This document shows positions 1-64,000 of a stretch of DNA of 64,000 nt, in pieces. Position 1 is the stretch's first letter. Each line of letters opens with the position of its first letter. Source of the DNA: Larkinella rosea (GTDB lineage Bacteria; Bacteroidota; Bacteroidia; Cytophagales; Spirosomataceae); assembly GCF_003858635.1 (NCBI RefSeq), contig NZ_RQJO01000007.1, positions 1,427,941 through 1,491,940 of the forward strand. The letters are read 5' to 3'. The translations under genes and the position numbers were made by a program. The notes under the pieces are model-generated. The model made no database searches. It saw only the letters and a list, made by a program, of their open reading frames with translations, and had not been told where the DNA came from.

Positions 1-60
1 ATGGATTATTGGCGGTGGGAAGCCAATCCATCATTCATAATCCATCTTCATAATGAAGAC
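1..60. repeat. Intergenic imperfect inverted repeat, cut by window edge
   Basis: The first 60 bases contain ATGGATTATTGGC (1-13) facing GCCAATCCAT (21-30), with a further ATAATCCAT copy at 38-46. The arms pair around a short loop and the word ATGGATT recurs. This matches the architecture of other intergenic inverted repeats in this window. The left part may lie outside the window. Confidence 0.45.
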
Positions 61-61
61 C

Positions 62-1270
62 TCACTCTTCCACGCTCAGGGTCTGGTTAACCTGATCCTG
101 AACCGGTAAGCCCTGCTGGTTCATTTGTTCGATGAAGGGGTCCGGATCCATTTCTTCGCAGTTCCAGACGCCCGGTTTCATCCAGGTACCTTTCAGCATC
201 AATAGGGCCCCAATCATAGCAGGAACACCGGTTGTGTAGCTAACCGCCTGTCCGCGAACCTCTTTGTAGGTTTCGGCGTGATCGCAGTTGTTCCAGATAA
301 AATACGTTTTTTCCTGTCCATCTTTTACGCCCCGAATCTGGCAACCGATCGAGGTCTGACCCGTATAATTCTCGCCCAGGGTGTCGGGTGCGGGCAAAAC
401 CGCTTTCAGAAATTCCAGCGGAACGATGTCCATTCCCTGAAACGGAATGGGTTTGATGCTGGTCATACCGACGTTTTCCAACACCTGAAGGTGCGTAATG
501 TAAGCCTGTCCGAAGGTCATCCAGAACCGGGCGCGTTTCAGCGTCGGGAAGTTTTTCACCAGCGATTCCAGTTCTTCGTGGTACAGCACATACGACTCTT
601 TCGGCCCGATGGCGGGATAGGAAATCGGCTTGTGAATCGACATGGCAGGTATTTCAACCCATTCGCCATTTTCCCAGTACCGACCCGGTTGGGTAATTTC
701 GCGGATGTTGATCTCGGGATTAAAATTGGTGGCAAATGCTTTGCCGTGATTACCCGCGTTGCAGTCGATGATGTCGAGGTAATGCATCTCATCGAACTGA
801 TGCTTGGCCGCGTAAGCGGTAAACACCTGCGTGGCTCCGGGGTCGAAACCGCAGCCCAGCAGGGCCATAATGCCGGCTTCCTTAAACCGTTCCTGGTACG
901 CCCACTGCCAGCTATATTCAAATTTGGCGACATCTTTGGGTTCATAGTTGGCCGTGTCCAGGTAGTGAACGCGCGTTTCCAGACAGGCATCCATGATGGG
1001 CAAGTCCTGGTAAGGCAAGGCAACATTGATCACCAGCACCGGTTGGAATTGCTTGATCAGCATGACCATTTCGGCCACTACATCGGCGTCGACCTTAGCG
1101 GTTTTGATTTCCACCCCGTGCATTTCCCGAATTTCGGCGGCAATCTTGTCGCATTTGGAAACCGTCCGGCTGGCCAGCATTATATCCGTGAAAACATCGG
1201 AATTCATCGCGCACTTGTGCGCAACCACACTACCCACCCCCCCGGCACCAATTATCAGCACTTTAGCCAT
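62..1270 (-). CDS. Saccharopine dehydrogenase family protein (carboxynorspermidine dehydrogenase-like)
   Basis: The 402-residue product starts with a Rossmann nucleotide-binding loop, VLIIGAGGVGSVVAHKC, about residues 4-20. The body matches the Lys1/carboxynorspermidine synthase branch of the saccharopine dehydrogenase family, with the stretch LLGCGFDPGATQVF near residue 138. Family members reductively join an aldehyde and an amine with NAD(P)H; in bacteria the branch usually makes carboxy(nor)spermidine for polyamine synthesis. Substrate is inferred from family only. The ATG at 1270 is the only start that keeps the Rossmann loop. It stands alone on this strand, upstream of the WapI-like gene, which is divergent. 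A promoter-like TATCTTTG lies about 115 nt upstream. Confidence 0.85.
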   Translation of the reverse strand: MAKVLIIGAGGVGSVVAHKCAMNSDVFTDIMLASRTVSKCDKIAAEIREMHGVEIKTAKVDADVVAEMVMLIKQFQPVLVINVALPYQDLPIMDACLETRVHYLDTANYEPKDVAKFEYSWQWAYQERFKEAGIMALLGCGFDPGATQVFTAYAAKHQFDEMHYLDIIDCNAGNHGKAFATNFNPEINIREITQPGRYWENGEWVEIPAMSIHKPISYPAIGPKESYVLYHEELESLVKNFPTLKRARFWMTFGQAYITHLQVLENVGMTSIKPIPFQGMDIVPLEFLKAVLPAPDTLGENYTGQTSIGCQIRGVKDGQEKTYFIWNNCDHAETYKEVRGQAVSYTTGVPAMIGALLMLKGTWMKPGVWNCEEMDPDPFIEQMNQQGLPVQDQVNQTLSVEE

Positions 1271-1385
1271 TATTCGTCGTGGTTCAGTTTAAAGTTTATC
1301 GTTTTTTATCACCAGTCCGTCCGCAGCTGGATTACCACCAATCGGGGTTTGTCCGTCAGCTGGCCCAACCCGCGATAAATTCGCG

Positions 1386-1393
1386 CAAAGATA
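1386..1393 (-). promoter_or_regulatory. Probable -7 element for the saccharopine dehydrogenase gene
   Basis: Read on the minus strand the bases are TATCTTTG followed by CGCG, an exact match to the Bacteroidota -7 consensus TAnnTTTG. No clear TTG is found 17-23 nt upstream, so only the -7 part is supported. It would give a leader of about 110 nt. Confidence 0.4.
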
Positions 1394-1470
1394 GCCAGAC
1401 CGACCGCGACACCGACAGAAAATTCAGAAAAAGATTCAACGGGTTCATTAAAAAAGATTCCGGTTTTTCA

Positions 1471-1502
1471 TTTGGAGGATCGTCGAAGGTATAGTATATT
1501 TG
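1471..1502 (+). promoter_or_regulatory. Promoter of the WapI-like immunity gene
   Basis: TTTG at 1471-1474, a 20-nt spacer, then TATATTTG at 1495-1502: a full match to the Bacteroidota promoter TTTG-N(17-23)-TAnnTTTG. Transcription should begin near 1508, which is downstream of the earliest in-frame start codon at 1500 and so points to the ATG at 1551 as the real start. Confidence 0.65.
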
Positions 1503-1550
1503 GTAGATAGGCAAAAGTATTTTTTAAGCAACAAAGCCCTCCCCAGCGTT

Positions 1551-1982
1551 ATGAAACTTAAGAGTTCTACGGGTTCATTCGAACTACTGATAAAAGGTTA
1601 CGGTGTTAAAGGGACCCATTGGCGCGACCGTAACAGCCTGGTCTGCGAAGTGTCGACCGAATGGCAGAAAGAATTTCACAAGCAGACGGCTCCCCTCCAG
1701 ACCTGGGAAATCAAGCGGTTGATCAACGGGTTGAAATTGCTCTGGAACCGGGCGATCAATCACGTGACGGTTTCTTTTCCGGAGCCGGGCCTGAACGTCG
1801 AAGCCTCTTCGCTGCCGAATGAAAATTATCATTTGCAAATTCAGCTGGATCGCTCCCTGACCCCGTCGTGGCATCCGTATCCGGATTTTCCGTTGTTGAT
1901 GGAGGTAACGCTGACCCGGTTTCAACTGCGCGAAGCCATTCGGGATCTGGTGAGCCAACTCGCTCTTTTTCCGGAACGTTAA
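1551..1982 (+). CDS. WapI family immunity protein-like
   Basis: The product is 143 residues counted from the ATG at 1551; a start at 1500 in the same frame is less likely because the promoter -7 element covers it. The pattern resembles the small WapI-type immunity family: N-terminal MKLKSSTGSFEL, a central TWEIKRLINGLK segment and the C-terminal motif LxxAIxxLxxQLxxFPxR. Known members neutralise the toxic C-terminal domain of WapI-like contact-dependent toxins in the cytoplasm. No toxin gene, Rhs/WapA protein or second immunity gene is within the window, so it appears as an orphan. The family call comes from pattern memory and needs a profile search. Confidence 0.55.
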   Translation: MKLKSSTGSFELLIKGYGVKGTHWRDRNSLVCEVSTEWQKEFHKQTAPLQTWEIKRLINGLKLLWNRAINHVTVSFPEPGLNVEASSLPNENYHLQIQLDRSLTPSWHPYPDFPLLMEVTLTRFQLREAIRDLVSQLALFPER

Positions 1983-2079
1983 GGTTTCCGGTTTATCTAC
2001 TAAAGTTACCGTTTTCTACCTTTTTTCGTTTTTTATCGGTCATTTTCCGATCGCAACCACCAATTGCTTGTAAAAACCG

Positions 2080-2087
2080 TACCTTTG
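2080..2087 (+). promoter_or_regulatory. Probable -7 element upstream of the TetR gene
   Basis: TACCTTTG matches TAnnTTTG exactly, with transcription expected near 2093 and a leader of about 80 nt before the TetR start at 2172. A well-spaced TTG is not evident. Confidence 0.45.
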
Positions 2088-2171
2088 CCGGACTAATCAA
2101 TCGTTCTTGTTTTTTAACCTGACCAGAAAAAAACGAATTGTCGCAGCAACTGGTTTGAGAATATTTGACTA

Positions 2172-2768
2172 ATGGAGGTTCGGAAAAGGAGTCGTACCCA
2201 AACGATGGCGCGCATACTTCAGGCCGTGGGTGAAGTGATCTCTGAGCGTGGCGTAAACCGGGTTGGAATCAATGCAGTAGCTGAAAAAGCGGGTGTCAAC
2301 AAAGTACTTATTTACCGGTATTTCGGCGGCTGGGAGGGGCTGATGGAACAGTTTCTGAATGAAGGGAATTTCCTCACCAACTACAATAACCAGTTTCTGG
2401 CAACCCATACCGAGGTCGAGCCAAACGCTCACAATCAAACCCGGATTAATTATCTGATTGGCTTGCTTCGCGAACTCAAATCGCGAACGCCTGCCCAGGA
2501 AATCTTAAAATGGGAAATCAGTAATCCGGGCTTAGGCTTCCATTCGGAGCTAACCACTACCCGGAATGCCTCCTTCCAGAAGGTGCTGGAAAAGTTTTTT
2601 ATAAACGAAAACGAGGATCTGAACGCCCTAACCGCCATTTTGATTTCGGGCATTACCATGCTTTTGCTCATTGCGCCCAGCCAGGCTCACTTTATGAACA
2701 TCGATTTACAAACGGAAGAAGGCTGGCAACAAATCGAATGCGCGATCCAGCGGCTTTTTAAGCGTTGA
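2172..2768 (+). CDS. TetR/AcrR family transcriptional regulator
   Basis: A 198-residue protein with an N-terminal TetR helix-turn-helix at about residues 10-55; the recognition segment reads NAVAEKAGVNKVLIYRYFGG. The C-terminal two thirds is a helical ligand-binding and dimerisation region that I cannot assign to a ligand. TetR proteins are dimeric repressors released by small molecules. No efflux pump or enzyme is directly adjacent on the same strand: downstream is a bidirectional terminator and the convergent aminopeptidase gene. Its target is therefore unknown and may be its own promoter. Confidence 0.85.
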   Translation: MEVRKRSRTQTMARILQAVGEVISERGVNRVGINAVAEKAGVNKVLIYRYFGGWEGLMEQFLNEGNFLTNYNNQFLATHTEVEPNAHNQTRINYLIGLLRELKSRTPAQEILKWEISNPGLGFHSELTTTRNASFQKVLEKFFINENEDLNALTAILISGITMLLLIAPSQAHFMNIDLQTEEGWQQIECAIQRLFKR

Positions 2769-2774
2769 AAAAAC

Positions 2775-2813
2775 AAAACCCTGACAAATTCGAAGGCTCG
2801 ATGTCAGGGTTTT
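2775..2813. terminator. Bidirectional terminator between TetR and aminopeptidase P genes
   Basis: A 12-bp perfect stem, AAAACCCTGACA at 2775-2786 and TGTCAGGGTTTT at 2802-2813, with a 15-nt loop. Runs of A and T flank both sides, as expected for a terminator serving two convergent genes. Confidence 0.8.
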
Positions 2814-2820
2814 CCACTCG

Positions 2821-4116
2821 TCAGCGATTCATTAAATCCTCGATTTCTTCCACCTCAATCGGGATTGAATCCATCAAATCGACATTCCCGGTATCCGTGA
2901 TCAGGATGTTATTTTCCAGGCGAATGCCCAGCCCTTCTTCGCGTATATAGATCCCCGGTTCGCAGGTAAAAACCATTCCGGCTTCGAATTTTCGGTATTT
3001 ATTCCCGACATCATGGACATCCAAACCCAAAAAATGGGAGGTCCCGTGCATGAAATATTTCCGGTAAAGCGGTAAATCCGGGTCCTGTTTGGCAACTTCC
3101 TGACGGTCCAGCAAACCCAATCCGATCAACTGCGATTCCATGATCCTGCCCACTTCCTTGTGGTAATCATCCCAGACATTGCCCGGAACAAGCAGCTTTT
3201 TAGCTTCTTTCATCACGTGTAAAACCGCCTGATAAACCGCTTTCTGCCGATCCGTAAATCGCCCGTTTACGGGTATGCTGCGCGTCAGGTCGGCGTTGTA
3301 ATTTCCGTATTCAGCGGCCACGTCCAGCAGAATAACGTCCCCGTCCTTGCACGGCTGATTGTTCTCGACATAGTGCAGCACGCAGGCATTCGCACCGGAA
3401 GCAATAATGGGCTGGTAAGCAAATCCTTTCGAACGCTGGCGCACAAATTCGTGCAGGAGTTCCGCTTCGATCTCGTATTCCCAGACGCCCGGTTTGACAA
3501 ATTTCAGCAATCGCCGAAAACCGTCTTCCGTAATGCGGATGGCTTCGCTCAGGAGGGCGACTTCTTCGGGTTGCTTGATGGCGCGCAGCGAATGCATGAG
3601 CGGTGCCAGTCGTTCAAACCGGTGAAGGGGGTATCTGTCCCGAAACTGGCTGACCATTCGGGCATCCCGGGTAATGACTTCCGATGAATTTCGCGTATGC
3701 TCGTTGGTATTCAAGTAGATATGTTCCGCTTCAAAAACCATCTGAATAAACACCTTTTCAAATTCGTGCGTCCAGAAAATCGTCTTTCGGGAAATGCCCG
3801 AGGTCTGTTCGGCTTCTTCTTTGGTTAGTTTATGTCCTTCCCAGATTTCGATCAGCTCGCTGGTTTCGCGCAAAAAAAGCACTTCCCGAAACTTTTCGTC
3901 GGGATGATCCGGAAACAACACCAGGACGGTTTCCTCCTGATCAACCCCGGACAGGTAAAACAAGTCACTGCTCTGCCGAAATCCCATCGTGCCGTCCGCG
4001 TTGGTCGGCATGATGTCATTGGCGTTCAGAACCACCAGGGATTTGGGTTTCAATTGTTCCGCCAAACGACGGCGGTTTCGGGTAAACAACGCGTTGGCAA
4101 TGGCTATGTACTTCAT
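2821..4116 (-). CDS. pepP: Xaa-Pro aminopeptidase (aminopeptidase P family)
   Basis: A 431-residue M24 metallopeptidase that removes an N-terminal residue preceding proline. The N-terminal aminopeptidase P domain (about 1-150) is followed by the pita-bread catalytic domain. Metal ligands are visible: the Asp pair in LLDVAAEYGNYNADLTRS, the His in HGTSHFLGLDVHD, the Glu in CEPGIYI and the Glu in GIRLENN. No signal peptide, so it is cytoplasmic. Length is typical for the family. It faces the TetR gene across a shared terminator and is divergent from the S8 protease gene. Confidence 0.9.
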   Translation of the reverse strand: MKYIAIANALFTRNRRRLAEQLKPKSLVVLNANDIMPTNADGTMGFRQSSDLFYLSGVDQEETVLVLFPDHPDEKFREVLFLRETSELIEIWEGHKLTKEEAEQTSGISRKTIFWTHEFEKVFIQMVFEAEHIYLNTNEHTRNSSEVITRDARMVSQFRDRYPLHRFERLAPLMHSLRAIKQPEEVALLSEAIRITEDGFRRLLKFVKPGVWEYEIEAELLHEFVRQRSKGFAYQPIIASGANACVLHYVENNQPCKDGDVILLDVAAEYGNYNADLTRSIPVNGRFTDRQKAVYQAVLHVMKEAKKLLVPGNVWDDYHKEVGRIMESQLIGLGLLDRQEVAKQDPDLPLYRKYFMHGTSHFLGLDVHDVGNKYRKFEAGMVFTCEPGIYIREEGLGIRLENNILITDTGNVDLMDSIPIEVEEIEDLMNR

Positions 4117-4199
4117 GCAGATATGGTTTCAAAGGACGACATTCGGTAATTTCAATTTCATTTTGTACATTAATGCCTAAAATTGATGCTTTCGTTTCA

Positions 4200-5738
4200 A
4201 TGAAAAAAATAGTTACGCTTCTTTTTGGGATCATGCTCTTCGGGGCCGGAACCACAATTGCCCAATCCAAATACTGGATTACCCTGAAGGACAAGCCTTC
4301 CACCCTAGATCCTTCTCTTTCGCCACAGACTATTTCCAATCGCCGGTCGATGGGCCTTTCCGTCGACGAAACCGATTTGCCGCTTAATCCGACCTATTTA
4401 CAAACCCTGACATCGCAGGGCGTTCGTCCCTTGTTTCAGTCCCGCTGGCTCAACGCGGTTTCCGCCGAGCTGACTCCGAACCAGGTGAAGCAGGTCAAAT
4501 CGCTCTCGTTTGTAAACGAAATTGTTCCGATCGACAAAAATATTGTCATCAACAGCATCGAGCACGATATCACGAAAGTCCAGATGGCACCGGTGATGTC
4601 CCAGATTCAGGCGGATGTTTTCGGCCGGGTGGGCTTGACGGCCAAAAACGTGACCATCGGCGTGATCGATGCCGGTTTTTTCGGAGCGGATTCAGCCAGT
4701 GCGCTGAAGCAGATTTTTCACCGGAACGGGATTAAGGATGTTCGTGACTACGTCAACACGAATCGGCCACGCAATGCCTTTTTCGGCTCCCTCGAAACAC
4801 TTTCCGATTTTCACGGAACCGAGGTAATGGCCGCCATTGCGGGCCACGATCCCAACGAAAATATTCAGTATGGACTCGCTACTGAAGCCAGTTTTTACCT
4901 GGCCCGCACCGACCACGGCGCCCGTGAATTCCGGGGTGAAGAAGACAACTGGATTGCGGCCATGGAATGGATGGACAGTTTGGGTGTGCGCATCATCAAT
5001 ACGTCGCTCGGATACGCCAAGGGGTTTACCAACCCAAAAGAGAATTACCAACCCAATCAAATGGATGGCCATACGAGCCTGATCAGCAAAGCCGCCCAAC
5101 TGGCTGCCGACAAAAAAGGAATTCTGGTGATTGTGTCGGCCGGTAATGAAGGCGACGATCGCTCGTGGCGCATTATTTCCACCCCCGCGGATGCCCAGGG
5201 AGTTCTGGCGGTTGGCGCAACGAACAACAAAGTCTGGAATCGCATTGGCTACAGCAGTATTGGCCCGGAATTTCTGCCGTATCTCAAGCCGAATGTCTCC
5301 TGTTTTTCACTCTACGGAACCTCGCTTTCGGCTCCGGTCATCACCGGTTTTGCCGCCTGCCTGATGCAGGCCAATCCGAAGCTAACCAACAAAGAACTGA
5401 TCAGCATTATCGAGAAATCATCGCATCTGTACCCTTACGGCAATAATTACATTGGCTACGGGGTGCCTCAGGCATCGCGGGCACTGGCGCTGGCGAAAAA
5501 CCAGACGGTGCCTTCATCCGCCCGTTCCATCAAAGTTACCAGCAAATCCTATTCGCTGGCCCTGCCCGAATACACGGATGCTTCCGTATCGGTTTTCCAC
5601 AAAAAAGATGAAACCCGGGTGCTTCAGCAGGAGTCGATGCGGGTTCAGAATGGGGTTGTCGTTCTTCGCCGGAATCACGACGAGAAACAAACGACTATTG
5701 ATTTGAAGAAAGAAGTAGTTGAAATTATCTGGCACTAG
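4200..5738 (+). CDS. S8 family subtilisin-like serine peptidase, exported
   Basis: From the ATG at 4200 the product is 512 residues and begins with a signal peptide (KKIVTLLFGIMLFGAG, cleavage near TTIAQ). A longer in-frame start at 4173 would place nine residues before the signal. The catalytic triad is present: Asp157 in IGVIDAGFF, His205 in DFHGTEVMA and Ser375 in YGTSLSAPV, with the oxyanion Asn316 in VSAGNEGDD. A region before the catalytic domain (about 25-140) resembles an inhibitor-like propeptide. The C-terminal 70 residues are beta-rich and do not clearly match a T9SS tail. Likely periplasmic or surface protease; substrate unknown. Confidence 0.88.
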   Translation: MKKIVTLLFGIMLFGAGTTIAQSKYWITLKDKPSTLDPSLSPQTISNRRSMGLSVDETDLPLNPTYLQTLTSQGVRPLFQSRWLNAVSAELTPNQVKQVKSLSFVNEIVPIDKNIVINSIEHDITKVQMAPVMSQIQADVFGRVGLTAKNVTIGVIDAGFFGADSASALKQIFHRNGIKDVRDYVNTNRPRNAFFGSLETLSDFHGTEVMAAIAGHDPNENIQYGLATEASFYLARTDHGAREFRGEEDNWIAAMEWMDSLGVRIINTSLGYAKGFTNPKENYQPNQMDGHTSLISKAAQLAADKKGILVIVSAGNEGDDRSWRIISTPADAQGVLAVGATNNKVWNRIGYSSIGPEFLPYLKPNVSCFSLYGTSLSAPVITGFAACLMQANPKLTNKELISIIEKSSHLYPYGNNYIGYGVPQASRALALAKNQTVPSSARSIKVTSKSYSLALPEYTDASVSVFHKKDETRVLQQESMRVQNGVVVLRRNHDEKQTTIDLKKEVVEIIWH

Positions 5739-5814
5739 TACCACGGACTGGTAGTCCGTGTAATTCTTATAATTCCGACGATCTAAACTCCCACGGACTA
5801 CCAGTCCGTGGGTA
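5739..5814. repeat. Pair of mutually inverted palindromes between convergent genes
   Basis: CACGGACTGGTAGTCCGTG at 5742-5760 and its exact reverse complement CACGGACTACCAGTCCGTG at 5792-5810. Each copy is itself a hairpin (CACGGACT/AGTCCGTG around 3 nt) and the two together can form one long stem. The flanks TACC and GGGTA extend the pairing. The arrangement is like a REP pair and fills the gap between the S8 protease and hldD stop codons, so it may also stop transcription from both sides. Confidence 0.8.
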
Positions 5815-5815
5815 C

Positions 5816-6781
5816 TTACAAATAGTTCTCCGGCATCAGGTAGTTCTTCACGTAGTCGGAAATGCCTTCCTCCAATGACTTAAAATGTTGCGAGTAGCCA
5901 ATGGAGCGCAGTTTGCTCATCGTGGCCTGCGTATAATACTGGTATTTATCGCGGATATCTTCGGGCGTATCGATGAATTCTATCTGGGGCGTCACGCCCA
6001 TGGCCAAAAAGGTATTATTGGCTAAATCCAGAAACGTCCGGGCTTTTCCACTGCCTAGGTTATAGATTCCGGAGTTTCGACGGTGGTGCATTAGAAAGAC
6101 GCAGACGTCAATGACGTCTTTCACATAAATAAAGTCGCGCATTTGTTCGCCATCGGCAAAATTCGGGTGATGCGACCGAAACAATTTCATCGAACCCATT
6201 TGTTTGATCTGGCAAAAGGCGTGGTAAATAACCGAAGCCATGCGGCTTTTGTGGTATTCGTTCGGCCCGTAGACATTGAAGAACTTCAAACCAGCCCAGA
6301 AAAAAGGATGCCGCTCCTGCTCCAGTACCCAGATGTCGAATTCGTTCTTCGATTCGCCGTATGGATTGAGCGGTTTAAGCTGCGGTATCAGCGCTTCGTT
6401 ATCATCGTAACCTAATTCGCCCAGACCGTAGGTGGCGGCTGAGGACGCGTAAACCAGTGGAATCTGATAATCGATGCATTTCTGCCAGATTTTCTTAGAG
6501 TATTCGACGTTCAGGTGCTCGAAAATACTGCGGTCGAACTCCGTGGTGTCGGTGCGGGCGCCAATGTGAAACAGGAATTCGATCTCGTGGTAATTTTCAT
6601 CCAGCCAATCAAAGAAATCTTCCCGATCGACCCGTTCGAGAATCCGCTTTCCTTCTAAATTCACCAGCTTATCCTCCCGCGAAAAATCATCAACGGCAAT
6701 GATAGCATTGAAGTTTTCCTGATTCAGTCTCGAAATCAGGCAGCTTCCAATAAAGCCTGTTGCGCCCGTAACAATTATCAT
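5816..6781 (-). CDS. hldD: ADP-L-glycero-D-manno-heptose 6-epimerase
   Basis: A 321-residue short-chain dehydrogenase/reductase family epimerase that converts ADP-D-glycero- to ADP-L-glycero-manno-heptose for the LPS inner core, using NADP. The N-terminus IIVTGATGFIGSCLI is the nucleotide-binding loop (GxxGxxG), the segment YASSAATYG carries the catalytic Ser/Ala region, and YGESKNEFD holds the YxxxK-type pair near residue 140. The start at 6781 keeps the Rossmann strand at the very N-terminus. Length fits HldD. Nearby lpxB also serves LPS but is on the other strand and separately transcribed. Confidence 0.88.
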   Translation of the reverse strand: MIIVTGATGFIGSCLISRLNQENFNAIIAVDDFSREDKLVNLEGKRILERVDREDFFDWLDENYHEIEFLFHIGARTDTTEFDRSIFEHLNVEYSKKIWQKCIDYQIPLVYASSAATYGLGELGYDDNEALIPQLKPLNPYGESKNEFDIWVLEQERHPFFWAGLKFFNVYGPNEYHKSRMASVIYHAFCQIKQMGSMKLFRSHHPNFADGEQMRDFIYVKDVIDVCVFLMHHRRNSGIYNLGSGKARTFLDLANNTFLAMGVTPQIEFIDTPEDIRDKYQYYTQATMSKLRSIGYSQHFKSLEEGISDYVKNYLMPENYL

Positions 6782-7092
6782 ACTCCGTAGAAATTGAGCA
6801 ACGATTGTTTTAGGTTAGATTAAAACGATGTATTCCTGCTACTAAAATAGGGTGTAAAGTTAGAACAAATGAAGTCACCAACCTATCCACGTTTTAATGA
6901 ATAAATTGGATTATTTTACTATTGATTTTGTATGATCTCCTCGACCATTCATTGGTCTTTATCTAAAAAGTACTAATCGTTATCCGTGAATTGAATTTTT
7001 ATTAACGACAGGAAGGCCGTAATTTTGTAACCAACAGGGCAAGGCTATCCTGCCCGCACGAAAACGACAAATCGCCCCGGCGATCGTGAATA
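6782..7092. other. Divergent intergenic region hldD / queD
   Basis: This 311-bp AT-rich spacer separates two divergent genes. It holds a -7-like TAATTTTG at 7020-7027 for queD. On the hldD strand the best candidate is TAACTTTA (complement of 6857-6864), one base off consensus. I see no ORF, repeat or RNA gene in it. Confidence 0.5.
7020..7027 (+). promoter_or_regulatory. Probable -7 element for queD-lpxB
   Basis: TAATTTTG is an exact TAnnTTTG match about 65 nt before the queD start. The nearest TTG upstream is 26 nt away, longer than the usual spacer, so the -33 part is uncertain. Confidence 0.45.
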
Positions 7093-7509
7093 ATGGTATA
7101 TATTAGCAGAAAAGAACACTTTAACGCGGCTCACCGGTTATTCAACCCGGCCTGGTCCGACGAAAAGAATAAGGAGGTTTTTGGCCCGTGTGCCAACGTA
7201 AACGGTCATGGACACAATTTTGAATTAATTGTAACCGTCAAAGGTGAACCCAATCCCGATACGGGTTTCGTGATTGACCTGAAAGTACTGGCCGAGCTCG
7301 TCAAGGAACACATCATTGACCGGGTAGATCACAAAAACCTCAACCTGGACGTCGATTTCATGCGGGGCAAAATGGCCAGTTGCGAAATCTTCATCGTCGA
7401 AATCTGGAAAATTCTGGATCGGGCGCTGGCAAGGATCACCGAGGCCCGTCTTCACCGGATTCGTTTATACGAAACCCCGAAAAATTACGTGGATTATTAC
7501 GGGGAATAA
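7093..7509 (+). CDS. queD: 6-carboxytetrahydropterin synthase / 6-pyruvoyltetrahydropterin synthase homologue
   Basis: A 138-residue T-fold enzyme. Zinc ligands appear as the His in FNAAHRL and the pair in NGHGHNF; the segment PDTGFVIDLKVL and the catalytic region VDHKNLN are typical. In bacteria QueD makes 6-carboxy-tetrahydropterin from dihydroneopterin triphosphate for queuosine synthesis. No other queuosine gene is here. The stop is only 3 nt before lpxB, so the two are likely co-transcribed, although the pathways are unrelated. Confidence 0.85.
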   Translation: MVYISRKEHFNAAHRLFNPAWSDEKNKEVFGPCANVNGHGHNFELIVTVKGEPNPDTGFVIDLKVLAELVKEHIIDRVDHKNLNLDVDFMRGKMASCEIFIVEIWKILDRALARITEARLHRIRLYETPKNYVDYYGE

Positions 7510-7512
7510 CCT

Positions 7513-8625
7513 ATGACCTACTACCTGATTGCCGGAGAACGCTCCGGTGACCTGCACGGCGGAAATCTGATTAAGGCCATTCGGCAGCACGATCCCGACG
7601 CTCGTTTTCGGGCCTGGGGCGGTGAGCAGATGGAATCCGCCGGAGCCACGCTGGTCCGCCATTATCGATCGATGGCGTTCATGGGGTTTCTGGAAGTCGT
7701 TCAGAATTTGGGAACAATCCGGAAGAATCTGCGTGATTGCCAGACCGATTTGTTCCAAACCCGGCCGGATGCCTTGATTTTGATCGACTATGCCGGTTTT
7801 AATCTGCGCATGGCCCGGTTTGCCAAAAAACACGGGATTCGGGTTTTCTACTACATTTCCCCTAAAGTATGGGCCTGGAACCAGAAACGGGCACTTAAAA
7901 TCAAGGCCGTTGTCGACCGGATGTTTGTGATTTTTCCGTTCGAAGTTGATTTTTATAAGAAGTACGATTACCGGGTCGATTACGTCGGAAATCCACTGAT
8001 GGATGCCATTGCCGGTTTCCAGATTGATCCTGAATTCCGGCAAACGAATTCGTTGGGCTCCAAACCCGTCATTGCGTTGCTGCCCGGTAGCCGTCATCAG
8101 GAGGTCGCGATCATGCTGCCTGCCATGCTGGAAGCTATCCCCCACTTTCCTGAGTATCAATTCGTTGTTTCCGGCGTGAGTAATCTTTCGCCTTCGTTGT
8201 ACAGGGAAATCATGCAACGTTTTCCAACCATTCCAATTGTTACCGATAATGCGTATAACTTGCTGTCCATTGCCGATGCGGCTTTGGTAACATCTGGTAC
8301 CGCAACCCTGGAAACCGCCCTCCTGAATGTACCGGAGGTGGTTTGTTACAAAATGACCTGGTTGTCGTATCAAGTAGCTAATCGGGTGATTGCCGTTCCG
8401 TTTATCTCGCTGGTCAACCTCATTCTGAACCGGGAAGCGGTCACGGAGTTGAAACAGTTCCAGCTCACGACCGATAATCTCATTCAGGAACTGACCCGAA
8501 TTCTCCCCGGCGGATCGAATCACGAACGGCAATTAGCAGACTACGAAGAATTGCGGGAGCAAGTCGGCGGTCCGGGCGCGTCGGATCGGGCGGGCGAATT
8601 GATGGTGAACTATTTACGAAATTGA
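7513..8625 (+). CDS. lpxB: Lipid-A-disaccharide synthase
   Basis: A 370-residue GT19 glycosyltransferase that joins UDP-2,3-diacylglucosamine and lipid X to form the tetraacyl disaccharide of lipid A at the inner membrane. Diagnostic segments: N-terminal YYLIAGERSGDLHGG, the YISPKVWAWNQKR motif near residue 115, LPGSRHQEV near 195 and TSGTATLETALL near 260. Length is normal. It follows queD with a 3-nt gap, and its last 12 bases overlap the end of the convergent acyltransferase gene. Confidence 0.93.
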   Translation: MTYYLIAGERSGDLHGGNLIKAIRQHDPDARFRAWGGEQMESAGATLVRHYRSMAFMGFLEVVQNLGTIRKNLRDCQTDLFQTRPDALILIDYAGFNLRMARFAKKHGIRVFYYISPKVWAWNQKRALKIKAVVDRMFVIFPFEVDFYKKYDYRVDYVGNPLMDAIAGFQIDPEFRQTNSLGSKPVIALLPGSRHQEVAIMLPAMLEAIPHFPEYQFVVSGVSNLSPSLYREIMQRFPTIPIVTDNAYNLLSIADAALVTSGTATLETALLNVPEVVCYKMTWLSYQVANRVIAVPFISLVNLILNREAVTELKQFQLTTDNLIQELTRILPGGSNHERQLADYEELREQVGGPGASDRAGELMVNYLRN

Positions 8626-9180
8626 TCCGGTTTCTTCGTACCGCTTCAACCAGGTTTTCCGCTGCCCCTGAATCGCGCTGTAAAATTCAAAAACCGGTCG
8701 CATGTCCTTTTCAAAATCACCAGTCATGTACATCGGTTCACTCAGCACAATGGCTTTTCGGGGATAATCGATTCCGGCCAGAATGAGGGGGACATCTGCC
8801 TTCAGGGAGATATAATAAAAACCGGTTTTAAGGCGGTCTACATCACTCCGCGTTCCTTCGGGTAAAATGCAAACGTGCAGGTATTCGTTTTGAATAAAGA
8901 CATCAACGATGGCATCGACCAGGTTATTGGCCCGGCTCCGATCGACGGGCTTGCCTCCCAATAACCGAAAAAACCAGCCGGCATACCAGGTAAAAAGTTC
9001 TTTTTTGGCCAGATAGCGAATCCAGATGTGGGTCATTGCCCGCCCTCCGAGGCCAATCGGGAAATCCCAGTTAGTATTGTGGGGAGCCAGCACCCAGATT
9101 GCTTTCGGCAGATCAGGAACTGTGCCGAGCAGTTGCCAACCCGCTACTTTATACAGCCACCTCGCAAGTGTGCTAAACAT
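8614..9180 (-). CDS. 1-acyl-sn-glycerol-3-phosphate acyltransferase family protein
   Basis: From the ATG at 9180 the product is 188 residues. An in-frame start at 9336 exists, but it would run 122 nt into the end of the site-2 protease gene and add a sequence with no family match. The PlsC-type acyltransferase signature is clear: HNTNWDF (HX4D catalytic motif, about residue 33) and PEGTRSD (about residue 117). Members acylate lysophosphatidate or a related lysolipid at the inner membrane. Short length and context (accA, HAD phosphatase, S2P) point to a non-canonical or housekeeping acyltransferase; exact acceptor unknown. Last gene of a four-gene minus-strand run. Confidence 0.85.
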   Translation of the reverse strand: MFSTLARWLYKVAGWQLLGTVPDLPKAIWVLAPHNTNWDFPIGLGGRAMTHIWIRYLAKKELFTWYAGWFFRLLGGKPVDRSRANNLVDAIVDVFIQNEYLHVCILPEGTRSDVDRLKTGFYYISLKADVPLILAGIDYPRKAIVLSEPMYMTGDFEKDMRPVFEFYSAIQGQRKTWLKRYEETGSIS

Positions 9181-9214
9181 AAGGTTCGGAAATAGTCCAC
9201 GCTGGTGGCAAAGA

Positions 9215-10360
9215 TTAAGAAAAAATAAACGGTTTTGGGCTAAAACAAAGCACAAAAATGAGCAGTGCCAGCCAGCCGAGAATAATCCGGCCAGTTCCCA
9301 GTGGTTCATCATCCTCTGTCTCGGGGTGATAAACACCCAAAAACCGTCCCAGGATTAGGATAAATAACAGAAAACCGGGATAGCCGTTAACGGCTGGAAA
9401 GAAGATGGATATCAGGAATTGTCCGGCCACGACGCTTAAAGCCAGTAATAAAGTTGTCATCCGGTTTTCGCTGATGCTCCGGAAGCTGACCACTAATCCT
9501 GCGATATACAAAACGAGTTTGCTCAACTGGTCCCAAAACTCGGCATCGTTGCCCACCATAAAATCGGTTGGTTTAAAGAATCCCAATCCGGCATAGAACG
9601 CAAAACCGATCAGCAACACCGGTGCAACCGCCCGGAAAGCCCGGCGACCAATCAGACTATATAGCACGTGCCCGCCGTCGAGTTGCCCAATGGGAATCAG
9701 GTTGAGGGAGGTGAAAAACAACGCGAAATAGCCCGCCATCAGATACGGGTAATGAATCATTTCGTACGGATGCGGCAAACGGGCCGGATCGGCAACGTAC
9801 GTTTTAAAAAACCAGAACAACAGGTTATCACCCAGTTGAATCACGCTTTCGGGAGGCAGATTTTTATAAACATGCTGTCCAAACGCCAGACCATACTGTT
9901 TGTATTCCGGGTGAATCGTAAATATGAATTCAGGGGGCGGTAAGTGCGTAAATCCGTAATATAAAACACCCAATGCGACAACAAAACCGGCCAACGGGCC
10001 GGCAATCCCAATGTCGAAGAATTTTTTGCGGCTATTAATAAAATCCTGAATGCGGATAAAAGCGCCCATCGTACCGAGCGTTTGTCCAAACCCGAACCAG
10101 AGCGGAATGTAATACGGCAGCGTCACCCGAACGTGGTGGTACCGAGCCACAAAAAAATGCCCGAACTCATGGACGGTCAGAATGGCCAGAAAGGGGATCG
10201 AATAATGCAGACCATTCCAGAATTCCGGCCAGCTTATTCCGTGTTCAAAATCCAGAAAAAACCGGCCATACATCCATTCCGCGCCAGCCGCGGTTGTTGA
10301 AATCAGGGTAAGAACAAAAAGGCTAGCTTGAATGAGGTACGTCCTCGTTTGTGGATTCAT
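9215..10360 (-). CDS. Site-2 protease family (M50) membrane metallopeptidase
   Basis: A polytopic zinc protease; 381 residues from the ATG at 10360 (10375 is also possible). The zinc motif HEFGHFF is at about residue 61, within a membrane helix, and the third ligand region LDGGHVLYSL is near residue 225. About eight hydrophobic helices are visible. Family members cut transmembrane helices, often of anti-sigma factors or signal-peptide remnants. No PDZ domain is seen, unlike RseP. The start overlaps the 3' end of the HAD gene by 38 nt, which suggests translational coupling. Substrate unknown. Confidence 0.87.
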   Translation of the reverse strand: MNPQTRTYLIQASLFVLTLISTTAAGAEWMYGRFFLDFEHGISWPEFWNGLHYSIPFLAILTVHEFGHFFVARYHHVRVTLPYYIPLWFGFGQTLGTMGAFIRIQDFINSRKKFFDIGIAGPLAGFVVALGVLYYGFTHLPPPEFIFTIHPEYKQYGLAFGQHVYKNLPPESVIQLGDNLLFWFFKTYVADPARLPHPYEMIHYPYLMAGYFALFFTSLNLIPIGQLDGGHVLYSLIGRRAFRAVAPVLLIGFAFYAGLGFFKPTDFMVGNDAEFWDQLSKLVLYIAGLVVSFRSISENRMTTLLLALSVVAGQFLISIFFPAVNGYPGFLLFILILGRFLGVYHPETEDDEPLGTGRIILGWLALLIFVLCFSPKPFIFS

Positions 10361-11009
10361 CGCGAAGATAATCAAGAATCGTCAGGGGCGGTTGCACCTG
10401 CACAGCGTGTATACCTAACTGAGCCGCCGACTGAATGTTATGCGGATTATCGTCCAGAAACAGGGTTTCTTCGGCCTTCAGCCCGGAGGTTGTCAGGACA
10501 TGTTCGTAAATCTCCCGCGACGGTTTGGCCATTTGTACTTCGTACGAGTAATAAACCCGCTCAAAAAGTTCGTCAAGCGACGGCTGACCCAAGGCCGATA
10601 AGATTCTTTGAACCTCGCCAATGTGAATGGGACTCGTGTTACTGAGAAGAAACAAGCGGTAGTGTCCGTGCAGGTCCCGAATCCGGGCAATTCGCTCAAC
10701 GGGCAAGTCCAGCAAAACCGTATTCCAGGCGGTGTCGATCACCTCATCAGCCCACTGTTCCGGTGCATCGCTCCGTTTTTTTAACAACTGCCGGACGTGC
10801 TGGCGAAAACCGTCATCGTCGATCAGTCCGGTTTCGTATTGCTGGATCAACCCGTGTTCGCGCCAGAGCGCTTCAACCTCGGTTTCGCTCAGGCCCGAAA
10901 GAACGGCAAAATTCCGGATCGGTGCCCTGAGATCAATGGGAATGATCACGTCGCCGAGGTCGAAAATAATATTCTTGATTTCGGGTTTTAAGACACCTGC
11001 CATCGACAT
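10323..11009 (-). CDS. HAD family hydrolase (phosphatase)
   Basis: A 228-residue haloacid dehalogenase superfamily protein. Motif I is IIFDLGDVIIPID (about 14-26), motif II LLSNTS (about 120), and motif III with the lysine-Asp region AKPSREIYEH...TLFLDDN (about 155-180). This is the YihX-like branch, phosphatases acting on small phosphorylated sugars or nucleotides. Motif I has FDLGD where many relatives have FDLGG. The gene begins 6 nt after accA and overlaps the start of the site-2 protease gene, so it is in the same operon. Substrate not predictable. Confidence 0.85.
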   Translation of the reverse strand: MSMAGVLKPEIKNIIFDLGDVIIPIDLRAPIRNFAVLSGLSETEVEALWREHGLIQQYETGLIDDDGFRQHVRQLLKKRSDAPEQWADEVIDTAWNTVLLDLPVERIARIRDLHGHYRLFLLSNTSPIHIGEVQRILSALGQPSLDELFERVYYSYEVQMAKPSREIYEHVLTTSGLKAEETLFLDDNPHNIQSAAQLGIHAVQVQPPLTILDYLRDESTNEDVPHSS

Positions 11010-11014
11010 TCCAG

Positions 11015-11968
11015 TTATTCAACGACAACCCCCATTGCACAGAACTTCTCGATGCGTTGGTCGATGCGTTCTTCGGGCGTCAGTTGGTCCAGTTCAGCAA
11101 TTTTCTCAAGGATTGTTTTTTTGATCCGGCGGGCCATCTCGGCGTGATCCGTATGCGCACCTCCTTCCGGTTCTTCGATAATCCCGTCCACGAGTTTGTT
11201 TTTCTCCATGTCGCGGGCCGAGAGTTTCATTGCTTCGGCGGCCTGTTCCTTATAATCCCAGCTCCGCCAGAGAATGGTCGAGCAGTTTTCGGGCGAAATA
11301 ACGGAGTACCAGGTATTTTCGAGCATCAAAACCCGGTCGCCAATGCCGATGCCCAATGCGCCACCCGACGCACCTTCGCCGATCACGATGCAAATTACCG
11401 GCACTTCCAACATGAACATTTCTTTCAGGTTGCGCGCAATGGCCTCGCCCTGACCACGTTCTTCGGCTTCCAGCCCCGGATAAGCACCCGGCGTGTCGAT
11501 CATCGTCACGATGGGTTTATTGAATTTTTCGGCCATTTTCATCAGCCGCAGGGCTTTGCGGTATCCTTCCGGATTTGCCATCCCGAAATTACGCTGCTGC
11601 CGCTGCTTGGTATTCCGACCCTTTTGCTGGCCGATCAGCATGACAGTTTGTCCATCGAGATCAACAAAACCGCCCACCATCGCCGGGTCATCGCGAACCG
11701 TCCGATCGCCGTGCAATTCGACGAACTGCCCGCCCATCAACGAGATATAATCCAGCGTATAAGGCCGATCGGGATGACGGGAAAGTTGAACACGTTGCCA
11801 GCGGGTGAGGTTCTGGAAGATTTCATTGCGAAGCTTTTCGATACTGATCTCCAGCGACGCAACGGCTTCAGTAACATCAACGTTACTGGTGTCGGCCAGT
11901 TTTTTCATTTCAACCAGTCGTACTTCCAAATCGGCTATGGGTTTCTCGAAGTCCAAATACGTCCTCAT
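11015..11968 (-). CDS. accA: Acetyl-CoA carboxylase carboxyltransferase subunit alpha
   Basis: A 317-residue subunit that, with AccD, transfers the carboxyl group from biotin to acetyl-CoA to make malonyl-CoA, the first step of fatty acid synthesis. Typical segments are [20 protein letters not shown], the [14 protein letters not shown] stretch, the oxyanion region [19 protein letters not shown] and [12 protein letters not shown]. The length is normal. First gene of the accA-HAD-S2P-acyltransferase run and has its own full promoter about 100 nt upstream. Confidence 0.94.
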
Positions 11969-12069
11969 TCAAAAATTAGTTCTCGGTCGCCAGGTGAAGA
12001 TTGTCAGTTCTCGGTCCGTCCTATCAACTATTCCAACTGGCAACCCGTGATGGCTTTTTTTTCGAATCG

Positions 12070-12098
12070 CAAAGTTAGCGGAAAATCCGGTTCAGCAA
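12070..12098 (-). promoter_or_regulatory. Promoter of accA operon
   Basis: On the minus strand: TTG (complement of 12096-12098), 18-nt spacer, TAACTTTG (complement of 12070-12077) followed by CG. Both boxes match the Bacteroidota consensus. Transcription would start near 12064, giving a leader of about 95 nt. Confidence 0.65.
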
Positions 12099-12108
12099 CC
12101 TGCAATTG

Positions 12109-13545
12109 TTATAACTCGTACTCTTGCCCCCGCGTCGGAATTTCGACATGTGAGAAGCCCTCCTCCAACAACGTCTGCTGAAAAGCCACCATACTGGTGA
12201 ATTCGCCGTGAACCAGAAACACCTTTTTCAGTTTTTCCGGCGACTGATGTTTGACAAACCGCACCAGATCATCGCGATCTCCATGTCCGCTAAATACATC
12301 GGTACGCTCGACTTTTGCCAAAACCGGTTCTTCTTTATCCTTGATGGAAATCGTAGGTTGCCCATTCAATAACCGCCAGCCCAGAGTTCCTTCGGCGCAA
12401 TAACCGATGATCAGAATGGTACAATACGGATTGCTGATGTTGGCGGCAACGTGCTGCTCAACGCGCCCTCCCTGCACCATGCCCGACGACGAAATGATGA
12501 TGCAGGGCTGGTTGTAATTCGACACTTCCCGACTGGCTTTTGAACTTTCCAGGTACTCAAAATTCACGAAATCGAACAGGGACTCGTTCTCTTCGTAATA
12601 AACTTTGGCCTCCTTATTCAGTAATCGCAGATTTTTCTGGTAAACTTTCGTACTCTCCAGGGCCAGCGGGCTGTCGGAGAATACCTTGATCGGCGGAAAG
12701 CCCTGCTCGGTGTAGAGCCGATTGAGCGTATACAGCAGCGCCTGTGTTCGCCCGACCGAAAACGACGGAATGATCAGGCGACCCGGAATATCGATGCAGG
12801 TTCGCTTGATGACATCGGCCAGGGTTGCTTCCGGCGTTTCCGTATTGATATGCAGGCGGTTTCCGTACGTTGATTCACAAATCAAATAATCGACGGGTGG
12901 AATCGGTTCGGGATCACTCAGAAGCGGGTAATTTCGGCGTCCGATATCTCCCGAAAAACAGATGCTTTTTTTCTCGCCGTTTTCGTAAACGTTAATGACA
13001 ATGTGAGCCGCACCGAGCAGGTGCCCCGCCGGAATAAACGTAACATCCACGTCGTCGCCGAGTTTAAATTTCCGGTTGTATTGAATCGGGACCACATTTT
13101 CCATCGATTCACGTACCTGTTTTTCCAGAAACATATCCTTCTTCAGGCCCGCTAATTTCTTGCGTACCTTCTGCTTTTTGCTTTTCCCCATTTCCGCCAG
13201 GCGACGCATATTGAGCAGGGCCGCATCCTGAAGAAGCAGATTCGTTAACGAATAGGTCGGATCAGTACATAAAATTTGGCCTTCGTAACCTTCCCGGTAC
13301 AAATTCGGAATATTTCCGCTGTGGTCGATGTGGGCGTGGGTCAGCAGAACAACATTGATCGCAGAAGCCTCAAACGGAAAAAAACCGCTATATCCGTTAG
13401 AAGATTCGTCATCCTGGTTAGTTGAAGGGGCTTTTTTATCCATATCGGCCCCGCAATCAATCAGGATTCGGTAATTATCATCTGTTTCCAACAGAAACAT
13501 ACTACCGGTTACCTGGCGGGTCGCTCCCCAAAATGTTAACTTCAT
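12109..13545 (-). CDS. MBL fold / beta-CASP metallohydrolase with RNA-specificity domain
   Basis: A 478-residue protein of the CPSF73/YSH1-like family. The metallo-beta-lactamase signature LTHAHIDHSGNIP is at about residue 69, further metal ligands are in FIPAGHLLGAAH and CFSGDIGR, the beta-CASP insert spans roughly 215-370, and the C-terminal RNA-metabolising region includes VFSGHGDRDDLVRF near residue 425. Homologues are RNA endonucleases or 5' exonucleases. The start at 13545 places the first beta strand MKLTFWGATRQVTGS correctly. Monocistronic and divergent from dacB. Confidence 0.87.
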   Translation of the reverse strand: MKLTFWGATRQVTGSMFLLETDDNYRILIDCGADMDKKAPSTNQDDESSNGYSGFFPFEASAINVVLLTHAHIDHSGNIPNLYREGYEGQILCTDPTYSLTNLLLQDAALLNMRRLAEMGKSKKQKVRKKLAGLKKDMFLEKQVRESMENVVPIQYNRKFKLGDDVDVTFIPAGHLLGAAHIVINVYENGEKKSICFSGDIGRRNYPLLSDPEPIPPVDYLICESTYGNRLHINTETPEATLADVIKRTCIDIPGRLIIPSFSVGRTQALLYTLNRLYTEQGFPPIKVFSDSPLALESTKVYQKNLRLLNKEAKVYYEENESLFDFVNFEYLESSKASREVSNYNQPCIIISSSGMVQGGRVEQHVAANISNPYCTILIIGYCAEGTLGWRLLNGQPTISIKDKEEPVLAKVERTDVFSGHGDRDDLVRFVKHQSPEKLKKVFLVHGEFTSMVAFQQTLLEEGFSHVEIPTRGQEYEL

Positions 13546-13789
13546 TCGATTTGATTAATGCCTTTGGTGCTGATTCTCATCATCATGCAGTTTCAAAGGA
13601 AGCTACAACTCATTTACAATTATGGTAGAACAACAGAAAAGGGCTTTAAATTCTGGCATATATTTGCAATATTACTTAAAACCACTTTCATAAACTATCG
13701 GATTACGCATACGGTAAATTGGATAATCGAATCGATTTGATTTCATTTTATCTCTTCAACCCATCCTGTCAGCACTATTTTTTGTATCC

Positions 13790-15322
13790 ATGTATCGGTA
13801 TCCTGCGTTAACCTTAAGTTATTTTTTTGTCATTATTTCGTTATGTCAGGCGCATCCTTCCGCCGATTCGCTGGCGCTGAAACGTCTGCAAACTACCATT
13901 AATCAACTGCAAACCAGTCCGTTCCTGCGAAACGGTACGGCGGCTTTGTCAGTGCGACGAACCCGCGACGGTGTTACCCTGCTCGATTATAATGCCCAAT
14001 TAAGTTTACCGTCGGCATCGACCCTCAAACTGGTTACGACAGCGACAACCCTGGCAGTTTTGGGTGACAATTATACTTTTCGCACCATCCTGGAACACGA
14101 CGGCACGCTGAAGGATAGCATTCTAAATGGCAATCTCTATATTCGGGGTTCGGGCGATCCGTCACTGGGCAGCAACCGGTTTGCCGAATTTGCCGACGCG
14201 CCGACGCTTCTTCGCACCTGGACCGAAATGGTCAAAGCTGCGGGAATCAAACACATTCGGGGTTCGGTGATCGGCGATGCCAGTGTGATTCAATCGCTCC
14301 CGGTGCCGGATACCTGGGTTTGGGGCGATATGGGCAATTATTACGGCGCAGGTATTAGCGGTCTAAATTTCAACGAAAATCTGTATCGGGCGGTTTTTAA
14401 ACCTGCCAAAACCGTCGGCCTACCCGCGGGCGTATTGCGGACAGAACCGTCCACCCCGTTTCTTAGGTTACAGAACAATGTAAAAACCGGCCCGGCCGGG
14501 TCGGGGGATGAGGTGATTATTTACAATGCTCCCTTTTCACCCCTGGTTTTTCTGGAGGGCACGGTTCCCCTGGGCGTCAACGAATTTGGGGTCAAAGGCT
14601 CGCTGCCCGATCCCGCCTATTTTACGGCGTTTGCCCTGAACGAACAATTGGTAAAAACCGGTATTTCCATCAGCGGGTTGCCCCAATCGATCGGGCCTGG
14701 GCGCAAGTCAGAATCCATGACTCCCGACGCATTACCGATCATTCCTCCGGCAAAACGAACGCAGCTTCACCTGCATACCTCCGTCCCACTTTCCGAACTG
14801 GCCCGCCTTACCAACCACCAGAGCATCAATCTCTACGCGGAAGTAATGCTGATTCTGGCGGGCAATTCGCTGACCAAAGCGCCGGTTGGAACCGAAAAAG
14901 CCATTCTGGAAATGACCCGTTTCTGGCAAAACAAAGGAGTCGATATGAGCGGTTTTCGCCCCAAAGACGGCTGTGGTTTGTCGCCGGTCGGCGCGTTGAC
15001 GGCGGCCAACCTGACCGGTATTTTAGCGGCCATGTCGAAAGAAAAGAGTTTCTTGCCTTTCTACGACAGTATTCCGGTGGTCGGTGAGTCGGGCACCGTC
15101 AAAAGTCTGGCGCGCGGCACCGCAGCCGTGGGAAATGTACGGGCCAAGAGCGGCACCATTGAGGGCGTTCGCGCTTACGCCGGTTACGCTACATCGGCCG
15201 ATTGCGAATTGGTGAGTTTTACGGTTTTGGTCAATAAATACCAACCCGGTTCTCTGAAAGGTGTGATGACTTTACTGGAGCAGATTATGGCGCAATTGAC
15301 GGCTTTGAAAGTCAATGACTAA
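13790..15322 (+). CDS. dacB: D-alanyl-D-alanine carboxypeptidase/endopeptidase (PBP4 type)
   Basis: A 510-residue exported peptidase of family S13. An N-terminal signal peptide (LSYFFVIISLCQA) leads to the periplasm. The three active-site motifs are present: SxxK in PSASTLKLVT (about residue 73), SxN in NHQSINLYAE (about 345) and KSGTIEG (about 453). The S13 insert domain sits between the first two motifs. It trims or cleaves peptidoglycan cross-links. Monocistronic; its stop lies 5 nt from the end of the convergent response-regulator gene with no clear terminator between. Confidence 0.9.
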   Translation: MYRYPALTLSYFFVIISLCQAHPSADSLALKRLQTTINQLQTSPFLRNGTAALSVRRTRDGVTLLDYNAQLSLPSASTLKLVTTATTLAVLGDNYTFRTILEHDGTLKDSILNGNLYIRGSGDPSLGSNRFAEFADAPTLLRTWTEMVKAAGIKHIRGSVIGDASVIQSLPVPDTWVWGDMGNYYGAGISGLNFNENLYRAVFKPAKTVGLPAGVLRTEPSTPFLRLQNNVKTGPAGSGDEVIIYNAPFSPLVFLEGTVPLGVNEFGVKGSLPDPAYFTAFALNEQLVKTGISISGLPQSIGPGRKSESMTPDALPIIPPAKRTQLHLHTSVPLSELARLTNHQSINLYAEVMLILAGNSLTKAPVGTEKAILEMTRFWQNKGVDMSGFRPKDGCGLSPVGALTAANLTGILAAMSKEKSFLPFYDSIPVVGESGTVKSLARGTAAVGNVRAKSGTIEGVRAYAGYATSADCELVSFTVLVNKYQPGSLKGVMTLLEQIMAQLTALKVND

Positions 15323-15326
15323 TGGC

Positions 15327-15776
15327 CTAATCCCGGCCACTCACTTTCACAACGTTAAACCAGTAATTGCCGATCGTCTGGGTAATGTCCATCAGCTTAT
15401 TAAACGACGAAGGCTTGGTAATGAAGCTATTAGCTCCCCACAGGTAAGAGTTTTCAACGTCGATGCTAGCGTCGGAGGTGGTCAGAATGACCACCGGAAT
15501 ATGGCGCAGTTCCCGGTCCGATTTAATTTCCTGCAAAGCTTCTCTGCCGTCTTTGCGCGGCATGTTCAAATCGAGCAGGATCAACTCCGGCAAAGCGTGA
15601 TCCGAACTTTCGTAGCGCCCGGACCGGCGCAGAAATTCCATCAGTTCTTCACCATCTTCTACAATGTTCATTTGTGTAACCGGAAATTGCTGCCGAAAAG
15701 CTTCGCGCGTCAAAAACCGGTCATCTTCGTCGTCGTCAGCCAATAGTATATGTACTGGTTTCGTGAGTTGTTGCAT
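15327..15776 (-). CDS. Single-domain response regulator
   Basis: From the ATG at 15776 the product is 149 residues: a lone receiver domain with the acidic pair in LLADDDEDDR, the phospho-acceptor Asp in LILLDLNMPRKDG (about residue 67), Thr in VILTTSD and Lys in FITKPSSF. No output domain follows. It overlaps the 3' end of the upstream kinase gene by about 40 nt, so the pair is surely co-expressed. The arrangement resembles the Rcp1-type receivers paired with multi-sensor kinases. An in-frame start at 15836 would sit deeper in the kinase gene and is less likely. Confidence 0.88.
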   Translation of the reverse strand: MQQLTKPVHILLADDDEDDRFLTREAFRQQFPVTQMNIVEDGEELMEFLRRSGRYESSDHALPELILLDLNMPRKDGREALQEIKSDRELRHIPVVILTTSDASIDVENSYLWGANSFITKPSSFNKLMDITQTIGNYWFNVVKVSGRD

Positions 15777-17226
15777 TGTCGTGAACAGACTGGTTCTGCT
15801 TTTCGGGTAATACAATAATAAATGTCGTTCCCACATTGGGTTGGCTTTGGGCCGTAATCAAGCCTTTGTGGTTGTTTACGATGCGCTTACAAATGGCTAA
15901 ACCGATACCGGTGCCTTCGTAAGAGCTTTTCCCGTGGAGCCGCTGGAATATTTTGAAAATGTGATCGATGTATTTTTCGTTAAATCCAATTCCGTTGTCG
16001 GCAATGGTTATTTTATAATATTTCTTTCCAGGAACCAGCTCTTCGTAATCGTCCCCGTTGACCGAAACACCCTGAATGGTAATAACCGGTGGCTGATCCG
16101 GTTTGGTAAATTTCAGCGCGTTCGAAATCAGATTGGAAAACAGGTGATCCATCTGGCTTTGAACGGCTTCGATTGTGGCCAGCCGGTCAATATGAAACGT
16201 TCCATTCGCGGCATTTATTTTCAATTCCTGATCCGACAGAACGCCTTGAACGACATCGGCCAGACGAACCGACCGAAACGGCTCCTTTTTGCTGGAGATA
16301 CGGGAAAAATTGAGGAGATCCTTAATCATTTTCGACATCCGCTCCGCCGACTGCAGAATTTTATTCAAATACATAATGCCATCCGCCGTCAACGCGATTT
16401 CGTGCCGGTCACGAAGCAGGTAGCCAAACGACTGGATTTTTCGCAGAGGTTCCTGCATGTCGTGAGACGCCACAAACGCAAACCGCTCCAGCTCTTCGTT
16501 GGAGATTTCGAGCAACTGTATTTTATCCTGTAACTCGTCTTCGTACGCCCGAAGTTGATCCTCCGTTTTCTGACGTGTATTTAGCTCATTTTCAAGAAGA
16601 TTATACGAAACGATGAGCGTTACAAACGTTAGCAGCGACAGGGTAAATATGATAATCAGCGTATTCCGGAACGAATCCTCAGCAGCCCGGGAATAAAGAT
16701 CAAACCGCTCCTGCTCGATTTCCGTCATCTTTTTCAATAGCTCACGAACCCGATCCATCCGCGCCTTCCCCAGCATCATATACGTCCGGGCGATGGAAAT
16801 GGGAAGTTTGTTTTTAACCGCATCAATCTGCTGGCTGGCCATGGCAATTTTCGTATCGATCCGTTTCGTCAATGAATCGAGGTTCCGGATCTGCTGGGGA
16901 TTGTCGGCAACGAGGCTTCGAATCTGGTCGAGTTCCGGTGAAAACTGGGGCAACGCGTCTTCAAATGCGGTCAGGTAAATACCGTCGCCGGAAGAAGCCA
17001 GGTAGCCGCGTTCACCGGTTTCCACATCCGTAATAAGCGATAAAATCCGCCCTAAGCGGTTGGTTACCTGCTGGCTATGTTCAATGCGAACGCTGGCTTT
17101 TCGGTATTGGTTGTAACTAAATAAGGTTAGACCGAATCCCAGCGCTATCAGCAGCAAAGCCGTTCCGAACCCGAACGTGATTCGCTTCCTGACCGCCCTT
17201 GGCAAAACTGCTCGCAAACCTTTCAT
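15736..17226 (-). CDS. CHASE3-domain sensor histidine kinase
   Basis: A 496-residue kinase: one N-terminal membrane helix (about 17-38), a helical CHASE3 periplasmic sensor (about 40-180) with the ETGERGYLASSGDG motif, a second helix (about 190-215), a coiled coil, then HisKA with the phospho-acceptor His in FVASHDMQEPLRK (about 255) and an HATPase domain with N box LISNALKF and G boxes DNGIGF and GTGIGLA. CHASE3 ligands are unknown. It drives the overlapping single-domain receiver; with no DNA-binding output here, the response probably acts by protein interaction. Confidence 0.9.
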   Translation of the reverse strand: MKGLRAVLPRAVRKRITFGFGTALLLIALGFGLTLFSYNQYRKASVRIEHSQQVTNRLGRILSLITDVETGERGYLASSGDGIYLTAFEDALPQFSPELDQIRSLVADNPQQIRNLDSLTKRIDTKIAMASQQIDAVKNKLPISIARTYMMLGKARMDRVRELLKKMTEIEQERFDLYSRAAEDSFRNTLIIIFTLSLLTFVTLIVSYNLLENELNTRQKTEDQLRAYEDELQDKIQLLEISNEELERFAFVASHDMQEPLRKIQSFGYLLRDRHEIALTADGIMYLNKILQSAERMSKMIKDLLNFSRISSKKEPFRSVRLADVVQGVLSDQELKINAANGTFHIDRLATIEAVQSQMDHLFSNLISNALKFTKPDQPPVITIQGVSVNGDDYEELVPGKKYYKITIADNGIGFNEKYIDHIFKIFQRLHGKSSYEGTGIGLAICKRIVNNHKGLITAQSQPNVGTTFIIVLPEKQNQSVHDNATTHETSTYTIG

Positions 17227-17239
17227 AACAAGAACTGCG

Positions 17240-17345
17240 TAGTTTATCGGTTTTTAGTGCACAGTATTCGGTTTTCAGTATTCGGTTGGCTGGCGCATCA
17301 CTGGATACGCGCATCAGCCAACCGTAAACCAAAAACCGTAAACCT
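17240..17345. repeat. Intergenic long imperfect inverted repeat (GTTTACGG family)
   Basis: Perfect core arms CGGTTGGCTG (17283-17292) and CAGCCAACCG (17315-17324) are extended outward by diverged arms made of the word AACCGTAAAC or its variants. The tip carries GGCGCATCA / GCGCATCAGCC, related to the tips of the repeats at 21562 and 46591. It separates the CHASE3 kinase from hslV. Confidence 0.75.
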
Positions 17346-17883
17346 ATTTAATAGTCTCAACAACCAGATTGTGATTCGTGTAGATGCAGATATCGGCTGC
17401 AATGTGCAAACTTTCCCGCACCATTTCTTCAGCAGTCAACTGGGAAGCGTGTTTTTTCAGGGCAATGGCGGCCGATTGGGCATACATGCTGCCGGAACCA
17501 ATGGCAGCAATCTGATTGTCGGGCTCGAGCACATCGCCCGTACCCGAAATCACCAACATATCGTCTTTCGAGGCAACAATCAGCATGGCTTCCAGCTTCC
17601 GCAAATACCGGTCGGTGCGCCAGTCTTTCGCCAGTTCAATGGCTGCGCGTTTCAAATTTCCGCCGTAGGCATTGAGTTTTTCTTCAAACCGTTCAATCAG
17701 GGTAAAAGCGTCGGCGGTCGAGCCGGCAAAACCCGCCAGCACTTTCCCGTTCATCAGGCTTCTTACTTTCCGAACGTTACTTTTAGCAATCGTATTGCCC
17801 ATCGTAGCCTGCCCGTCAGCCCCAAGCGCAATCTGGCCGTTGTGCAGAATGCCAACGACGGTTGTAGCGTGAATTTTCTGCAT
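17344..17883 (-). CDS. hslV: ATP-dependent protease proteolytic subunit HslV
   Basis: A 179-residue threonine peptidase (T1B), the proteolytic ring of HslUV/ClpYQ. After processing of MQKIHA the mature protein starts at the catalytic Thr of TTVVGI. Further family signatures: [12 protein letters not shown] (about 22-33), [16 protein letters not shown] (about 48-63) and [11 protein letters not shown] (about 130). Full length. The ATPase partner hslU is not adjacent, so the two subunits are unlinked in this genome or lie outside the window. Inverted repeats flank the gene on both sides. Confidence 0.92.
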
Positions 17884-17891
17884 TCGTTTTT

Positions 17892-17982
17892 TCAGTTTAT
17901 GATTTATAGTTTACAGTTTATGGTGTCTAGCAGGGAAATTATACCGTGAACCATAAACCGTAAACTGTAAACTATAAACCGG
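17892..17982. repeat. Intergenic long inverted repeat (GTTTACAG family)
   Basis: The 18-bp arms TTTATAGTTTACAGTTTA (17903-17920) and TAAACTGTAAACTATAAA (17961-17978) are perfectly complementary, and pairing continues inward through TGGT/ACCA with small offsets. Each arm is a reiteration of TTTAnnGTTTA. Located between pdhC (upstream) and hslV. Confidence 0.8.
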
Positions 17983-17985
17983 GTT

Positions 17986-19662
17986 TTACACCAGCATTCC
18001 GAACGGATTTTCCAGCAATCCTTTGAAGGTTTGCAGGAAAGAAGCGCCCGTTGCGCCATCGACGGAGCGGTGATCACATGACAACGTCACTTTCATGACG
18101 TTCGTTGGTTTGGCTACCTCTCCTTCAAATTTGACGGTTTGCTTGATCGAGCCAATTGCCAGAATACAGGAATCCGGCGGATTGATAATGGCCGTAAATT
18201 CGTCGATGCCGAACATCCCGAGGTTGGAAATCGAGAAGGTACTGCCTTCCCAGTCTTTCGGCTGGAGTTTTTTATCTTTCGCTTTGCCCGCCAGATCCTT
18301 CACTTCGGCAGCAATCGTCGATAACGTTTTCTGGTCGGCATTGCGAACAACCGGCACCAATAAGCCATCTTCCACGGCCACGGCCACGCCAATGTTGACG
18401 TACGAATACCGGCGGATTTTGTCGCCCAGCCACGAGGAATTTACCGCCGGGTGTTTCTTCAGCGCCAATGCCGCAGCTTTCAGAACAAAATCGTTGAAAG
18501 ACACTTTCACGGAACTGACTTCGTTGACTTTGCCACGCAGTTCCATCGCTTTGTCCATGTTAATTTCCATCGTCAGATAGAAATGCGGAGCCGTAAACAG
18601 GCTTTCCGACAAGCGACGGGCAATGGTTTTCCGCATCTGGCTAACCGGAATATCTTCGAAAGCGCCCTGAGGTGTTGGGGCGGTTTGAGCCACCGGAGCT
18701 GGTTGCGGAGCGGCCGGTTTGGCAGGTTGAGTCGCCGGAGCGGTCGGTTGAACGGCGGGTGTAGCCGCAGGCTGGAAGGTTTCCACATCGCGTTTCACAA
18801 TGCGACCATCGGGGCCAGAACCCTGAACCTGCGCCAGATTGACGCCTTTTTCCTTGGCAATCTGTTTGGCCAGCGGAGAGGCAAAAACCCGGCTGTCGTG
18901 CCCATTGGAACCGGCAGTTTCGGCCGGAGCGGCTGCGGGTGTCGCTTCGGTTTTGGGGGCTTCGGCAGCCGGAGCGGCAGCCGCTGGCTGTCCTCCCCCC
19001 TGCAACAGGGCTTTGAAATCCGCCCCTTTTTCCCCAACGACAGCAATCACGTCATCAACAGCCACTGCACTGCCTTCTTTTACGCCAATATACAACAAGG
19101 TGCCTTCTTCGTAGGCTTCCAGGTCCATCGTGGCCTTATCGGTTTCGACTTCCGCCAAAACATCCCCCGATTTCACGGTGTCACCTTCTTTTTTATGCCA
19201 GGCTACAATGGTCCCTTCGGTCATGGTGTCGCTCATCTTCGGCATCCGGATGATCGAAGCATTGATAGTGGCCGCCGGAGCGGGCGCTTTCGGAGCGGGT
19301 TGTTCGGCTCCATTGGAAGCAGGCGCTGCCGGAGCAGCCGGTTTTTCGGCGGGAGCCTCTGCTTTGGATTCGCTGGAGCCATTGGAAGAACCGGAACCAT
19401 CCAGCAATCCTTTAAAATCTTCACCGGCTTTTCCAACCACAGCGAGTATGCCATCGATTGGAACTGCCTGTCCTTTTTCAACACCGATGTATAACAAGGT
19501 TCCTTCGTCGTATGCCTCCAGGTCCATCGTGGCCTTATCGGTTTCGACCTCGGCCAGCACGTCGCCCGACTTGACGGTGTCGCCTACTTTCTTATGCCAT
19601 TCAGCGATGACACCTTCGGTCATGGTGTCGCTCATCTTGGGCATTCGGATTAATTCTGCCAT
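17986..19662 (-). CDS. pdhC: Dihydrolipoamide acetyltransferase, E2 of pyruvate dehydrogenase complex
   Basis: A 558-residue acyltransferase that moves the acetyl group from lipoate to CoA. Two N-terminal lipoyl domains (about 1-78 and 136-213) each carry the lipoylation motif ETDKATMDLEAY. Ala/Pro-rich linkers follow, then the E1/E3-binding domain (about 258-294, ASPLAKQIAKEKGV) and the catalytic domain (about 325-558) with the DHRSVDGATGA active-site His near 528. The two lipoyl domains are very close in DNA sequence, so they probably arose by recent duplication. E1 and E3 genes are not here. A TAATTTTG -7 element lies about 50 nt upstream. Confidence 0.93.
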   Translation of the reverse strand: MAELIRMPKMSDTMTEGVIAEWHKKVGDTVKSGDVLAEVETDKATMDLEAYDEGTLLYIGVEKGQAVPIDGILAVVGKAGEDFKGLLDGSGSSNGSSESKAEAPAEKPAAPAAPASNGAEQPAPKAPAPAATINASIIRMPKMSDTMTEGTIVAWHKKEGDTVKSGDVLAEVETDKATMDLEAYEEGTLLYIGVKEGSAVAVDDVIAVVGEKGADFKALLQGGGQPAAAAPAAEAPKTEATPAAAPAETAGSNGHDSRVFASPLAKQIAKEKGVNLAQVQGSGPDGRIVKRDVETFQPAATPAVQPTAPATQPAKPAAPQPAPVAQTAPTPQGAFEDIPVSQMRKTIARRLSESLFTAPHFYLTMEINMDKAMELRGKVNEVSSVKVSFNDFVLKAAALALKKHPAVNSSWLGDKIRRYSYVNIGVAVAVEDGLLVPVVRNADQKTLSTIAAEVKDLAGKAKDKKLQPKDWEGSTFSISNLGMFGIDEFTAIINPPDSCILAIGSIKQTVKFEGEVAKPTNVMKVTLSCDHRSVDGATGASFLQTFKGLLENPFGMLV

Positions 19663-19706
19663 ATGTGGTTTGATGCAAGTATATCAGTAGTTCTACTTCG
19701 CGTGTC

Positions 19707-19714
19707 CAAAATTA
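19707..19714 (-). promoter_or_regulatory. Probable -7 element of pdhC
   Basis: On the minus strand TAATTTTG matches TAnnTTTG exactly, and transcription would start about 40 nt before the pdhC ATG. The expected -33 position holds GTTAA rather than TTG. Confidence 0.45.
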
Positions 19715-19826
19715 GAATAAAGCGGGGAAAGTTGGTTAACCTGATGCGAAGTTTCCACATATCCGCTTTGATTTGCAAATTGCCGTTCAAAAATCGATCC
19801 GCCTTTCTTTTCCCGGTAATGTAAGT

Positions 19827-21557
19827 ATGAATCGCCGAAATTTCATTGAAACTGTTACAGTTGGCAGTATTGCCGCCCCATCGATCCTCACTGCTGGAAC
19901 TCCCTCCCGGACTGAACCCCGTTGGTCGGCCCCATTTAAATCCAGTAACGAATTTTCGGCCGATGTAGTTGTCGCTGGGGGTGGTTTAGGCGGCTGCGCG
20001 GCTGCATTAGCGGCACTGCGCTCCAATTTACGCGTTATTTTGACCGAAGAAACCGATTGGATCGGTGGACAAATTGCCCAGCAGGGCGTGCCTCCCGACG
20101 AACATCAATGGATTGAAACCCACGGCGCCACACAATTGTACCGCTCCTTTCGCACCGGAGTTCGGGACTATTACCGCCGAAATTATCCACTGACCGACGA
20201 GGCTAAAAACCGTAAAAATTTAAATCCGGGCGACGGAGCGGTTTCCCGCCTGTGTCACGAGCCACGGGTTGCGGTAGCGGTTTTGCTCGAAATGCTCGCT
20301 CCTTACATCAGTTCTCAGCAATTAATTTTGCTGTTGGAACACAAAATCATCGGGGCCGATGTGACTGGTGATCGGGTTCGGGCGTTGAAAGCCATCAGTT
20401 TTCGCAGTGGAAAAGAACTGGTGCTGAGGGCTCCCTATTTTGTGGATGCCACTGAACTGGGCGATGTACTGCCCCTCACTAACACGGAATTTGTTACCGG
20501 AACCGAATCTAAAAAGGAAACCGGCGAATTACACGCCCCCGAAAAAGCCGATCCGACCAATCAGCAATCGTTTACGGTTTGTTTTGCGATGGATTATGTG
20601 CCGGAAATCAACGGACGAAAAGTAAATCACCTCATTGAAAAACCGAAGGAATACGATTTCTGGCGCAACTATACGCCAAAGTTAACGCCCGCGTGGTCGG
20701 GCAAACTGCTCGACCTCTCCTACTCGAATCCTTCCACGCTGGAACCCAAGCAATTGGGATTTCATCCCGAAGGAATTCAAACCGGCTCCCTGCTGAACCT
20801 CTGGAATTACCGGCGGCTGATTCGCAAAGCCAATTTCAAGCCGGGCACCTTCCAAAGTGATATCACGGTCGTTAACTGGCCGCAAAACGATTATTTTCCG
20901 GGTAATCTGGTGGGCGTCAGTGACAAGGAATTCAAAAAGCACGTTGATTGGGCCAAGCAGCTTAGTCTTTCGCTCTTTTACTGGTTGCAAACCGAGGCTC
21001 CGCGCCCCGATGGGGGTCTGGGCTGGCCGGGTTTACGCCTTCGGCCCGATATCATGGGCACCGAAGACGGTATGGCAAAATATCCGTATGTGCGGGAATC
21101 CCGCCGGATCAAGGCGGTTTTTACGGTTCTCGAAGAACACGTCGGCGCGGCCAACCGGGCGTTGATCACCGGTCAGAAAACCGGGAATACGGCGGCCGAT
21201 TTTTACGACAGTGTGGGCGTTGGTTATTATCACATTGATTTACACCCAAGTAGTCAGGGCAACAATTACATCGATTTTGCGTCTTTGCCGTTTCAGATAC
21301 CGCTGGGCGCCTTGTTACCCAAACGAATGGAAAATTTACTTCCCGCCAACAAAAACATCGGCACGACGCATCTGACCAACGGCTGCTACCGCCTGCATCC
21401 CGTCGAATGGAGCATCGGCGAAGCGGTCGGGCAACTGGTGGCATTTTCGCTCGGTAAAAACGTGATCCCGCGCACGGTTCGGGAACAAAAACCGCTGCTG
21501 GAAGAATTTCAAAACCGGATTCGCAGTCAGGGAATTGAGACGCATTGGGCGAAATAA
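19827..21557 (+). CDS. FAD-dependent oxidoreductase with twin-arginine-like leader
   Basis: Counting from the ATG at 19827 the product is 576 residues. The leader MNRRNFIETVTVGSIAAPSI resembles a Tat signal, with adjacent arginines followed by a hydrophobic stretch, so export in folded form is likely. The FAD loop VVVAGGGLGGCAAALAAL follows at about residues 48-65, and the DWIGGQIAQQGVPPDEHQ segment is typical of the FAD-dependent oxidoreductase family PF12831. The C-terminal third has the LPANKNIGTTHLTNGCYR motif. Substrate is unknown; relatives act on small cyclic or amino compounds. Monocistronic. Confidence 0.78.
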   Translation: MNRRNFIETVTVGSIAAPSILTAGTPSRTEPRWSAPFKSSNEFSADVVVAGGGLGGCAAALAALRSNLRVILTEETDWIGGQIAQQGVPPDEHQWIETHGATQLYRSFRTGVRDYYRRNYPLTDEAKNRKNLNPGDGAVSRLCHEPRVAVAVLLEMLAPYISSQQLILLLEHKIIGADVTGDRVRALKAISFRSGKELVLRAPYFVDATELGDVLPLTNTEFVTGTESKKETGELHAPEKADPTNQQSFTVCFAMDYVPEINGRKVNHLIEKPKEYDFWRNYTPKLTPAWSGKLLDLSYSNPSTLEPKQLGFHPEGIQTGSLLNLWNYRRLIRKANFKPGTFQSDITVVNWPQNDYFPGNLVGVSDKEFKKHVDWAKQLSLSLFYWLQTEAPRPDGGLGWPGLRLRPDIMGTEDGMAKYPYVRESRRIKAVFTVLEEHVGAANRALITGQKTGNTAADFYDSVGVGYYHIDLHPSSQGNNYIDFASLPFQIPLGALLPKRMENLLPANKNIGTTHLTNGCYRLHPVEWSIGEAVGQLVAFSLGKNVIPRTVREQKPLLEEFQNRIRSQGIETHWAK

Positions 21558-21561
21558 TTTT

Positions 21562-21641
21562 CGGTTTACGGCTTCAGTTTACGGTGGCTGACGCTTGCTT
21601 TTTGAACGCGTCAGCCTCCGTAAACTGAAAACCGTAAACTT
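21562..21641. repeat. Intergenic long inverted repeat with GCTGACGC tip
   Basis: Arms TCAGTTTACGG (21574-21584) and CCGTAAACTGA (21618-21628) pair exactly; inside them GGCTGACGC (21586-21594) pairs with GCGTCAGCC (21608-21616), and outside CGGTTTACGG pairs with ACCGTAAAC. It lies between the convergent FAD oxidoreductase and MpaB-like genes and could terminate both. Confidence 0.8.
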
Positions 21642-21705
21642 TGTACACTATTTCACCGGAGGGCGAAGCCGCCAAAGCAACAGAAACGGTCTATTTTCGA
21701 AAGGA

Positions 21706-22491
21706 TTAATGGACCGATTGCAATTTCCGGTCTAATTCCTGCACTTGCTTGAGATACGCCGTCGGCATCAAAATCCGTTGGGTGATCGCCCGCAACTGCA
21801 ACTTTTCCAGTACTTTATACAACCACATCATGGACGCCAAAACCGGGCGTTCGGGCAAGGGCAGTAACTTTTTGACCATTTCAGGAACCAGCAACGACTG
21901 CGATTGCAGAAGCAAACCGTACCGCCAGTTCCCAAGTTCTTCGCGGTATCGTTCGAAAAGTTTGTCCGTAAACGGGCTGTGAACCAGGTCCCGCGACAAA
22001 TGAAGCTGTCGGTCGATCAGCCAGGCGTCGTACGTTTGCGGTATTTCCGGAACCCCCATGCCCTCGCCCACCCGGCGGAATACGTCGAAAAGCTCAGCCC
22101 GCTCCGGGTCGGTTAGGGGTCGGTGCAGAAGTTCGAAAGCCCGTTCGGAATAATCAATCAGCATGTACAGGACGTCGCGGTAGGCCCAATCGGGAATCTG
22201 GTAGCCCCGGCTTTTCTCCACACCGCCGTGAATCATTCGCATCCGGTTAATGGCCGCAACGGCTTTTTCCTGCGGCATAAAAACAATTTCCTGAGCGTAT
22301 TTCACCGTCGAAAATAACCGGCCAATCGGATCGGCGGGTAATTTCCCCGTATAAAAAAGCCAGTCGACCGACCGGTTCAGGGCAAACTCAGCAGCCCCGC
22401 CCGCAAAAATGAGCAGGATCACATCGGCATCACCCCAGATTTTTTTAACAATCGAATCTTCACGAACAAAATACGGCATGGATGCAATCAC
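21706..22491 (-). CDS. MpaB/latex-clearing-type oxygenase family (DUF2236)
   Basis: A 261-residue protein, or 257 if the ATG four codons later is used. The arrangement matches the ER-bound oxygenase MpaB/rubber oxygenase family: an N-terminal GDADVILLIFAGGAAEFAL segment where others have a similar Ala/Gly helix, an FSTVKYAQEIVF stretch, a histidine in RMIHGGV and the conserved helix YRDVLYMLIDYSERAFE. Members bind haem b and cleave lipid or isoprenoid chains with oxygen. Substrate here unknown. Upstream lies a strong hairpin that ends the beta-helix gene transcript. Confidence 0.7.
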   Translation of the reverse strand: MIASMPYFVREDSIVKKIWGDADVILLIFAGGAAEFALNRSVDWLFYTGKLPADPIGRLFSTVKYAQEIVFMPQEKAVAAINRMRMIHGGVEKSRGYQIPDWAYRDVLYMLIDYSERAFELLHRPLTDPERAELFDVFRRVGEGMGVPEIPQTYDAWLIDRQLHLSRDLVHSPFTDKLFERYREELGNWRYGLLLQSQSLLVPEMVKKLLPLPERPVLASMMWLYKVLEKLQLRAITQRILMPTAYLKQVQELDRKLQSVH

Positions 22492-22521
22492 TTCAGGTTC
22501 CCATTGATAACGCTAATTTAC

Positions 22522-22578
22522 TAAAAAAAGCGCCCGCTGGTTTGGTGTCTTCGACGACACAACCGGCGGACGCTTCAC
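22522..22578 (-). terminator. Terminator of the beta-helix surface protein gene
   Basis: A strong imperfect stem: AAGCG at 22528-22532 pairs with CGCTT at 22571-22575, and the inner GGTGTC/GACACC arms close on a TTCG-like loop. On the minus strand the hairpin is followed by a run of seven T, as in a rho-independent terminator. It lies just after the stop of the large gene. Confidence 0.7.
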
Positions 22579-22610
22579 AGTATAATCCCTTCGTTGAGCG
22601 GGCAATCGAT

Positions 22611-25600
22611 CTATTGTCCCCGAAGTAGTTTCACCGATTGCACTTGTCCCAATGATTCCACCCGAAGGATGAACAGCCCCGGAGATTGATTTTTCAGAGT
22701 AAACGTTTGGTATTCAACATTTTTCGATTGTAAAATCGCGCGTTCGGTCACCGTTAACCCTTTACTGTCAAACAGATTCATTTGCAATGGAGCACCTCCC
22801 GCGCCCCGAATTTCCACGACTACCTCCTCCAAAACCGGATTGCCCAAAACCGCTACCGAAAGTGTTCCACCTCCTTCCGCCGACACCCGACTGCCCGAGG
22901 GCGAACACGTCAATGGTTTACCGGAGTCTTTCAATACAAACGTACTGCCCTGAATCCGACCATAAATCACCCGGGTATTGCCGTCTTTTAAGGCCGAAGG
23001 TACCTCAAAACTGTAGGCATGATTCCCATTGCCTTTTCCCGCCGTTTTTAAATCTGCCCGGTAGATGTTCGCCACCGTACTGCCCCAAACCGTGCTGCCG
23101 GTGTAAAACTCCACCGTCACCGGCGCGTTCGGCTGATTGCGGTCCCACACCCAGCCGCGGATCGTACCGCATTCTACTTTGTCCAGATAGCCTTCAAAAC
23201 TTCCTGTCACTGATGTCGTCGATGCCGGATTGACTGTCAGTACAAAACTCACGCTGTTGGTGGCCATTGCTACATCAGTTGCTGAATACGCCAGCGCGAA
23301 ATTCCCCGCAGCCGTTGGCGTTCCACTGATCACCCGAGTCGAAGTCGAAAGGATGAGTCCATCCGGCAAACCGGTTAACCCGTAACTTAGCGTTCCACCT
23401 TCCGGATCGGTAAAGGCTGCCAGTGTACCCGAAAACGGAACGCCAACCTGAGCCGCCAGTGGAGCAATCAGGATGGTAGCGGGTGGAACGGGCGGCTTAT
23501 TGCCGACCGGCGTGGTGCTGCTTTGGCAAACGATGGCTTTGGGCGAATCCTTGAGGATAAAACTGCTTCCCTCCATGCGCGCGGAGAGACTGTGTGCAAA
23601 ACCGTCTTTGATGGTTTCCGGAATCGTAAATCGGAAGGCATGTTTGCCGTTCCCTTTTCCCGCATCCAGCAAATCCTGCCGGAAATCACCCGCCGGAATA
23701 GTCCCCAATACCTTTGCGCCATCCAGGATAGTGACATTGAAAACGGTATTCGGTTTGTTGCGATCCCAGGCCCAGCCACGAAAACTCCCACAATCCGCGC
23801 CGTTGATAAAACCATCGAACGAACCGCTGGTGACAGGTGGATCAATGGTGAGCGTGAAACTTCCCGGCAGACTCGGACAGCTTCCGCCGGTGCAAGTCGC
23901 CGAATATACAGTGGTGCCGGTAGTGGAGGTCGGAACGGATATGCTGTTACCGATACCGGTATTTCCCTTACTATCGCTCCAGTTCGAATTTCCCGAACAG
24001 CCCGTGATGGTCAGTGAAACCCCCAGCGTGTTTTGAAGAATAGGTAAGGTTGTCCCGACAAGACTCAAAACCGGAGCCGTACCTGCCGAATTGACTGTAA
24101 GTTGGAAAACCGCTGAGGTTAGGCTATTGCAGCCCGTAATGACCACTGAATAACTTCCACTCTGACTGTTCTCTACATTACCCAAGGTCAGCGTGGCCGA
24201 AGTCTGGTCAGCGAGCAACGCTCCGCCTTTGTACCATTGGTAGCTGCTGACAGTGCCGGTAACCGAAACGCTGGTGGTGACCGTAGCTCCCTGACAAACA
24301 GTCGAACTGCTGGCGGGTTGCTGGGTGATCTCCAGTGGCTGGCTCGGTGTTGACTGGTACTCGTAAGCTCCCATGTCGATCCGTCCGCCCACGATGCGGG
24401 GATTGCCTGCCAGGTCGGAGGCACCGACGGTCGCGGTGGTGCTGGTGGGATCACCAGCGTTGATGGCCTTTGAACAGGCAGATAGGCTCAGATCGGTTCC
24501 GGAGATGAACGGCGAAGTAGTGGTTTTAAGGTTGGTGTTGTCATCGTTGTAACCAGTAACTGCTTCATCGAACAGGCTGTAGCTGGCCGTCACCGAGGAA
24601 TTTGAAGAATTATAAAATGTATTGCTCCCACCGTTGCTAAAACCCACACAATTAGTAAGGCTTGTTTTACTACCAACTTCGGTAAAATCCATCGGATTAA
24701 AATCGCCTGTGTTATATACCCCACCACCGGAGTAACCTGCCGTATTACCCTGAAAACTACAGTTGTACAGACTCGGGCTGCTTTCAGGGCTGTACCCAGT
24801 CGAATAGTTATACATCGCGCCACCGTAGTAAGCCGCCGAATTACCCTGAAAGCTACAGGTGTACAGCTTCGGGCTACTGTCATAGTTAAATAACCCTCCA
24901 CCAATGTTACCTGATAAATTACCCTTAAATTGGCAATTGATCAGGATCGCATTACTACCACTAGAGTTGGCCATTCCGACGCCACGCGAGCCTGAATTGT
25001 TCTGAAAAAGACAATTCGTTAGGTTTGGGCTACTTCCAGCATTCTGCATCCCTCCTCCAATACCTCCAAAATTTTCCTTAAAAAGACAATTCGTCAGGGT
25101 TGGGCTACAATTAATGTTAATTATACCTCCGCCGTTCCCTGCACCATTGCCAACAAAAAGACAGTTTACCAGGCTCGGACTACTCCCGTCGTTGTACATC
25201 CCCCCACCATAAGTATTTGGTCCATCCCCATACGCCTGTCCGCCCGTGATAACAAAGCCGTCCAACACCGCCGTGTTGGTCAGCCCTCCCGGGTTGTTGA
25301 TTACATGGTAGGAATTGGTACCCGGGCTGAGCTCGCCCGAGAGCGTGCTGGAGGAGGGATTACCCGTCACAGGATTCACCGCCGGGCGATCCGCCAGTTC
25401 ATCTTCCGCAGCTTCCCCCAGAAATCCTCCGTAAATGGCAACCCCCGCTTTCATGGCAAAACTGGCGTTGCGGTCGATGCCAGGCTTGTAAACACCCTGA
25501 GCCACCCAGACCTGGGTCACTCCGATTTCGTCGATCATGGCCTGCAGGTTTCCGCTGGCGGTCTCCCAGGACTGTCCATTGCCAGAACCGCCCGCTTTAA

Positions 25601-25757
25601 CGTAGCGGATCGTGGCGGATTGGGACTGGGCCGTCAGACTGGCCATCAGCAGCAGCCAACCTAGCCAAAAAAACCGTTGATGCCGGGAATCAATCCGGAA
25701 AAGTCCTTGGCGCGCGGGCTGAGGGAATTGTAAGAAGGTACGTAGATGATCGTTCAT
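22611..25757 (-). CDS. Large secreted protein: parallel beta-helix, Ig-like modules, probable T9SS tail
   Basis: The product is 1048 residues from the ATG at 25757; the reading frame stays open to 25871, but the extension has no support. A signal-like helix (FFWLGWLLLMASLTAQS) is near residues 30-46. Residues about 50-470 form a right-handed beta-helix with many turns of the pattern NCxFxGN...GGGxYN. Then come Ig-like domains (about 480-640 and 745-850), two copies of a 100-residue Cys-paired module (about 645-744 and 852-951) and a C-terminal domain ending in SVKLLRG, typical of type IX secretion substrates. Likely a cell-surface adhesin or polysaccharide-binding protein. Next to a LytS/LytTR pair on the same strand. 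Confidence 0.82.
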   Translation of the reverse strand: MNDHLRTFLQFPQPARQGLFRIDSRHQRFFWLGWLLLMASLTAQSQSATIRYVKAGGSGNGQSWETASGNLQAMIDEIGVTQVWVAQGVYKPGIDRNASFAMKAGVAIYGGFLGEAAEDELADRPAVNPVTGNPSSSTLSGELSPGTNSYHVINNPGGLTNTAVLDGFVITGGQAYGDGPNTYGGGMYNDGSSPSLVNCLFVGNGAGNGGGIININCSPTLTNCLFKENFGGIGGGMQNAGSSPNLTNCLFQNNSGSRGVGMANSSGSNAILINCQFKGNLSGNIGGGLFNYDSSPKLYTCSFQGNSAAYYGGAMYNYSTGYSPESSPSLYNCSFQGNTAGYSGGGVYNTGDFNPMDFTEVGSKTSLTNCVGFSNGGSNTFYNSSNSSVTASYSLFDEAVTGYNDDNTNLKTTTSPFISGTDLSLSACSKAINAGDPTSTTATVGASDLAGNPRIVGGRIDMGAYEYQSTPSQPLEITQQPASSSTVCQGATVTTSVSVTGTVSSYQWYKGGALLADQTSATLTLGNVENSQSGSYSVVITGCNSLTSAVFQLTVNSAGTAPVLSLVGTTLPILQNTLGVSLTITGCSGNSNWSDSKGNTGIGNSISVPTSTTGTTVYSATCTGGSCPSLPGSFTLTIDPPVTSGSFDGFINGADCGSFRGWAWDRNKPNTVFNVTILDGAKVLGTIPAGDFRQDLLDAGKGNGKHAFRFTIPETIKDGFAHSLSARMEGSSFILKDSPKAIVCQSSTTPVGNKPPVPPATILIAPLAAQVGVPFSGTLAAFTDPEGGTLSYGLTGLPDGLILSTSTRVISGTPTAAGNFALAYSATDVAMATNSVSFVLTVNPASTTSVTGSFEGYLDKVECGTIRGWVWDRNQPNAPVTVEFYTGSTVWGSTVANIYRADLKTAGKGNGNHAYSFEVPSALKDGNTRVIYGRIQGSTFVLKDSGKPLTCSPSGSRVSAEGGGTLSVAVLGNPVLEEVVVEIRGAGGAPLQMNLFDSKGLTVTERAILQSKNVEYQTFTLKNQSPGLFILRVESLGQVQSVKLLRGQ
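22905..23204 (-). repeat. Second copy of a 100-residue Cys-paired module in the surface protein
   Basis: Encodes residues about 852-951 of the large surface protein. Shared with the copy at 23526-23825: ECGTIRGWVWDRNQPN, an RADLKTAGKGNG segment, an NHAYSFEVP segment, and a terminal KPLTC, so each module has one Cys near its start and one at its end that could form a disulfide. Confidence 0.75.
23526..23825 (-). repeat. First copy of a 100-residue Cys-paired module in the surface protein
   Basis: Encodes residues about 645-744. Matching landmarks are DCGSFRGWAWDRNKPN, RQDLLDAGKGNG, KHAFRFTIP and a terminal KAIVC. A 107-residue cadherin-like putative Ig module separates it from the second copy. 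Confidence 0.75.
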
Positions 25758-25959
25758 AGTAACATGGGAGTAGGACGCAAAAAATGCAGCGTTGAATAAA
25801 AGGAGAAGAAAGCCAGCTCCCGTTCCTTCGCACGGCAGCGCGATGCGGAAAGCGGGTGTTGACCCGTACAAATTCCCAAAGTTGGATTGGCCAGGTAACC
25901 CGTTATAAAAAAAAGATCCGAAGTGAACAAATTGACGGTCGAATTGAACAAACCGCTGG

Positions 25960-26721
25960 TTACTTTTCCATCCAGTTCAGAAATGCGGAGACTTTCAGAC
26001 GGCTGACAACCGGTTTTTCAGCCGGTTTACAAAGAAGGGTAAGTACTATTTTCCGGTTGAAATACGGTTCAATCGCCACAATGGCCGGGCGACTCACGAT
26101 CATTTGCCGGTTGATCCGAAAAAACACGGCCGGGTCCAGCACGGCTTCCACCTCATCCATTGTCTTGAACAAGCGAAACTGCTCATTCTTTGTCGTGTAC
26201 AGACAGACCATATCATTCTCGAACGAAATCACCCCAATATCATTGACCGAAACCGGGACCAGCTTTTCGCGAAGTCGCACCAAAAAAGACGTATTGTAGC
26301 GCGTTACGGTCGGCGGATTACTCAGCCGCTGACTTGTGGAAGTTAGATTCGGCAGAAGTGCTTTGGTGATGGTGTCCAGCTTGGTAAAAGCAGCTTGGAT
26401 GTCGGCCTCCGTCACCGGTTTCAGGATATAATCGATCCCGTTTGTTTTAAAGGCATCCAGCATAAAATCATCATACGCGGTGCAGAAAATAACCGGAGCG
26501 GTTATGGAGACCTGCTTGAAAACTTCAAAGCTGTTGCCATCGGCCAGCTTCACATCCATGAACAGCACATCCGGCGTTTGCGTCGATGTCCTGAAGAAGT
26601 GAACGGTTTCTTCAATACTACTGCAGATCCCCAATACGTGTGCCTCGGGCCGCACTGATTGAACAAGTTCCTGTAAAATCCGGGCTAACCTGGGTTCATC
26701 TTCAATAATCAGAATCGTCAT
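25960..26721 (-). CDS. LytTR-type response regulator
   Basis: A 253-residue AlgR/LytR regulator. The receiver domain (about 1-120) begins TILIIEDEPRLARIL and has the phospho-acceptor in DVLFMDVKLADG (about residue 56) and the Lys in YILKPVTE. The LytTR DNA-binding domain spans about 145-250 (VRLREKLVPVSVNDIGVI...FFRINRQMIVSR). Its start shares one base with the stop of the upstream kinase gene, so the two are translationally coupled. It may control the neighbouring surface protein gene, but that is only inferred from position. Confidence 0.92.
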   Translation of the reverse strand: MTILIIEDEPRLARILQELVQSVRPEAHVLGICSSIEETVHFFRTSTQTPDVLFMDVKLADGNSFEVFKQVSITAPVIFCTAYDDFMLDAFKTNGIDYILKPVTEADIQAAFTKLDTITKALLPNLTSTSQRLSNPPTVTRYNTSFLVRLREKLVPVSVNDIGVISFENDMVCLYTTKNEQFRLFKTMDEVEAVLDPAVFFRINRQMIVSRPAIVAIEPYFNRKIVLTLLCKPAEKPVVSRLKVSAFLNWMEK

Positions 26722-27728
26722 CAGTTGATCAGCGCGATGGATACGGCAAATAAATGGTCGGTCTCCCGGATTGTTACGGCATCAGAACGGCCCAATAACG
26801 CATACCGTTTTCGCAGGTTATCGAGCCCGATACCCGTAGATTCTTCCTGCGTCTGCCTGGGTTGTTTGTTATTTTCGACCGTAATCGACGCGGGGCTTTC
26901 CTGATAAAGCCGGACCGAAAGTGGCTTACTGGTCGAAACGACGTTGTGTTTGATACAATTTTCCATCAACAGTTGCAAACAGCCGGTAGGCAGGTGTTTG
27001 AACTGATTGGTGGCGTCAAGATCAATTAGCAGGTTAAGCCCGGCTTCATACCGGAATTTCAGCATAAACAGGTAGTTTTCCAGAAACCCCAATTCTTCCT
27101 GTAACGTTGTCGTGCTATCGTTTCGTTTACTCAGAAACTGACGATAAACCGCTGCCAAACGAAGTATGTACTCCTCCGCATTTTCATCCTTATCACGAAC
27201 CATAACCCGAAGGGTACCCAGCGAATTAAACAAAAAGTGCGGGTTGATCTGCTGCCTTAATCCTTCCAGCTCCGCGACCAGGTTTTCGTTCCGCAATTGT
27301 TCATTGTGTTGAATAAGAACTTCCTTTTGTATGGCATTGATAAACGTGAATTGGACGGAGGTGGTCCAAAGGACCGCCAGAAAGAATCGAACGAAAACCT
27401 GCATGTCGAGCAGAAAATAATCCTGAAAGGATGCGAATAAACCATACCGTTTCAGGACAATAAAAAGACCAATGAGCCCAAAATCAGTGAGGGAAATGAC
27501 GGCGACCTTAACGACCGTTGAAACAGGCTTTTTATTCTTAAAAAAAAAGTAAAACCAGAGATTAACAAACCAGATGATCAGCAGCAGCATGGATACCGCC
27601 AGCCCGTACTTTACCAGTTTATAGAGGGATATATTAGGATGGTAAACATCGCGGGCGATCATTCCCATCACCGCAATAAATACGGAACACAAGACGCCCA
27701 GCCAGATAATTCGATTTAGTGAACGCAT
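26721..27728 (-). CDS. LytS/YpdA-type sensor histidine kinase (His_kinase family)
   Basis: A 335-residue kinase with four predicted membrane helices in the first 145 residues and no large periplasmic domain, then the His_kinase signature GLRQQINPHFLFNSLGTLR (phospho-acceptor His about 159) and an HATPase domain with the N box ENCIKHNVV and G box STGIGLDNLRKRY. The pair with the LytTR regulator is the commonest two-component form in Bacteroidota. Signal unknown; may sense membrane or small-molecule cues. Confidence 0.91.
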   Translation of the reverse strand: MRSLNRIIWLGVLCSVFIAVMGMIARDVYHPNISLYKLVKYGLAVSMLLLIIWFVNLWFYFFFKNKKPVSTVVKVAVISLTDFGLIGLFIVLKRYGLFASFQDYFLLDMQVFVRFFLAVLWTTSVQFTFINAIQKEVLIQHNEQLRNENLVAELEGLRQQINPHFLFNSLGTLRVMVRDKDENAEEYILRLAAVYRQFLSKRNDSTTTLQEELGFLENYLFMLKFRYEAGLNLLIDLDATNQFKHLPTGCLQLLMENCIKHNVVSTSKPLSVRLYQESPASITVENNKQPRQTQEESTGIGLDNLRKRYALLGRSDAVTIRETDHLFAVSIALIN

Positions 27729-28175
27729 TTTACGGTCGAATGTTTGCTGGGCTGGAGGATGGATGCCGGGACGCTGGAGGACTATTTACCGGATGCAATA
27801 TCCGCAGCTTTCCTGATGAAACCAACACCGCGGATGAACGGGCAAAAATGGATCGTTTTTTTTCCAGCCTCAAAAACGCTCCGCCTTCCGGTCATTCCAC
27901 TCCCGGAAATATACCTATACTTCGAAAATAGCATTTTTATACTATTCTGAGACGACTTCTAACCATCCTCTAATTTTGGCTACTACCATTTTCCGTACTT
28001 TTGTTGTCGTACACGTGCATTTAGCCTTTTACGTCAAAACTAATACTTTTTTAATTGGTAATATGTTTTTGTAATCATCCAATCTAACGATTTACCAAAC
28101 CCGGTTTTAAATCGAGCTGGCTTCGAGAACAGCACGATTCTTTGGCGAGGACGATTCACCTTTACTTTAAATCTT
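27729..28175. other. Divergent intergenic region, kinase / export operon
   Basis: A 447-bp spacer between the divergent LytS-type kinase and the export operon. The reading frames within it show no protein-like composition. The only supported element is the promoter at 27975-28003, which implies a leader of about 165 nt for the ABC gene. I see no riboswitch or repeat that I can name. Confidence 0.5.
27975..28003 (+). promoter_or_regulatory. Promoter of the ABC-HlyD-TolC operon
   Basis: TTTG (27975-27978), 17-nt spacer, TACTTTTG (27996-28003), matching the Bacteroidota consensus. An overlapping second -7-like TAATTTTG lies at 27971-27978. The start site would be near 28010. Confidence 0.55.
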
Positions 28176-29219
28176 ATGGCATCAAATACTCAATCACATA
28201 TCACCCCCCTCCAACGTCTCATTCGGCTGTTGGGTACCGAAAAGCGCGACATCTGGTACGTTTGTCTCTATGCCCTGGTGGCGGGTTTAATCAGCATGTC
28301 GTTACCCCTGGGGGTGCAAGCGGTTTTCAACCTCGTTTCGGGCGGAATGGTGTTCAGTTCGGTGTACGTATTAATTGGCCTGGTCGTCGTGGGGGTCATC
28401 ATCACCGGTCTGATCCAGATTGGTCAGCAGGCCTTGGTCGAAGTCCTGGAACAACGCCTGTTTGCCAAAGCCGCCCTGGAGTTTACCTACCGGCTGCCCC
28501 GCATCCGGCCTGAGGCTTTGCAGGGACAGCAGGCTCCGGAACTGATGAACCGGTTTTTTGACGTGCTAACCATCCAGAAGGGCATGCCCAAGCTGTTGAT
28601 CGATCTGATGGCGGCCGCCATTCAGATTCTGTTCGGCATCATGCTTCTCTCCTTTTACCACCCGGTTTTTCTGGTCTTCGGGCTTTTCACACTGATTGCG
28701 GTTATCGTCATTGTCTGGTTACTGGGACCCAGCGGATTACGAACCAGCCTGAGTGAGTCAAAGTACAAATATAAAATGGCCGCCTGGCTGGAAGACATCG
28801 CCAATCGGCTGGACGATTACCGGAATCCCCAGCGCGTAAACGAACCATTGATGCGAACCGACGAATACGTCGGGCATTACCTCGAATACCGCAACCAGCA
28901 TTTTCAGGTGCTGAAGCGGTTTTATTACAATGCACTGGCATTCAAGACGGTGGTAACCGGCGGTTTGCTGATTCTGGGTACGGCCCTGGTAGTCGACCGG
29001 CAAATGACTCTCGGTCAGTTCGTAGCGGCCGAACTGGTGATCGTCCTGATTACAGGGTCGGTTGAAAAACTGATCATGGGCATCGATACGGTTTTCGATA
29101 TGCTGACCGCTGTCGAAAAAATGGGCAACGTAACCGACCTCCCGATGGACGACATTGAGCCCGAATCGCCGGCCAACCAGCCCGTACAATCACCGGTTTT
29201 CTCCCCATCCATTTTCTGA
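28176..29219 (+). CDS. ABC exporter transmembrane domain without nucleotide-binding domain
   Basis: A 347-residue protein that matches the membrane half of type I secretion/lipid ABC exporters: six hydrophobic helices between about 25 and 300 (for example the WYVCLYALVAGLISMSLPLG and VVVGVIITGLIQIGQQALVE segments) and the usual coupling loops. In full-length relatives an ATPase of about 220 residues follows; here the chain ends after a short Pro-rich tail and no Walker A, signature or Walker B motif is present in this or the next 60 bp. First gene of an operon with HlyD and TolC genes. Either an ATPase comes from elsewhere or the protein works as a scaffold. Confidence 0.83.
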   Translation: MASNTQSHITPLQRLIRLLGTEKRDIWYVCLYALVAGLISMSLPLGVQAVFNLVSGGMVFSSVYVLIGLVVVGVIITGLIQIGQQALVEVLEQRLFAKAALEFTYRLPRIRPEALQGQQAPELMNRFFDVLTIQKGMPKLLIDLMAAAIQILFGIMLLSFYHPVFLVFGLFTLIAVIVIVWLLGPSGLRTSLSESKYKYKMAAWLEDIANRLDDYRNPQRVNEPLMRTDEYVGHYLEYRNQHFQVLKRFYYNALAFKTVVTGGLLILGTALVVDRQMTLGQFVAAELVIVLITGSVEKLIMGIDTVFDMLTAVEKMGNVTDLPMDDIEPESPANQPVQSPVFSPSIF

Positions 29220-29225
29220 ATGCCT

Positions 29226-29312
29226 GGTTAAAACCCGTTTAGAGTTTATGGTTTCGATCGACTCCACGCATTGGTAGCGTGATGGTTGACCTGAACAGTA
29301 AACGACAAACTA
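29226..29312. repeat. Degenerate intergenic inverted repeat
   Basis: Between the ABC and HlyD genes, GTTTAGAGTTTAT faces AGTAAACGACAAACT, with an inner CCACGC / GCGTGATGG hairpin. Diverged, but the layout and words match the family seen at 17240, 17892 and 21562. It lies inside an operon rather than at its end. Confidence 0.4.
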
Positions 29313-29329
29313 AAAAGGATACACTAAAA

Positions 29330-30691
29330 ATGCTGAATATATCAAATCAACGAATTGACAAAAAGCAGATCGACGCGCTTCCGCTCAAAAACCTGCGGGA
29401 GCTACCCGCGTTACGCGCGGGTCGTCGGCTGGGACGCTGGATGTTGATCGTACTGGCTGTCGGAATCTGTACGTTGTTTTTACCCTGGCGGCAAAACATC
29501 AACGGGGAAGGTACCGTAACGGCCCTAACCCCGCAGGATCGACCACAAACCTTGCAAAATGCGATTGCCGGGCGAATCGAACAGTGGAAAGTTCGCGAGG
29601 GCCAGTTTGTCCAGCGCAACGATACGCTGCTGGTTATATCTGAAATTAAGGATGAATATTTTGACCCCAAACTCCCGCTTCGGTTGAAAGAACAGTTGCA
29701 GGCCAAACAGGGAAGTCTGGTGGCTACCGACGCTAAAATTGCGGCTCTCGATGGTCAGAAAACCGCCCTCGAAAACGGGCTCGCGGTTAAACTGTCGGCG
29801 GCAAGGAATAAAGTTCGTCAGGCTCATTTTAAAGTAGTTAGTGATAGCACGGATCTGATTGCCATTCAGAATACGTTCAAAATTGCGCAGGATCGGCTTC
29901 AACGGTACGAAAAAGGGTATCAGAGCGGTTTGTTTTCGTTGACGGATCTGGAGTCGCGCCGGTTGAAAGTGCAGGAAGACTACGCCAAAGTGATTGCCCA
30001 GGAAAACAAACTGAATGTCACGCGCCAGGAGTTGCTGAATGCGCAGCTGGATCTCGGTACCATCCAGGCCGATTACCAGGAAAAACTTGCAAAAACGCAG
30101 TCAGATCGCAGTTCGGCGGTTTCGTACCGGACCGAAATCGACGGCGAAATTTCCAAGCTTGTCAACAAAATCAGTAGTGTTGATGTGCGCCGGGGCATGT
30201 ACGTCATTCGGGCTCCGCAGAGTGGGTACGTCGTTCGGGCGCTCAAAGCCGGTATTGGCGAAACCATCAAGGAAGGTGAGTCCATTGCCACGCTGCAACC
30301 CGACAAACCGCTCGTCGCCGTTGAACTCTACGTTCGGCCCAACGACGTTCCGCTCATTCAGCCGGGTCGGCACGTGCGCCTGGAATTCGACGGCTGGCCC
30401 GCCGTGCAGTTTTCGGGATGGCCCAATGTCGCCGTTGGAACTTTCGGGGGACAAGTCTCCGTCATCGACGCCGTCAGCAGCACCAACGGAAAATACCGGC
30501 TGCTGATTGAACCGCAGGTGAGTGACAAAGACCCCAATTGGCCTAAGCAGTTGCGGGTCGGGTCGGGCGTCTACGGCTGGGTGATGCTCGACAATGTTCC
30601 GATCTGGTATGAAATCTGGCGAAAACTCAACGGTTTTCCGCCCAGTCTGAAAGCAGAGCCAGGCAGTTCCGGGGAGGGGGCGAAAAAATGA
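29330..30691 (+). CDS. HlyD family secretion periplasmic adaptor
   Basis: From the ATG at 29330, preceded by an AAAAAGGA stretch, the product is 453 residues; earlier in-frame starts at 29279 and 29282 fall in the repeat. One membrane helix (about 43-62) anchors it in the inner membrane. A lipoyl-like half motif (AGRIEQWKVREGQFV, about 85), a long alpha-hairpin (about 130-270, coiled coil) and the second lipoyl half (YVIRAPQSGYVVRALKAG) follow, then a beta-barrel domain. It bridges the ABC membrane protein to TolC across the periplasm. Overlaps tolC by four bases. Confidence 0.9.
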   Translation: MLNISNQRIDKKQIDALPLKNLRELPALRAGRRLGRWMLIVLAVGICTLFLPWRQNINGEGTVTALTPQDRPQTLQNAIAGRIEQWKVREGQFVQRNDTLLVISEIKDEYFDPKLPLRLKEQLQAKQGSLVATDAKIAALDGQKTALENGLAVKLSAARNKVRQAHFKVVSDSTDLIAIQNTFKIAQDRLQRYEKGYQSGLFSLTDLESRRLKVQEDYAKVIAQENKLNVTRQELLNAQLDLGTIQADYQEKLAKTQSDRSSAVSYRTEIDGEISKLVNKISSVDVRRGMYVIRAPQSGYVVRALKAGIGETIKEGESIATLQPDKPLVAVELYVRPNDVPLIQPGRHVRLEFDGWPAVQFSGWPNVAVGTFGGQVSVIDAVSSTNGKYRLLIEPQVSDKDPNWPKQLRVGSGVYGWVMLDNVPIWYEIWRKLNGFPPSLKAEPGSSGEGAKK

Positions 30692-32124
30692 AAACCGTCG
30701 TCGGTATTTTAAAAATTGTCCTGCTGATCGGAACACTGGTGTTGGGATCAAAACCGGCTAAAGCCCAACCAGCCGACACGCTTACGTTTACGGCGGCTGA
30801 GTTCTTCAACGCCGTTACCCAATACCACCCCATCGTCCGGTTATCGTCACTGCTGAGCCAGGAAGCCCAGCAGGAAGTGCTTCAGGCCCGGGGCGCGTTC
30901 GATCCAAAGCTGTTTTCGTCTTACGATAAAAAGCAATTTGGAAATACGCTTTATTACGACAAATGGCAGTCGGGACTGGCGGTTCCCATCCTGCCCGGAG
31001 GAATCGATCTGAAAATCACCCACGACCGGTTTGGGGGAAAATACGTTAACCCGGAAGAACGGTTGGCAACGCCGGGGCTGACCAGCATTGGCGTGTCGGT
31101 GCCAATTGGTCAGGGGCTTCTCATCGATGCCCGCCGGAACACCCTGCGCCAGGCCCAGCTCGCCATCGATCTGGCCGAAGCGGATCGGCTCAAGCTGATT
31201 AACAAAACGCTGTTCGATGCCGCCAAAACGTATTGGGACTGGTTTTTTGCCTACCAGCAATTCCGGTTGCTGGATGATGGGTTACGACTCGCCGATACCC
31301 GGTTTCGGGCCACCCGCGACCGTGCGCTGCTGGGTGATGTAGCCGCCATCGACACGACAGAAGCCCTCATCACGGCGCAGGATCGTCAGGTTCAGCGCGA
31401 GCAGTCCGTGGTTGCCCTGCAAAATACCCGCCTTCGGCTCATGGCGTTTTTGTGGAACGCCGACCGTCAACCGGTTGAACTGCCGGAACGGGTCGTTCCG
31501 CAAGGGGCGCTGGTGGGCTATCTCGATGAACCCGTTGTGCAAAACCTCCTCAACCGCGCGGCTGAACTGCATCCGGAGTTGACCAAACTCCAAACCAAGG
31601 AGCGCCAGCTGGCGATTGAGGAGCGGTTTCGACGGTCGCTACTGAGACCCCAGTTTAACGTCAGCGCCAGTCTGCTGAGCGGTTTGCCGGTTTTTGGTGA
31701 GATCAACGGCCTGCCTGCTTACTACGGTTTTCGCAGCACAAATTATAAAGTGGGGCTCGACTTTGCTTTACCGCTTTTCCTGCGCAAAGAGCGGGGCAAA
31801 TTGCAGCAGGTTCAAATCAAAGCCCAGCAAATCAATCTGGAGCGCCAGCAGGTCAACCGCGACATCGCCAACGACATCCGGACCGCCTGGAATGAGCTCA
31901 AAACGTTGGAGCGGCAAATGCAGGTTCAGCAGCAAACCGTTCAGAATCAGCAGCGTCTGGTACAGGCGGAGCAACAGAAATTTGACATGGGCGAAAGTTC
32001 GCTTTTTCTGATCAACACCCGTGAAACCAAGCTGATCGACCTGCAAATCAAGTGGGAAGAAATGAAATCGAAATACCAGAAAGCCATCGCCGACCTGTAT
32101 TACCGGGCCGGAACGACGCCGTAA
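30688..32124 (+). CDS. TolC family outer membrane efflux protein
   Basis: A 478-residue exported protein with a signal peptide (IVLLIGTLVLGSKPAKA) and two outer membrane efflux repeats, each with long helices rich in Gln, Glu and Leu (about 145-220 and 370-450). It forms the outer membrane channel for the HlyD adaptor; its ATG overlaps the HlyD stop (ATGA). The operon carries no recognisable substrate gene, so the exported molecule is unknown. Confidence 0.9.
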   Translation: MKTVVGILKIVLLIGTLVLGSKPAKAQPADTLTFTAAEFFNAVTQYHPIVRLSSLLSQEAQQEVLQARGAFDPKLFSSYDKKQFGNTLYYDKWQSGLAVPILPGGIDLKITHDRFGGKYVNPEERLATPGLTSIGVSVPIGQGLLIDARRNTLRQAQLAIDLAEADRLKLINKTLFDAAKTYWDWFFAYQQFRLLDDGLRLADTRFRATRDRALLGDVAAIDTTEALITAQDRQVQREQSVVALQNTRLRLMAFLWNADRQPVELPERVVPQGALVGYLDEPVVQNLLNRAAELHPELTKLQTKERQLAIEERFRRSLLRPQFNVSASLLSGLPVFGEINGLPAYYGFRSTNYKVGLDFALPLFLRKERGKLQQVQIKAQQINLERQQVNRDIANDIRTAWNELKTLERQMQVQQQTVQNQQRLVQAEQQKFDMGESSLFLINTRETKLIDLQIKWEEMKSKYQKAIADLYYRAGTTP

Positions 32125-32160
32125 GGTTGGACAAAAACGCGGTGTTGGTCCCGGAGGATT

Positions 32161-32913
32161 TTACAGTTGCAGCACGGTAAATTCCACCCGTCGGTTAAGT
32201 TTTTTGTTGGGTTCATTATCGTTGGGAGCCGCTGGCCGGTTATCGCCGTAGCCCTGGAATTGCAGGCGGTTTTCGGCGATTCCCCGCTGGATGAGGTAGT
32301 TGGTAATCACCCGCGCCCGGTTTTCGGACAGGGACTGATTCAATCGCCGGTCGCCGACATTGTCGGTGTGTCCGGCGATCTCGATGACCAGTTTGGGATA
32401 ACGGTTTAGCGTGTTCAGCAATTTATCAAGTTGCGGATACGACTCTTTGCGGAGTATGTAACTACTCTGATCAAAATACACATTATCGAGTCGGATTTTA
32501 TCATTGACTTTTAAATCCCGAAAAACACTGTCCGGCTTTTCAGCCACCGTTTTTTCTGAAACCGCTTTTTCCATCAAGGCAAGGTGTTCATAGTTGGCGC
32601 AGGTATCGCAGGGAACCAGCAGCACTTCTTCCATGACAAAATAGCCTTTGGCAGTTGTGTTGATAATGACGGTATCGGCTTTTCCGAGCGTAAAAGCAAA
32701 AGGCCGTCCGGGGACACTTTGCCCCGTAAACGTTTTCTTCGAGAGCACTGCCTTTACGCGATACGTCGCCGGAATTTCAGTTTTAGTTTGTTCGTCCAGC
32801 GCCTTGATTACGAAATCGGTAATGTGCGTGGTAATACGTTTTGCCGCAGGTTGAGCCCGCACATTAGTATGGAATAAAATGATTAGCCAAACAACTAAAT
32901 ATCCGTAGCGCAT
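32161..32913 (-). CDS. OmpA family protein
   Basis: A 250-residue exported protein with signal peptide (YLVVWLIILFHTNVRAQ). A N-terminal region (about 25-140) resembles the Ig/transthyretin-like domains common in Bacteroidota OmpA proteins. The C-terminal OmpA peptidoglycan-binding domain (about 160-250) has LVIEIAGHTDNVGDRRLNQ, SENRARVITNYL and GYGDNRP. It probably anchors the outer membrane to the cell wall. Convergent with tolC and separated by 36 bp. Confidence 0.9.
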   Translation of the reverse strand: MRYGYLVVWLIILFHTNVRAQPAAKRITTHITDFVIKALDEQTKTEIPATYRVKAVLSKKTFTGQSVPGRPFAFTLGKADTVIINTTAKGYFVMEEVLLVPCDTCANYEHLALMEKAVSEKTVAEKPDSVFRDLKVNDKIRLDNVYFDQSSYILRKESYPQLDKLLNTLNRYPKLVIEIAGHTDNVGDRRLNQSLSENRARVITNYLIQRGIAENRLQFQGYGDNRPAAPNDNEPNKKLNRRVEFTVLQL

Positions 32914-32930
32914 CGGGATTTCAAAAAAAT

Positions 32931-32992
32931 ATGGTTTTTAGTTTAGATTGCGAAGACACGAATGCGTCATCCCATCATGAACTAAAAACCAT
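32931..32992. repeat. Intergenic inverted repeat upstream of OmpA gene
   Basis: ATGGTTTTTAGTT (32931-32943) is the exact reverse complement of AACTAAAAACCAT (32980-32992). The 36-nt loop holds GACACGAATGCGTC, a GACnC/GnGTC mini-hairpin. It lies between lepA (upstream) and the OmpA gene. Confidence 0.65.
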
Positions 32993-33005
32993 AACTGGCA
33001 CTTGA

Positions 33006-34793
33006 TTAGTTGATTTTCAAAACCGCCATGAAGGCTTCCTGCGGAATTTCTACGTTTCCGACCTGGCGCATCCGCTTCTTCCCTTTTTTCTGTTTTTCCA
33101 GCAGTTTGCGTTTCCGGCTGATGTCACCCCCGTAACATTTGGCCAAAACGTCTTTCCGAAGGGCTTTCACGGTTTCGCGGGCGATGATTTTCTGCCCGAT
33201 TGCCGCTTGAATCGCAATTTCAAACTGTTGGCGGGGCAACAATTCGCGCAATTTTTCGCAAAGTTTTTTGCCCCACTCGTAGGCTTTATCCCGGTGAACA
33301 ATAGCCGAAAGCGCGTCGACTCCCTCGCCGTTCAGCATGATGTCGAGTTTCACCATCGTCGATTCCCGGTTACCCAGAAATTCGTAGTCGAGCGAGGCAT
33401 ATCCGCGCGAGATGGTTTTCAGTTTATCGAAAAAGTCGAAAACCACTTCCGCCAGCGGCATTTCAAACTGAAGTTCAACGCGATCGGCAGTCAGGTACAC
33501 CTGGTTTTTGAACAAACTCCGTTTGTCCATACACAATCCAATGATGGCTCCCACATATTCGGCCTTGCTGATGATCTGTGCTTTAATGAACGGCTCTTCG
33601 ATCCAGTCGATGCTGCTGGGGTCAGGCATTTCGGCCGGGGCACTCACCTGAAGCGTTTCACCTTTCGTTGTAATTACTTCAAACCGCACCGATGGTACGG
33701 TGGTAATGACGGTCATATCAAACTCGCGCTCCAGACGTTCCTGCACGATTTCCATGTGCAGCATGCCCAGAAAACCGCATCGGAAACCGAAACCCAAGGC
33801 CGCCGAGGTTTCCGGTTCCCAAACCAGGGAAGCATCGTTGAGCTGCAACTTTTCCATGGCTTCCCGAAGCTCTTCGAATTCGCTGGTATCGACCGGGTAA
33901 ATCCCGGCAAAAACCATCGGTTTTACTTCTTCAAAACCCTGAATGGCAGTAGATGAAGGCCGGGCCAAATGAGTAATCGTATCCCCTACTTTTACTTCTT
34001 TCGCCACTTTAATGCCGGAAATCAGGTAACCGACATCCCCGCATTCGATGACATCTTTGGGAACCTGACTCAGCTTCAGCGTACCAATTTCGTCCGCGAA
34101 ATATTCTTTCCCGGTCGCCATGAATTTAACCTTATCGCCTTTGCGTATGCGGCCGTTCTTAACCCGGAAAATAACTTCGATGCCTCGATAGGAATTAAAC
34201 TGGGAATCGAAAATCAAGGCTTGCAACTCGCCTTCGGGATCGCCGGTTGGAGGTGGTACCCGCTCGACGATGGCGTTCAAAATGGCTTCGATCCCGATCC
34301 CTTCTTTGCCACTCGCCGGAATGATGTCTTCGCGTTCGCAGCCGATCAGATCCACCATTTCGTCTTTCACTTCTTCCGGCATGGCGCCAGGCAAGTCGAT
34401 CTTGTTCAAAACCGGGATGATAACCAGATCGTTATTCATCGCCAGATACAGGTTCGAAATCGTTTGAGCTTCCGTTCCCTGCGACGCATCCACGAGCAGC
34501 AACGCACCTTCGCAAGCGGCTATAGAGCGGGAAACTTCGTACGAAAAGTCAACGTGACCCGGCGTATCGATGAGGTTGAGCGTGTATTTTTCCCCTTTGT
34601 AGAGGTAATCCATCTGAATAGCGTGGCTCTTGATGGTGATCCCGCGTTCCCGCTCCAGGTCCATGTCATCCAGAAACTGAGCCTGCATGTCGCGCTCGCC
34701 AATGGTTTTTGTAAACTCCAGTAATCGGTCGGCCAAGGTGCTTTTACCGTGGTCGATATGGGCAATAATGCAAAAATTACGAATATGCTTCAC
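33006..34793 (-). CDS. lepA: Translation elongation factor 4 (LepA)
   Basis: A 595-residue ribosome-bound GTPase that influences translocation and 30S biogenesis. G motifs: [10 protein letters not shown] (G1, about 10-19), the switch-[17 protein letters not shown] (G3, about 77), NKIDLPGA (G4, about 131) and the SGKEGIG G5 region. The C-terminal LepA-specific domain ends in [19 protein letters not shown], as in other LepA. Full length and starts at a canonical [16 protein letters not shown]. Preceded by a TATTTTTG -7 element. Confidence 0.95.
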
Positions 34794-34827
34794 GTTGTGA
34801 AAACGGTTGTCTATCTCAGTGGAAATA

Positions 34828-34835
34828 CAAAAATA
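34828..34835 (-). promoter_or_regulatory. Probable -7 element of lepA
   Basis: TATTTTTG on the minus strand, exact to TAnnTTTG, about 35 nt before lepA. No TTG is at the usual spacing, so support is partial. Confidence 0.4.
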
Positions 34836-34857
34836 CTCAAAAAACCGCAGATTGCGT

Positions 34858-34988
34858 TAACCCTGTCAGCGCCGGGCCGTCGATACGGTCGAAGACCCTG
34901 CCTGCGGGTTGAAGCTTCTTGTAAACGCAGTCTGGTACCGAAAATCGCTTAGCTAAGTTTGGCTTCGCTTTAACCGCTGACAGGGTTA
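34858..34988. repeat. Long-range inverted repeat at the end of the DUF819 gene
   Basis: TAACCCTGTCAGCG (34858-34871) and CGCTGACAGGGTTA (34975-34988) are perfect reverse complements enclosing 103 nt with smaller stems such as GAAGCTTC and ACCC/GGGT. The right arm contains the stop codon of the DUF819 gene. The inner motif CAGCG/CGCTG recalls the GCTGACGC tips elsewhere. Confidence 0.7.
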
Positions 34989-36212
34989 GGGCGAAGCCAG
35001 TTGCATCAGGATTCCGCAAACGTAACCCATGTAGGTTCCAACGGCGTATCCCAAAATTGCCATCAACACGCCAACCGGGGCCAGAACCGGGTGAAACGCA
35101 GCCGCAATAATCGGCGCGGTGGCCGGGCCACCAATACAAGCCTGGCTGCCGACCGCCAGAAAGAAGTACGGTGCGCGGATCAACCGGCTGAAACCGATCA
35201 TCAGCAACACATGAAAAAACATCCAGACCAGGCCTACCAGAATTAATCCGGGGTGGTCGGCAATGGCCAGAATATTCATTTTCAAGCCAATGGTGGCAAT
35301 CATCAGGTACAGAAAAACCGTAGCGACTTTCGACGCCCCAGCGCCTTCCAAATTTCGGAACCGCGTGAACGAAAGACCAATTCCAATGGCGGTTGCCAGA
35401 CCGACGATCCAGAAAAACGGCGCATTCAGGCTAAACCGGCTCAGTAAGGGGGAATGCGTATCGATAAACGGGGCGATCCGGTCAGCCAGGGCGTGAGAAA
35501 CCGCCGTAGCCCCAAAACCAACTGCCAGAATAACGACCAAATCGGTCGCTGTAGGCATTTTCCGAATCGCGTCCACCTGTTGCTGAATCCGTTGCCTGAC
35601 CTCTTCTACCGCGCTGGCATCGGCCCGCAACCAGCGGTCGATGGCGGTTGAATGACCGGCTCCGTATAATAATACGCCCAGCCAGAGATTGGATATAAAG
35701 ACATCGACCGTAACGATGGCGGAAAATAAATTGCTGCTGGGCTGAAAGACTTCCTTGAGCGCCGTTTGATTCGCTCCTCCACCAATCCAGGTTCCGGCCA
35801 ACGTAGCCAGACCTCGCCAGACGGCATTCGGACCCTCCCCGCCCACCAGTTCCGGAGCTACTTTAGCAATGACAAAAACCGCCAGTGGCCCACCGAGCAT
35901 AATGCTGATGGCTGAAGCCGCAAACATTAGAATCGATTTGCGACCCAGCCGCCGAAACGCTTTAAAATCAACGCTGAGCGTGAAAAGTACCAGCGAAGCA
36001 GGCAACAAAATGCGCGAAACCACAGGATATAATGCGGTATTTTCGGCATCGACCCAGCCAAAGGTATTCAGGAGCGAGGGCAGAAAATAGCAGAGCAGCG
36101 TGGGCGGAACGTAGTAATAAAACGTTTGCCAGGAAGGTCGTGAACTGTCGGCGGAGGTAAGAACCGCAGCTAAAATCAAAAAGAGGACGCCGAGAGTAAT
36201 GGTATCCGTCAT
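34986..36212 (-). CDS. DUF819 family membrane protein
   Basis: A 408-residue integral membrane protein with about 11 hydrophobic segments. The motif GTWIGGGANQTALKEVF near residue 145 and the SQACIGGPATAPIIAAAF segment near 360 are typical for DUF819 (YjcL). Two similar halves hint at an inverted-repeat transporter fold, as in glutamate/bile acid transporters. Function not established; a carboxylate or peptide transporter is plausible. Its stop lies in the right arm of an inverted repeat shared with the lepA upstream region. Confidence 0.8.
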   Translation of the reverse strand: MTDTITLGVLFLILAAVLTSADSSRPSWQTFYYYVPPTLLCYFLPSLLNTFGWVDAENTALYPVVSRILLPASLVLFTLSVDFKAFRRLGRKSILMFAASAISIMLGGPLAVFVIAKVAPELVGGEGPNAVWRGLATLAGTWIGGGANQTALKEVFQPSSNLFSAIVTVDVFISNLWLGVLLYGAGHSTAIDRWLRADASAVEEVRQRIQQQVDAIRKMPTATDLVVILAVGFGATAVSHALADRIAPFIDTHSPLLSRFSLNAPFFWIVGLATAIGIGLSFTRFRNLEGAGASKVATVFLYLMIATIGLKMNILAIADHPGLILVGLVWMFFHVLLMIGFSRLIRAPYFFLAVGSQACIGGPATAPIIAAAFHPVLAPVGVLMAILGYAVGTYMGYVCGILMQLASP

Positions 36213-36350
36213 TGGACTATGATTGCGGTGATGGTTTTGATTTTGATGATGTGAGTAATCTTAAAAACTCAAATAACTGCAAAAATCACGTAATCCGCTA
36301 AATCACCAAATCCCACACATCCTTAAATCACTGTCATCATCGTAACAAAC
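36213..36350. repeat. Degenerate reiterated-word region upstream of DUF819 gene
   Basis: The stretch holds GGTGAT, GATTTT and GATGATG words on the left and ATCACnnAATC, AAATCACC and CATCATCG on the right, so the two sides can pair in several registers. It is the loosest example of the intergenic inverted-repeat type, and I could not fix a single stem. Confidence 0.35.
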
Positions 36351-36351
36351 A

Positions 36352-36377
36352 ACGCCGGCCTCAACCTGAGCCGGCGT
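36352..36377 (-). terminator. Hairpin terminator downstream of the tRNA-like RNA
   Basis: Eight-bp stem ACGCCGGC (36352-36359) / GCCGGCGT (36370-36377) with a 10-nt loop. On the minus strand it is followed by TGTTTGTT. It lies 112 nt beyond the 3' end of the tRNA-like RNA and would end its primary transcript; it sits upstream of the DUF819 gene. Confidence 0.6.
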
Positions 36378-36420
36378 GTTAAGATTACACTTCATCAACA
36401 AACTAAAAACCAATCGGAAT

Positions 36421-36441
36421 GCAGCTACAGAAGCGAGCTGC
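36421..36441 (-). other. Small hairpin in the 3' trailer of the tRNA-like RNA
   Basis: GCAGCT (36421-36426) pairs with AGCTGC (36436-36441) over a 9-nt loop. It lies between the mature 3' end of the tRNA-like RNA and its presumed terminator, and might guide processing. Short and of uncertain meaning. Confidence 0.35.
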
Positions 36442-36488
36442 CGAAGCCATTAATTTTGATGTGGCTGATCAAAAATCAGACCATATGC

Positions 36489-36647
36489 TGTAGGAGGGGG
36501 ACTCGAACCACCCACGGTGCGGTTAGCTACAGTACAACTTCTGGTGGTCAACCCCAGTCGCTTTTGCAAGCGGCATTATGCTGCGTTTTTCCCGTGATCA
36601 CCACCCCCGAGACAGGAGGGCACGTCTGCCAATTTCGACATCCTACA
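36489..36647 (-). ncRNA. tRNA-like RNA with ~91-nt variable region, anticodon-like GUC
   Basis: Read on the minus strand (n1 = 36647). Acceptor TGTAGGA (n1-7) pairs perfectly with TCCTACA (n153-159); discriminator G; CCA not encoded. U8, A14, G18G19 are conserved and the D arm TCGAAATTGGCAGACGT matches tRNA-Leu in length and loop. The anticodon stem CCCTC/GGGGG (n28-32/n40-44) closes loop CUGUCUC, with U33 and triplet GUC (Asp reading), but U rather than a purine at 37. The T loop GTTCGAGTC is canonical; its stem (n136-140/n148-152) has one U-C mismatch. The variable part (n45-135) has a 9-bp stem with one A-C mismatch (n45-53/n98-106) and, inside, CGCTT-GCAA-AAGCG. Own promoter and hairpin terminator. 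No protein reading. Not a regular tRNA. Confidence 0.72.
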
Positions 36648-36702
36648 AGGTAAAAGAACTGTGTTGAATCAATCTGTTGACCCTGTTGATCGATTTAACA
36701 AT

Positions 36703-36735
36703 ACAAAGTTAATGCAAATACTAACTTATTTACAA
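36703..36735 (-). promoter_or_regulatory. Promoter of the tRNA-like RNA
   Basis: On the minus strand TTTG (complement of 36732-36735), 21-nt spacer, TAACTTTG (complement of 36703-36710): both boxes match the Bacteroidota consensus. The start site would be near 36697, about 50 nt before the tRNA-like 5' end. No other minus-strand gene lies between, so it must serve this RNA. Confidence 0.65.
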
Positions 36736-36820
36736 ATTCTTTATTAAAAAAAAGGTAAAATTTCTGTTTTCATAAAAGAAAACTTATTTTGTTGAGGAAA
36801 TTAAAAATTTTACGGTTCAA

Positions 36821-37309
36821 ATGGAAAAAAATTTAGAGATTGACAATATCGATCTCAAAATCCTGACCTTATTGATGGAAGATGCCAATATGGCTTATAC
36901 GGAAATTGGTAAACGAATCTTTGTTTCGGGCGGAACCGTCCACGTCCGGATGAAAAAAATGGAGCAAATGGGCATCGTCCGGGGGTCGCAGCTGGTGATC
37001 GACCACACCAAACTGGGTTGGGACATCAGCGGTTTTCTGGGGATTTACCTGGATAAAAGCTCGCTTTACGAAGACGTGGCCATTGAACTCCTGAAAATTC
37101 CCGAGGTGGTCAACATCCATTACACGACCGGTATTTATAGCATATTTGCCAAAATCGTTTGCCGGGACACCCAACACCTGCGCGAAGTATTACACGATAA
37201 AATTCAGAAAGTGAGCGGTATTCAACGGACCGAAACGTTTATTTCGCTGGAAGAACGCATTTCCCGACCCATTCCGTTCGGCGTTAATGTACAACCGGAC
37301 AAGGACTAA
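36821..37309 (+). CDS. Lrp/AsnC family transcriptional regulator
   Basis: A 162-residue regulator with an N-terminal winged helix-turn-helix (about 8-60; LDLKILTLL-type start DNIDLKILTLLMEDANMAY and VSGGTVHVRMKKMEQMG recognition helix) and a C-terminal RAM ligand-binding domain (about 70-150, with the IHYTTGIYSIFAKIVCRD strand). Such proteins form octamers that sense amino acids. Length typical. It is divergent from the tRNA-like RNA, 170 bp apart. Its target and effector are unknown. Confidence 0.88.
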   Translation: MEKNLEIDNIDLKILTLLMEDANMAYTEIGKRIFVSGGTVHVRMKKMEQMGIVRGSQLVIDHTKLGWDISGFLGIYLDKSSLYEDVAIELLKIPEVVNIHYTTGIYSIFAKIVCRDTQHLREVLHDKIQKVSGIQRTETFISLEERISRPIPFGVNVQPDKD

Positions 37310-37312
37310 AGG

Positions 37313-37870
37313 TCAATCCGGGCAATCGTTCAGTTGCGTTACTTTCCCATGATCCAAGAGCCAGCAATTGCCGTAAACATCGGAATAGGTAATCCGAAAC
37401 CGGAACGTCGAGTCAGCAATTACATCGCTCATAAAATTGGCTAAATAATTGTTTTTAAGGACCTTATACAACTCAATTTCATCTCCGGCCTTCACCACAT
37501 CTCCCGGTCTGATGTCATTCCAGAACCGCCCAGCCTTCCTGACCGAGTCCTGCGATGCCTGTGCGTTCTCGATCTCATTCAGCAGGTTAATGTGAGAAGC
37601 ATCGCTTTTTCCCCGATATCCGAATTCAACTTTTTTGATTAATGCCGGTCCAATTCCGTTATTTTTTAAAAGGAGTATTAAGTTATTGTCAAGATGATCG
37701 CTGGTCAACTGGACATACGGCCAAACCGTCGCATGCTGTTGCTCCCGGGCGATTCGGGTTTGAAAAATAGAAACAATCAAGGCGGCAACACTGAGAAAGG
37801 TAGCGGATAAGCCGAGGAGCAATTCAATATTAAGCGTTTTTTTAGGAACTTCGGGTTTATCAGACTCCAT
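37313..37870 (-). CDS. Hypothetical protein with one membrane helix
   Basis: From the ATG at 37870 the product is 185 residues; the frame stays open to 37960, but those residues have no membrane-protein character. A single hydrophobic helix (LLGLSATFLSVAALIVSIF, about residues 17-35) follows a short charged N-terminus. The rest is probably extracytoplasmic and beta-rich, starting ATVWPYVQLTSDHLDN. Similar small anchored proteins with an ARxQQxATVWPY motif occur in Cytophagales, but no function is known to me. The gene ends 3 nt from the convergent Lrp gene and lies upstream of sufB on the other strand. Confidence 0.7.
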   Translation of the reverse strand: MESDKPEVPKKTLNIELLLGLSATFLSVAALIVSIFQTRIAREQQHATVWPYVQLTSDHLDNNLILLLKNNGIGPALIKKVEFGYRGKSDASHINLLNEIENAQASQDSVRKAGRFWNDIRPGDVVKAGDEIELYKVLKNNYLANFMSDVIADSTFRFRITYSDVYGNCWLLDHGKVTQLNDCPD

Positions 37871-38005
37871 AGTGAACGGGCTTAGTTGCGACGGGTTTAC
37901 CAAATAAAGTGAAAGTTTCCGATATTTGCCTGAACGCAATGGAACAGTCCCTCTGCCCATTGTGTTATTCTATAGACTTTTGCGCGTATTAGCCCGCAAC
38001 CCATC

Positions 38006-39451
38006 ATGAGCAAAGACGTTGAAATATTAGAAAGCATTACCAATTCCGAATACAAGTACGGTTTCGAAACATTCATTGAAGCGGATGAAGCGCCAATTGG
38101 CCTGAGCGAAGACATTGTCCGGTTCATTTCGGCCAAGAAAAACGAACCGGAATGGATGCTGGAATGGCGGTTGAAGGCGTATCGGTACTGGATAACACTG
38201 ACTGAACCTCATTGGACCAATCTCAAATATCCGCCGATTGATTACCAGGGACTTAAATATTATTCTGCCCCCAAACAGAAAAAAACCGTTAACAGTTTAG
38301 ACGAAATCGATCCGGAACTGCGCGCGACGTTCGAGCGACTGGGCATTTCGTTGCAGGAGCAGGAGCGGCTTTCGGGGGTAGCTGTTGATGCCGTCATTGA
38401 CTCGGTTTCGATCGCGACTACCTTTAAAGATAAACTGAAGGAACTCGGCATCATTTTCTGTTCGATGACCGAAGCGGTTCAGGAACATCCCGAACTGGTT
38501 AAGAAATACCTGGGATCGGTCGTTCCTCCGCGCGACAATTACTTTGCGGCACTGAACTCGGCGGTTTTCTCCGATGGCTCCTTCTGTTACATTCCAAAAG
38601 GCGTTCGTTGCCCAATGGAATTGTCCACTTACTTTCGGATCAATGCAGCCGGAACCGGTCAATTCGAGCGGACGCTGATCGTTGCCGACGAAGGTTCGTA
38701 CGTTAGTTACCTGGAAGGATGTACGGCCCCGATGCGCGACGAAAACCAGTTGCACGCGGCTGTAGTTGAGCTGGTTGCGGCCAAAGAAGCCCAGATTAAA
38801 TACTCGACGGTTCAGAACTGGTACCCGGGGGATAAAGAAGGAAAGGGCGGTATATACAACTTCGTGACCAAGCGTGGCATTTGTGAAGGCGCTCATTCGA
38901 AAATTTCCTGGACGCAGGTGGAAACCGGTTCGGCCATCACCTGGAAATACCCGTCGGTAATTCTGAAAGGCGATTATGCAATCGGTGAATTTTATTCGGT
39001 AGCGGTTACGAACAACTACCAGCAGGCCGATACGGGGACCAAGATGATCCACGTCGGGAAAAATACAAAAAGCCGCATCGTGTCGAAAGGAATTTCGGCG
39101 GGAAGAAGCCAAAACTCCTACCGGGGCCTGGTTCAGGTATTCAAACGGGCCGAAAATGCCCGGAATCACTCGCAGTGCGACTCCCTCCTGTTGGGTGATC
39201 GTTGCGGTGCGCATACGTTCCCATACATCGAGGTGAACAACCAGACGGCCACCGTTGAACACGAAGCGACCACCTCGAAAATCGGGGAAGACCAACTTTT
39301 TTACTGCAACCAACGCGGTATTCCAACGGAACAGGCCGTAGCACTGATTATCAATGGCTACGCTAAAGAGGTCCTGAACCAGTTGCCGATGGAGTTTGCG
39401 GTAGAAGCCCAGAAACTGCTGGAAATCAGTCTGGAGGGAAGTGTTGGGTAA
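38006..39451 (+). CDS. sufB: Fe-S cluster assembly scaffold SufB
   Basis: A 481-residue SufBD-family protein, scaffold for iron-sulfur cluster assembly together with SufC and SufD in the cytoplasm. Diagnostic segments: [20 protein letters not shown] (about 190), [20 protein letters not shown] (about 232), the core beta-helix, and C-terminal [19 protein letters not shown]. Full length. sufC, sufD and sufS are not downstream: a good terminator follows at 39473, so this sufB is transcribed alone here. Confidence 0.94.
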
Positions 39452-39472
39452 GTGGTTTTGATAAGAAATACG

Positions 39473-39501
39473 AAAGGCAGGCTTCGGCTTGCCTTTTTTT
39501 G
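39473..39501 (+). terminator. Rho-independent terminator of sufB
   Basis: AAAGGCAGGC pairs with GCTTGCCTTT around a TTCG tetraloop and is followed by a run of T (39494-39500). Strong, canonical terminator about 20 nt after the stop. Confidence 0.85.
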
Positions 39502-39524
39502 TTTGGGTGCATTAGAATAGGAAA

Positions 39525-39590
39525 CCGGATTTAACGGAAGGAACGGATTTTATCAGCATGAATCCGTTTTAATCCGTCCAATCCGCGTTC
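39525..39590. repeat. Intergenic inverted repeat with CGGATT words
   Basis: CCGGATTTAACGGAAGGAACGGATTTTAT faces AATCCGTTTTAATCCGTCCAATCCG across a 9-nt loop. Each arm repeats the word CGGATT/AATCCG two or three times, with imperfect pairing. Same layout as the other intergenic repeats but with a different word. Between sufB and the DUF1028 gene. Confidence 0.7.
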
Positions 39591-39655
39591 CTACCCTGCT
39601 ATGCAACTTTAAAATCGAACTGCGCATCTTCGGAGAAATCAGCACCCGACGATTC

Positions 39656-40366
39656 ATGAAATTATTCGCTACATTATTTCTATTGCTTATCTTTTCCCTT
39701 CCCTCCTACGCCACCTGGTCGATTATTATTGTTGATCCGAAAACCGGTAAAATTGGTATTGCCGGAGCTTCCTGCACGTACAATTGCTACGGAATCGGAG
39801 AAATTGTGCCGGGAAAAGGCGCCATTATCGTTCAGGCGATGAGCCATAAAGGTGCCCGGCAAAAAGGGTTGGCGATGATTCGTGCGGGTGCTTCTCCCGA
39901 ACAAATCATTACGTCTTTGAAGGATCCGGCATTTGATTATGAAAAACAGCAATACGCCGTCGTCACGCTTAATCATCCGGATGCCTCCGGAACGTATACT
40001 GGTACCGAAACCCATTCGTTCAATGGGGCATTGACAGCTTTCGGTGTTTCGGTTCAGGGAAATACGCTGACCAGTGACAACGAATTGCGGTTTATTCTGG
40101 ATGCGGTTTTGAAAGGGCAAAAAGAAGCATTGCCGATCGACGAGATTCTGATGCGGGCGCTGGTTGCGGGTTCGGAAGCCGGTGGTGATAAACGTTGCGG
40201 AGACCAACGCGCAACCAGCGCGTTCATTATGGTGGCAAAATCAGATGATAAACCGCATAAGCCCTACCTGAGTTTACAGTTTTTCGGGCAAAAACGGGGC
40301 GGCATGAATGCGGTTTTATTACTTCAGGGAAAATATGAGCGATGGAAACAAAAGCACAATCACTGA
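39656..40366 (+). CDS. DUF1028 family exported protein
   Basis: A 236-residue protein with signal peptide (KLFATLFLLLIFSLPSYA) followed by the DUF1028 core: WSIIIVDPKTGKIGIAGASC (about 22-41), IVQAMSHKGARQKGLAMIR and the SEAGGDKRCGDQRATSAF segment near 180. DUF1028 has an Ntn-hydrolase-like fold; some members are autoprocessed enzymes, but no reaction is proven. Predicted periplasmic. Convergent with the beta-barrel gene 6 bp away. Confidence 0.85.
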   Translation: MKLFATLFLLLIFSLPSYATWSIIIVDPKTGKIGIAGASCTYNCYGIGEIVPGKGAIIVQAMSHKGARQKGLAMIRAGASPEQIITSLKDPAFDYEKQQYAVVTLNHPDASGTYTGTETHSFNGALTAFGVSVQGNTLTSDNELRFILDAVLKGQKEALPIDEILMRALVAGSEAGGDKRCGDQRATSAFIMVAKSDDKPHKPYLSLQFFGQKRGGMNAVLLLQGKYERWKQKHNH

Positions 40367-40372
40367 GTATCC

Positions 40373-41122
40373 TTAAAACGTTCGGCGGATTCCTGCATTA
40401 AGACTCTGCCGCAGCCAAACCACCTGCCGGGGCTGATCATAGTTAAAATAACTTAACTGATACCGGGCGATAGCCTGAAAACGCCTGCTAAATTGGTAAT
40501 AATAAGTCAATTGTACATCCGTAATCGGATTCCGGCCCAACCAGGATGCAGCGAATTGCTCTTTACCATAATAGCTGTAATGCGGGCGATATACGGCACT
40601 GATGACCGAGGCAAAAGCCTGTAATTCAAGGCCATGAGTCTTGCTAAATTGGTAAGTAGCTTTTGCCGACGCCCCCAGCGAAAGTGCTGCGGTTGCCTGA
40701 TTCGTGGCAACTTCAATATCCGGCGAATAATTGGTCGAATTACCCGAAAAACGCAGGCCGATTCCGGCGAAAAGCTGAAACCGGTTTTCCACTTTCAACG
40801 TTGGCAAAAGTTTCCACTGGTAGTTAAAAGCCGCATCAATCATTTGAGTCGCGGCTTTTCTGGAAACAACCGATTGGGGATTTGCCTGAAAATAGTCGGC
40901 TTCCAGTTGCCACAGCGTTTTGATTCGTTGCTGTCCATACATTACCTGCAACCCCAAGCCGGTTCCGCGATAGGTGTATGGCGAATGGAAATGATCCTTG
41001 ATTTGAAAGGGCATTACACCGGCACTTAAACCGGCAAATTGGTTCCGTTGCTGCGCAAAACTCGCTGTATAAGTCAATAACCCCAGCAGCCAGAAGAGCG
41101 GTTTTATTACTAAACTCCTCAT
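40373..41122 (-). CDS. Hypothetical outer membrane beta-barrel protein
   Basis: A 249-residue exported protein with signal peptide (LVIKPLFWLLGLLTYTASFA). The remainder alternates hydrophobic and polar residues and is rich in Tyr, Phe, Gln and Arg, as in 8-12-stranded outer membrane barrels; the last residue is Phe, as in barrel proteins (ends RRTF). No named family recognised. Its ATG overlaps the stop of the upstream serine hydrolase (ATGA), so the two are co-translated. Confidence 0.7.
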   Translation of the reverse strand: MRSLVIKPLFWLLGLLTYTASFAQQRNQFAGLSAGVMPFQIKDHFHSPYTYRGTGLGLQVMYGQQRIKTLWQLEADYFQANPQSVVSRKAATQMIDAAFNYQWKLLPTLKVENRFQLFAGIGLRFSGNSTNYSPDIEVATNQATAALSLGASAKATYQFSKTHGLELQAFASVISAVYRPHYSYYGKEQFAASWLGRNPITDVQLTYYYQFSRRFQAIARYQLSYFNYDQPRQVVWLRQSLNAGIRRTF

Positions 41123-42225
41123 AATAAAGCTGTTATTATTTGAAAACGGATCATCCCAAAAATCTGGGCACCAATGCCTGAATTCAGGTTTCCGGCCGTT
41201 GATACGACGACTAAATTTTCGGTGGGCAGTACTACGATGAAGTTGCCTCCGTTTCCCGATGCGTAATAAGCGGGGTACATTTTATTGTTGTAATTGAACT
41301 CGCGTCGCCACCACAAATAGCCGTATCCCTGATCGCGGAGGATCACCTGTTTTCGGGTGGATTCGTTCACCCAGTCGGCAGAAATAATCTGTTTTCCCTC
41401 CCACTGACCTTTATTGAGAAACAACTGGCCGAGTTTGGCCATGTCGCGCGGACGGATGAACATTCTGCCGCTTGTATTCACCTGCCCGGTCGGCATCCGA
41501 TCCCAGCGAATGGGGGTGATATTGAGCGGTTTCCACAAATTTTCCTGCGCAAACTCATCTACGGTTTTCCCCGTCGCGCGTTGGAGAATGCCGCCCAAAA
41601 CCGCTACTCCCCCGGTGCAATAATTCGACTCGGTTCCCGGCGTTGTCTTCATCGGCAGACTAAGGGTGTAGCGAATCCAGTCCGTCGACTGGTACATTTT
41701 CGCTTCGTTGCCGGGCGACTGCGGATCGTCATCGGCGCACTCCAGGCCCGAACTCATCGTCAGCAAATCCCGGATGGTAATCTGCTGTTTGGCCGGTGTC
41801 AGGTTTGGCAGCGGGGATTCCTGCGGAAAATAATCGACGACTTTCTCGTCCAGACTTTTGATCAGTTTTTGGTCGAGTGCAATACCGATCAAAGCCGAAG
41901 TAAAGGTTTTGGTGGCGGAATAAATGTTTTCGGGGATTAAGTCCGAATAACCGTTGAAGTAATTTTCGTAAACCAGTTTACCGTTTCGAACAATCAGAAG
42001 ACTATGAATATTCCGATATTGCTCCGAAACAATCTGATCGGTCAATTGCTCGATCGGTTTCGGGTTCATTTGCTGGCTTGACAAGGAGGCTACCGTCCAG
42101 CCATCTGCGATCTGTTCAGGGGCCTTGTACGTATACGTTACCGGCGGATCATTCAGTAATGAACTACAGCCTGCAAAGCCCATTGTCAGCAGGAGATAGT
42201 ACTTTTTCAATAGATAGCTCATCAT
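41119..42225 (-). CDS. Beta-lactamase-fold serine hydrolase, lipoprotein
   Basis: From the ATG at 42225 the product is 368 residues; the frame is open to 42273, but the promoter at 42244-42273 lies inside that extension. The N-terminus (LLLTMGFAGCSSL) has a lipobox-like Cys, so it is probably a lipoprotein. The serine-hydrolase motifs are SATKTFTSALIG (SxxK, about residue 105), SNYCTGGVAVLGG (YxN-like) and a C-terminal YASGNGGN segment. This is class C beta-lactamase/esterase/penicillin-binding fold; substrate unknown. Operon with the beta-barrel gene that follows. Confidence 0.87.
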   Translation of the reverse strand: MMSYLLKKYYLLLTMGFAGCSSLLNDPPVTYTYKAPEQIADGWTVASLSSQQMNPKPIEQLTDQIVSEQYRNIHSLLIVRNGKLVYENYFNGYSDLIPENIYSATKTFTSALIGIALDQKLIKSLDEKVVDYFPQESPLPNLTPAKQQITIRDLLTMSSGLECADDDPQSPGNEAKMYQSTDWIRYTLSLPMKTTPGTESNYCTGGVAVLGGILQRATGKTVDEFAQENLWKPLNITPIRWDRMPTGQVNTSGRMFIRPRDMAKLGQLFLNKGQWEGKQIISADWVNESTRKQVILRDQGYGYLWWRREFNYNNKMYPAYYASGNGGNFIVVLPTENLVVVSTAGNLNSGIGAQIFGMIRFQIITALL

Positions 42226-42243
42226 TTCAGGTGAATTTTCAGC

Positions 42244-42273
42244 CAAAGGTGGAGCTGTATTCGAAACGATCAA
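42244..42273 (-). promoter_or_regulatory. Promoter of the serine hydrolase gene
   Basis: On the minus strand TTTTG, then N19, then CACCTTTG: one base off TAnnTTTG. The start would be near 42238, a few nt before the ATG at 42225, and so decides against the longer frame starting at 42273. Confidence 0.5.
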
Positions 42274-42308
42274 AATCCCTTGCCGTGACTTAACAAAATT
42301 TAACCTTT

Positions 42309-43037
42309 CTACCCGGCTTGTCCCAGAAAATACATAAATGTGATTAGCAAAACCATCCCAGCCGACCAGCTTAGGATTGTTCGAATTTCCGGTTTAGGGC
42401 CGTCGGACAGAACCGTCATACCCAGCGGAATCAGAGCGATACATAGTCCTGATACGGCCAGAATGGACACGACCGAACTCCCTTTTAACACACCCAGCAT
42501 CAGCCCAGACATGGCTGCCAGCGCGATGGAACGAATCAGGCCAAGCGTACCTGACCAATAAGCCCCAATCGCCAGTACAACCCAGCCCGCCATAATGGCC
42601 CCGGACAAGATCGAAACAATGTGGAAAGCCCCGTATGAATCGGCAATGGCCCGGCTGGCCTGATCCAAATCCTGAATCCGGACCAATTGAAACGCAAGAT
42701 GATTAATGCCGTAATGAAACGTTCGGGCAAACAATCCCAAAATGACCAGCGTTCCACCCCAAACCGCCCAGCCCGGTTTTGACTGCCCGATTAGTTTGGC
42801 CACCGTACTGATGGCAGGCCACAACAATAGATTTCCCGCCAAAAAAAGACTGTAGGAAGTGATCATCTGAGTGGGGTGCTGGTCATAAGCCTTTAACTGA
42901 CTGGGGAAAAAGAAGTCGAACGGAAACCGCAGGAGCTCCCCGCTCAACAACAAGAGGGGGGCAATCACCAGCGCTAGCCCGCCTACCCAACGACCTGGAA
43001 ACCAGAAACCTTCCCGATTTAATGACTCTGTGTTCAT
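42309..43037 (-). CDS. Hypothetical multi-pass membrane protein
   Basis: From the ATG at 43037 the product is 242 residues. About seven hydrophobic helices are visible, for example VGGLALVIAPLLLLSG and MITSYSLFLAGNLLLWPAIS. The general look is like DUF4386-type small membrane proteins, but no diagnostic motif is present. Function unknown. It is upstream of the serine hydrolase on the same strand with an 80-bp gap that holds a promoter, so probably separate. Divergent from the DUF3817 gene. Confidence 0.65.
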   Translation of the reverse strand: MNTESLNREGFWFPGRWVGGLALVIAPLLLLSGELLRFPFDFFFPSQLKAYDQHPTQMITSYSLFLAGNLLLWPAISTVAKLIGQSKPGWAVWGGTLVILGLFARTFHYGINHLAFQLVRIQDLDQASRAIADSYGAFHIVSILSGAIMAGWVVLAIGAYWSGTLGLIRSIALAAMSGLMLGVLKGSSVVSILAVSGLCIALIPLGMTVLSDGPKPEIRTILSWSAGMVLLITFMYFLGQAG

Positions 43038-43158
43038 TTTTTGTTTTTTAACAACAAATATGGGCAATACAAGCTACTTTGTTATACCATATACATGAAT
43101 GGTTTGATTAGTCAATAAATGGCAGCGCTGGATTGTCGGTAGTCACGGAATGCGGTTG

Positions 43159-43166
43159 TATGTTTG
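43159..43166 (+). promoter_or_regulatory. Probable promoter of first DUF3817 gene
   Basis: TATGTTTG (-7) with TTG at 43133-43135, 23 nt apart. It puts transcription near 43172, downstream of an ATG at 43150, and so supports the start at 43204. Confidence 0.5.
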
Positions 43167-43203
43167 TAGTTACGTTGGTTCGAACTTTCTTAAAATTATC
43201 GAT

Positions 43204-43515
43204 ATGAATTTTTCTCTCAAAACGCCACTGAGTCGTTTCCGTCTGATCGGAATCCTGGAAGGCATTTCCTATCTGGTTCTATTGGGGATTGCCATGCCCT
43301 TGAAATACCTGGCGGGATGGCCTTACGCCGTAAAAGGAGTAGGCTGGGCGCATGGGGTGTTGTTCATTGCCTACCTGATCGCGCTGATTGCCGTTACAAT
43401 CGATCGGCGCTGGTCCATCATTCGGGTGATTGTCGCTTTTATTGCGTCACTGGTTCCCTTTGGTACCTTCTGGCTGGAAAGCCGTTTGAAAAAAGAAGGG
43501 CAGTCGATTGCCTAA
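43204..43515 (+). CDS. DUF3817 family membrane protein (paralogue 1)
   Basis: A 103-residue protein from the ATG at 43204, with about three membrane helices. The family landmarks are RLIGILEGISYLVLLGIAMP, PLKYLAGWP, GWAHGVLFIAYL and VPFGTFWLESRL. DUF3817 has no known function; some members are fused to transporters. A clear paralogue is at 50912-51214, showing a duplication. Stand-alone gene. Confidence 0.85.
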   Translation: MNFSLKTPLSRFRLIGILEGISYLVLLGIAMPLKYLAGWPYAVKGVGWAHGVLFIAYLIALIAVTIDRRWSIIRVIVAFIASLVPFGTFWLESRLKKEGQSIA

Positions 43516-43749
43516 GAAACAGAGCACATCGAAGTAAGAATTCGGCATCAGTTCGCAAAACGATCCTGCCGGTGAATACTTAAATAAACCAGCGGTTTTT
43601 CGTTTTAACCTGATCGTCAAGGGGAAGTAAACCCGCTAAAAAAAAAGTATCGACCCGTCGGTTTTCCTGAAGTTACCAACAAGACCTTTTATGTATATTG
43701 CTTCGTAACCAAAATAATTCCATTTCAATTTGTGTCGTTCCGGAAGAAG

Positions 43750-44673
43750 ATGAGTATCAGAAAAAGTGCATTAATCCCGATTGCCATCTCGTTATTAACA
43801 ACAGCAACCGTTATTGGCTGCTCCCAAACCAAGGAATCCAGTCAGTCGACGGACGTAAAAGAAGGAGCCGTTGCGGCTACCCCGACGAAACCGTCCTCCA
43901 CCACCACCGCAACGGAAAACCGGGTTGATCCGGCAACGATTCCGGCCGATAAGATCGCCGACGCTGCCACGATCATCGCCCGCAAGCAGGTGCCGATTCT
44001 GTGTTACCACCAGGTTCGCGACTGGCGACCGAAAGATTCGGAAAACGCCCGCAGTTACATCATGCCGATTCAGGTTTTCAAGGACCAGATCAAGATGCTG
44101 GCCGACAGTGGCTATCACTCCATCTCGCCCGACCAACTGTATGCGTATCTGACGACAGGAGCTGCCTTACCCGAGAAACCGGTCCTGATTACCTTCGATG
44201 ACGGCGATGAGGAACAACACGGTATTGCCGCACCCGAATTGGAAAAATACGGTTTTAAAGGCACGTTTTTCATCATGACGGCGTCGATTGGCCGTCGCGG
44301 TTACCAGCATTACATGGATAAACAGCAGATCAAGGATTTGGCCGACCGTGGCCACACGATTGGCTGCCATACCTGGGATCACCACAGCGTTAAGAAATAC
44401 ACGGCGGCTGATTGGGTCACTCAGATTGAACAACCGACTAAAAAACTGGAGGAAATTACCGGAAAACCGGTTCGTCATTTTGCCTATCCGTTCGGTCTTT
44501 GGAACCACGAAGCGACGGTTGAGTTGAAGAAAAGAGGGTATCTGGGCGCCTACCAATTGGCCGAAAAGAAGCGCGACGAGGAAAATCCGCTGCTGAGTAT
44601 TCGCCGGATCATTGCCAGTGGATACTGGAGCCCCAAAACGTTGAGTAACAATATAAAAAACAGTTTTAAGTAG
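43750..44673 (+). CDS. Polysaccharide deacetylase (NodB domain) lipoprotein
   Basis: From the ATG at 43750 the product is 307 residues (a GTG at 43732 is also in frame). The signal segment LLTTATVIGCSQ ends at a lipobox Cys. NodB motifs: the metal pair in LITFDDGDEEQHG (about residue 150), HTWDHHS with the metal His pair (about 215), and the RHFAYPFG segment (about 242). Such enzymes remove N-acetyl groups from extracytoplasmic polysaccharide such as chitin, peptidoglycan or PNAG. Substrate unknown. A terminator follows at 44703. Confidence 0.87.
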   Translation: MSIRKSALIPIAISLLTTATVIGCSQTKESSQSTDVKEGAVAATPTKPSSTTTATENRVDPATIPADKIADAATIIARKQVPILCYHQVRDWRPKDSENARSYIMPIQVFKDQIKMLADSGYHSISPDQLYAYLTTGAALPEKPVLITFDDGDEEQHGIAAPELEKYGFKGTFFIMTASIGRRGYQHYMDKQQIKDLADRGHTIGCHTWDHHSVKKYTAADWVTQIEQPTKKLEEITGKPVRHFAYPFGLWNHEATVELKKRGYLGAYQLAEKKRDEENPLLSIRRIIASGYWSPKTLSNNIKNSFK

Positions 44674-44702
44674 TTTTCGAAACAGCCATAATTCATTCTT
44701 TC

Positions 44703-44731
44703 AGCCCACGGTTTTAATCGTGGGCTTTTTA
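44703..44731 (+). terminator. Terminator of the polysaccharide deacetylase gene
   Basis: AGCCCACG (44703-44710) pairs with CGTGGGCT (44719-44726), followed by TTTTT. Strong rho-independent shape. Confidence 0.85.
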
Positions 44732-44732
44732 T

Positions 44733-45155
44733 TTAATCCACGTTTTTGTCGGTCAATTTGAGCACGTATTTCGAATACGGAATTTCTCCTTTGTAGAAAA
44801 CCGCTCCTTCCGGTTCCATGCCAAATCGCTGGTAAAAAGTAGCCGCCGAAAGCCGGGCGTCGCACCAGAGTGTATGGGCACCTAACTTCCGGGCTTCTTC
44901 GATTACCCGATCCAATAACCGCATGCCAATTCCCTGCCGTTGGCAATCGGGCCGGGTGGCAAATTTCCGGAAGCGAGCAACGCCATTTTCTTCAAATAAT
45001 GAAATAACGGCCATTAAGTCTTCATCCCGAAAAGCACCAAAGTGTTGCCCCTCAGCATCTTCGTTCAAAATTACATACGCGAACGGTTTGTCGGGCCACA
45101 GAACTTTGTGACGAAGTGTGTAGGTTTCTTCCGGTTTAATTTGTCGAATGAGCAT
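44733..45155 (-). CDS. GNAT family N-acetyltransferase
   Basis: A 140-residue acetyltransferase. The acetyl-CoA loop is RPDCQRQGIGMRLLDRVI (about residues 71-88), followed by the WCDARLSAATFYQRFGM segment. A complete small GNAT. Acceptor unknown. It is convergent with the deacetylase gene and divergent from TrpB2. Confidence 0.87.
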   Translation of the reverse strand: MLIRQIKPEETYTLRHKVLWPDKPFAYVILNEDAEGQHFGAFRDEDLMAVISLFEENGVARFRKFATRPDCQRQGIGMRLLDRVIEEARKLGAHTLWCDARLSAATFYQRFGMEPEGAVFYKGEIPYSKYVLKLTDKNVD

Positions 45156-45211
45156 CGAAATACAGCGGGGAAATTGCTAAGTTAGGACTTCATTCCATAC
45201 TCTTTTAATCA

Positions 45212-46576
45212 ATGGCACAGAAAAAATTCACCCTGACCGAAGCCGACATCCCCGAAAAGTGGTACAATATCGTGGCCGACATGCCCAACAAACCGCTGCC
45301 CCCGCTGCATCCGGGCACCAAAGAACCGATCGGTCCGGAAATGCTCGCTCCCCTGTTCCCGATGGAATTGATCAAACAGGAGGTTACGTCCGAAAAGTGG
45401 GTCGACATTCCCGAAGAAGTCCGCGATATTTACAAAATCTGGCGTCCGACACCGATGTTCCGGGCGTACGGACTGGAGAAATTGCTGGACACCCCCGCCA
45501 AAATTTACTACAAATACGAAGGTGTCAGTCCAGCGGGTTCGCACAAACCCAATACAGCGGTTCCGCAGGCTTTTTACAACAAACAGGCTGGTGTCAAGCG
45601 CATCACGACCGAAACCGGGGCGGGGCAGTGGGGCAGTGCTTTGAGTTTCGCGTGTCAGCTTTTCGGGATTGAATGCGAGGTTTACATGGTGAAGGCCAGT
45701 TACGATAGCAAACCTTACCGCAAAATAATGATGAATACCTGGGGCGCGTCGGTTTATCCATCGCCCTCGAACCGCACCGAAGCCGGGAAGAAAATTCTGG
45801 CGGGCGACCCCGATTCGCCGGGGAGTCTGGGCATTGCCATTTCGGAAGCTGTCGAGCTGGCGTTTCAGGACGAAAACACGAAATATGCGCTCGGTTCGGT
45901 GCTGAACCACGTACTGATGCACCAGACGGTGATCGGACTGGAAGCGATCAAGCAACTGGAACAGGCCGGTGATTTTCCGGACATCATTGTGGCGCCGTTC
46001 GGTGGCGGCTCCAATTTTGCCGGAATTGCGTTTCCGTTCTTACGTTTCAACCTGGACGAAGGTAAAAAAATCCGCTGCATTGCCGCCGAACCAGCGTCCT
46101 GTCCCAAATTGACGCGTGGCGTTTTCCGTTACGATTTGGGCGATACCGTCGGCATGACGCCCCTCCTGCCGATGTACACGCTCGGACATAATTTTATTCC
46201 GGCTCCGATTCACGCGGGCGGTTTGCGCTACCACGGGGCGGGGGCCATTGTGAGTCAATTGCTGAAAGACGGATTGATTGAAGCGCAGGCGCTCAAGCAG
46301 TTGGAATGTTTCGAAGCCGGAATCAAATTTGCCCGAACGGAAGGGATTATTCCGGCGCCGGAGGCCACGCACGCGATTGCCACGGCAATCCGGGAAGCCG
46401 AACGCGCGAAAGAAGAAGGGGTTTCCAAAACCATCCTGTTCAATCTCTGCGGACACGGCCACTTCGACATGGGGGCTTATGAGCAGTATTTATCGGGGAA
46501 ACTGGTCGAACATGAAGTCACACAGGAGGAGATTCTGGCGTCACTGGCGGAATTAGATACACCGGTAATTGCCTAA
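45212..46576 (+). CDS. TrpB2-type tryptophan synthase beta chain-like PLP enzyme
   Basis: A 454-residue enzyme of the TrpB2 subfamily: longer than TrpB1, with the N-terminal extension and the PLP lysine in [11 protein letters not shown] (about 115). The phosphate-binding loop is [11 protein letters not shown], and the C-terminal [11 protein letters not shown] is characteristic. TrpB2 enzymes turn serine and indole into tryptophan without TrpA, or have related PLP activity. No trpA, trpC or other trp gene lies here. The subfamily is widespread in archaea and some bacteria. Confidence 0.9.
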
Positions 46577-46585
46577 TTGTTTTCG

Positions 46586-46662
46586 GGATTCGGTCTACAG
46601 TTTTAGGGAGTTGAACCGCGTGTGCAAAGCACGCGTCAGCAACCTAAAACTGTAAACCGTAA
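46586..46662. repeat. Intergenic long inverted repeat with CGCGTCAGC tip
   Basis: CGGTCTACAGTTTTAGG (46591-46607) and CCTAAAACTGTAAACCG (46643-46659) pair with one mismatch, and an inner hairpin CGCGTG/CACGCG (46617-46622/46630-46635) is followed by TCAGC. Same layout and words as at 17240 and 21562. Confidence 0.78.
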
Positions 46663-46681
46663 ACTAAATAACTACCCATTT

Positions 46682-47236
46682 ATGCTGGATGTAAACTTCA
46701 ATCCGTTTCCGACTTTATCAACCGAACGGCTGGTTTTAAGGCAGTTTCGAAACACGGATGCGGCCCATTTATTTGTGTTGAGGTCCGACGAAAGCATCAT
46801 GCGCTTTATCCCCAGACCATTGGCGACATCGGAAGCGGATACGGCCGTATTGATTCAGAGTTTCAATGAAAACATACGAACCAATGAGATGATTACCTGG
46901 GCGATTGCGCTCCGGGACTCAGATGAGGTTGTCGGAACAATTGGTTTCGTTCGAATGAGCAAGGAAAATTACCGCGCCGAAGTGGGCTATCTGTTACGGA
47001 CCGATTACCACGGATCCGGCATGATGCGGGAGGCTCTGGTTGCCGTTGTAAACTACGGTTTTCGGACATTGAACCTGCATTCCATCGAAGCCGTTGTCGA
47101 TCCAAAAAATGTTGCTTCGGCCCGATTATTGGAACGTTGCGGGTTTCAGAAAGAAGGACATTTCAAAGAAAATAAATTTTACAACGGGCGGTTTTTCGAC
47201 TCGGTTTATTACGCCCGTTTTACGCCCATTGAATAA
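46682..47236 (+). CDS. RimJ/RimL-type GNAT N-acetyltransferase
   Basis: A 184-residue acetyltransferase from the ATG at 46682; an in-frame start at 46622 falls within the repeat. The family pattern is TERLVLRQFRNTDAAHLFVL at the N-terminus, GYLLRTDYHGSGMMREAL as the acetyl-CoA site (about 105-122) and the SARLLERCGFQKEGHFKEN segment (about 142). Such enzymes acetylate protein N-termini, ribosomal proteins or antibiotics. Acceptor not known. Confidence 0.88.
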   Translation: MLDVNFNPFPTLSTERLVLRQFRNTDAAHLFVLRSDESIMRFIPRPLATSEADTAVLIQSFNENIRTNEMITWAIALRDSDEVVGTIGFVRMSKENYRAEVGYLLRTDYHGSGMMREALVAVVNYGFRTLNLHSIEAVVDPKNVASARLLERCGFQKEGHFKENKFYNGRFFDSVYYARFTPIE

Positions 47237-47376
47237 ATTCCAACATAAATTGGACTTGGCAAATGAGCAGTTAGAATTGCCTTAAATAACAACAAACATT
47301 CTCTGGAAGTTACTATAAAAGAATGAATCTGCTGGTTAAAAAAATAGTTTTATAAGTTGATACTTGTTACTCAATT

Positions 47377-48894
47377 ATGCCAAAAAGTAGTCGATTTATA
47401 CAGAAAGATCCGGACGTTGTTTTGATCGGTGCCGGAATTATGAGCGCCACGCTCGGCATGTTGCTCAAGGAATTAGATCCATCGTTGACCATTGAAGTTT
47501 TCGAACGGCTGGACGTACTGGCCGCCGAAAGTTCGGATGCCTGGAACAACGCCGGAACCGGTCACTCCGCGTTTTGCGAGCTGAATTATACGCCTGAGCG
47601 GGAAGACGGTTCAGTCGATATCACGAAAGCCGTTAAAATCGCCGAATCGTTCGAAGTATCCAAAGAGTTTTGGGCTTATCTGGTCGAGCAAAATATTTCG
47701 CCATCTCCCCAAACCTTCATCAACGAAATTCCTCACATGAGTTTTGTGTGGGGTGAAAAGAACGTCGATTACCTCAAAAAAAGGCATGATGCGCTGGATG
47801 ATCACCACCTTTTTAAAGGAATGCTGTATTCCGAAGATCCGGCCCAGTTGAACGAGTGGATTCCGCTCGTCATGGAAGGCCGCGATCCGTCCGAAAAAGT
47901 GGCAGCAACCCGCATGGAAATTGGTACCGATGTCAATTTCGGAGCCTTAACCCGCGCGCTGTTCGATCATCTGCGGAAAATGGACGGGGTCACAATCCGC
48001 CTGGCCCACGATGTCCGGGATCTGGAACAGGAAGAAGACGGTACCTGGAAAATTACCGTCAAGAACTGGTCGACGCGGAAAAAACGGGAATTAAAAACCC
48101 GCTTTATCTTCATCGGTGCGGGGGGCGGTTCCTTGCCCCTGCTCGAAAAGGCGGCCATTCCGGAAGGCAAAGGATTTGGCGGTTTTCCGGTAAGCGGGCA
48201 GTGGCTGGTTTGCAATAATCAGGAAGTCGTGGAAAGACACGAAGCCAAAGTCTACGGAAAAGCTTCCGTCGGCTCCCCTCCAATGTCGGTTCCGCACCTC
48301 GACACCCGGATGATCGACGGTAAAAAAGCGCTTTTGTTCGGTCCTTATGCCGGTTTTTCAACCAAATTCCTGAAAAACGGTTCATTCATGGATTTGCCTT
48401 TATCGATCAAAGCCAATAACCTGCTGCCGATGATGGCCGCCGGTATTCACAATATTCCGCTGACGAAATACCTCATCGATCAGGTACGTCAATCGCCGGA
48501 AGACCGTTTAGCCGCTTTGCGCGATTATTTCCCGGAGGCTAAAATGGACGAATGGGATCTGGAAACCGCCGGTCAGCGGGTTCAGGTGATCAAAAAAGAC
48601 CCCGAAGAAGGCGGTATTCTGGAGTTTGGAACTGAAGTCGTTTGCGCGGCCGACGGTTCCATTGCCGCATTACTCGGCGCATCGCCGGGGGCGTCTACTT
48701 CCGTTTCCATTATGCTGGATTTGCTAAAACGCTGTTTCCCGAACCAAATCAATTCAGAAGCCTGGCAAAACAAGTTGAAGAAGATGATTCCGTCGTACGG
48801 CCAATCGCTGGCCACGAATGCGGAGTTAGCCTACCAGACCAGAGCCTGGACGAGCGAGGTGTTAGGGTTAAAAATAAGCGAACCGGTTCTTTAA
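47377..48894 (+). CDS. mqo: Malate:quinone oxidoreductase
   Basis: A 505-residue peripheral membrane FAD enzyme that oxidises malate to oxaloacetate and passes electrons to the quinone pool, an alternative to the NAD-dependent malate dehydrogenase. FAD loop [17 protein letters not shown] at about 13-29; [17 protein letters not shown] and the C-terminal [19 protein letters not shown] segments are typical. Full length. Monocistronic, with the YdeI-like gene starting 11 nt after its stop. Confidence 0.95.
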
Positions 48895-48905
48895 CCGCCC
48901 AAGCT

Positions 48906-49376
48906 ATGGCGCCTAATGATGCCATCCATTTTGAATCTGTTATCGATCGGTTCGTCCATCAAAATGGAATGCATTTTATCGACGTTCCTGATGGTGTAGC
49001 CCAACTGTTCGTCAGCACGACATCGGTTCGGATGATGTGTCTGTTAAACGGGAAAGTCGAATTTCATTGTGCACTAAGGCCCAAAGGAAATGGTACGTTT
49101 TACATCAGTGTCGGAACGCCCATTCGCCAGCAACTTAAAATTCGGTCGGGCGATAAAATTCAGGCTGCGATTTGGAAAGACGATAGCGAATATGGACGCA
49201 AAATGCCAGAAGAATTGCAGGAATTGCTGGCCATCGATGAAGAAGGCAACCGGTGTTTTCAGGCGCTAAAATCCAGCGATCAACGCGCCATTATGTATTA
49301 TGTCGATGGCGCGAAGAATAGCCAGATTCGTATCGATCGGGCAATTAAGATGATTGACCGATTTAAAAAGAAATAA
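48906..49376 (+). CDS. YdeI/OmpD-associated family protein (DUF1905)
   Basis: From the ATG at 48906 the product is 156 residues. The first 90 residues form a DUF1905-like beta-barrel (VSTTSVRMMCLLNGKVEFHC), and the C-terminal part (EELQELLAIDEEGNRCFQAL, then KNSQIRIDRAIKMIDRFKKK) is the YdeI/bacteriocin-protection type. Role unproven; homologues are linked to tolerance of stress or bacteriocins. Immediately follows mqo and may be co-transcribed. A strong terminator follows. Confidence 0.78.
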   Translation: MAPNDAIHFESVIDRFVHQNGMHFIDVPDGVAQLFVSTTSVRMMCLLNGKVEFHCALRPKGNGTFYISVGTPIRQQLKIRSGDKIQAAIWKDDSEYGRKMPEELQELLAIDEEGNRCFQALKSSDQRAIMYYVDGAKNSQIRIDRAIKMIDRFKKK

Positions 49377-49397
49377 TCCGTTTCTGGAAAAATTTAT

Positions 49398-49442
49398 AAA
49401 TATAAAAGCCGTACTTAAAATCAAGGTACGGCTTTTATATTT
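49398..49442. terminator. Strong bidirectional terminator
   Basis: A 17-bp perfect stem, AAATATAAAAGCCGTAC (49398-49414) and GTACGGCTTTTATATTT (49426-49442), with an 11-nt loop. It ends the mqo-YdeI unit. Confidence 0.85.
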
Positions 49443-49472
49443 ATACTTTATCTCAATTTAAATCGGAAAGCC

Positions 49473-50375
49473 TTGAGCGAAATAAAGTTGTATGATTCAT
49501 CGTCATTTACGACGAAGTTTATGCCTTCTGACGAGTTAAATGCAATTCTGAAAGGAGATATCCGGAAGTTCTTTATCGTTCGCGTGGAAGAAATGTACCG
49601 CCATGTTCATCGGCCCGTACCCGCTTCCCGCTCCACCATCCACTCGTGTTTATACATCACGGAAGGAGAAGCATCCATGAAGATTGGGAGCGAATTGTTT
49701 ACGATTCATCCGAATGAGTTATTGTTCGTACCGGCGGGGCAGGTTTTTTCATTTCAAGAAAACGATGTAAACAAAGGATATATATGCGGTTTTCATACGG
49801 ATTTTCTGGTCGGAATATTTGGTAACGGTTTGTTAAAAGAGTTCGATTTTCTACGCGTTTGGGGGAATCCGATGATCCAGCCAGATTTGGATTCAGCCCG
49901 ATTTATTCAGCAAATACTCGATCGGCTTTTATTCGATTATTCCCGGTCGGGTCTTCAGAATTCCGAACTTCTTCAATCCTACCTGCTGGCGTTGTTGTGT
50001 GAAGTAAACCGGGTTTATCGACCCGCATCTTCTGACAATCCGGGTTCTTCCGTTGCGATTACAAACCGTTTCCGGGAGCTCCTCTTTACGATGATCAGTA
50101 CCCATCACCGGGTTTCCGAGTATGCTTTGCTGCTCAATATCTCCCCCAATCACCTGAATAAAACCGTTAAAGCCATTACCGGGAAGTCACCGACAAAATG
50201 GATCGATGAAACAATTTTGCTTGAATCGAAAGTTCTGCTCAGTCAAACCACATTGTCCATCAGCGAAATTGCCTCCGAAGTTGGACTGGATGATTCTTCT
50301 TATTTTACCCGGTTGTTCAAAAAGTACGAGAAACAAACTCCTTCCGAATTTCGGCGAATGATTGAAAAGTCCTAG
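49473..50375 (+). CDS. AraC family transcriptional regulator
   Basis: A 300-residue regulator starting at TTG 49473 (an ATG at 49521 is the alternative). The N-terminal region (about 20-150) is a cupin-like sensing domain (HPNELLFVPAGQVFSF). The C-terminal domain (about 205-300) has two helix-turn-helices: SEYALLLNISPNHLNKTVKA and ISEIASEVGLDDSSYFTRLF. Ligand and target unknown. Followed by two small membrane protein genes. Confidence 0.87.
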   Translation: MSEIKLYDSSSFTTKFMPSDELNAILKGDIRKFFIVRVEEMYRHVHRPVPASRSTIHSCLYITEGEASMKIGSELFTIHPNELLFVPAGQVFSFQENDVNKGYICGFHTDFLVGIFGNGLLKEFDFLRVWGNPMIQPDLDSARFIQQILDRLLFDYSRSGLQNSELLQSYLLALLCEVNRVYRPASSDNPGSSVAITNRFRELLFTMISTHHRVSEYALLLNISPNHLNKTVKAITGKSPTKWIDETILLESKVLLSQTTLSISEIASEVGLDDSSYFTRLFKKYEKQTPSEFRRMIEKS

Positions 50376-50444
50376 AAACGGCCTTATCCATCCTAACGTT
50401 CGACTTCGACGTATTTGATCTTTGCATCAATCAAATGCAAGATC

Positions 50445-50915
50445 ATGTACCCTATTTTATTAACTGTTCATTCTGTTTTCCGTTGGGTGGTTTTGGTCAG
50501 CCTCTGCTACAGTATTTACCTGGGCATAACAGGCTGGAGTCGAAAAAAGACATTCAACAAGTCGGCTGATTTTATCCGACACGCCACGGCCACCATTGCC
50601 CATATCCAGTTGATGATAGGCTATATTTTGTATTTTAACAGCCCGATTGTTGCGTATTTCCGAGCTCATTTCAAAGAAGCCATCAGGCAATTTGATTTCC
50701 TCTTTTTTGGTCTCATTCATATTCTACTGATGACGATTGCGATTGTATTTATTACAATCGGTTCGGCAGTTGCCAAACGGAAAGAATCGGATAACGAAAA
50801 ATTTAAAACGATGACAATCTGGTTTAGCTTGGCCCTACTTCTTATTTTACTGGCTATTCCCTGGCCATTTTCTCCACTGGCAAATCGTCCTTACTTTCGC
50901 GCCTTTCACGAATGA
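50445..50915 (+). CDS. Hypothetical membrane protein
   Basis: 156 residues from the ATG at 50445. Four hydrophobic helices, first VFRWVVLVSLCYSIYLGI. Resembles small four-helix membrane proteins of Bacteroidota; no named family. Stop overlaps the next ATG (ATGA at 50912-50915), so it is coupled to the second DUF3817 gene. Confidence 0.68.
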   Translation: MYPILLTVHSVFRWVVLVSLCYSIYLGITGWSRKKTFNKSADFIRHATATIAHIQLMIGYILYFNSPIVAYFRAHFKEAIRQFDFLFFGLIHILLMTIAIVFITIGSAVAKRKESDNEKFKTMTIWFSLALLLILLAIPWPFSPLANRPYFRAFHE

Positions 50916-51214
50916 AATTCTTAACAACTAAAATCGGAAGATTACGACTTATTGCTTTTTTAGAAGGCATTTCGTTACTCGTTTTAATTGGTATTGCGGT
51001 ACCTTTAAAATATGCCAATAACGATCCCACTCTGGTCAGGGCCATTGGCCCCGTCCATGGCTTATTATTCCTGCTGTTTGTGATCAATACGCTGAGTTTC
51101 GGAATCGAACACAAATGGCAATTCAGAAAAATTACCTGGAAGGTGATTCTGGCGTGCTTTATTCCATTCGGAACGTTTTATATCGATTATAAAATTCTGT
51201 CGAGAATCGGGTAA
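50912..51214 (+). CDS. DUF3817 family membrane protein (paralogue 2)
   Basis: A 100-residue paralogue of the protein at 43204-43515: shared landmarks are LEGISLLVLIGIAVPLKYAN, GPVHGLLFLLF and CFIPFGTFYID, within about three membrane helices. The start overlaps the upstream stop. The two copies have similar length but different company; this one is in a two-gene unit below an AraC regulator. Confidence 0.82.
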   Translation: MKFLTTKIGRLRLIAFLEGISLLVLIGIAVPLKYANNDPTLVRAIGPVHGLLFLLFVINTLSFGIEHKWQFRKITWKVILACFIPFGTFYIDYKILSRIG

Positions 51215-51217
51215 AAC

Positions 51218-51260
51218 AAAACCGGGTGCTGTCTGAATGACTCAGACAGCACCCGGTTTT
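51218..51260. terminator. Bidirectional terminator, DUF3817 / DUF6600 genes
   Basis: 19-bp perfect stem: AAAACCGGGTGCTGTCTGA (51218-51236) and TCAGACAGCACCCGGTTTT (51242-51260), five-nt loop, A and T runs on either side. Confidence 0.9.
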
Positions 51261-51275
51261 TAAAAGTATCAATCG

Positions 51276-52676
51276 TTATTGCGGACCTCGACGATGGCCA
51301 AAGCCGCCTTCCCGGTTGGACGAATTCTGCCGTTCCTGATAGTGTCGGGGTGCCTGCTCTGCCGATCGGGGTTGAACTTGCTCCCGGCTTCGTTCCGACC
51401 GCTGAAAACCGCCTTCATTGCCGCCACCGTTCCAGGAACGCTCCATCCGGCTCGAGCGGTCGGGCTGTTGATACGACCGGCTTTCGGCCCGGCGATCATT
51501 CATACCGGGATTGTAACCCGGGTTGCTACGGTTTTCAGAGGGAGTTTCAAACCCATTTGGACTGGTGCGATTCCGGTTGTTAAAATCCGGGCGATCAAAA
51601 CTGCCTGATGAATTATCCGAATTTGAACGATTGTTGAAATCCGGGCGATTCGAGTGATCACTGTTTGAACGATTATTAAAATCCGGACGATTTGAGATAT
51701 CGCCATTTGGACGATTGTTAAAATCCGGACGACTCATATTATCACTGTTTGAACGATTGTTAAAATCCGGACGATTCGAATTGTCTCTATTTGGACGATT
51801 GTTAAAATCCGGACGGTTTGAACTATTGTCCCGATTTGGCGAAAAACCGCTGTTATCAGTTCGGTTCGAACGATTCGAGTTTGGATAATTTCCAGCAATA
51901 TCTCCCCGATTGTTTCGGTTGTAACCACCATTTCCGTTATAATTTCCCCGATTATCCGAACGATTCGGATCATAGCCACCACGCGCTCCGTAGGTTCCGC
52001 GTCGGGCCACATCATTAGCCCGGTAAACCGGAACCCGTTGGCGGGTGTATCGTTCAATTTCTTCCCGACGCGGGCCATAGCCATACGACCGGTTATTGTA
52101 GCGATACACGTTGTTAATGATTGTGGTATTGTGGTATACATTCACAACCCGCGTCCGGGGAACGCAATAACTGTAAACCCGGGGACTGGTGAAATAAATC
52201 TGGGGCACGAACGTCCAGTAATTGAACGGCAGATTGATGTTCACATTGATGCTCATGCCCGGACCGAGCGGAGCCCAGCCATAATAACCGCCACCGGAAC
52301 GCCAGCTCACCCAGGCCGGTCCCCATTCTGAATCCGGAATCCAGATCCAGCGACCGTAGTAATCGTCAAACTGCCAGCGTCCGTAATGAAAGGGGGCCCA
52401 GCCCCAATCGTAATCCGAGACCCAGGTGTTGCCGTATTCGGTTACCGCCCAGTGTCCATTGGTAGCATAAGGTTGAAAGTCGCCTGGAACATCGGGCATC
52501 CACACCTGCCCATAATTCTGGTTGGGAACCCACTGCCCGTAGGGTGCCAGATCGTCATAAAACGATTCAATCGGCACATCGACACCGGGTTGCGCCATCG
52601 ATTTCTGAGGAACAACCAGGGTGAGTACAAAAAATATAATCAACCCAAAAGCCGGAATGATTCGTCGTGTTTTCAT
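51276..52676 (-). CDS. DUF6600-like exported repeat protein
   Basis: A 466-residue exported protein with signal peptide (LIIFFVLTLVVPQKSMAQ). The N-terminal half (about 32-185) is rich in Trp and Tyr (WAVTEYGNTWVSDYDWGWAP), as in DUF6600 proteins. The C-terminal half is low complexity: first Tyr/Arg/Asn, then 14-residue tandem units of the form RPDFNNRxNxDxSN (about 285-365), ending in an Arg/Gln/Ser tail. Probably a cell envelope or matrix protein; function unknown. Confidence 0.78.
   Translation of the reverse strand: MKTRRIIPAFGLIIFFVLTLVVPQKSMAQPGVDVPIESFYDDLAPYGQWVPNQNYGQVWMPDVPGDFQPYATNGHWAVTEYGNTWVSDYDWGWAPFHYGRWQFDDYYGRWIWIPDSEWGPAWVSWRSGGGYYGWAPLGPGMSINVNINLPFNYWTFVPQIYFTSPRVYSYCVPRTRVVNVYHNTTIINNVYRYNNRSYGYGPRREEIERYTRQRVPVYRANDVARRGTYGARGGYDPNRSDNRGNYNGNGGYNRNNRGDIAGNYPNSNRSNRTDNSGFSPNRDNSSNRPDFNNRPNRDNSNRPDFNNRSNSDNMSRPDFNNRPNGDISNRPDFNNRSNSDHSNRPDFNNRSNSDNSSGSFDRPDFNNRNRTSPNGFETPSENRSNPGYNPGMNDRRAESRSYQQPDRSSRMERSWNGGGNEGGFQRSERSREQVQPRSAEQAPRHYQERQNSSNREGGFGHRRGPQ
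51578..51830 (-). repeat. 42-bp tandem repeat coding for 14-residue units
   Basis: Units of 42 bp recur with their AAATCCGG words near 51634, 51676, 51718, 51760 and 51802; a less regular unit lies near 51585. They encode RPDFNNRSNSDNSN-type units. The repeat number is likely to vary between strains by slippage. Confidence 0.8.
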
Positions 52677-52745
52677 GGCCCAGCGAGCGTTAAAGTAGAA
52701 TTTCCCTGCTTTGATTCAGGAAGAATGCAAAGGTTTAACACTACT

Positions 52746-54977
52746 TTACAATAATTTATCCAGTGTAATGGGCAACTCCCGAACCCGTTTTCCAGTAGCA
52801 AGAAAAACCGCATTGGCAATGGCGGCCGGCATGGCAATGATTCCAATTTCTCCGAGTCCTTTTACCCCCAGCGGATTGACAATCGTGTCGGATTCATCGA
52901 CAAAAATGACATCCAGATCCTGAATGTCGGCATTGACCGGAACGTGGTATTCTGCCAGCGAATGATTCATAAACCGCCCAAACTGATGATCCAGGACACT
53001 TTCTTCCTCCAGGGCCTTGCTGATGCCCCACACCATGCCCCCGAGAATCTGGCTTCGGGCGGTTTTTGGATTCAGAATTCGTCCGCCCGCAACGGCAGTC
53101 ACCGCCCGCGTGACCCGAACCGTTCCAAAATCCTCATCGACTTCGACTTCTACAAAGGCCGCCGAATGGACACTCCGGGCATACTTGCGCTGCTCCAGAA
53201 AATCCGGCGTCGAAGTCGATGTTTCGCTCACTGCGCGTCCACCATTTTGCCCCACAATCTCCCGAAGTGAAACCGCAATGGCAGGGTCATTCTTCAGGCG
53301 GATGTGCGCGTCAGCGAAAAAGATGTCATCCGGTTTTGCGTTGGCAAACGGCGAATTTTTCATTTTCTGGGCCATTTTAAACAGTTTTTTCCCCAGGTCC
53401 TCACAGGCCACTTTCACCGCCGAACCAACGGTAGCCGCCGTCCAGGAACCGCCCTGAATCGGTGCCAGCGGCATATCGCTATCACCCAGTTTAAACAGGA
53501 CATCTTCAATCGGCATTCCGAGCGTATCGGCAGCAATCTGAGTCATGATCGTGTACGTACCGGTTCCAATGTCGGCGGTTGCACTACTTACCCGCAGCTT
53601 TCCGTTAACTGTCAGAACAGCTTCGGCCCGGGCGGGCCCTTGCGTTGCGTCCCAGATACCGGTTGCCATTCCCCAGCCAATCAAGGTATGTCCCCGGCGT
53701 GTCGAACGGGGTGTCGGGTTGCGGTTGGACCAGCCGAACCGCTCGGCACCCTGCCGGAAACACTCCCGAAGTTCCTTGCTCGAATACGGCAAATCGGAGT
53801 TCATATCCCGGTCTGTATAGTTTTTCAGCCGCAGTTCAACCGGATCGATGCCTGCTTGATGGGCCAGTTCATCGATGGCACATTCGAGCGCCGGAACCCC
53901 GGTAACCCCGCCGGGAGCCCGCATGTCCAAAGGCGTATACACATCCAGCGGCACTAGCTTGTACGACAATTTTGTGTTCGGCGCAGGGTACAACATACCC
54001 GACCAGTTTACCACAATTTCGGTGTAGTCTTCAAATTGCGATGTTTCGGCAATGGCATCGTGCCGAATTGCCGTTAGAGTGCCATCGTTCAACGCACCAA
54101 GGGAGATATGCTGGACGGTAGCCGGACGATGCCCGAACGTAAACATCTGCTGGCGCGTCAGGGAAACCCGCACCGATCGTTTGAGTTGCCGGGCTGCTAA
54201 AACCGCTAAAAACAACTGGTATTGCGGGCGCAATCCCGAACCAAAACCGCCCCCCACGTAGGACGAAATAACCCGAACATCTTTAAATGGCAAGCCAAAC
54301 ACCTGCGAAACATACAACTGGCTGTTCGGAGCGCCCTGCGTTTTGTCGTAAATGGTCAATTTGCCCTTCTTTTCGTACACCACCGTGGTCGCAAACATTT
54401 CCATCGGGTTGTGGTGTTCGGCGGAATGAACGTACTTAGCCGAAACCTGCACCGGCGCTTCACTGAAAGCTTTTTCAAAGTCTCCGCGTGGTTTGGGTGG
54501 GGGCGGTTTCAGCAAACTGGCGACACCAAGTTTCGGGTCCCGGGCTTTACTCAGATTGGCGTGCAGATCGGTTGCGTGTTCCTCCACTTTGTATTCGACC
54601 CGAATCAGCGAGGCTGCGTAGCGCGCAAGCTCAAATGTCTCGGCTACCACCAGCGCAATGGGTTGACCGCTGTACTTCACCTCAGCATCGTGCAATGGCC
54701 GGAATGGTGATCCCGGCGGAGCATCCTGATCCTTGTAACTCAGATCGAACCACGCCAGACCGGGGCGGTTTTCGTGGGTAAATACCTGTACCACCCCCGG
54801 CACTTGCAGGGCATCGGCGGTATGAATATGCGTAATCGCTCCTTTCGCAATATCACTGGAAATAACCCAGCCGTACAGCAAGTCGGGGGATTTGAATTCC
54901 GCTGCGTATTTGGCCTTACCAGTTACTTTTGCCACTCCATCAACGCGGCTAATGGGTTTTCCGACGTATTTTGTCAT
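52746..54977 (-). CDS. Molybdenum hydroxylase large subunit (xanthine dehydrogenase/PaoC family)
   Basis: A 743-residue molybdopterin-binding subunit. The two-domain aldehyde oxidase/xanthine dehydrogenase fold is seen: the N-terminal domain (about 1-130) and the molybdopterin domain with GGGFGSGLRPQYQLF near residue 243, RAPGGVTGVPALECA near 353, and the catalytic Glu in GVKGLGEIGI near residue 705. It is the third gene of a small-FAD-large operon in the PaoABC order, overlapping by four bases with the FAD subunit gene. Substrate (an aldehyde or purine) unknown; no signal peptide on this subunit. Confidence 0.88.
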   Translation of the reverse strand: MTKYVGKPISRVDGVAKVTGKAKYAAEFKSPDLLYGWVISSDIAKGAITHIHTADALQVPGVVQVFTHENRPGLAWFDLSYKDQDAPPGSPFRPLHDAEVKYSGQPIALVVAETFELARYAASLIRVEYKVEEHATDLHANLSKARDPKLGVASLLKPPPPKPRGDFEKAFSEAPVQVSAKYVHSAEHHNPMEMFATTVVYEKKGKLTIYDKTQGAPNSQLYVSQVFGLPFKDVRVISSYVGGGFGSGLRPQYQLFLAVLAARQLKRSVRVSLTRQQMFTFGHRPATVQHISLGALNDGTLTAIRHDAIAETSQFEDYTEIVVNWSGMLYPAPNTKLSYKLVPLDVYTPLDMRAPGGVTGVPALECAIDELAHQAGIDPVELRLKNYTDRDMNSDLPYSSKELRECFRQGAERFGWSNRNPTPRSTRRGHTLIGWGMATGIWDATQGPARAEAVLTVNGKLRVSSATADIGTGTYTIMTQIAADTLGMPIEDVLFKLGDSDMPLAPIQGGSWTAATVGSAVKVACEDLGKKLFKMAQKMKNSPFANAKPDDIFFADAHIRLKNDPAIAVSLREIVGQNGGRAVSETSTSTPDFLEQRKYARSVHSAAFVEVEVDEDFGTVRVTRAVTAVAGGRILNPKTARSQILGGMVWGISKALEEESVLDHQFGRFMNHSLAEYHVPVNADIQDLDVIFVDESDTIVNPLGVKGLGEIGIIAMPAAIANAVFLATGKRVRELPITLDKLL

Positions 54978-55984
54978 GCGGTTGGTTCAAGTTTAGCGGC
55001 TTGTTGCAACGCCCGGACGATGGCGCGTTTGGCCAGTTCAATTTTAAAAGTATTGTGACCGTATCCTTTTGCCCCGTCGATCAAAGCTTCCGCCACTGCC
55101 TGAAAATTGGCTTCCGAAACCGGTTGGCCGATCAGCGTTGCTTCCACCTCGGGTTTGCGCCAGGGTTTGTGCGCAACTCCGCCAAGGGCAACCCGGGCAT
55201 CCAAAATCCGGTTATTTTCGATCTCCAATGCCACCGCAACCGATACCAATGCAAACGCATAGGAAGTTCGGTCCCGCAATTTGATGTAAGCGAAGTTCGT
55301 CGAAAATCCTTTCGGTGGCAGATCGATGGCCGTCACCAGTTCCCCGGGATTGATGGTATTGTCGCGCCAGGGTTCATTGCCGGGTAACCGGTGGAAATCG
55401 GCAAACGGTATTATTCGCTCACCCGCCGGACCCGTTACCCGAACCACTGCTTCGAGTGCGGCCAGGGCGACGCACATGTCCGACGGATGCGTTGCAATAC
55501 AAGCCGTTTCGGAATTCTGATCACTGGTGCCCAAAATTGCATGAATGCGGTTATATCCCCGCAGCGCCCCGCATCCCGACCCCGGTTCCCGTTTGTTGCA
55601 GGGCGTTGCCAGGTCGTAAAAATAATAGCAGCGGGTGCGCTGAAACAGATTTCCGCCATTGGTTGCCATGTTACGAAGCTGCGCTGAAGCACCTGCCAGA
55701 ATGGCCTGAGATAACAACGGATAGTGGGTTACAACATTTTCGTGGTAAGCCGTATCGGCGTTGGTGACCAAAGCCCCCAATCGAAGACCGCCGTCTGCCG
55801 TGGCTTCGATGGTGTTCAAACCCAGGTGGTTAATATCGATCAAATGGCTGGGGCGCTCGATATTCTCTTTCATCAAATCGAGCAGGTTGGTGCCACCTGC
55901 AATGAATTTCGCTCCTTCGCGTTTGGTTAATTCACCAAGTGCCGAGTTGAGATCTTCGGGTCGAGAATAGGAAAAATTGTTCAT
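54974..55984 (-). CDS. Molybdenum hydroxylase FAD-binding subunit
   Basis: 336 residues from the ATG at 55984; the frame stays open to 56053 but the upstream gene ends at 55981. CO dehydrogenase/xanthine dehydrogenase FAD-binding domain (about 1-225; AKFIAGGTNLLDLMKEN at 25-41, and NMATNGGNLFQRTRCYYFYD) and the C-terminal flavoprotein domain (about 235-330). It passes electrons from the iron-sulfur subunit to an acceptor. Start codon overlaps the preceding stop (ATGA), and its own stop overlaps the next start. Confidence 0.9.
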   Translation of the reverse strand: MNNFSYSRPEDLNSALGELTKREGAKFIAGGTNLLDLMKENIERPSHLIDINHLGLNTIEATADGGLRLGALVTNADTAYHENVVTHYPLLSQAILAGASAQLRNMATNGGNLFQRTRCYYFYDLATPCNKREPGSGCGALRGYNRIHAILGTSDQNSETACIATHPSDMCVALAALEAVVRVTGPAGERIIPFADFHRLPGNEPWRDNTINPGELVTAIDLPPKGFSTNFAYIKLRDRTSYAFALVSVAVALEIENNRILDARVALGGVAHKPWRKPEVEATLIGQPVSEANFQAVAEALIDGAKGYGHNTFKIELAKRAIVRALQQAAKLEPTA

Positions 55985-56514
55985 ACGGTTTCGTTGGAAT
56001 CGATTTTCATGACCTCCTGAAGGGCATCGACGATGTTCGAATAGGCTCCGCACCGGCAGATGTTACCACTCATCAGTTCGCGGATGTCCTGGAGTGTCTT
56101 GGCATGTCCTTCGTTGATCATGCCAATGGCTGAGCAAATTTGGCCGGGCGTGCAATAGCCGCACTGATAGGCATCGTGCTCGATAAAGGCAGTTTGCAGC
56201 GGATGAAGTCCGTTTTCGTTCGCCAACCCTTCGATCGTGGTAATTTCAGAACCTTCTTTCATGACGGCGAGCGTCAGGCAGGAGTTGATCCGTTTGCCAT
56301 CGACCAGCACCGTACAGGCGCCACACTGGCCGTGATCGCACCCTTTTTTGGTGCCGGTCAGTTGCAGGTATTCGCGCAACGCATCAAGTAAGGTTGTCCA
56401 GGGAGCGAGTTCCAGTTTGTGAACCAAACCATTGATCGTCAGGGTAATACTACGTTTTTCCGGAAGGACGTTTTGTGAACGCGCCCCCGTTTCGGAGGAA
56501 AGAATCGTTTGCAT
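55981..56514 (-). CDS. Molybdenum hydroxylase 2Fe-2S subunit
   Basis: 177 residues from the ATG at 56514 (a TTG at 56544 is upstream). The plant-type ferredoxin domain has Cys ligands in KKGCDHGQCGACTVLV and a further Cys in NSCLTLA, and the second cluster domain has YQCGYCTPGQICSAIGM and GNICRCGAYSNI. First of the three-gene operon. The usual Tat signal of periplasmic PaoA homologues is absent here; the extra N-terminus is about 25 residues of Gln/Ser. No XdhC/PaoD maturation gene is nearby. Confidence 0.9.
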   Translation of the reverse strand: MQTILSSETGARSQNVLPEKRSITLTINGLVHKLELAPWTTLLDALREYLQLTGTKKGCDHGQCGACTVLVDGKRINSCLTLAVMKEGSEITTIEGLANENGLHPLQTAFIEHDAYQCGYCTPGQICSAIGMINEGHAKTLQDIRELMSGNICRCGAYSNIVDALQEVMKIDSNETV

Positions 56515-56584
56515 AGTGAGTATTCCAGATTGGATACTATGCAAAGCGGTTTACGGAATAAATGTTGGAGATTGATTCGATTAG

Positions 56585-57178
56585 TTAGGCTCCGGTCTGC
56601 AGGTACGCGTTTGTAACACCTCGCTTGTCCACTAACCAGCGTACCAGCGTGTAGTCAAAAACCAGCGTAAACGGAATCACCGTCAGGTTTTTAAGAAAAA
56701 AGACAATGGGCATTGAAGTAGCTGATGCCTGCATCACACCGGTCTTTTTCAGGAAAGGCAGAACCGCCGAATGATCCGCCAGGAGACCATTGACCCGATT
56801 AAAACCGAACGCGATCAAGCTGAATACCAGCAGATTCCATAACAAAACCGGCCAGAACTGACGAAGAGTCAACCGCATTTTCCGCCCAAAATCTGACCAT
56901 TGTTGCCGATTAGATCGGTATATCCCAGCCACTTTCCGGATTCCAGCAGACAAACTTCCACAACCGATAATAGCCAGAAGCGTTACGATGCGGGCCACTT
57001 CTACTATAACTTCCAGACTGATTGACAAAGGCGAAGAGATTGGCCCAAAAAACCGCATCTGAACGGCCCGGCCCAAAGCCGCAAACAGCATCCAGAAGGA
57101 AATTACTCCGAAGTGTCTGAACCAAAACCGGAACGCCCAAACGACCAGATCGCTTGATAAAAATCGCAGAAAATGCAT
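56585..57178 (-). CDS. Hypothetical membrane protein of the sigma-factor unit
   Basis: A 197-residue protein with about four to five hydrophobic helices (for example FWPVLLWNLLVFSLIAF). No named domain. It starts 4 nt after the end of the preceding 145-residue gene and so forms an operon with it and the ECF sigma factor. May be part of the sigma regulatory complex or its target; unknown. Confidence 0.65.
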   Translation of the reverse strand: MHFLRFLSSDLVVWAFRFWFRHFGVISFWMLFAALGRAVQMRFFGPISSPLSISLEVIVEVARIVTLLAIIGCGSLSAGIRKVAGIYRSNRQQWSDFGRKMRLTLRQFWPVLLWNLLVFSLIAFGFNRVNGLLADHSAVLPFLKKTGVMQASATSMPIVFFLKNLTVIPFTLVFDYTLVRWLVDKRGVTNAYLQTGA

Positions 57179-57181
57179 GGA

Positions 57182-57619
57182 TTATGGAAGTTTAGAACTC
57201 AATTTTCGCTTCACAAACCGACGATCCGCCCATTGGATTAAGCTCAATAGTGCACTGATGAACAAGACTGGAAATTTGATATCATCGAGCGCCCGAAGAG
57301 TTTCTATCAGTCCATTGACCCGATAAACAGCCTGTATACTTAACACTACGATCAACATCAGAAACAGACACAATCCTACCCAAATGTATGCCTGCCGCTC
57401 CCGGCGACAGGTTTCTTTGACCTGAATTTGTCGGACAACTGAAACCGAAAAACCGTAGCTCAATCCAACCACTGGCTCCACTGAAAGTTCATCATATAGC
57501 TGCTGGTAAAGCCGAACCGCTTCGTCCTCCGGTTCTGACTTACCCGGTTTTCGATTTGATCGGTTAGAAGCATCCAACCACTCCTGTAAGTCGTCGTCGC
57601 TTATGTCGTTCATCGCCAT
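57182..57619 (-). CDS. Anti-sigma-like small membrane protein
   Basis: A 145-residue protein. A soluble N-terminal region (about 1-75) is acidic; two hydrophobic helices follow (VGLCLFLMLIVVLSIQ and FPVLFISALLSLI). It overlaps the sigma factor gene by 10 nt at its start. This order, sigma factor then a membrane protein with a cytoplasmic head, is typical of membrane anti-sigma proteins, but no zinc or known anti-sigma domain motif is seen. The role is inferred from position. Confidence 0.6.
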   Translation of the reverse strand: MAMNDISDDDLQEWLDASNRSNRKPGKSEPEDEAVRLYQQLYDELSVEPVVGLSYGFSVSVVRQIQVKETCRRERQAYIWVGLCLFLMLIVVLSIQAVYRVNGLIETLRALDDIKFPVLFISALLSLIQWADRRFVKRKLSSKLP

Positions 57620-58176
57620 TGTTCGCTGTTTTTATACCGTTGCAAGGCTTCTTTCAACAACCTTCTCGCCCGAAACAGGTAATTTTTGACGGTACCTTCC
57701 GGCAAAGAGGTCACCTGTCCAATTTCTTCGTATGACAGTTCTTCCAGATGATACAACGTCAGAATCGTCCGGTACTGAATCGGCAGTTTGGCAATCTGTG
57801 CATGTAGAAACGCCTTCCAGTCCTGGTGCATCAGCATTTCTTCGGGATTTACCAGATTCGCATCTTCCGGCTCTGAAGCCCATGTTTCTGGAAAACCGCT
57901 TACCGGTCCCCGGCTTATTTTTTTACTGTGATTAATCGCCGTTCGGTACGCAATCGATGCAATCCAGGTCGATAACTTCGAACCAAACTGGTAATCCGGC
58001 AAATGTTTATAAACTTTAATGAACACTTCCTGACAAACATCCTCGATGTCTTCCGGCTGACGAATGATCCGGCCAACCATGTGCAACACCAGTCGCTGGT
58101 AGCGTTCCACCAACGTCTGATAGGCGCGAACATCGCCTTGCACGATCCGGCGGACCAAAACCTCTTCGTCGTTCAT
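57610..58176 (-). CDS. ECF-type RNA polymerase sigma factor
   Basis: 188 residues from the ATG at 58176; the longer frame from 58230 runs into an intergenic repeat. Region 2 is seen in YQFGSKLSTWIASIAYRTAINHSKK (split in two for length: region 2.3-2.4), and region 4 in RTILTLYHLEELSYEEIGQ followed by GTVKNYLFRARRLLKEAL. No region 3, as for group 4 factors. It likely reads an envelope or extracellular signal through the downstream membrane genes. Promoter targets unknown. Confidence 0.9.
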   Translation of the reverse strand: MNDEEVLVRRIVQGDVRAYQTLVERYQRLVLHMVGRIIRQPEDIEDVCQEVFIKVYKHLPDYQFGSKLSTWIASIAYRTAINHSKKISRGPVSGFPETWASEPEDANLVNPEEMLMHQDWKAFLHAQIAKLPIQYRTILTLYHLEELSYEEIGQVTSLPEGTVKNYLFRARRLLKEALQRYKNSEQWR

Positions 58177-58216
58177 TTCCGCATTAGACAATGGGAGAGA
58201 ATTAAATGTTGCAAGG

Positions 58217-58280
58217 TGACTATTGACCATTGACCGCCGTCAATCGTCAACCGCCGACCATCGTCAATCGTCAATCGTCA
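58217..58280. repeat. Divergent-intergenic reiterated CGTCAA repeats / inverted repeat
   Basis: TGACTATTGACCATTGAC (58217-58234) is near-complementary to GTCAATCGTCAATCGTCA (58263-58280), 16 of 18 bases. The word GTCAATC is repeated. Placed between the divergent ECF sigma gene and the small membrane protein gene. Followed by a short hairpin GCAACC/GGTTGC. Confidence 0.7.
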
Positions 58281-58312
58281 AATTGCAACCTTTCAGGTTG
58301 CAGAAGTGTCTA

Positions 58313-58675
58313 ATGGCAAAAATCTTAAAAAATATGCACGATCAATACGGGGTGCAGGGGGCGTATGTCACCTTAGCCATTGCTTTCGGTATTTACCTGA
58401 TCATGAAGCCATTTACCAAATACCTGCTGCGTCGCCGGCTGATGGAGTTGGGGCAATGGAACGAAGAAAGTCTGCGACAACTGGAAGATGAAGAAAGTTT
58501 GCCGACCGACAACCTGAAATGGGGATTGATCCTGCTGTTTTTTGGGCTGGGGCTGATTCTGGTGGCTTTTGTGCCGGGATCTTACGATTCGAGTTTGCCT
58601 TATGGCATCGTTTCGGTTACAACGGCCATCGGTTTTCTGATTTATTATGCAATTATCCCCAAACAGAAATCCTGA
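58313..58675 (+). CDS. Hypothetical small membrane protein
   Basis: 120 residues from the ATG at 58313; an upstream start at 58223 would lie in the repeat. Three hydrophobic helices (GAYVTLAIAFGIYLIM, LKWGLILLFFGLGLILVAF and IVSVTTAIGFLIYYAII). A short acidic loop lies between the first and second. Small membrane proteins of this kind are often found next to ECF sigma factors in Bacteroidota. Function unknown; it is divergent from the sigma gene and may share its control. Confidence 0.65.
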   Translation: MAKILKNMHDQYGVQGAYVTLAIAFGIYLIMKPFTKYLLRRRLMELGQWNEESLRQLEDEESLPTDNLKWGLILLFFGLGLILVAFVPGSYDSSLPYGIVSVTTAIGFLIYYAIIPKQKS

Positions 58676-58829
58676 CCCAGGATCTTACAAAGGGCAAAGC
58701 GGCAACTTCAATAACCGTGGTATTCGAACAACCTAACCAAAATGAGCGGTTTTCGAAAAATAACCCAATTGGGTTGGTTTTCAGATTGGCTTAGGCTTAT
58801 TTCGTCGTGACCAAATCGAATCCACCTGC

Positions 58830-59687
58830 ATGAAATGGCGTTTATTTATCGCAATTGTGTTAACGTTTGTTTCCGAACTTTCGGCTCAGCCAGTTTCGCA
58901 GTTTCCGTTGAATGTCCTCTCGTTTAATATTCGTTACAACAATCCGCAGGACGGTTTGAATGCCTGGCCAAACCGGAAGGAAATAGCGGCCGGTGTATTT
59001 ACAAGTTACCAGGTGGATTTTGCCGGATTACAGGAAGCGCTGGCCGGACAGATTGCTGATTTACAGGACCAATTACCCAATTATGGCTGGATTGGTGTAG
59101 GTCGGGACGACGGCAAAACGCAGGGCGAATTCTCACCAATTTTCTACAACAAGCAAAAATTTGAGGTCATAAAACAAGGCACGTTCTGGCTTTCGGAAAC
59201 GCCCGATGTGCCCGGTAGCAAATCCTGGGATGCGGCTCTTCCTCGCGTGGCCACCTACGGTATTTTTAAGGACAAACGGAATGATAGCCAGGTTATGGTC
59301 ATCAATACGCATTTCGACCACATCGGCGAAACCGCCCGTCAAAACAGTGCGAAACTGCTCATTCAGAAGATTAAAGAACTGTCAGATGAGTTGCCGGTGA
59401 TTCTGACCGGCGATTTCAACACGCCTGATGTATCTCCTGCCATCAAGACTCTGACAAGCGACCCGACTTTCCAACTCAGCAACTCCGAGAAGCTTTCGGA
59501 GAGTCCGCACACCGGCGGCAACAGCACGTTCAATAACTTTCAGACCCGTCAAAGCGGCTTGGTGATCGACTTTATTTTCGTCGGCCCGAATGTGGAAGTG
59601 AAGCGGCATGACTATCTGCCGATCCTGAAAGGAAATGTGTTCGTTTCCGATCACTGGCCGGTTTTGAGTCGGGTTTTGGTAAAATAA
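58830..59687 (+). CDS. Endonuclease/exonuclease/phosphatase family protein, exported
   Basis: A 285-residue protein with a signal peptide (LFIAIVLTFVSELSAQP). The EEP-fold catalytic residues are visible: LSFNIRYNNPQDG, GLQEAL with the metal Glu, TGDFNTPD (about 193) and the C-terminal SDHWPVLSRVLV with catalytic Asp-His. Exported members act as phosphodiesterases, sphingomyelinases or nucleases. Monocistronic. Ends in an inverted repeat. Confidence 0.87.
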   Translation: MKWRLFIAIVLTFVSELSAQPVSQFPLNVLSFNIRYNNPQDGLNAWPNRKEIAAGVFTSYQVDFAGLQEALAGQIADLQDQLPNYGWIGVGRDDGKTQGEFSPIFYNKQKFEVIKQGTFWLSETPDVPGSKSWDAALPRVATYGIFKDKRNDSQVMVINTHFDHIGETARQNSAKLLIQKIKELSDELPVILTGDFNTPDVSPAIKTLTSDPTFQLSNSEKLSESPHTGGNSTFNNFQTRQSGLVIDFIFVGPNVEVKRHDYLPILKGNVFVSDHWPVLSRVLVK

Positions 59688-59691
59688 AACG

Positions 59692-59796
59692 GAGTTATTT
59701 CGCGGAGCCAAGCGGAGAACGGCAGAGTTGAGCGGAGAAATTTTAAATAATCTTTGCTCATCTTTGCAAACTCCGCTTAGCTCCGCGAAATAACTC
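59692..59796. repeat. Intergenic long inverted repeat with CGGAG words
   Basis: The 16-bp outer arms GAGTTATTTCGCGGAG (59692-59707) and CTCCGCGAAATAACTC (59781-59796) are perfect; AAGCGGAG (59710-59717) and CTCCGCTT (59771-59778) continue the pairing. Lies between the convergent EEP and MscS genes. Confidence 0.82.
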
Positions 59797-59805
59797 ATCT
59801 TCACC

Positions 59806-60651
59806 TCAATTCACTCGCCCGACCGAGCTGAAATCGCCCATAACTGTCACTGTTGGCTCCGGCCCTTTGACGCCATCTTTGGCAAACTGCCGGGCGATTC
59901 CTTCATGCACAAAATAATACGTTTCCCAATACGTCGCGCTGTTGGTCCAGACCCGCACGTCGAAATGAAACGCCAGTTCGGTTAGTTTGGTGACAAGAAC
60001 ATCATGATCCCGGTTTTTCAACGCATACGGGCAGGCATCGACCACATGCCTGATCGACGCCTTCACCTCATCGACATCGTTGGTATTACCGGCGGCAAAA
60101 ACCATATCGACCCGGATCGTTCCCTTGCCGGAAATGTTGGTAATCGGCGAAGTGGACAAGGAGCCATTGGGCAAAATAATTGTGCGGTTATCGAGGGTCA
60201 CCAGAATGGTGTTGAAAATATGAATCGCTTCTACATTTCCGGTAAAGCCCTGGGCCGAAATCAGGTCGCCCACCCGAAACGGTTTAAAGGTTAGAATGAG
60301 AACCCCACCGGCAAAATTGGCCAGGCTTCCCTGCAACGCCAGCCCAACGGCCAATCCGGCGGCCCCAATGATGGCCACAAACGAGGTTGTTTCGACACCG
60401 AGCGTACTGGCAACACTGAGTAGCACCAGCACTTTTAGAATGGCACCCACCAGCGAAAGCAAAAAAGGCTGGACATCCCGGTCGACCTGGCGTTTGTTCA
60501 TCACCGTCGACAGCATTTTGACCAGCTGATTGACCAGCCAGAGGCCAACAATCAGAATGACAATTGCCAGTAAAATTTTAAAACCGTACAGGGTGGCAAA
60601 CGCCATTACCTGATCGGTAACATTTTGAAAGGAGAATTTGGAGGGTTCCAT
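59806..60651 (-). CDS. MscS family mechanosensitive ion channel
   Basis: A 281-residue channel with three N-terminal membrane helices (about 18-105), the pore-lining helix with Gly/Ala repeats (AIIGAAGLAVGLALQGSLANFAGG, given here in parts: AIIGAAGLAVGL and ALQGSLANFAGG) at about 90-115 and the beta-domain PFRVGDLISAQGFTG following. The C-terminal cytoplasmic cage is short. It opens on membrane tension to release solutes. Convergent with EEP. Confidence 0.92.
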   Translation of the reverse strand: MEPSKFSFQNVTDQVMAFATLYGFKILLAIVILIVGLWLVNQLVKMLSTVMNKRQVDRDVQPFLLSLVGAILKVLVLLSVASTLGVETTSFVAIIGAAGLAVGLALQGSLANFAGGVLILTFKPFRVGDLISAQGFTGNVEAIHIFNTILVTLDNRTIILPNGSLSTSPITNISGKGTIRVDMVFAAGNTNDVDEVKASIRHVVDACPYALKNRDHDVLVTKLTELAFHFDVRVWTNSATYWETYYFVHEGIARQFAKDGVKGPEPTVTVMGDFSSVGRVN

Positions 60652-60738
60652 CAGACTGTTTTTAAAGTTTCTACAGTTATGAAGCGGTAACCCTCGAAAA
60701 GTAACATACTAAGTGAAATTAATTAACAGACAGTCGAC

Positions 60739-61689
60739 TCAAAGCCAATTCTTCCGCCTGAAAATCAGCAGGGTTACGAGTGAAGACAGGACAATGGAAC
60801 CCAGCGCGATAGGGTACCCCAGCTTCCAGCTTAATTCGGGCATATTCGTAAAGTTCATCCCCCAGATGCTCGCCAGCAGGGTCGGCGGCAGAAACACCAG
60901 TGAAACCACGGTGAAGATTTTCACAATGCGGTTTTGCTCCAGATCAATCAAACCGAGGTAGGTATTTTGCAGAAACTCCAGCCGCTCGAAGATGAAATTC
61001 GTGTGGTCGATCAGCGAGTTGATGTCTTTGATCAGCGTCCGAAGCCGCTGCTGTTCGTCGTCGGTAAACCAGCCGTCGCTGCGGATCATGGAGGTAATTA
61101 CGCGCTGCTTATCGACGACATTTTCGCGAATCGACATGGTAAGCTCCTGGTAATCATTGATTTTCAGAAGCATTTCCCGATCCAGGTTGGCATCGAGATC
61201 CAGTTGGCGGTTAATGGTTTTGATTTCCAGTGAAACCGACTCGATCAAATCGGCGTCGTAGTCGATGCGGGATTCGAAAATCGTGATCAGAATCTGAGCC
61301 CCGTCGTTGAACATCGACCGGCGCGATTTGATCCTTTTTACCGTATCGGCAAACGATTTTAAATCGGCATTTCGGTACGTAAACAACGTGTCGTCTTTCA
61401 GCATAAAACTGACCGGAACCGTCACGTACATCTGCTCCTTGTCGGGAACCATGAAATTGGAGTTCGCAATCAGAAAATCATCTTCTTCAATGTACCGCGA
61501 ACTGCTCTCGATCTCGGCCTGCTCCTGCTGTGTCTGAAAATTAACATCGAACTTGTCCTCCACGCTCTTGGTTTCGTCGCGCGTCGGATTTTGTAAATCT
61601 ACCCAAAGGGTTCGTTCAGTATCGGAAAACGATTCGATATCGCGGACTTTCCGAACCGCAGCTTCATCCTGTTGAAAAATGCGAATCAT
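60739..61689 (-). CDS. corA: CorA-type magnesium/cobalt transporter
   Basis: A 316-residue protein with a large N-terminal cytoplasmic domain and two C-terminal helices. The pore motif IWGMNFTNMPE (about 281) contains GMN, the CorA signature; the residue before it is Trp rather than the usual Tyr. The C-terminal tail LLIFRRKNWL carries the usual basic end. A pentameric Mg2+ channel. Monocistronic. Confidence 0.92.
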   Translation of the reverse strand: MIRIFQQDEAAVRKVRDIESFSDTERTLWVDLQNPTRDETKSVEDKFDVNFQTQQEQAEIESSSRYIEEDDFLIANSNFMVPDKEQMYVTVPVSFMLKDDTLFTYRNADLKSFADTVKRIKSRRSMFNDGAQILITIFESRIDYDADLIESVSLEIKTINRQLDLDANLDREMLLKINDYQELTMSIRENVVDKQRVITSMIRSDGWFTDDEQQRLRTLIKDINSLIDHTNFIFERLEFLQNTYLGLIDLEQNRIVKIFTVVSLVFLPPTLLASIWGMNFTNMPELSWKLGYPIALGSIVLSSLVTLLIFRRKNWL

Positions 61690-61734
61690 AACTTAAATTT
61701 TCAGAGCCAGTTCCACAACGTATTCAATATTGAT

Positions 61735-61806
61735 CAGTTTAGAGTTTATCATTTACCGTTGAGATTATTTCACTAGTCATCAACGAGTTGACTATAAACG
61801 GTAAAC
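61735..61806. repeat. Intergenic degenerate inverted repeat (GTTTA family)
   Basis: Left AGTTTAGAGTTTATCATTTA facing GACTATAAACGGTAAACC, with an inner CGTTGA / TCAACG pair. About 60% complementary arms. Between the serine hydrolase gene and corA. Confidence 0.5.
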
Positions 61807-61844
61807 CTCCTTAAGCCACTTCAGGCTACTGTTTTCTTTTCCGG

Positions 61845-63575
61845 TTAAGGAACGCGTTTGCCGGGCATGTCTCTCCCGTTCTGGTGCAGAATCAATTGCG
61901 TAACCTGGCCTTTTTCGTCCCTGACAAAAGTTACCTTCGCGGGCACGACCTTCAAATAAAATTTGGTCTCGGTTTCGGGAAAAAGTTCAAATTTCCCCTG
62001 ACCGGTTGCCTGACCAAAGAGCTGCGAATCGGTTCGGGTAATTTCGATGCTGAATGTCGGCGCCAGTTCGTATTTGCCCACGTATTTTTCCAGCATCTCC
62101 ACTGAAACCGTCGCGTCTTTGGGGGCTTCCACGGTTTCGCCCAACTTCTTCAACATCTCCCCTGCATTGGTATTTCGGGGGTCCAGTTCGAGCGATTTTT
62201 TGTAATCTTTGATGGACAATTCCTTGTCGCCTTTCGCCATGTATGCCTCGCCCCGACTGTCGTAGACATTGGACGAATTCGGAAACGATTCGGCATTCAG
62301 GTTAAAAACCGCCAGCGCTTCGTTCAGTTTGCCGTCACGCATCAGCTCGTAGCCCAGCGAATTCATTTCGTCTTCGTTCAAGCCGTATGCTTTGTCGTTT
62401 TTCAACACCCTAAACTGTTGAATGGCCTTTTCCAGCGTCGAAGTTGCAATGGTTTGCCGAAGAGCAGCCGCAATCGGTTTTTTCGGGTTTTCGTACGGTT
62501 GGTCGTAAAGAATTTTCAGAATGTTGTCCTGCATGGCTCCCAACGTCGTTCCACCCGTATTATTCAACAGAATAATCGTGTGTTTTTCTTTGGGAATTCG
62601 GGTAAACTGCGTATTGAAGCCATTGATGCCTCCACTGTGCGAAACCAGTTGCACACTGTCTTTTCTCTGACCAATTTTAGCCTTATTAACTCCCCATCCA
62701 TACGCGTAATGGTCGCGAAATGGTGTAAAAAGGGCGGTTTTGGAAGCGGCTGACAGTAATTTATCGGAATATAAAATCTGATCCCAGCGATACAGATCTT
62801 CCACCGTCGAATAGAGCGACCCGGCAGCGTACGGAATGGTCATGTCTATATAGGGCGCATTGACAAAACCGCCCCCGTTTCGTTCGTAGGCTGCCGCCCG
62901 CTTCGGAATGATCGGTCCAGCCAGGTCATAACCGGTATCTTTGAGTTGAGCCGGAGTCAGAATGGCTTCCTGCAATACCGTCGCATACGGTTTTCCGGTT
63001 ACTTTTTCGATGATCACGCCTAGTAAAAAATAGCCCGAATTGCTGTACGAAAATTTCGAACCAGGCTCAAATTCAAGCTGCATGTCGGCAAACTTTTTGA
63101 CAAATGCCTCAGGCTTATACGGATTTCGGCTTTCGTCTTGGAAAAATTTCGGGAACGAGGTGTAATTTGGAATACCGGAGGTGTGAGTCAGCAGATGGTG
63201 AATCGTGATTTTATCACCGGTTGCTTTCGGATAATCGGGCAAATAGGTCGTCACTTTTTCGTTGACCTTCAATTTTCCCTGATCCACCAGTTGCATAATC
63301 AGAAAAGCCGTAAACTGCTTTGTCACCGATCCCAGCCGGAACTTGGTGTCGGGCGTGTTGGCGATGTTCCATTCCATGTTCGCCAGTCCGTAGCCTTTCT
63401 TGACAATCACTTTCCCATTCTCCGCCACCAAAACCGTTCCGTTGAACTGCCGGTTTTCGTGATATAGGCGCATCAGCGCATCAATTTTGTCGGCTTTGCT
63501 CTGCGCAAACGCGTACGGCGACAGCAATACGGTCAGGATAAATGCAAGAAGTCGGTGGGTAAAACGCGTGTTCAT
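61845..63575 (-). CDS. Serine hydrolase (beta-lactamase family) with C-terminal TPR
   Basis: 576 residues from the ATG at 63575, with signal peptide (LLAFILTVLLSPYAFAQ). Beta-lactamase fold: SxxK in LGSVTKQFTAFLI (about 80), YSN in FSYSNSGYFLLG (about 172) and the HSGGINGF segment near 312. After the catalytic domain come TPR-like repeats (about 420-500; YDSRGEAYMAKGDKELSIKD), then a beta-rich C-terminal domain of about 90 residues. The domain order is common in Cytophagales. Substrate unknown. Confidence 0.87.
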   Translation of the reverse strand: MNTRFTHRLLAFILTVLLSPYAFAQSKADKIDALMRLYHENRQFNGTVLVAENGKVIVKKGYGLANMEWNIANTPDTKFRLGSVTKQFTAFLIMQLVDQGKLKVNEKVTTYLPDYPKATGDKITIHHLLTHTSGIPNYTSFPKFFQDESRNPYKPEAFVKKFADMQLEFEPGSKFSYSNSGYFLLGVIIEKVTGKPYATVLQEAILTPAQLKDTGYDLAGPIIPKRAAAYERNGGGFVNAPYIDMTIPYAAGSLYSTVEDLYRWDQILYSDKLLSAASKTALFTPFRDHYAYGWGVNKAKIGQRKDSVQLVSHSGGINGFNTQFTRIPKEKHTIILLNNTGGTTLGAMQDNILKILYDQPYENPKKPIAAALRQTIATSTLEKAIQQFRVLKNDKAYGLNEDEMNSLGYELMRDGKLNEALAVFNLNAESFPNSSNVYDSRGEAYMAKGDKELSIKDYKKSLELDPRNTNAGEMLKKLGETVEAPKDATVSVEMLEKYVGKYELAPTFSIEITRTDSQLFGQATGQGKFELFPETETKFYLKVVPAKVTFVRDEKGQVTQLILHQNGRDMPGKRVP

Positions 63576-63630
63576 GGGATGATGGCAGTTGTCGTTGAAA
63601 AAGAGGAAGGTGCTGGTACCAAGCAATTGC

Positions 63631-63638
63631 CAAAACTA
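63631..63638 (-). promoter_or_regulatory. Probable -7 element of the TPR serine hydrolase
   Basis: TAGTTTTG on the minus strand, exact match to TAnnTTTG, about 55 nt before the ATG at 63575. -33 not clear. Confidence 0.4.
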
Positions 63639-63743
63639 AGCCTTTCTGCTTGAATAGTATAGCGTAGATAAGAGCCGGGTGCGGTTTTTATTCACGCCGA
63701 CGGATTCGAAATGGTTGCCGGATCGGATTCAATGGAAATTGCT

Positions 63744-63751
63744 TACATTTG
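63744..63751 (+). promoter_or_regulatory. Probable -7 element of the partial AraC-type gene
   Basis: TACATTTG matches TAnnTTTG; the start site would be near 63757, about 18 nt before the ATG at 63775. Confidence 0.4.
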
Positions 63752-63774
63752 AATTTCGCAAATCAAACCGGTTT

Positions 63775-64000
63775 ATGGAAATCACCACACTGGAAAAATT
63801 CTATCAGGAAACATCAGCGCTGTTTCCCGAAGGTATTAGCAAGGAAATCGGTCATTTCAACGTATTTAAAACGCACGATGTGGTGGCGAAATACCGGAAG
63901 AAACCGACCCACGAAATGCCCTATAACCGGCGCGCGTATTACAAAATCAGCCTGATTGGCGGTCGCAACAAAGCCGAATATGCCGACAAAGTGGTCGATA
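63775..64000 (+). CDS. N-terminus of a probable AraC-type transcriptional regulator (partial)
   Basis: An open frame from the ATG at 63775 runs off the window end; 75 residues are visible. It begins MEITTLEKFYQET, then GHFNVFKTHDVV and NRRAYYKISLIGGRNKAEYA. That pattern is the usual N-terminus of a Bacteroidota AraC regulator subgroup, with the helix-turn-helix at the C-terminus outside the window. The HTH itself is not visible, so the call is from N-terminal resemblance. Confidence 0.6.
   Translation, partial: MEITTLEKFYQETSALFPEGISKEIGHFNVFKTHDVVAKYRKKPTHEMPYNRRAYYKISLIGGRNKAEYADKVVD

Follow-up and report, generated by a model that had tools for sequence, protein, structure and literature searches.

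The window analysed here, a stretch of 64,000 nt, encodes a tRNA-like RNA of a new class derived from class II tRNA, a placement supported by its covarying helices, its wide conservation and the lack of any Rfam match. By its sequence, this RNA is an Asp-type loop joined to an Asn-type acceptor end, and it probably serves as a dedicated carrier for the conversion of Asp to Asn, charged by AspRS, amidated by GatCAB and delivering asparagine to metabolism under the control of an AsnC-type regulator.

The RNA is read from the minus strand between 36647 and 36489 (159 nt), or 160 nt when the discriminator G73 at 36488 is included, and C74 is encoded right after it, at 36487. The first-pass annotation had placed a feature at 36489–36647 without giving a strand; the feature is real and its strand is minus. 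The tRNA landmarks listed there are all present, namely a 7-bp acceptor stem, U8, A14, G18–G19, a Leu-type D arm, a 5-bp anticodon stem with U33 and the triplet GUC (loop CUGUCUC, with U37), a canonical T loop and a large insert at the variable-loop site. In window coordinates, the locus comprises the following features.

36488–36647, minus strand: tRNA-like RNA (5′ end 36647, G73 36488), matched by covariance model R1 at 105.2 bits and conserved in relatives
36641–36647, minus strand: 5′ strand of the acceptor stem, UGUAGGA (U1-A72, G2-C71, U3-A70; the lower pairs covary)
36622–36638, minus strand: D arm, Leu-like, with a 3-bp stem (covariation)
36604–36620, minus strand: anticodon-like arm CCCUC-CUGUCUC-GGGGG, loop at 36609–36615 (conservation of U35, C36 and C38)
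36599–36602, minus strand: 5′ strand of the variable-arm stem, GGUG, pairing with CACC at 36516–36519 (100% of cells paired)
36586–36598, minus strand: conserved internal loop, 5′ side, consensus GG.AUAAA, here GGGAAAAA (column conservation)
36527–36585, minus strand: inner variable domain, type A, with a GNRA hairpin at 36557–36573 and the motif GGGUUGACCAC at 36544–36554 (in many members, not in short ones)
36520–36526, minus strand: conserved internal loop, 3′ side, CUAACNG (column conservation)
36516–36519, minus strand: 3′ strand of the variable-arm stem, CACC (covariation)
36496–36513, minus strand: T arm with the canonical loop UUCGAGU and one bulged U in the stem (covariation and conservation)
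36487–36495, minus strand: acceptor 3′ strand (36489–36495), G73 (36488) and C74 (36487); C follows G73 in 124 of 124 copies
36704–36736, minus strand: candidate Bacteroidota-type promoter, TTTG-N21-TAACTTTG (pattern match)
36352–36377, minus strand: intrinsic-terminator-like hairpin (terminator scan)
36821–37309, plus strand: AsnC-like regulator gene, divergent, 174 nt from the RNA (Pfam, NCBIfam, PDB, synteny)

The promoter and terminator that the first reading had assigned to the RNA correspond to plausible candidates at 36736–36704 and 36377–36352. The promoter pattern, built on the Bacteroidota consensus, matches twice in the window against 1.45 matches expected by chance, so the candidate does not stand above chance alone; a similar promoter-like arrangement is visible by eye upstream of the RNA in several relatives. 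Terminator-like sites number two in the 601 bases scanned versus 0.8 in shuffled sequences. Just ahead of the terminator-like hairpin, the window holds a 30-base sequence, TTTGGTTTTTAGTTTGTTGATGAAGTGTAA (36385–36414, minus strand), which recurs with at most five mismatches at 30 of the 85 loci, again 3′ of the RNA. Nearly all of these loci belong to the family of the window; L034 and L036 represent two others.

The fold is that of a class II tRNA, with a 7-bp acceptor, a 3-bp D, a 5-bp anticodon, a 4-bp V and a 5-bp T stem, and these five helices are supported by covariation. Across 22 diverse members, cut to their common core and aligned with the structure set by hand, a 26-pair structure is 96.9% paired and shows changes of both partners at 12 pairs; its covariation score of 0.319 compares with 0.157 for shuffled alignments (0 of 500 reached 0.319) and with 0.085–0.127 for slid partners. 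An alignment of 103 distinct rows from the named-taxon loci, which was fitted to the model and whose loci were found by a pattern fixing part of the anticodon arm, is 97.0% paired with 15 double-changed pairs and scores 0.347 against 0.169. The folding energy of the single sequence is not better than that of shuffles (z −0.13), and the case for the RNA thus rests on comparison. Compensatory changes in the V stem and in the lower acceptor pairs of homologues, proposed in the first pass as a check, are found in both alignments: the V stem GGUG/CACC becomes GGGG/CCCC, GAAG/CUUC or GAGG/CCUC in other members, with two pairs changed on both sides and all cells paired, and acceptor pairs 4, 5 and 7 vary among the 103 rows, unlike the invariant end of the stem.

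The same comparison redraws the variable region. The 9-bp stem first described in the insert is not the one that members conserve; covariation backs a 4-bp V stem, an internal loop and an inner hairpin instead. The internal loop (GG.AUAAA / CUAAC) is conserved where a short V loop would be. The GNRA hairpin is real in the window RNA but absent from short members. The inner hairpin ranges from 2 bp in L039, whose whole RNA measures 108 nt, up to about 100 nt. Support is weakest for the innermost part of this hairpin, where 13 of 22 and 45 of 96 rows leave the second inner pair unpaired, and the middle of the RNA had been removed from most training rows. The motif GGGUUGACCAC occurs in the inner domain of many members. 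The reported D-stem mismatch is a U-U in the window's relatives and a few others, but elsewhere this pair covaries (A-U, U-A, G-C). The T stem is fully paired save for one bulged U.

BLASTN detected the RNA in 43 of the 59 genomes searched, the window's own included, at 72–100% identity, with some distant matches covering only its first 46–72 bases. A covariance model (R1), such as the first-pass annotation had recommended, was used to search 241 genomes from the order and 345 from the phylum and found homologues across Cytophagales and other Bacteroidota. Strong matches are spread over many of the order's families and also occur in the class families f23, f24 and f27 and, beyond the class, in f66. 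The raw R1 tallies of 241/241 and 343/345 do not measure the spread of the RNA; only the stronger matches were counted, so they yield no overall frequency for order or phylum. The weaker matches, mostly 81–86 nt long and scoring no more than about 65 bits, resemble ordinary tRNA-Leu genes, an identity given by ARAGORN at several viral loci and suggested by length and score at cellular ones.

A pattern scan returned at least 80 loci, and Spirosoma, Dyadobacter, Chitinophaga, Mucilaginibacter, Pedobacter, Algoriphagus, Cyclobacterium, Saprospiraceae and one Ignavibacteriales MAG are among the matches listed. R1 gave 105 matches on the 80 loci listed, of which 104 score at least 71 bits; the remaining one, in L194, is weak (44.8 bits). 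Two or more copies of the RNA are present in 27 of 85 loci. Tandem arrays hold seven copies in L046 (genome G203), one of which runs over masked bases, four in L062 and three each in L094 and L097; no AsnC-like gene lies in the fetched stretches of L046 and L062. Some tandem copies (L050, L058, L060, L093) contain the palindrome TCCCGATAGCTATCGGGA or close forms of it, which in L050 spans the D and anticodon arms and looks like a small mobile repeat.

The RNA corresponds to no family that we searched for. ARAGORN, as suggested in the first pass, was run and called no tRNA or tmRNA in the window, and it called none at 12 cellular RNA loci. Rfam at the gathering score gave no match in the window or in 13 loci and, at E values up to 10, unrelated weak matches with nothing relevant among them; the assignment to a known Rfam family that would have spoken against the first reading did not materialise. 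No paper describing the RNA was found in the open literature, a coverage outside which most subscription papers lie. The lack of support for a tmRNA (ARAGORN, Rfam) or a group I intron (Rfam) agrees with what had been seen by eye, and both readings were set aside. The RNA resembles tmRNA in having tRNA-like ends on what looks like a non-decoding RNA and in occurring on viral contigs alongside tRNAs, and differs from it by its anticodon-like arm.

Nine nucleotides (U1, G2, U3, C71, A72, G73, U35, C36 and C38) are invariant among 120 distinct rows, which are those of alignment A3 (124 matches) minus duplicates and one row with N and were not chosen by pattern. Position 33 is U in 110 of these rows and position 34 is other than G in 16, some of which have Glu-type triplets. 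The U noted earlier at position 37 is borne out, with U in 112 rows, C in six and G in two, that is, a pyrimidine in 118 of 120 and never A. When the A5 loci are added, U1-A72 is found in 216 of 217 distinct rows, U3-A70 in 214 and both G2-C71 and G73 in all 217; positions 34–38 were counted from A3 only, the A5 loci having been chosen by a pattern that fixes them. The C that follows G73 in every copy is likewise encoded in 16 ordinary tRNA genes of the genome (by eye). Of the readings offered in the first pass, that of a new RNA class stood, with its origin now placed in class II tRNA, and that of a decayed tRNA retained for another role gave way before the nine invariant positions.

These positions coincide with two sets of reported determinants. 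In its passages on Asp identity, PMC9976931 gives G73, G34, U35, C36 and C38 as the strong determinants; G73, U35, C36 and C38 are present in 120 of 120 rows and G34 in 104. A decoding tRNA-Asp would have a purine at position 37 and G1-C72 as its first pair, and the RNA differs from it at both sites. Amidation of Asp-tRNA is described as conferred by U1-A72 and blocked by G1-C72 and U20a (PMC9976931), U1-A72 is described as the major amidation determinant (PMC4027206), and a small D loop is a reported determinant and U20a a reported antideterminant (PMC4027206, PMC9976931). The U1-A72 pair of bacterial GatCAB substrates is present in all but one of the 217 rows and in 67 of 67 viral rows, and the genome's own tRNA-Asn combines U1-A72 with G73. 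Under tRNA-Leu numbering, the D loop has an extra nucleotide at 20a, which here is A, not U.

Compared with bacterial tRNA-Asp, the RNA shares G34 (mostly), U35, C36, C38, G73 and G2-C71 and differs in having U1-A72 for G1-C72, no A37, a class II variable arm and a Leu-like D arm. The G1-C72 pair is called strictly conserved in bacterial tRNA-Asp, and its replacement here may weaken charging by AspRS. With tRNA-Leu, the RNA shares the D arm, position 44 and the base of the variable arm, and it departs from tRNA-Leu in G73 for A73 (a Leu gene of the genome has A73), the Asp-type loop and the extended variable domain. The Leu-like D arm, the Asp-like triplet and the missing A37 are thus as first seen, and the conflict perceived between them is better taken as a clue to the role of an RNA that looks non-decoding. 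An insert-bearing tRNA-Asp (or tRNA-Leu, or tRNA-Ser), whether functional or decayed, is almost certainly the wrong reading: the Asp triplet, the Leu-like D arm, G73 and the tRNA-Asp calls that ARAGORN makes on 11 short viral forms (90–95 nt) speak for it, but the genome has ordinary tRNA-Asp, tRNA-Glu and tRNA-Asn, position 37 is never A, positions 33 and 34 are not constant, the acceptor end departs from the Asp type and the strict conservation speaks against decay. Charging by SerRS, suggested by the class II fold and G73, was rejected as it leaves the invariant U35, C36 and C38 and the link to GatB unexplained.

The AsnC-like neighbour, the link to GatCAB and the occurrence of tandem and viral copies lay outside the first-pass annotation. 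A gene like that at 36821–37309 lies divergently, 122–281 nt upstream of the RNA, in 62 of 85 loci, including three of f66, and is missing from 23, the 85 loci not being independent since some are near-identical relatives. Among the matches listed, 51 named-taxon loci have the AsnC-like gene, 24 do not and five have too little flank. The encoded protein has AsnC-type Pfam domains; its best NCBIfam model is AsnC (159.7 bits versus a model cut-off of 227), and its best PDB match is 2cg4 (AsnC, 7.5e-33), ahead of an uncharacterised regulator (7.5e-23) and Lrp (3.1e-10). The E. coli asnC and asnA genes are divergent. E. coli AsnC is described as an activator of asnA whose effect is abolished by asparagine (PMC4482635). 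Searching from the protein side, we found a close AsnC-like relative in 19 of 80 genomes of the class (20 loci), with a strong RNA match at 12 of the 20 loci, the window's own included, and none at the other eight. At L125 (genome G047), another sequence, with the complementary ends GGCAGA ... TCTGCC and no Rfam match, occupies the expected RNA site divergent from the AsnC-like gene; this genome has AsnA and GatB and no GlnRS over the cut-off.

We then compared 66 hand-picked genomes, which are not independent, 40 with strong RNA matches and 26 scored as lacking the RNA under strict filters; under such filters G358, from the phylum sample, showed no strong match and then proved positive when its locus was fetched. 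AsnRS is over the cut-off in all 66. GatCAB, scored by GatB only, is present in 40 of 40 genomes with the RNA and in 14 of 26 without it, and GlnRS is over the cut-off in 25 of 40 and 11 of 26, respectively. None of the 14 GatB-containing genomes without the RNA has GlnRS over the cut-off, and GatCAB therefore serves Gln-tRNA there; one further genome without the RNA (G046, 88% complete) has neither GatB nor GlnRS. The 15 RNA-containing genomes that lack GlnRS make GatB uninformative in them. In the 36 genomes with both AsnRS and GlnRS, GatB is found in 25 of 25 with the RNA versus 0 of 11 without it (Fisher 1.7e-9, phylogeny ignored). The same 25 genomes contain no AsnA or E. coli-type AsnB, one or other of which is present in 8 of the 11 (5.5e-6, phylogeny ignored). 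GatCAB has no ordinary job in genomes with both synthetases. A 2014 survey counts such a GatCAB beside AsnRS and GlnRS in 67 (table) or 68 (text) of 547 genera, and its account places Bacteroidetes among the clades also without Asn synthetase (PMC4206432). AspRS is over the cut-off once per genome in the 20 of 20 genomes examined.

GatB was found in 22 of the 72 genomes that belong to the class but not to the window's order, and 19 of the 22 also have the RNA (G358 included). Of the remaining three, G311 has no GlnRS, and G419 and G463 have far weaker GatB matches (about 1e-105 versus 1e-143 or better in the others). The 50 genomes of this set without GatB gave no strong RNA match. In the rest of the phylum, which was scored for GatB and the RNA, GatB often occurs where the RNA does not. 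It is very improbable that the RNA is an unrelated AsnC-regulated small RNA of tRNA ancestry whose link to GatCAB comes from shared descent. Both could be ancestral and lost in the same clades, and the Fisher tests ignore phylogeny, yet all 14 genomes of the hand-picked set that keep GatB but not the RNA are missing GlnRS, and GatB and the RNA are present or absent together within families, five genomes of f23 having both and two neither, and nine of f24 having both and two neither.

The distribution of asparagine synthetases requires more careful reading. We defined E. coli-type AsnB as frames of 549–584 residues aligning to the AsnB model in two pieces; one of them (G272) matches 1ct9 (AsnB) at 829 bits, and the others were classed by length and alignment. 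Over all 66 genomes, AsnA occurs in two with the RNA (G065 and G161, with G045 just below the cut-off) and five without it, and E. coli-type AsnB in 11 without the RNA and one with it (G052, a 514-residue frame); G065, G161 and G052 are exceptions that fall outside the 36. An AsnB-family protein, mostly of about 600–700 residues, is over the cut-off in 35 of the 40 genomes with the RNA, and as this long family is so common we do not claim that asparagine synthetase is absent. The long AsnB-like protein of the window's genome reaches only 155 bits against 1ct9, far from E. coli AsnB, and its gene has sugar-transfer-like neighbours (by eye); those of other RNA-containing genomes could make asparagine. 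Five genomes with the RNA (G012, G029, G041, G106 and G529) have neither AsnA nor AsnB over the cut-off. A separate arrangement was seen at L332 (genome G102), where a 1112-residue frame (L332:4086-7424) joins GatB domains to AspRS-type class II synthetase domains and adjoins an amidase (GatA-like) gene (L332:2635-4035). Judged from its domains, this fusion is possibly a self-contained amidation enzyme, and the weak GatB matches of G419 and G463 may resemble it; the 10-kb L332 stretch holds no RNA of this tRNA-like family.

An Asp-type loop, an Asn-type acceptor end, an AsnC-like neighbour and a jobless GatCAB find their simplest account in a dedicated carrier. The divergently encoded AsnC-type regulator, as its adjacency and homology suggest, would control transcription of the RNA in response to asparagine, and the transcript would be trimmed at both ends and its CCA completed, C74 being encoded as in ordinary tRNA genes here. 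The single AspRS would aspartylate the RNA through U35, C36, C38, G73 and usually G34. GatCAB, to which both the acceptor nucleotides and the co-occurrence of GatB point, would amidate the attached Asp to Asn because U1-A72 marks tRNA-Asn, unlike the G1-C72 of tRNA-Asp. Its unusual position 37 and its outsized variable arm would bar the RNA from decoding, so that no Asn would be put in at Asp codons, and the Asn would be freed for AsnRS and metabolism. The RNA would stand in for AsnA or AsnB and would give GatCAB a job in cells that have AsnRS and GlnRS.

The known tRNA-dependent synthesis of asparagine on tRNA-Asn, described for Bdellovibrio, Deinococcus and Thermus, uses a non-discriminating AspRS and GatCAB (PMC4206432). 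The proposed route shares with it the order of charging by AspRS and amidation by GatCAB, the U1-A72 pair and G73, and the occurrence in cells also having AsnRS and GlnRS. The RNA differs in its Asp triplet GUC, through which a discriminating AspRS could charge it, in its apparently non-decoding character, in its huge variable arm and in having its own, mostly AsnC-linked gene.

Two alternatives keep parts of this scheme. The RNA might be charged and amidated with its Asn (or Asp) then passed to a peptide, lipid or cell-wall precursor, not released as free asparagine, which we consider unlikely. A non-decoding tRNA-Gly serves as donor in some cell walls. The identity nucleotides and the GatB link fit such a donor too, an RNA that looks non-decoding shares this trait with donor tRNAs, and the tandem copies suggest a need for much RNA; against this, no transferase gene recurs nearby, the clustering of neighbours at the 24 loci without AsnC yielding no family in more than four loci, and the AsnC link together with the lack of AsnA and E. 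coli-type AsnB in the 25 genomes fits free asparagine better. Alternatively, the RNA might bind AspRS or GatCAB as a regulator or decoy that tunes their activity by the asparagine level and is not itself a substrate. We regard this as decidedly unlikely, since the 3′ end (A72, G73 and the encoded C74) is conserved as strictly as the loop, which a decoy need not keep, and since the retention of GatCAB beside AsnRS and GlnRS would be left unexplained, even though the conserved large V domain exceeds what charging needs and the AsnC linkage and GatB co-occurrence suit a regulator too.

Copies of the RNA also occur on contigs whose viral status is as given in IMG/VR, a pattern scan of which matched at least 120 stretches. 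The RNA is present in 80 of 80 fetched viral loci, which were chosen by a pattern within the RNA itself; among 67 distinct full rows, G73 is present in all and a GGGUUGACCAC-type motif, in three spellings, in 56. Eight of 38 viral loci scanned have at least 14 tRNA genes, two of them also a tmRNA, and three of the eight (L350, L396, L405) carry ordinary tRNA-Asp and tRNA-Asn besides the RNA. Neither AsnC nor GatB was found in the 80 viral pieces, which cover part of their contigs, and BLAST of an annotated phage collection with viral copies gave one match in one search and none in another. The inner hairpins of viral copies, and sometimes a D-loop insertion, often end in perfect palindromes (by eye; L337, L338, L342, L350 and others), for example CTTGCAAG, TGTGCACA and GCGTACGC, through which two of the RNAs might base-pair. 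Taking cellular and viral copies together, we lean, with less assurance than for the carrier itself, towards a tRNA that has been withdrawn from decoding and turned into a reusable carrier for free asparagine, would replace asparagine synthetase and would be supplied by phages, in some of them beside large tRNA sets, so that infected cells do not run short.

Having been missed by a tRNA gene finder and by Rfam, the RNA is probably unannotated in many genomes. It offers a direct and testable answer to the retention of GatCAB beside AsnRS and GlnRS in Bacteroidota. If the proposed role is true, a tRNA would have been recast as a cofactor for amino acid synthesis, many environmental bacteria would have a new route to asparagine, and the RNA would be one that phages find worth carrying.
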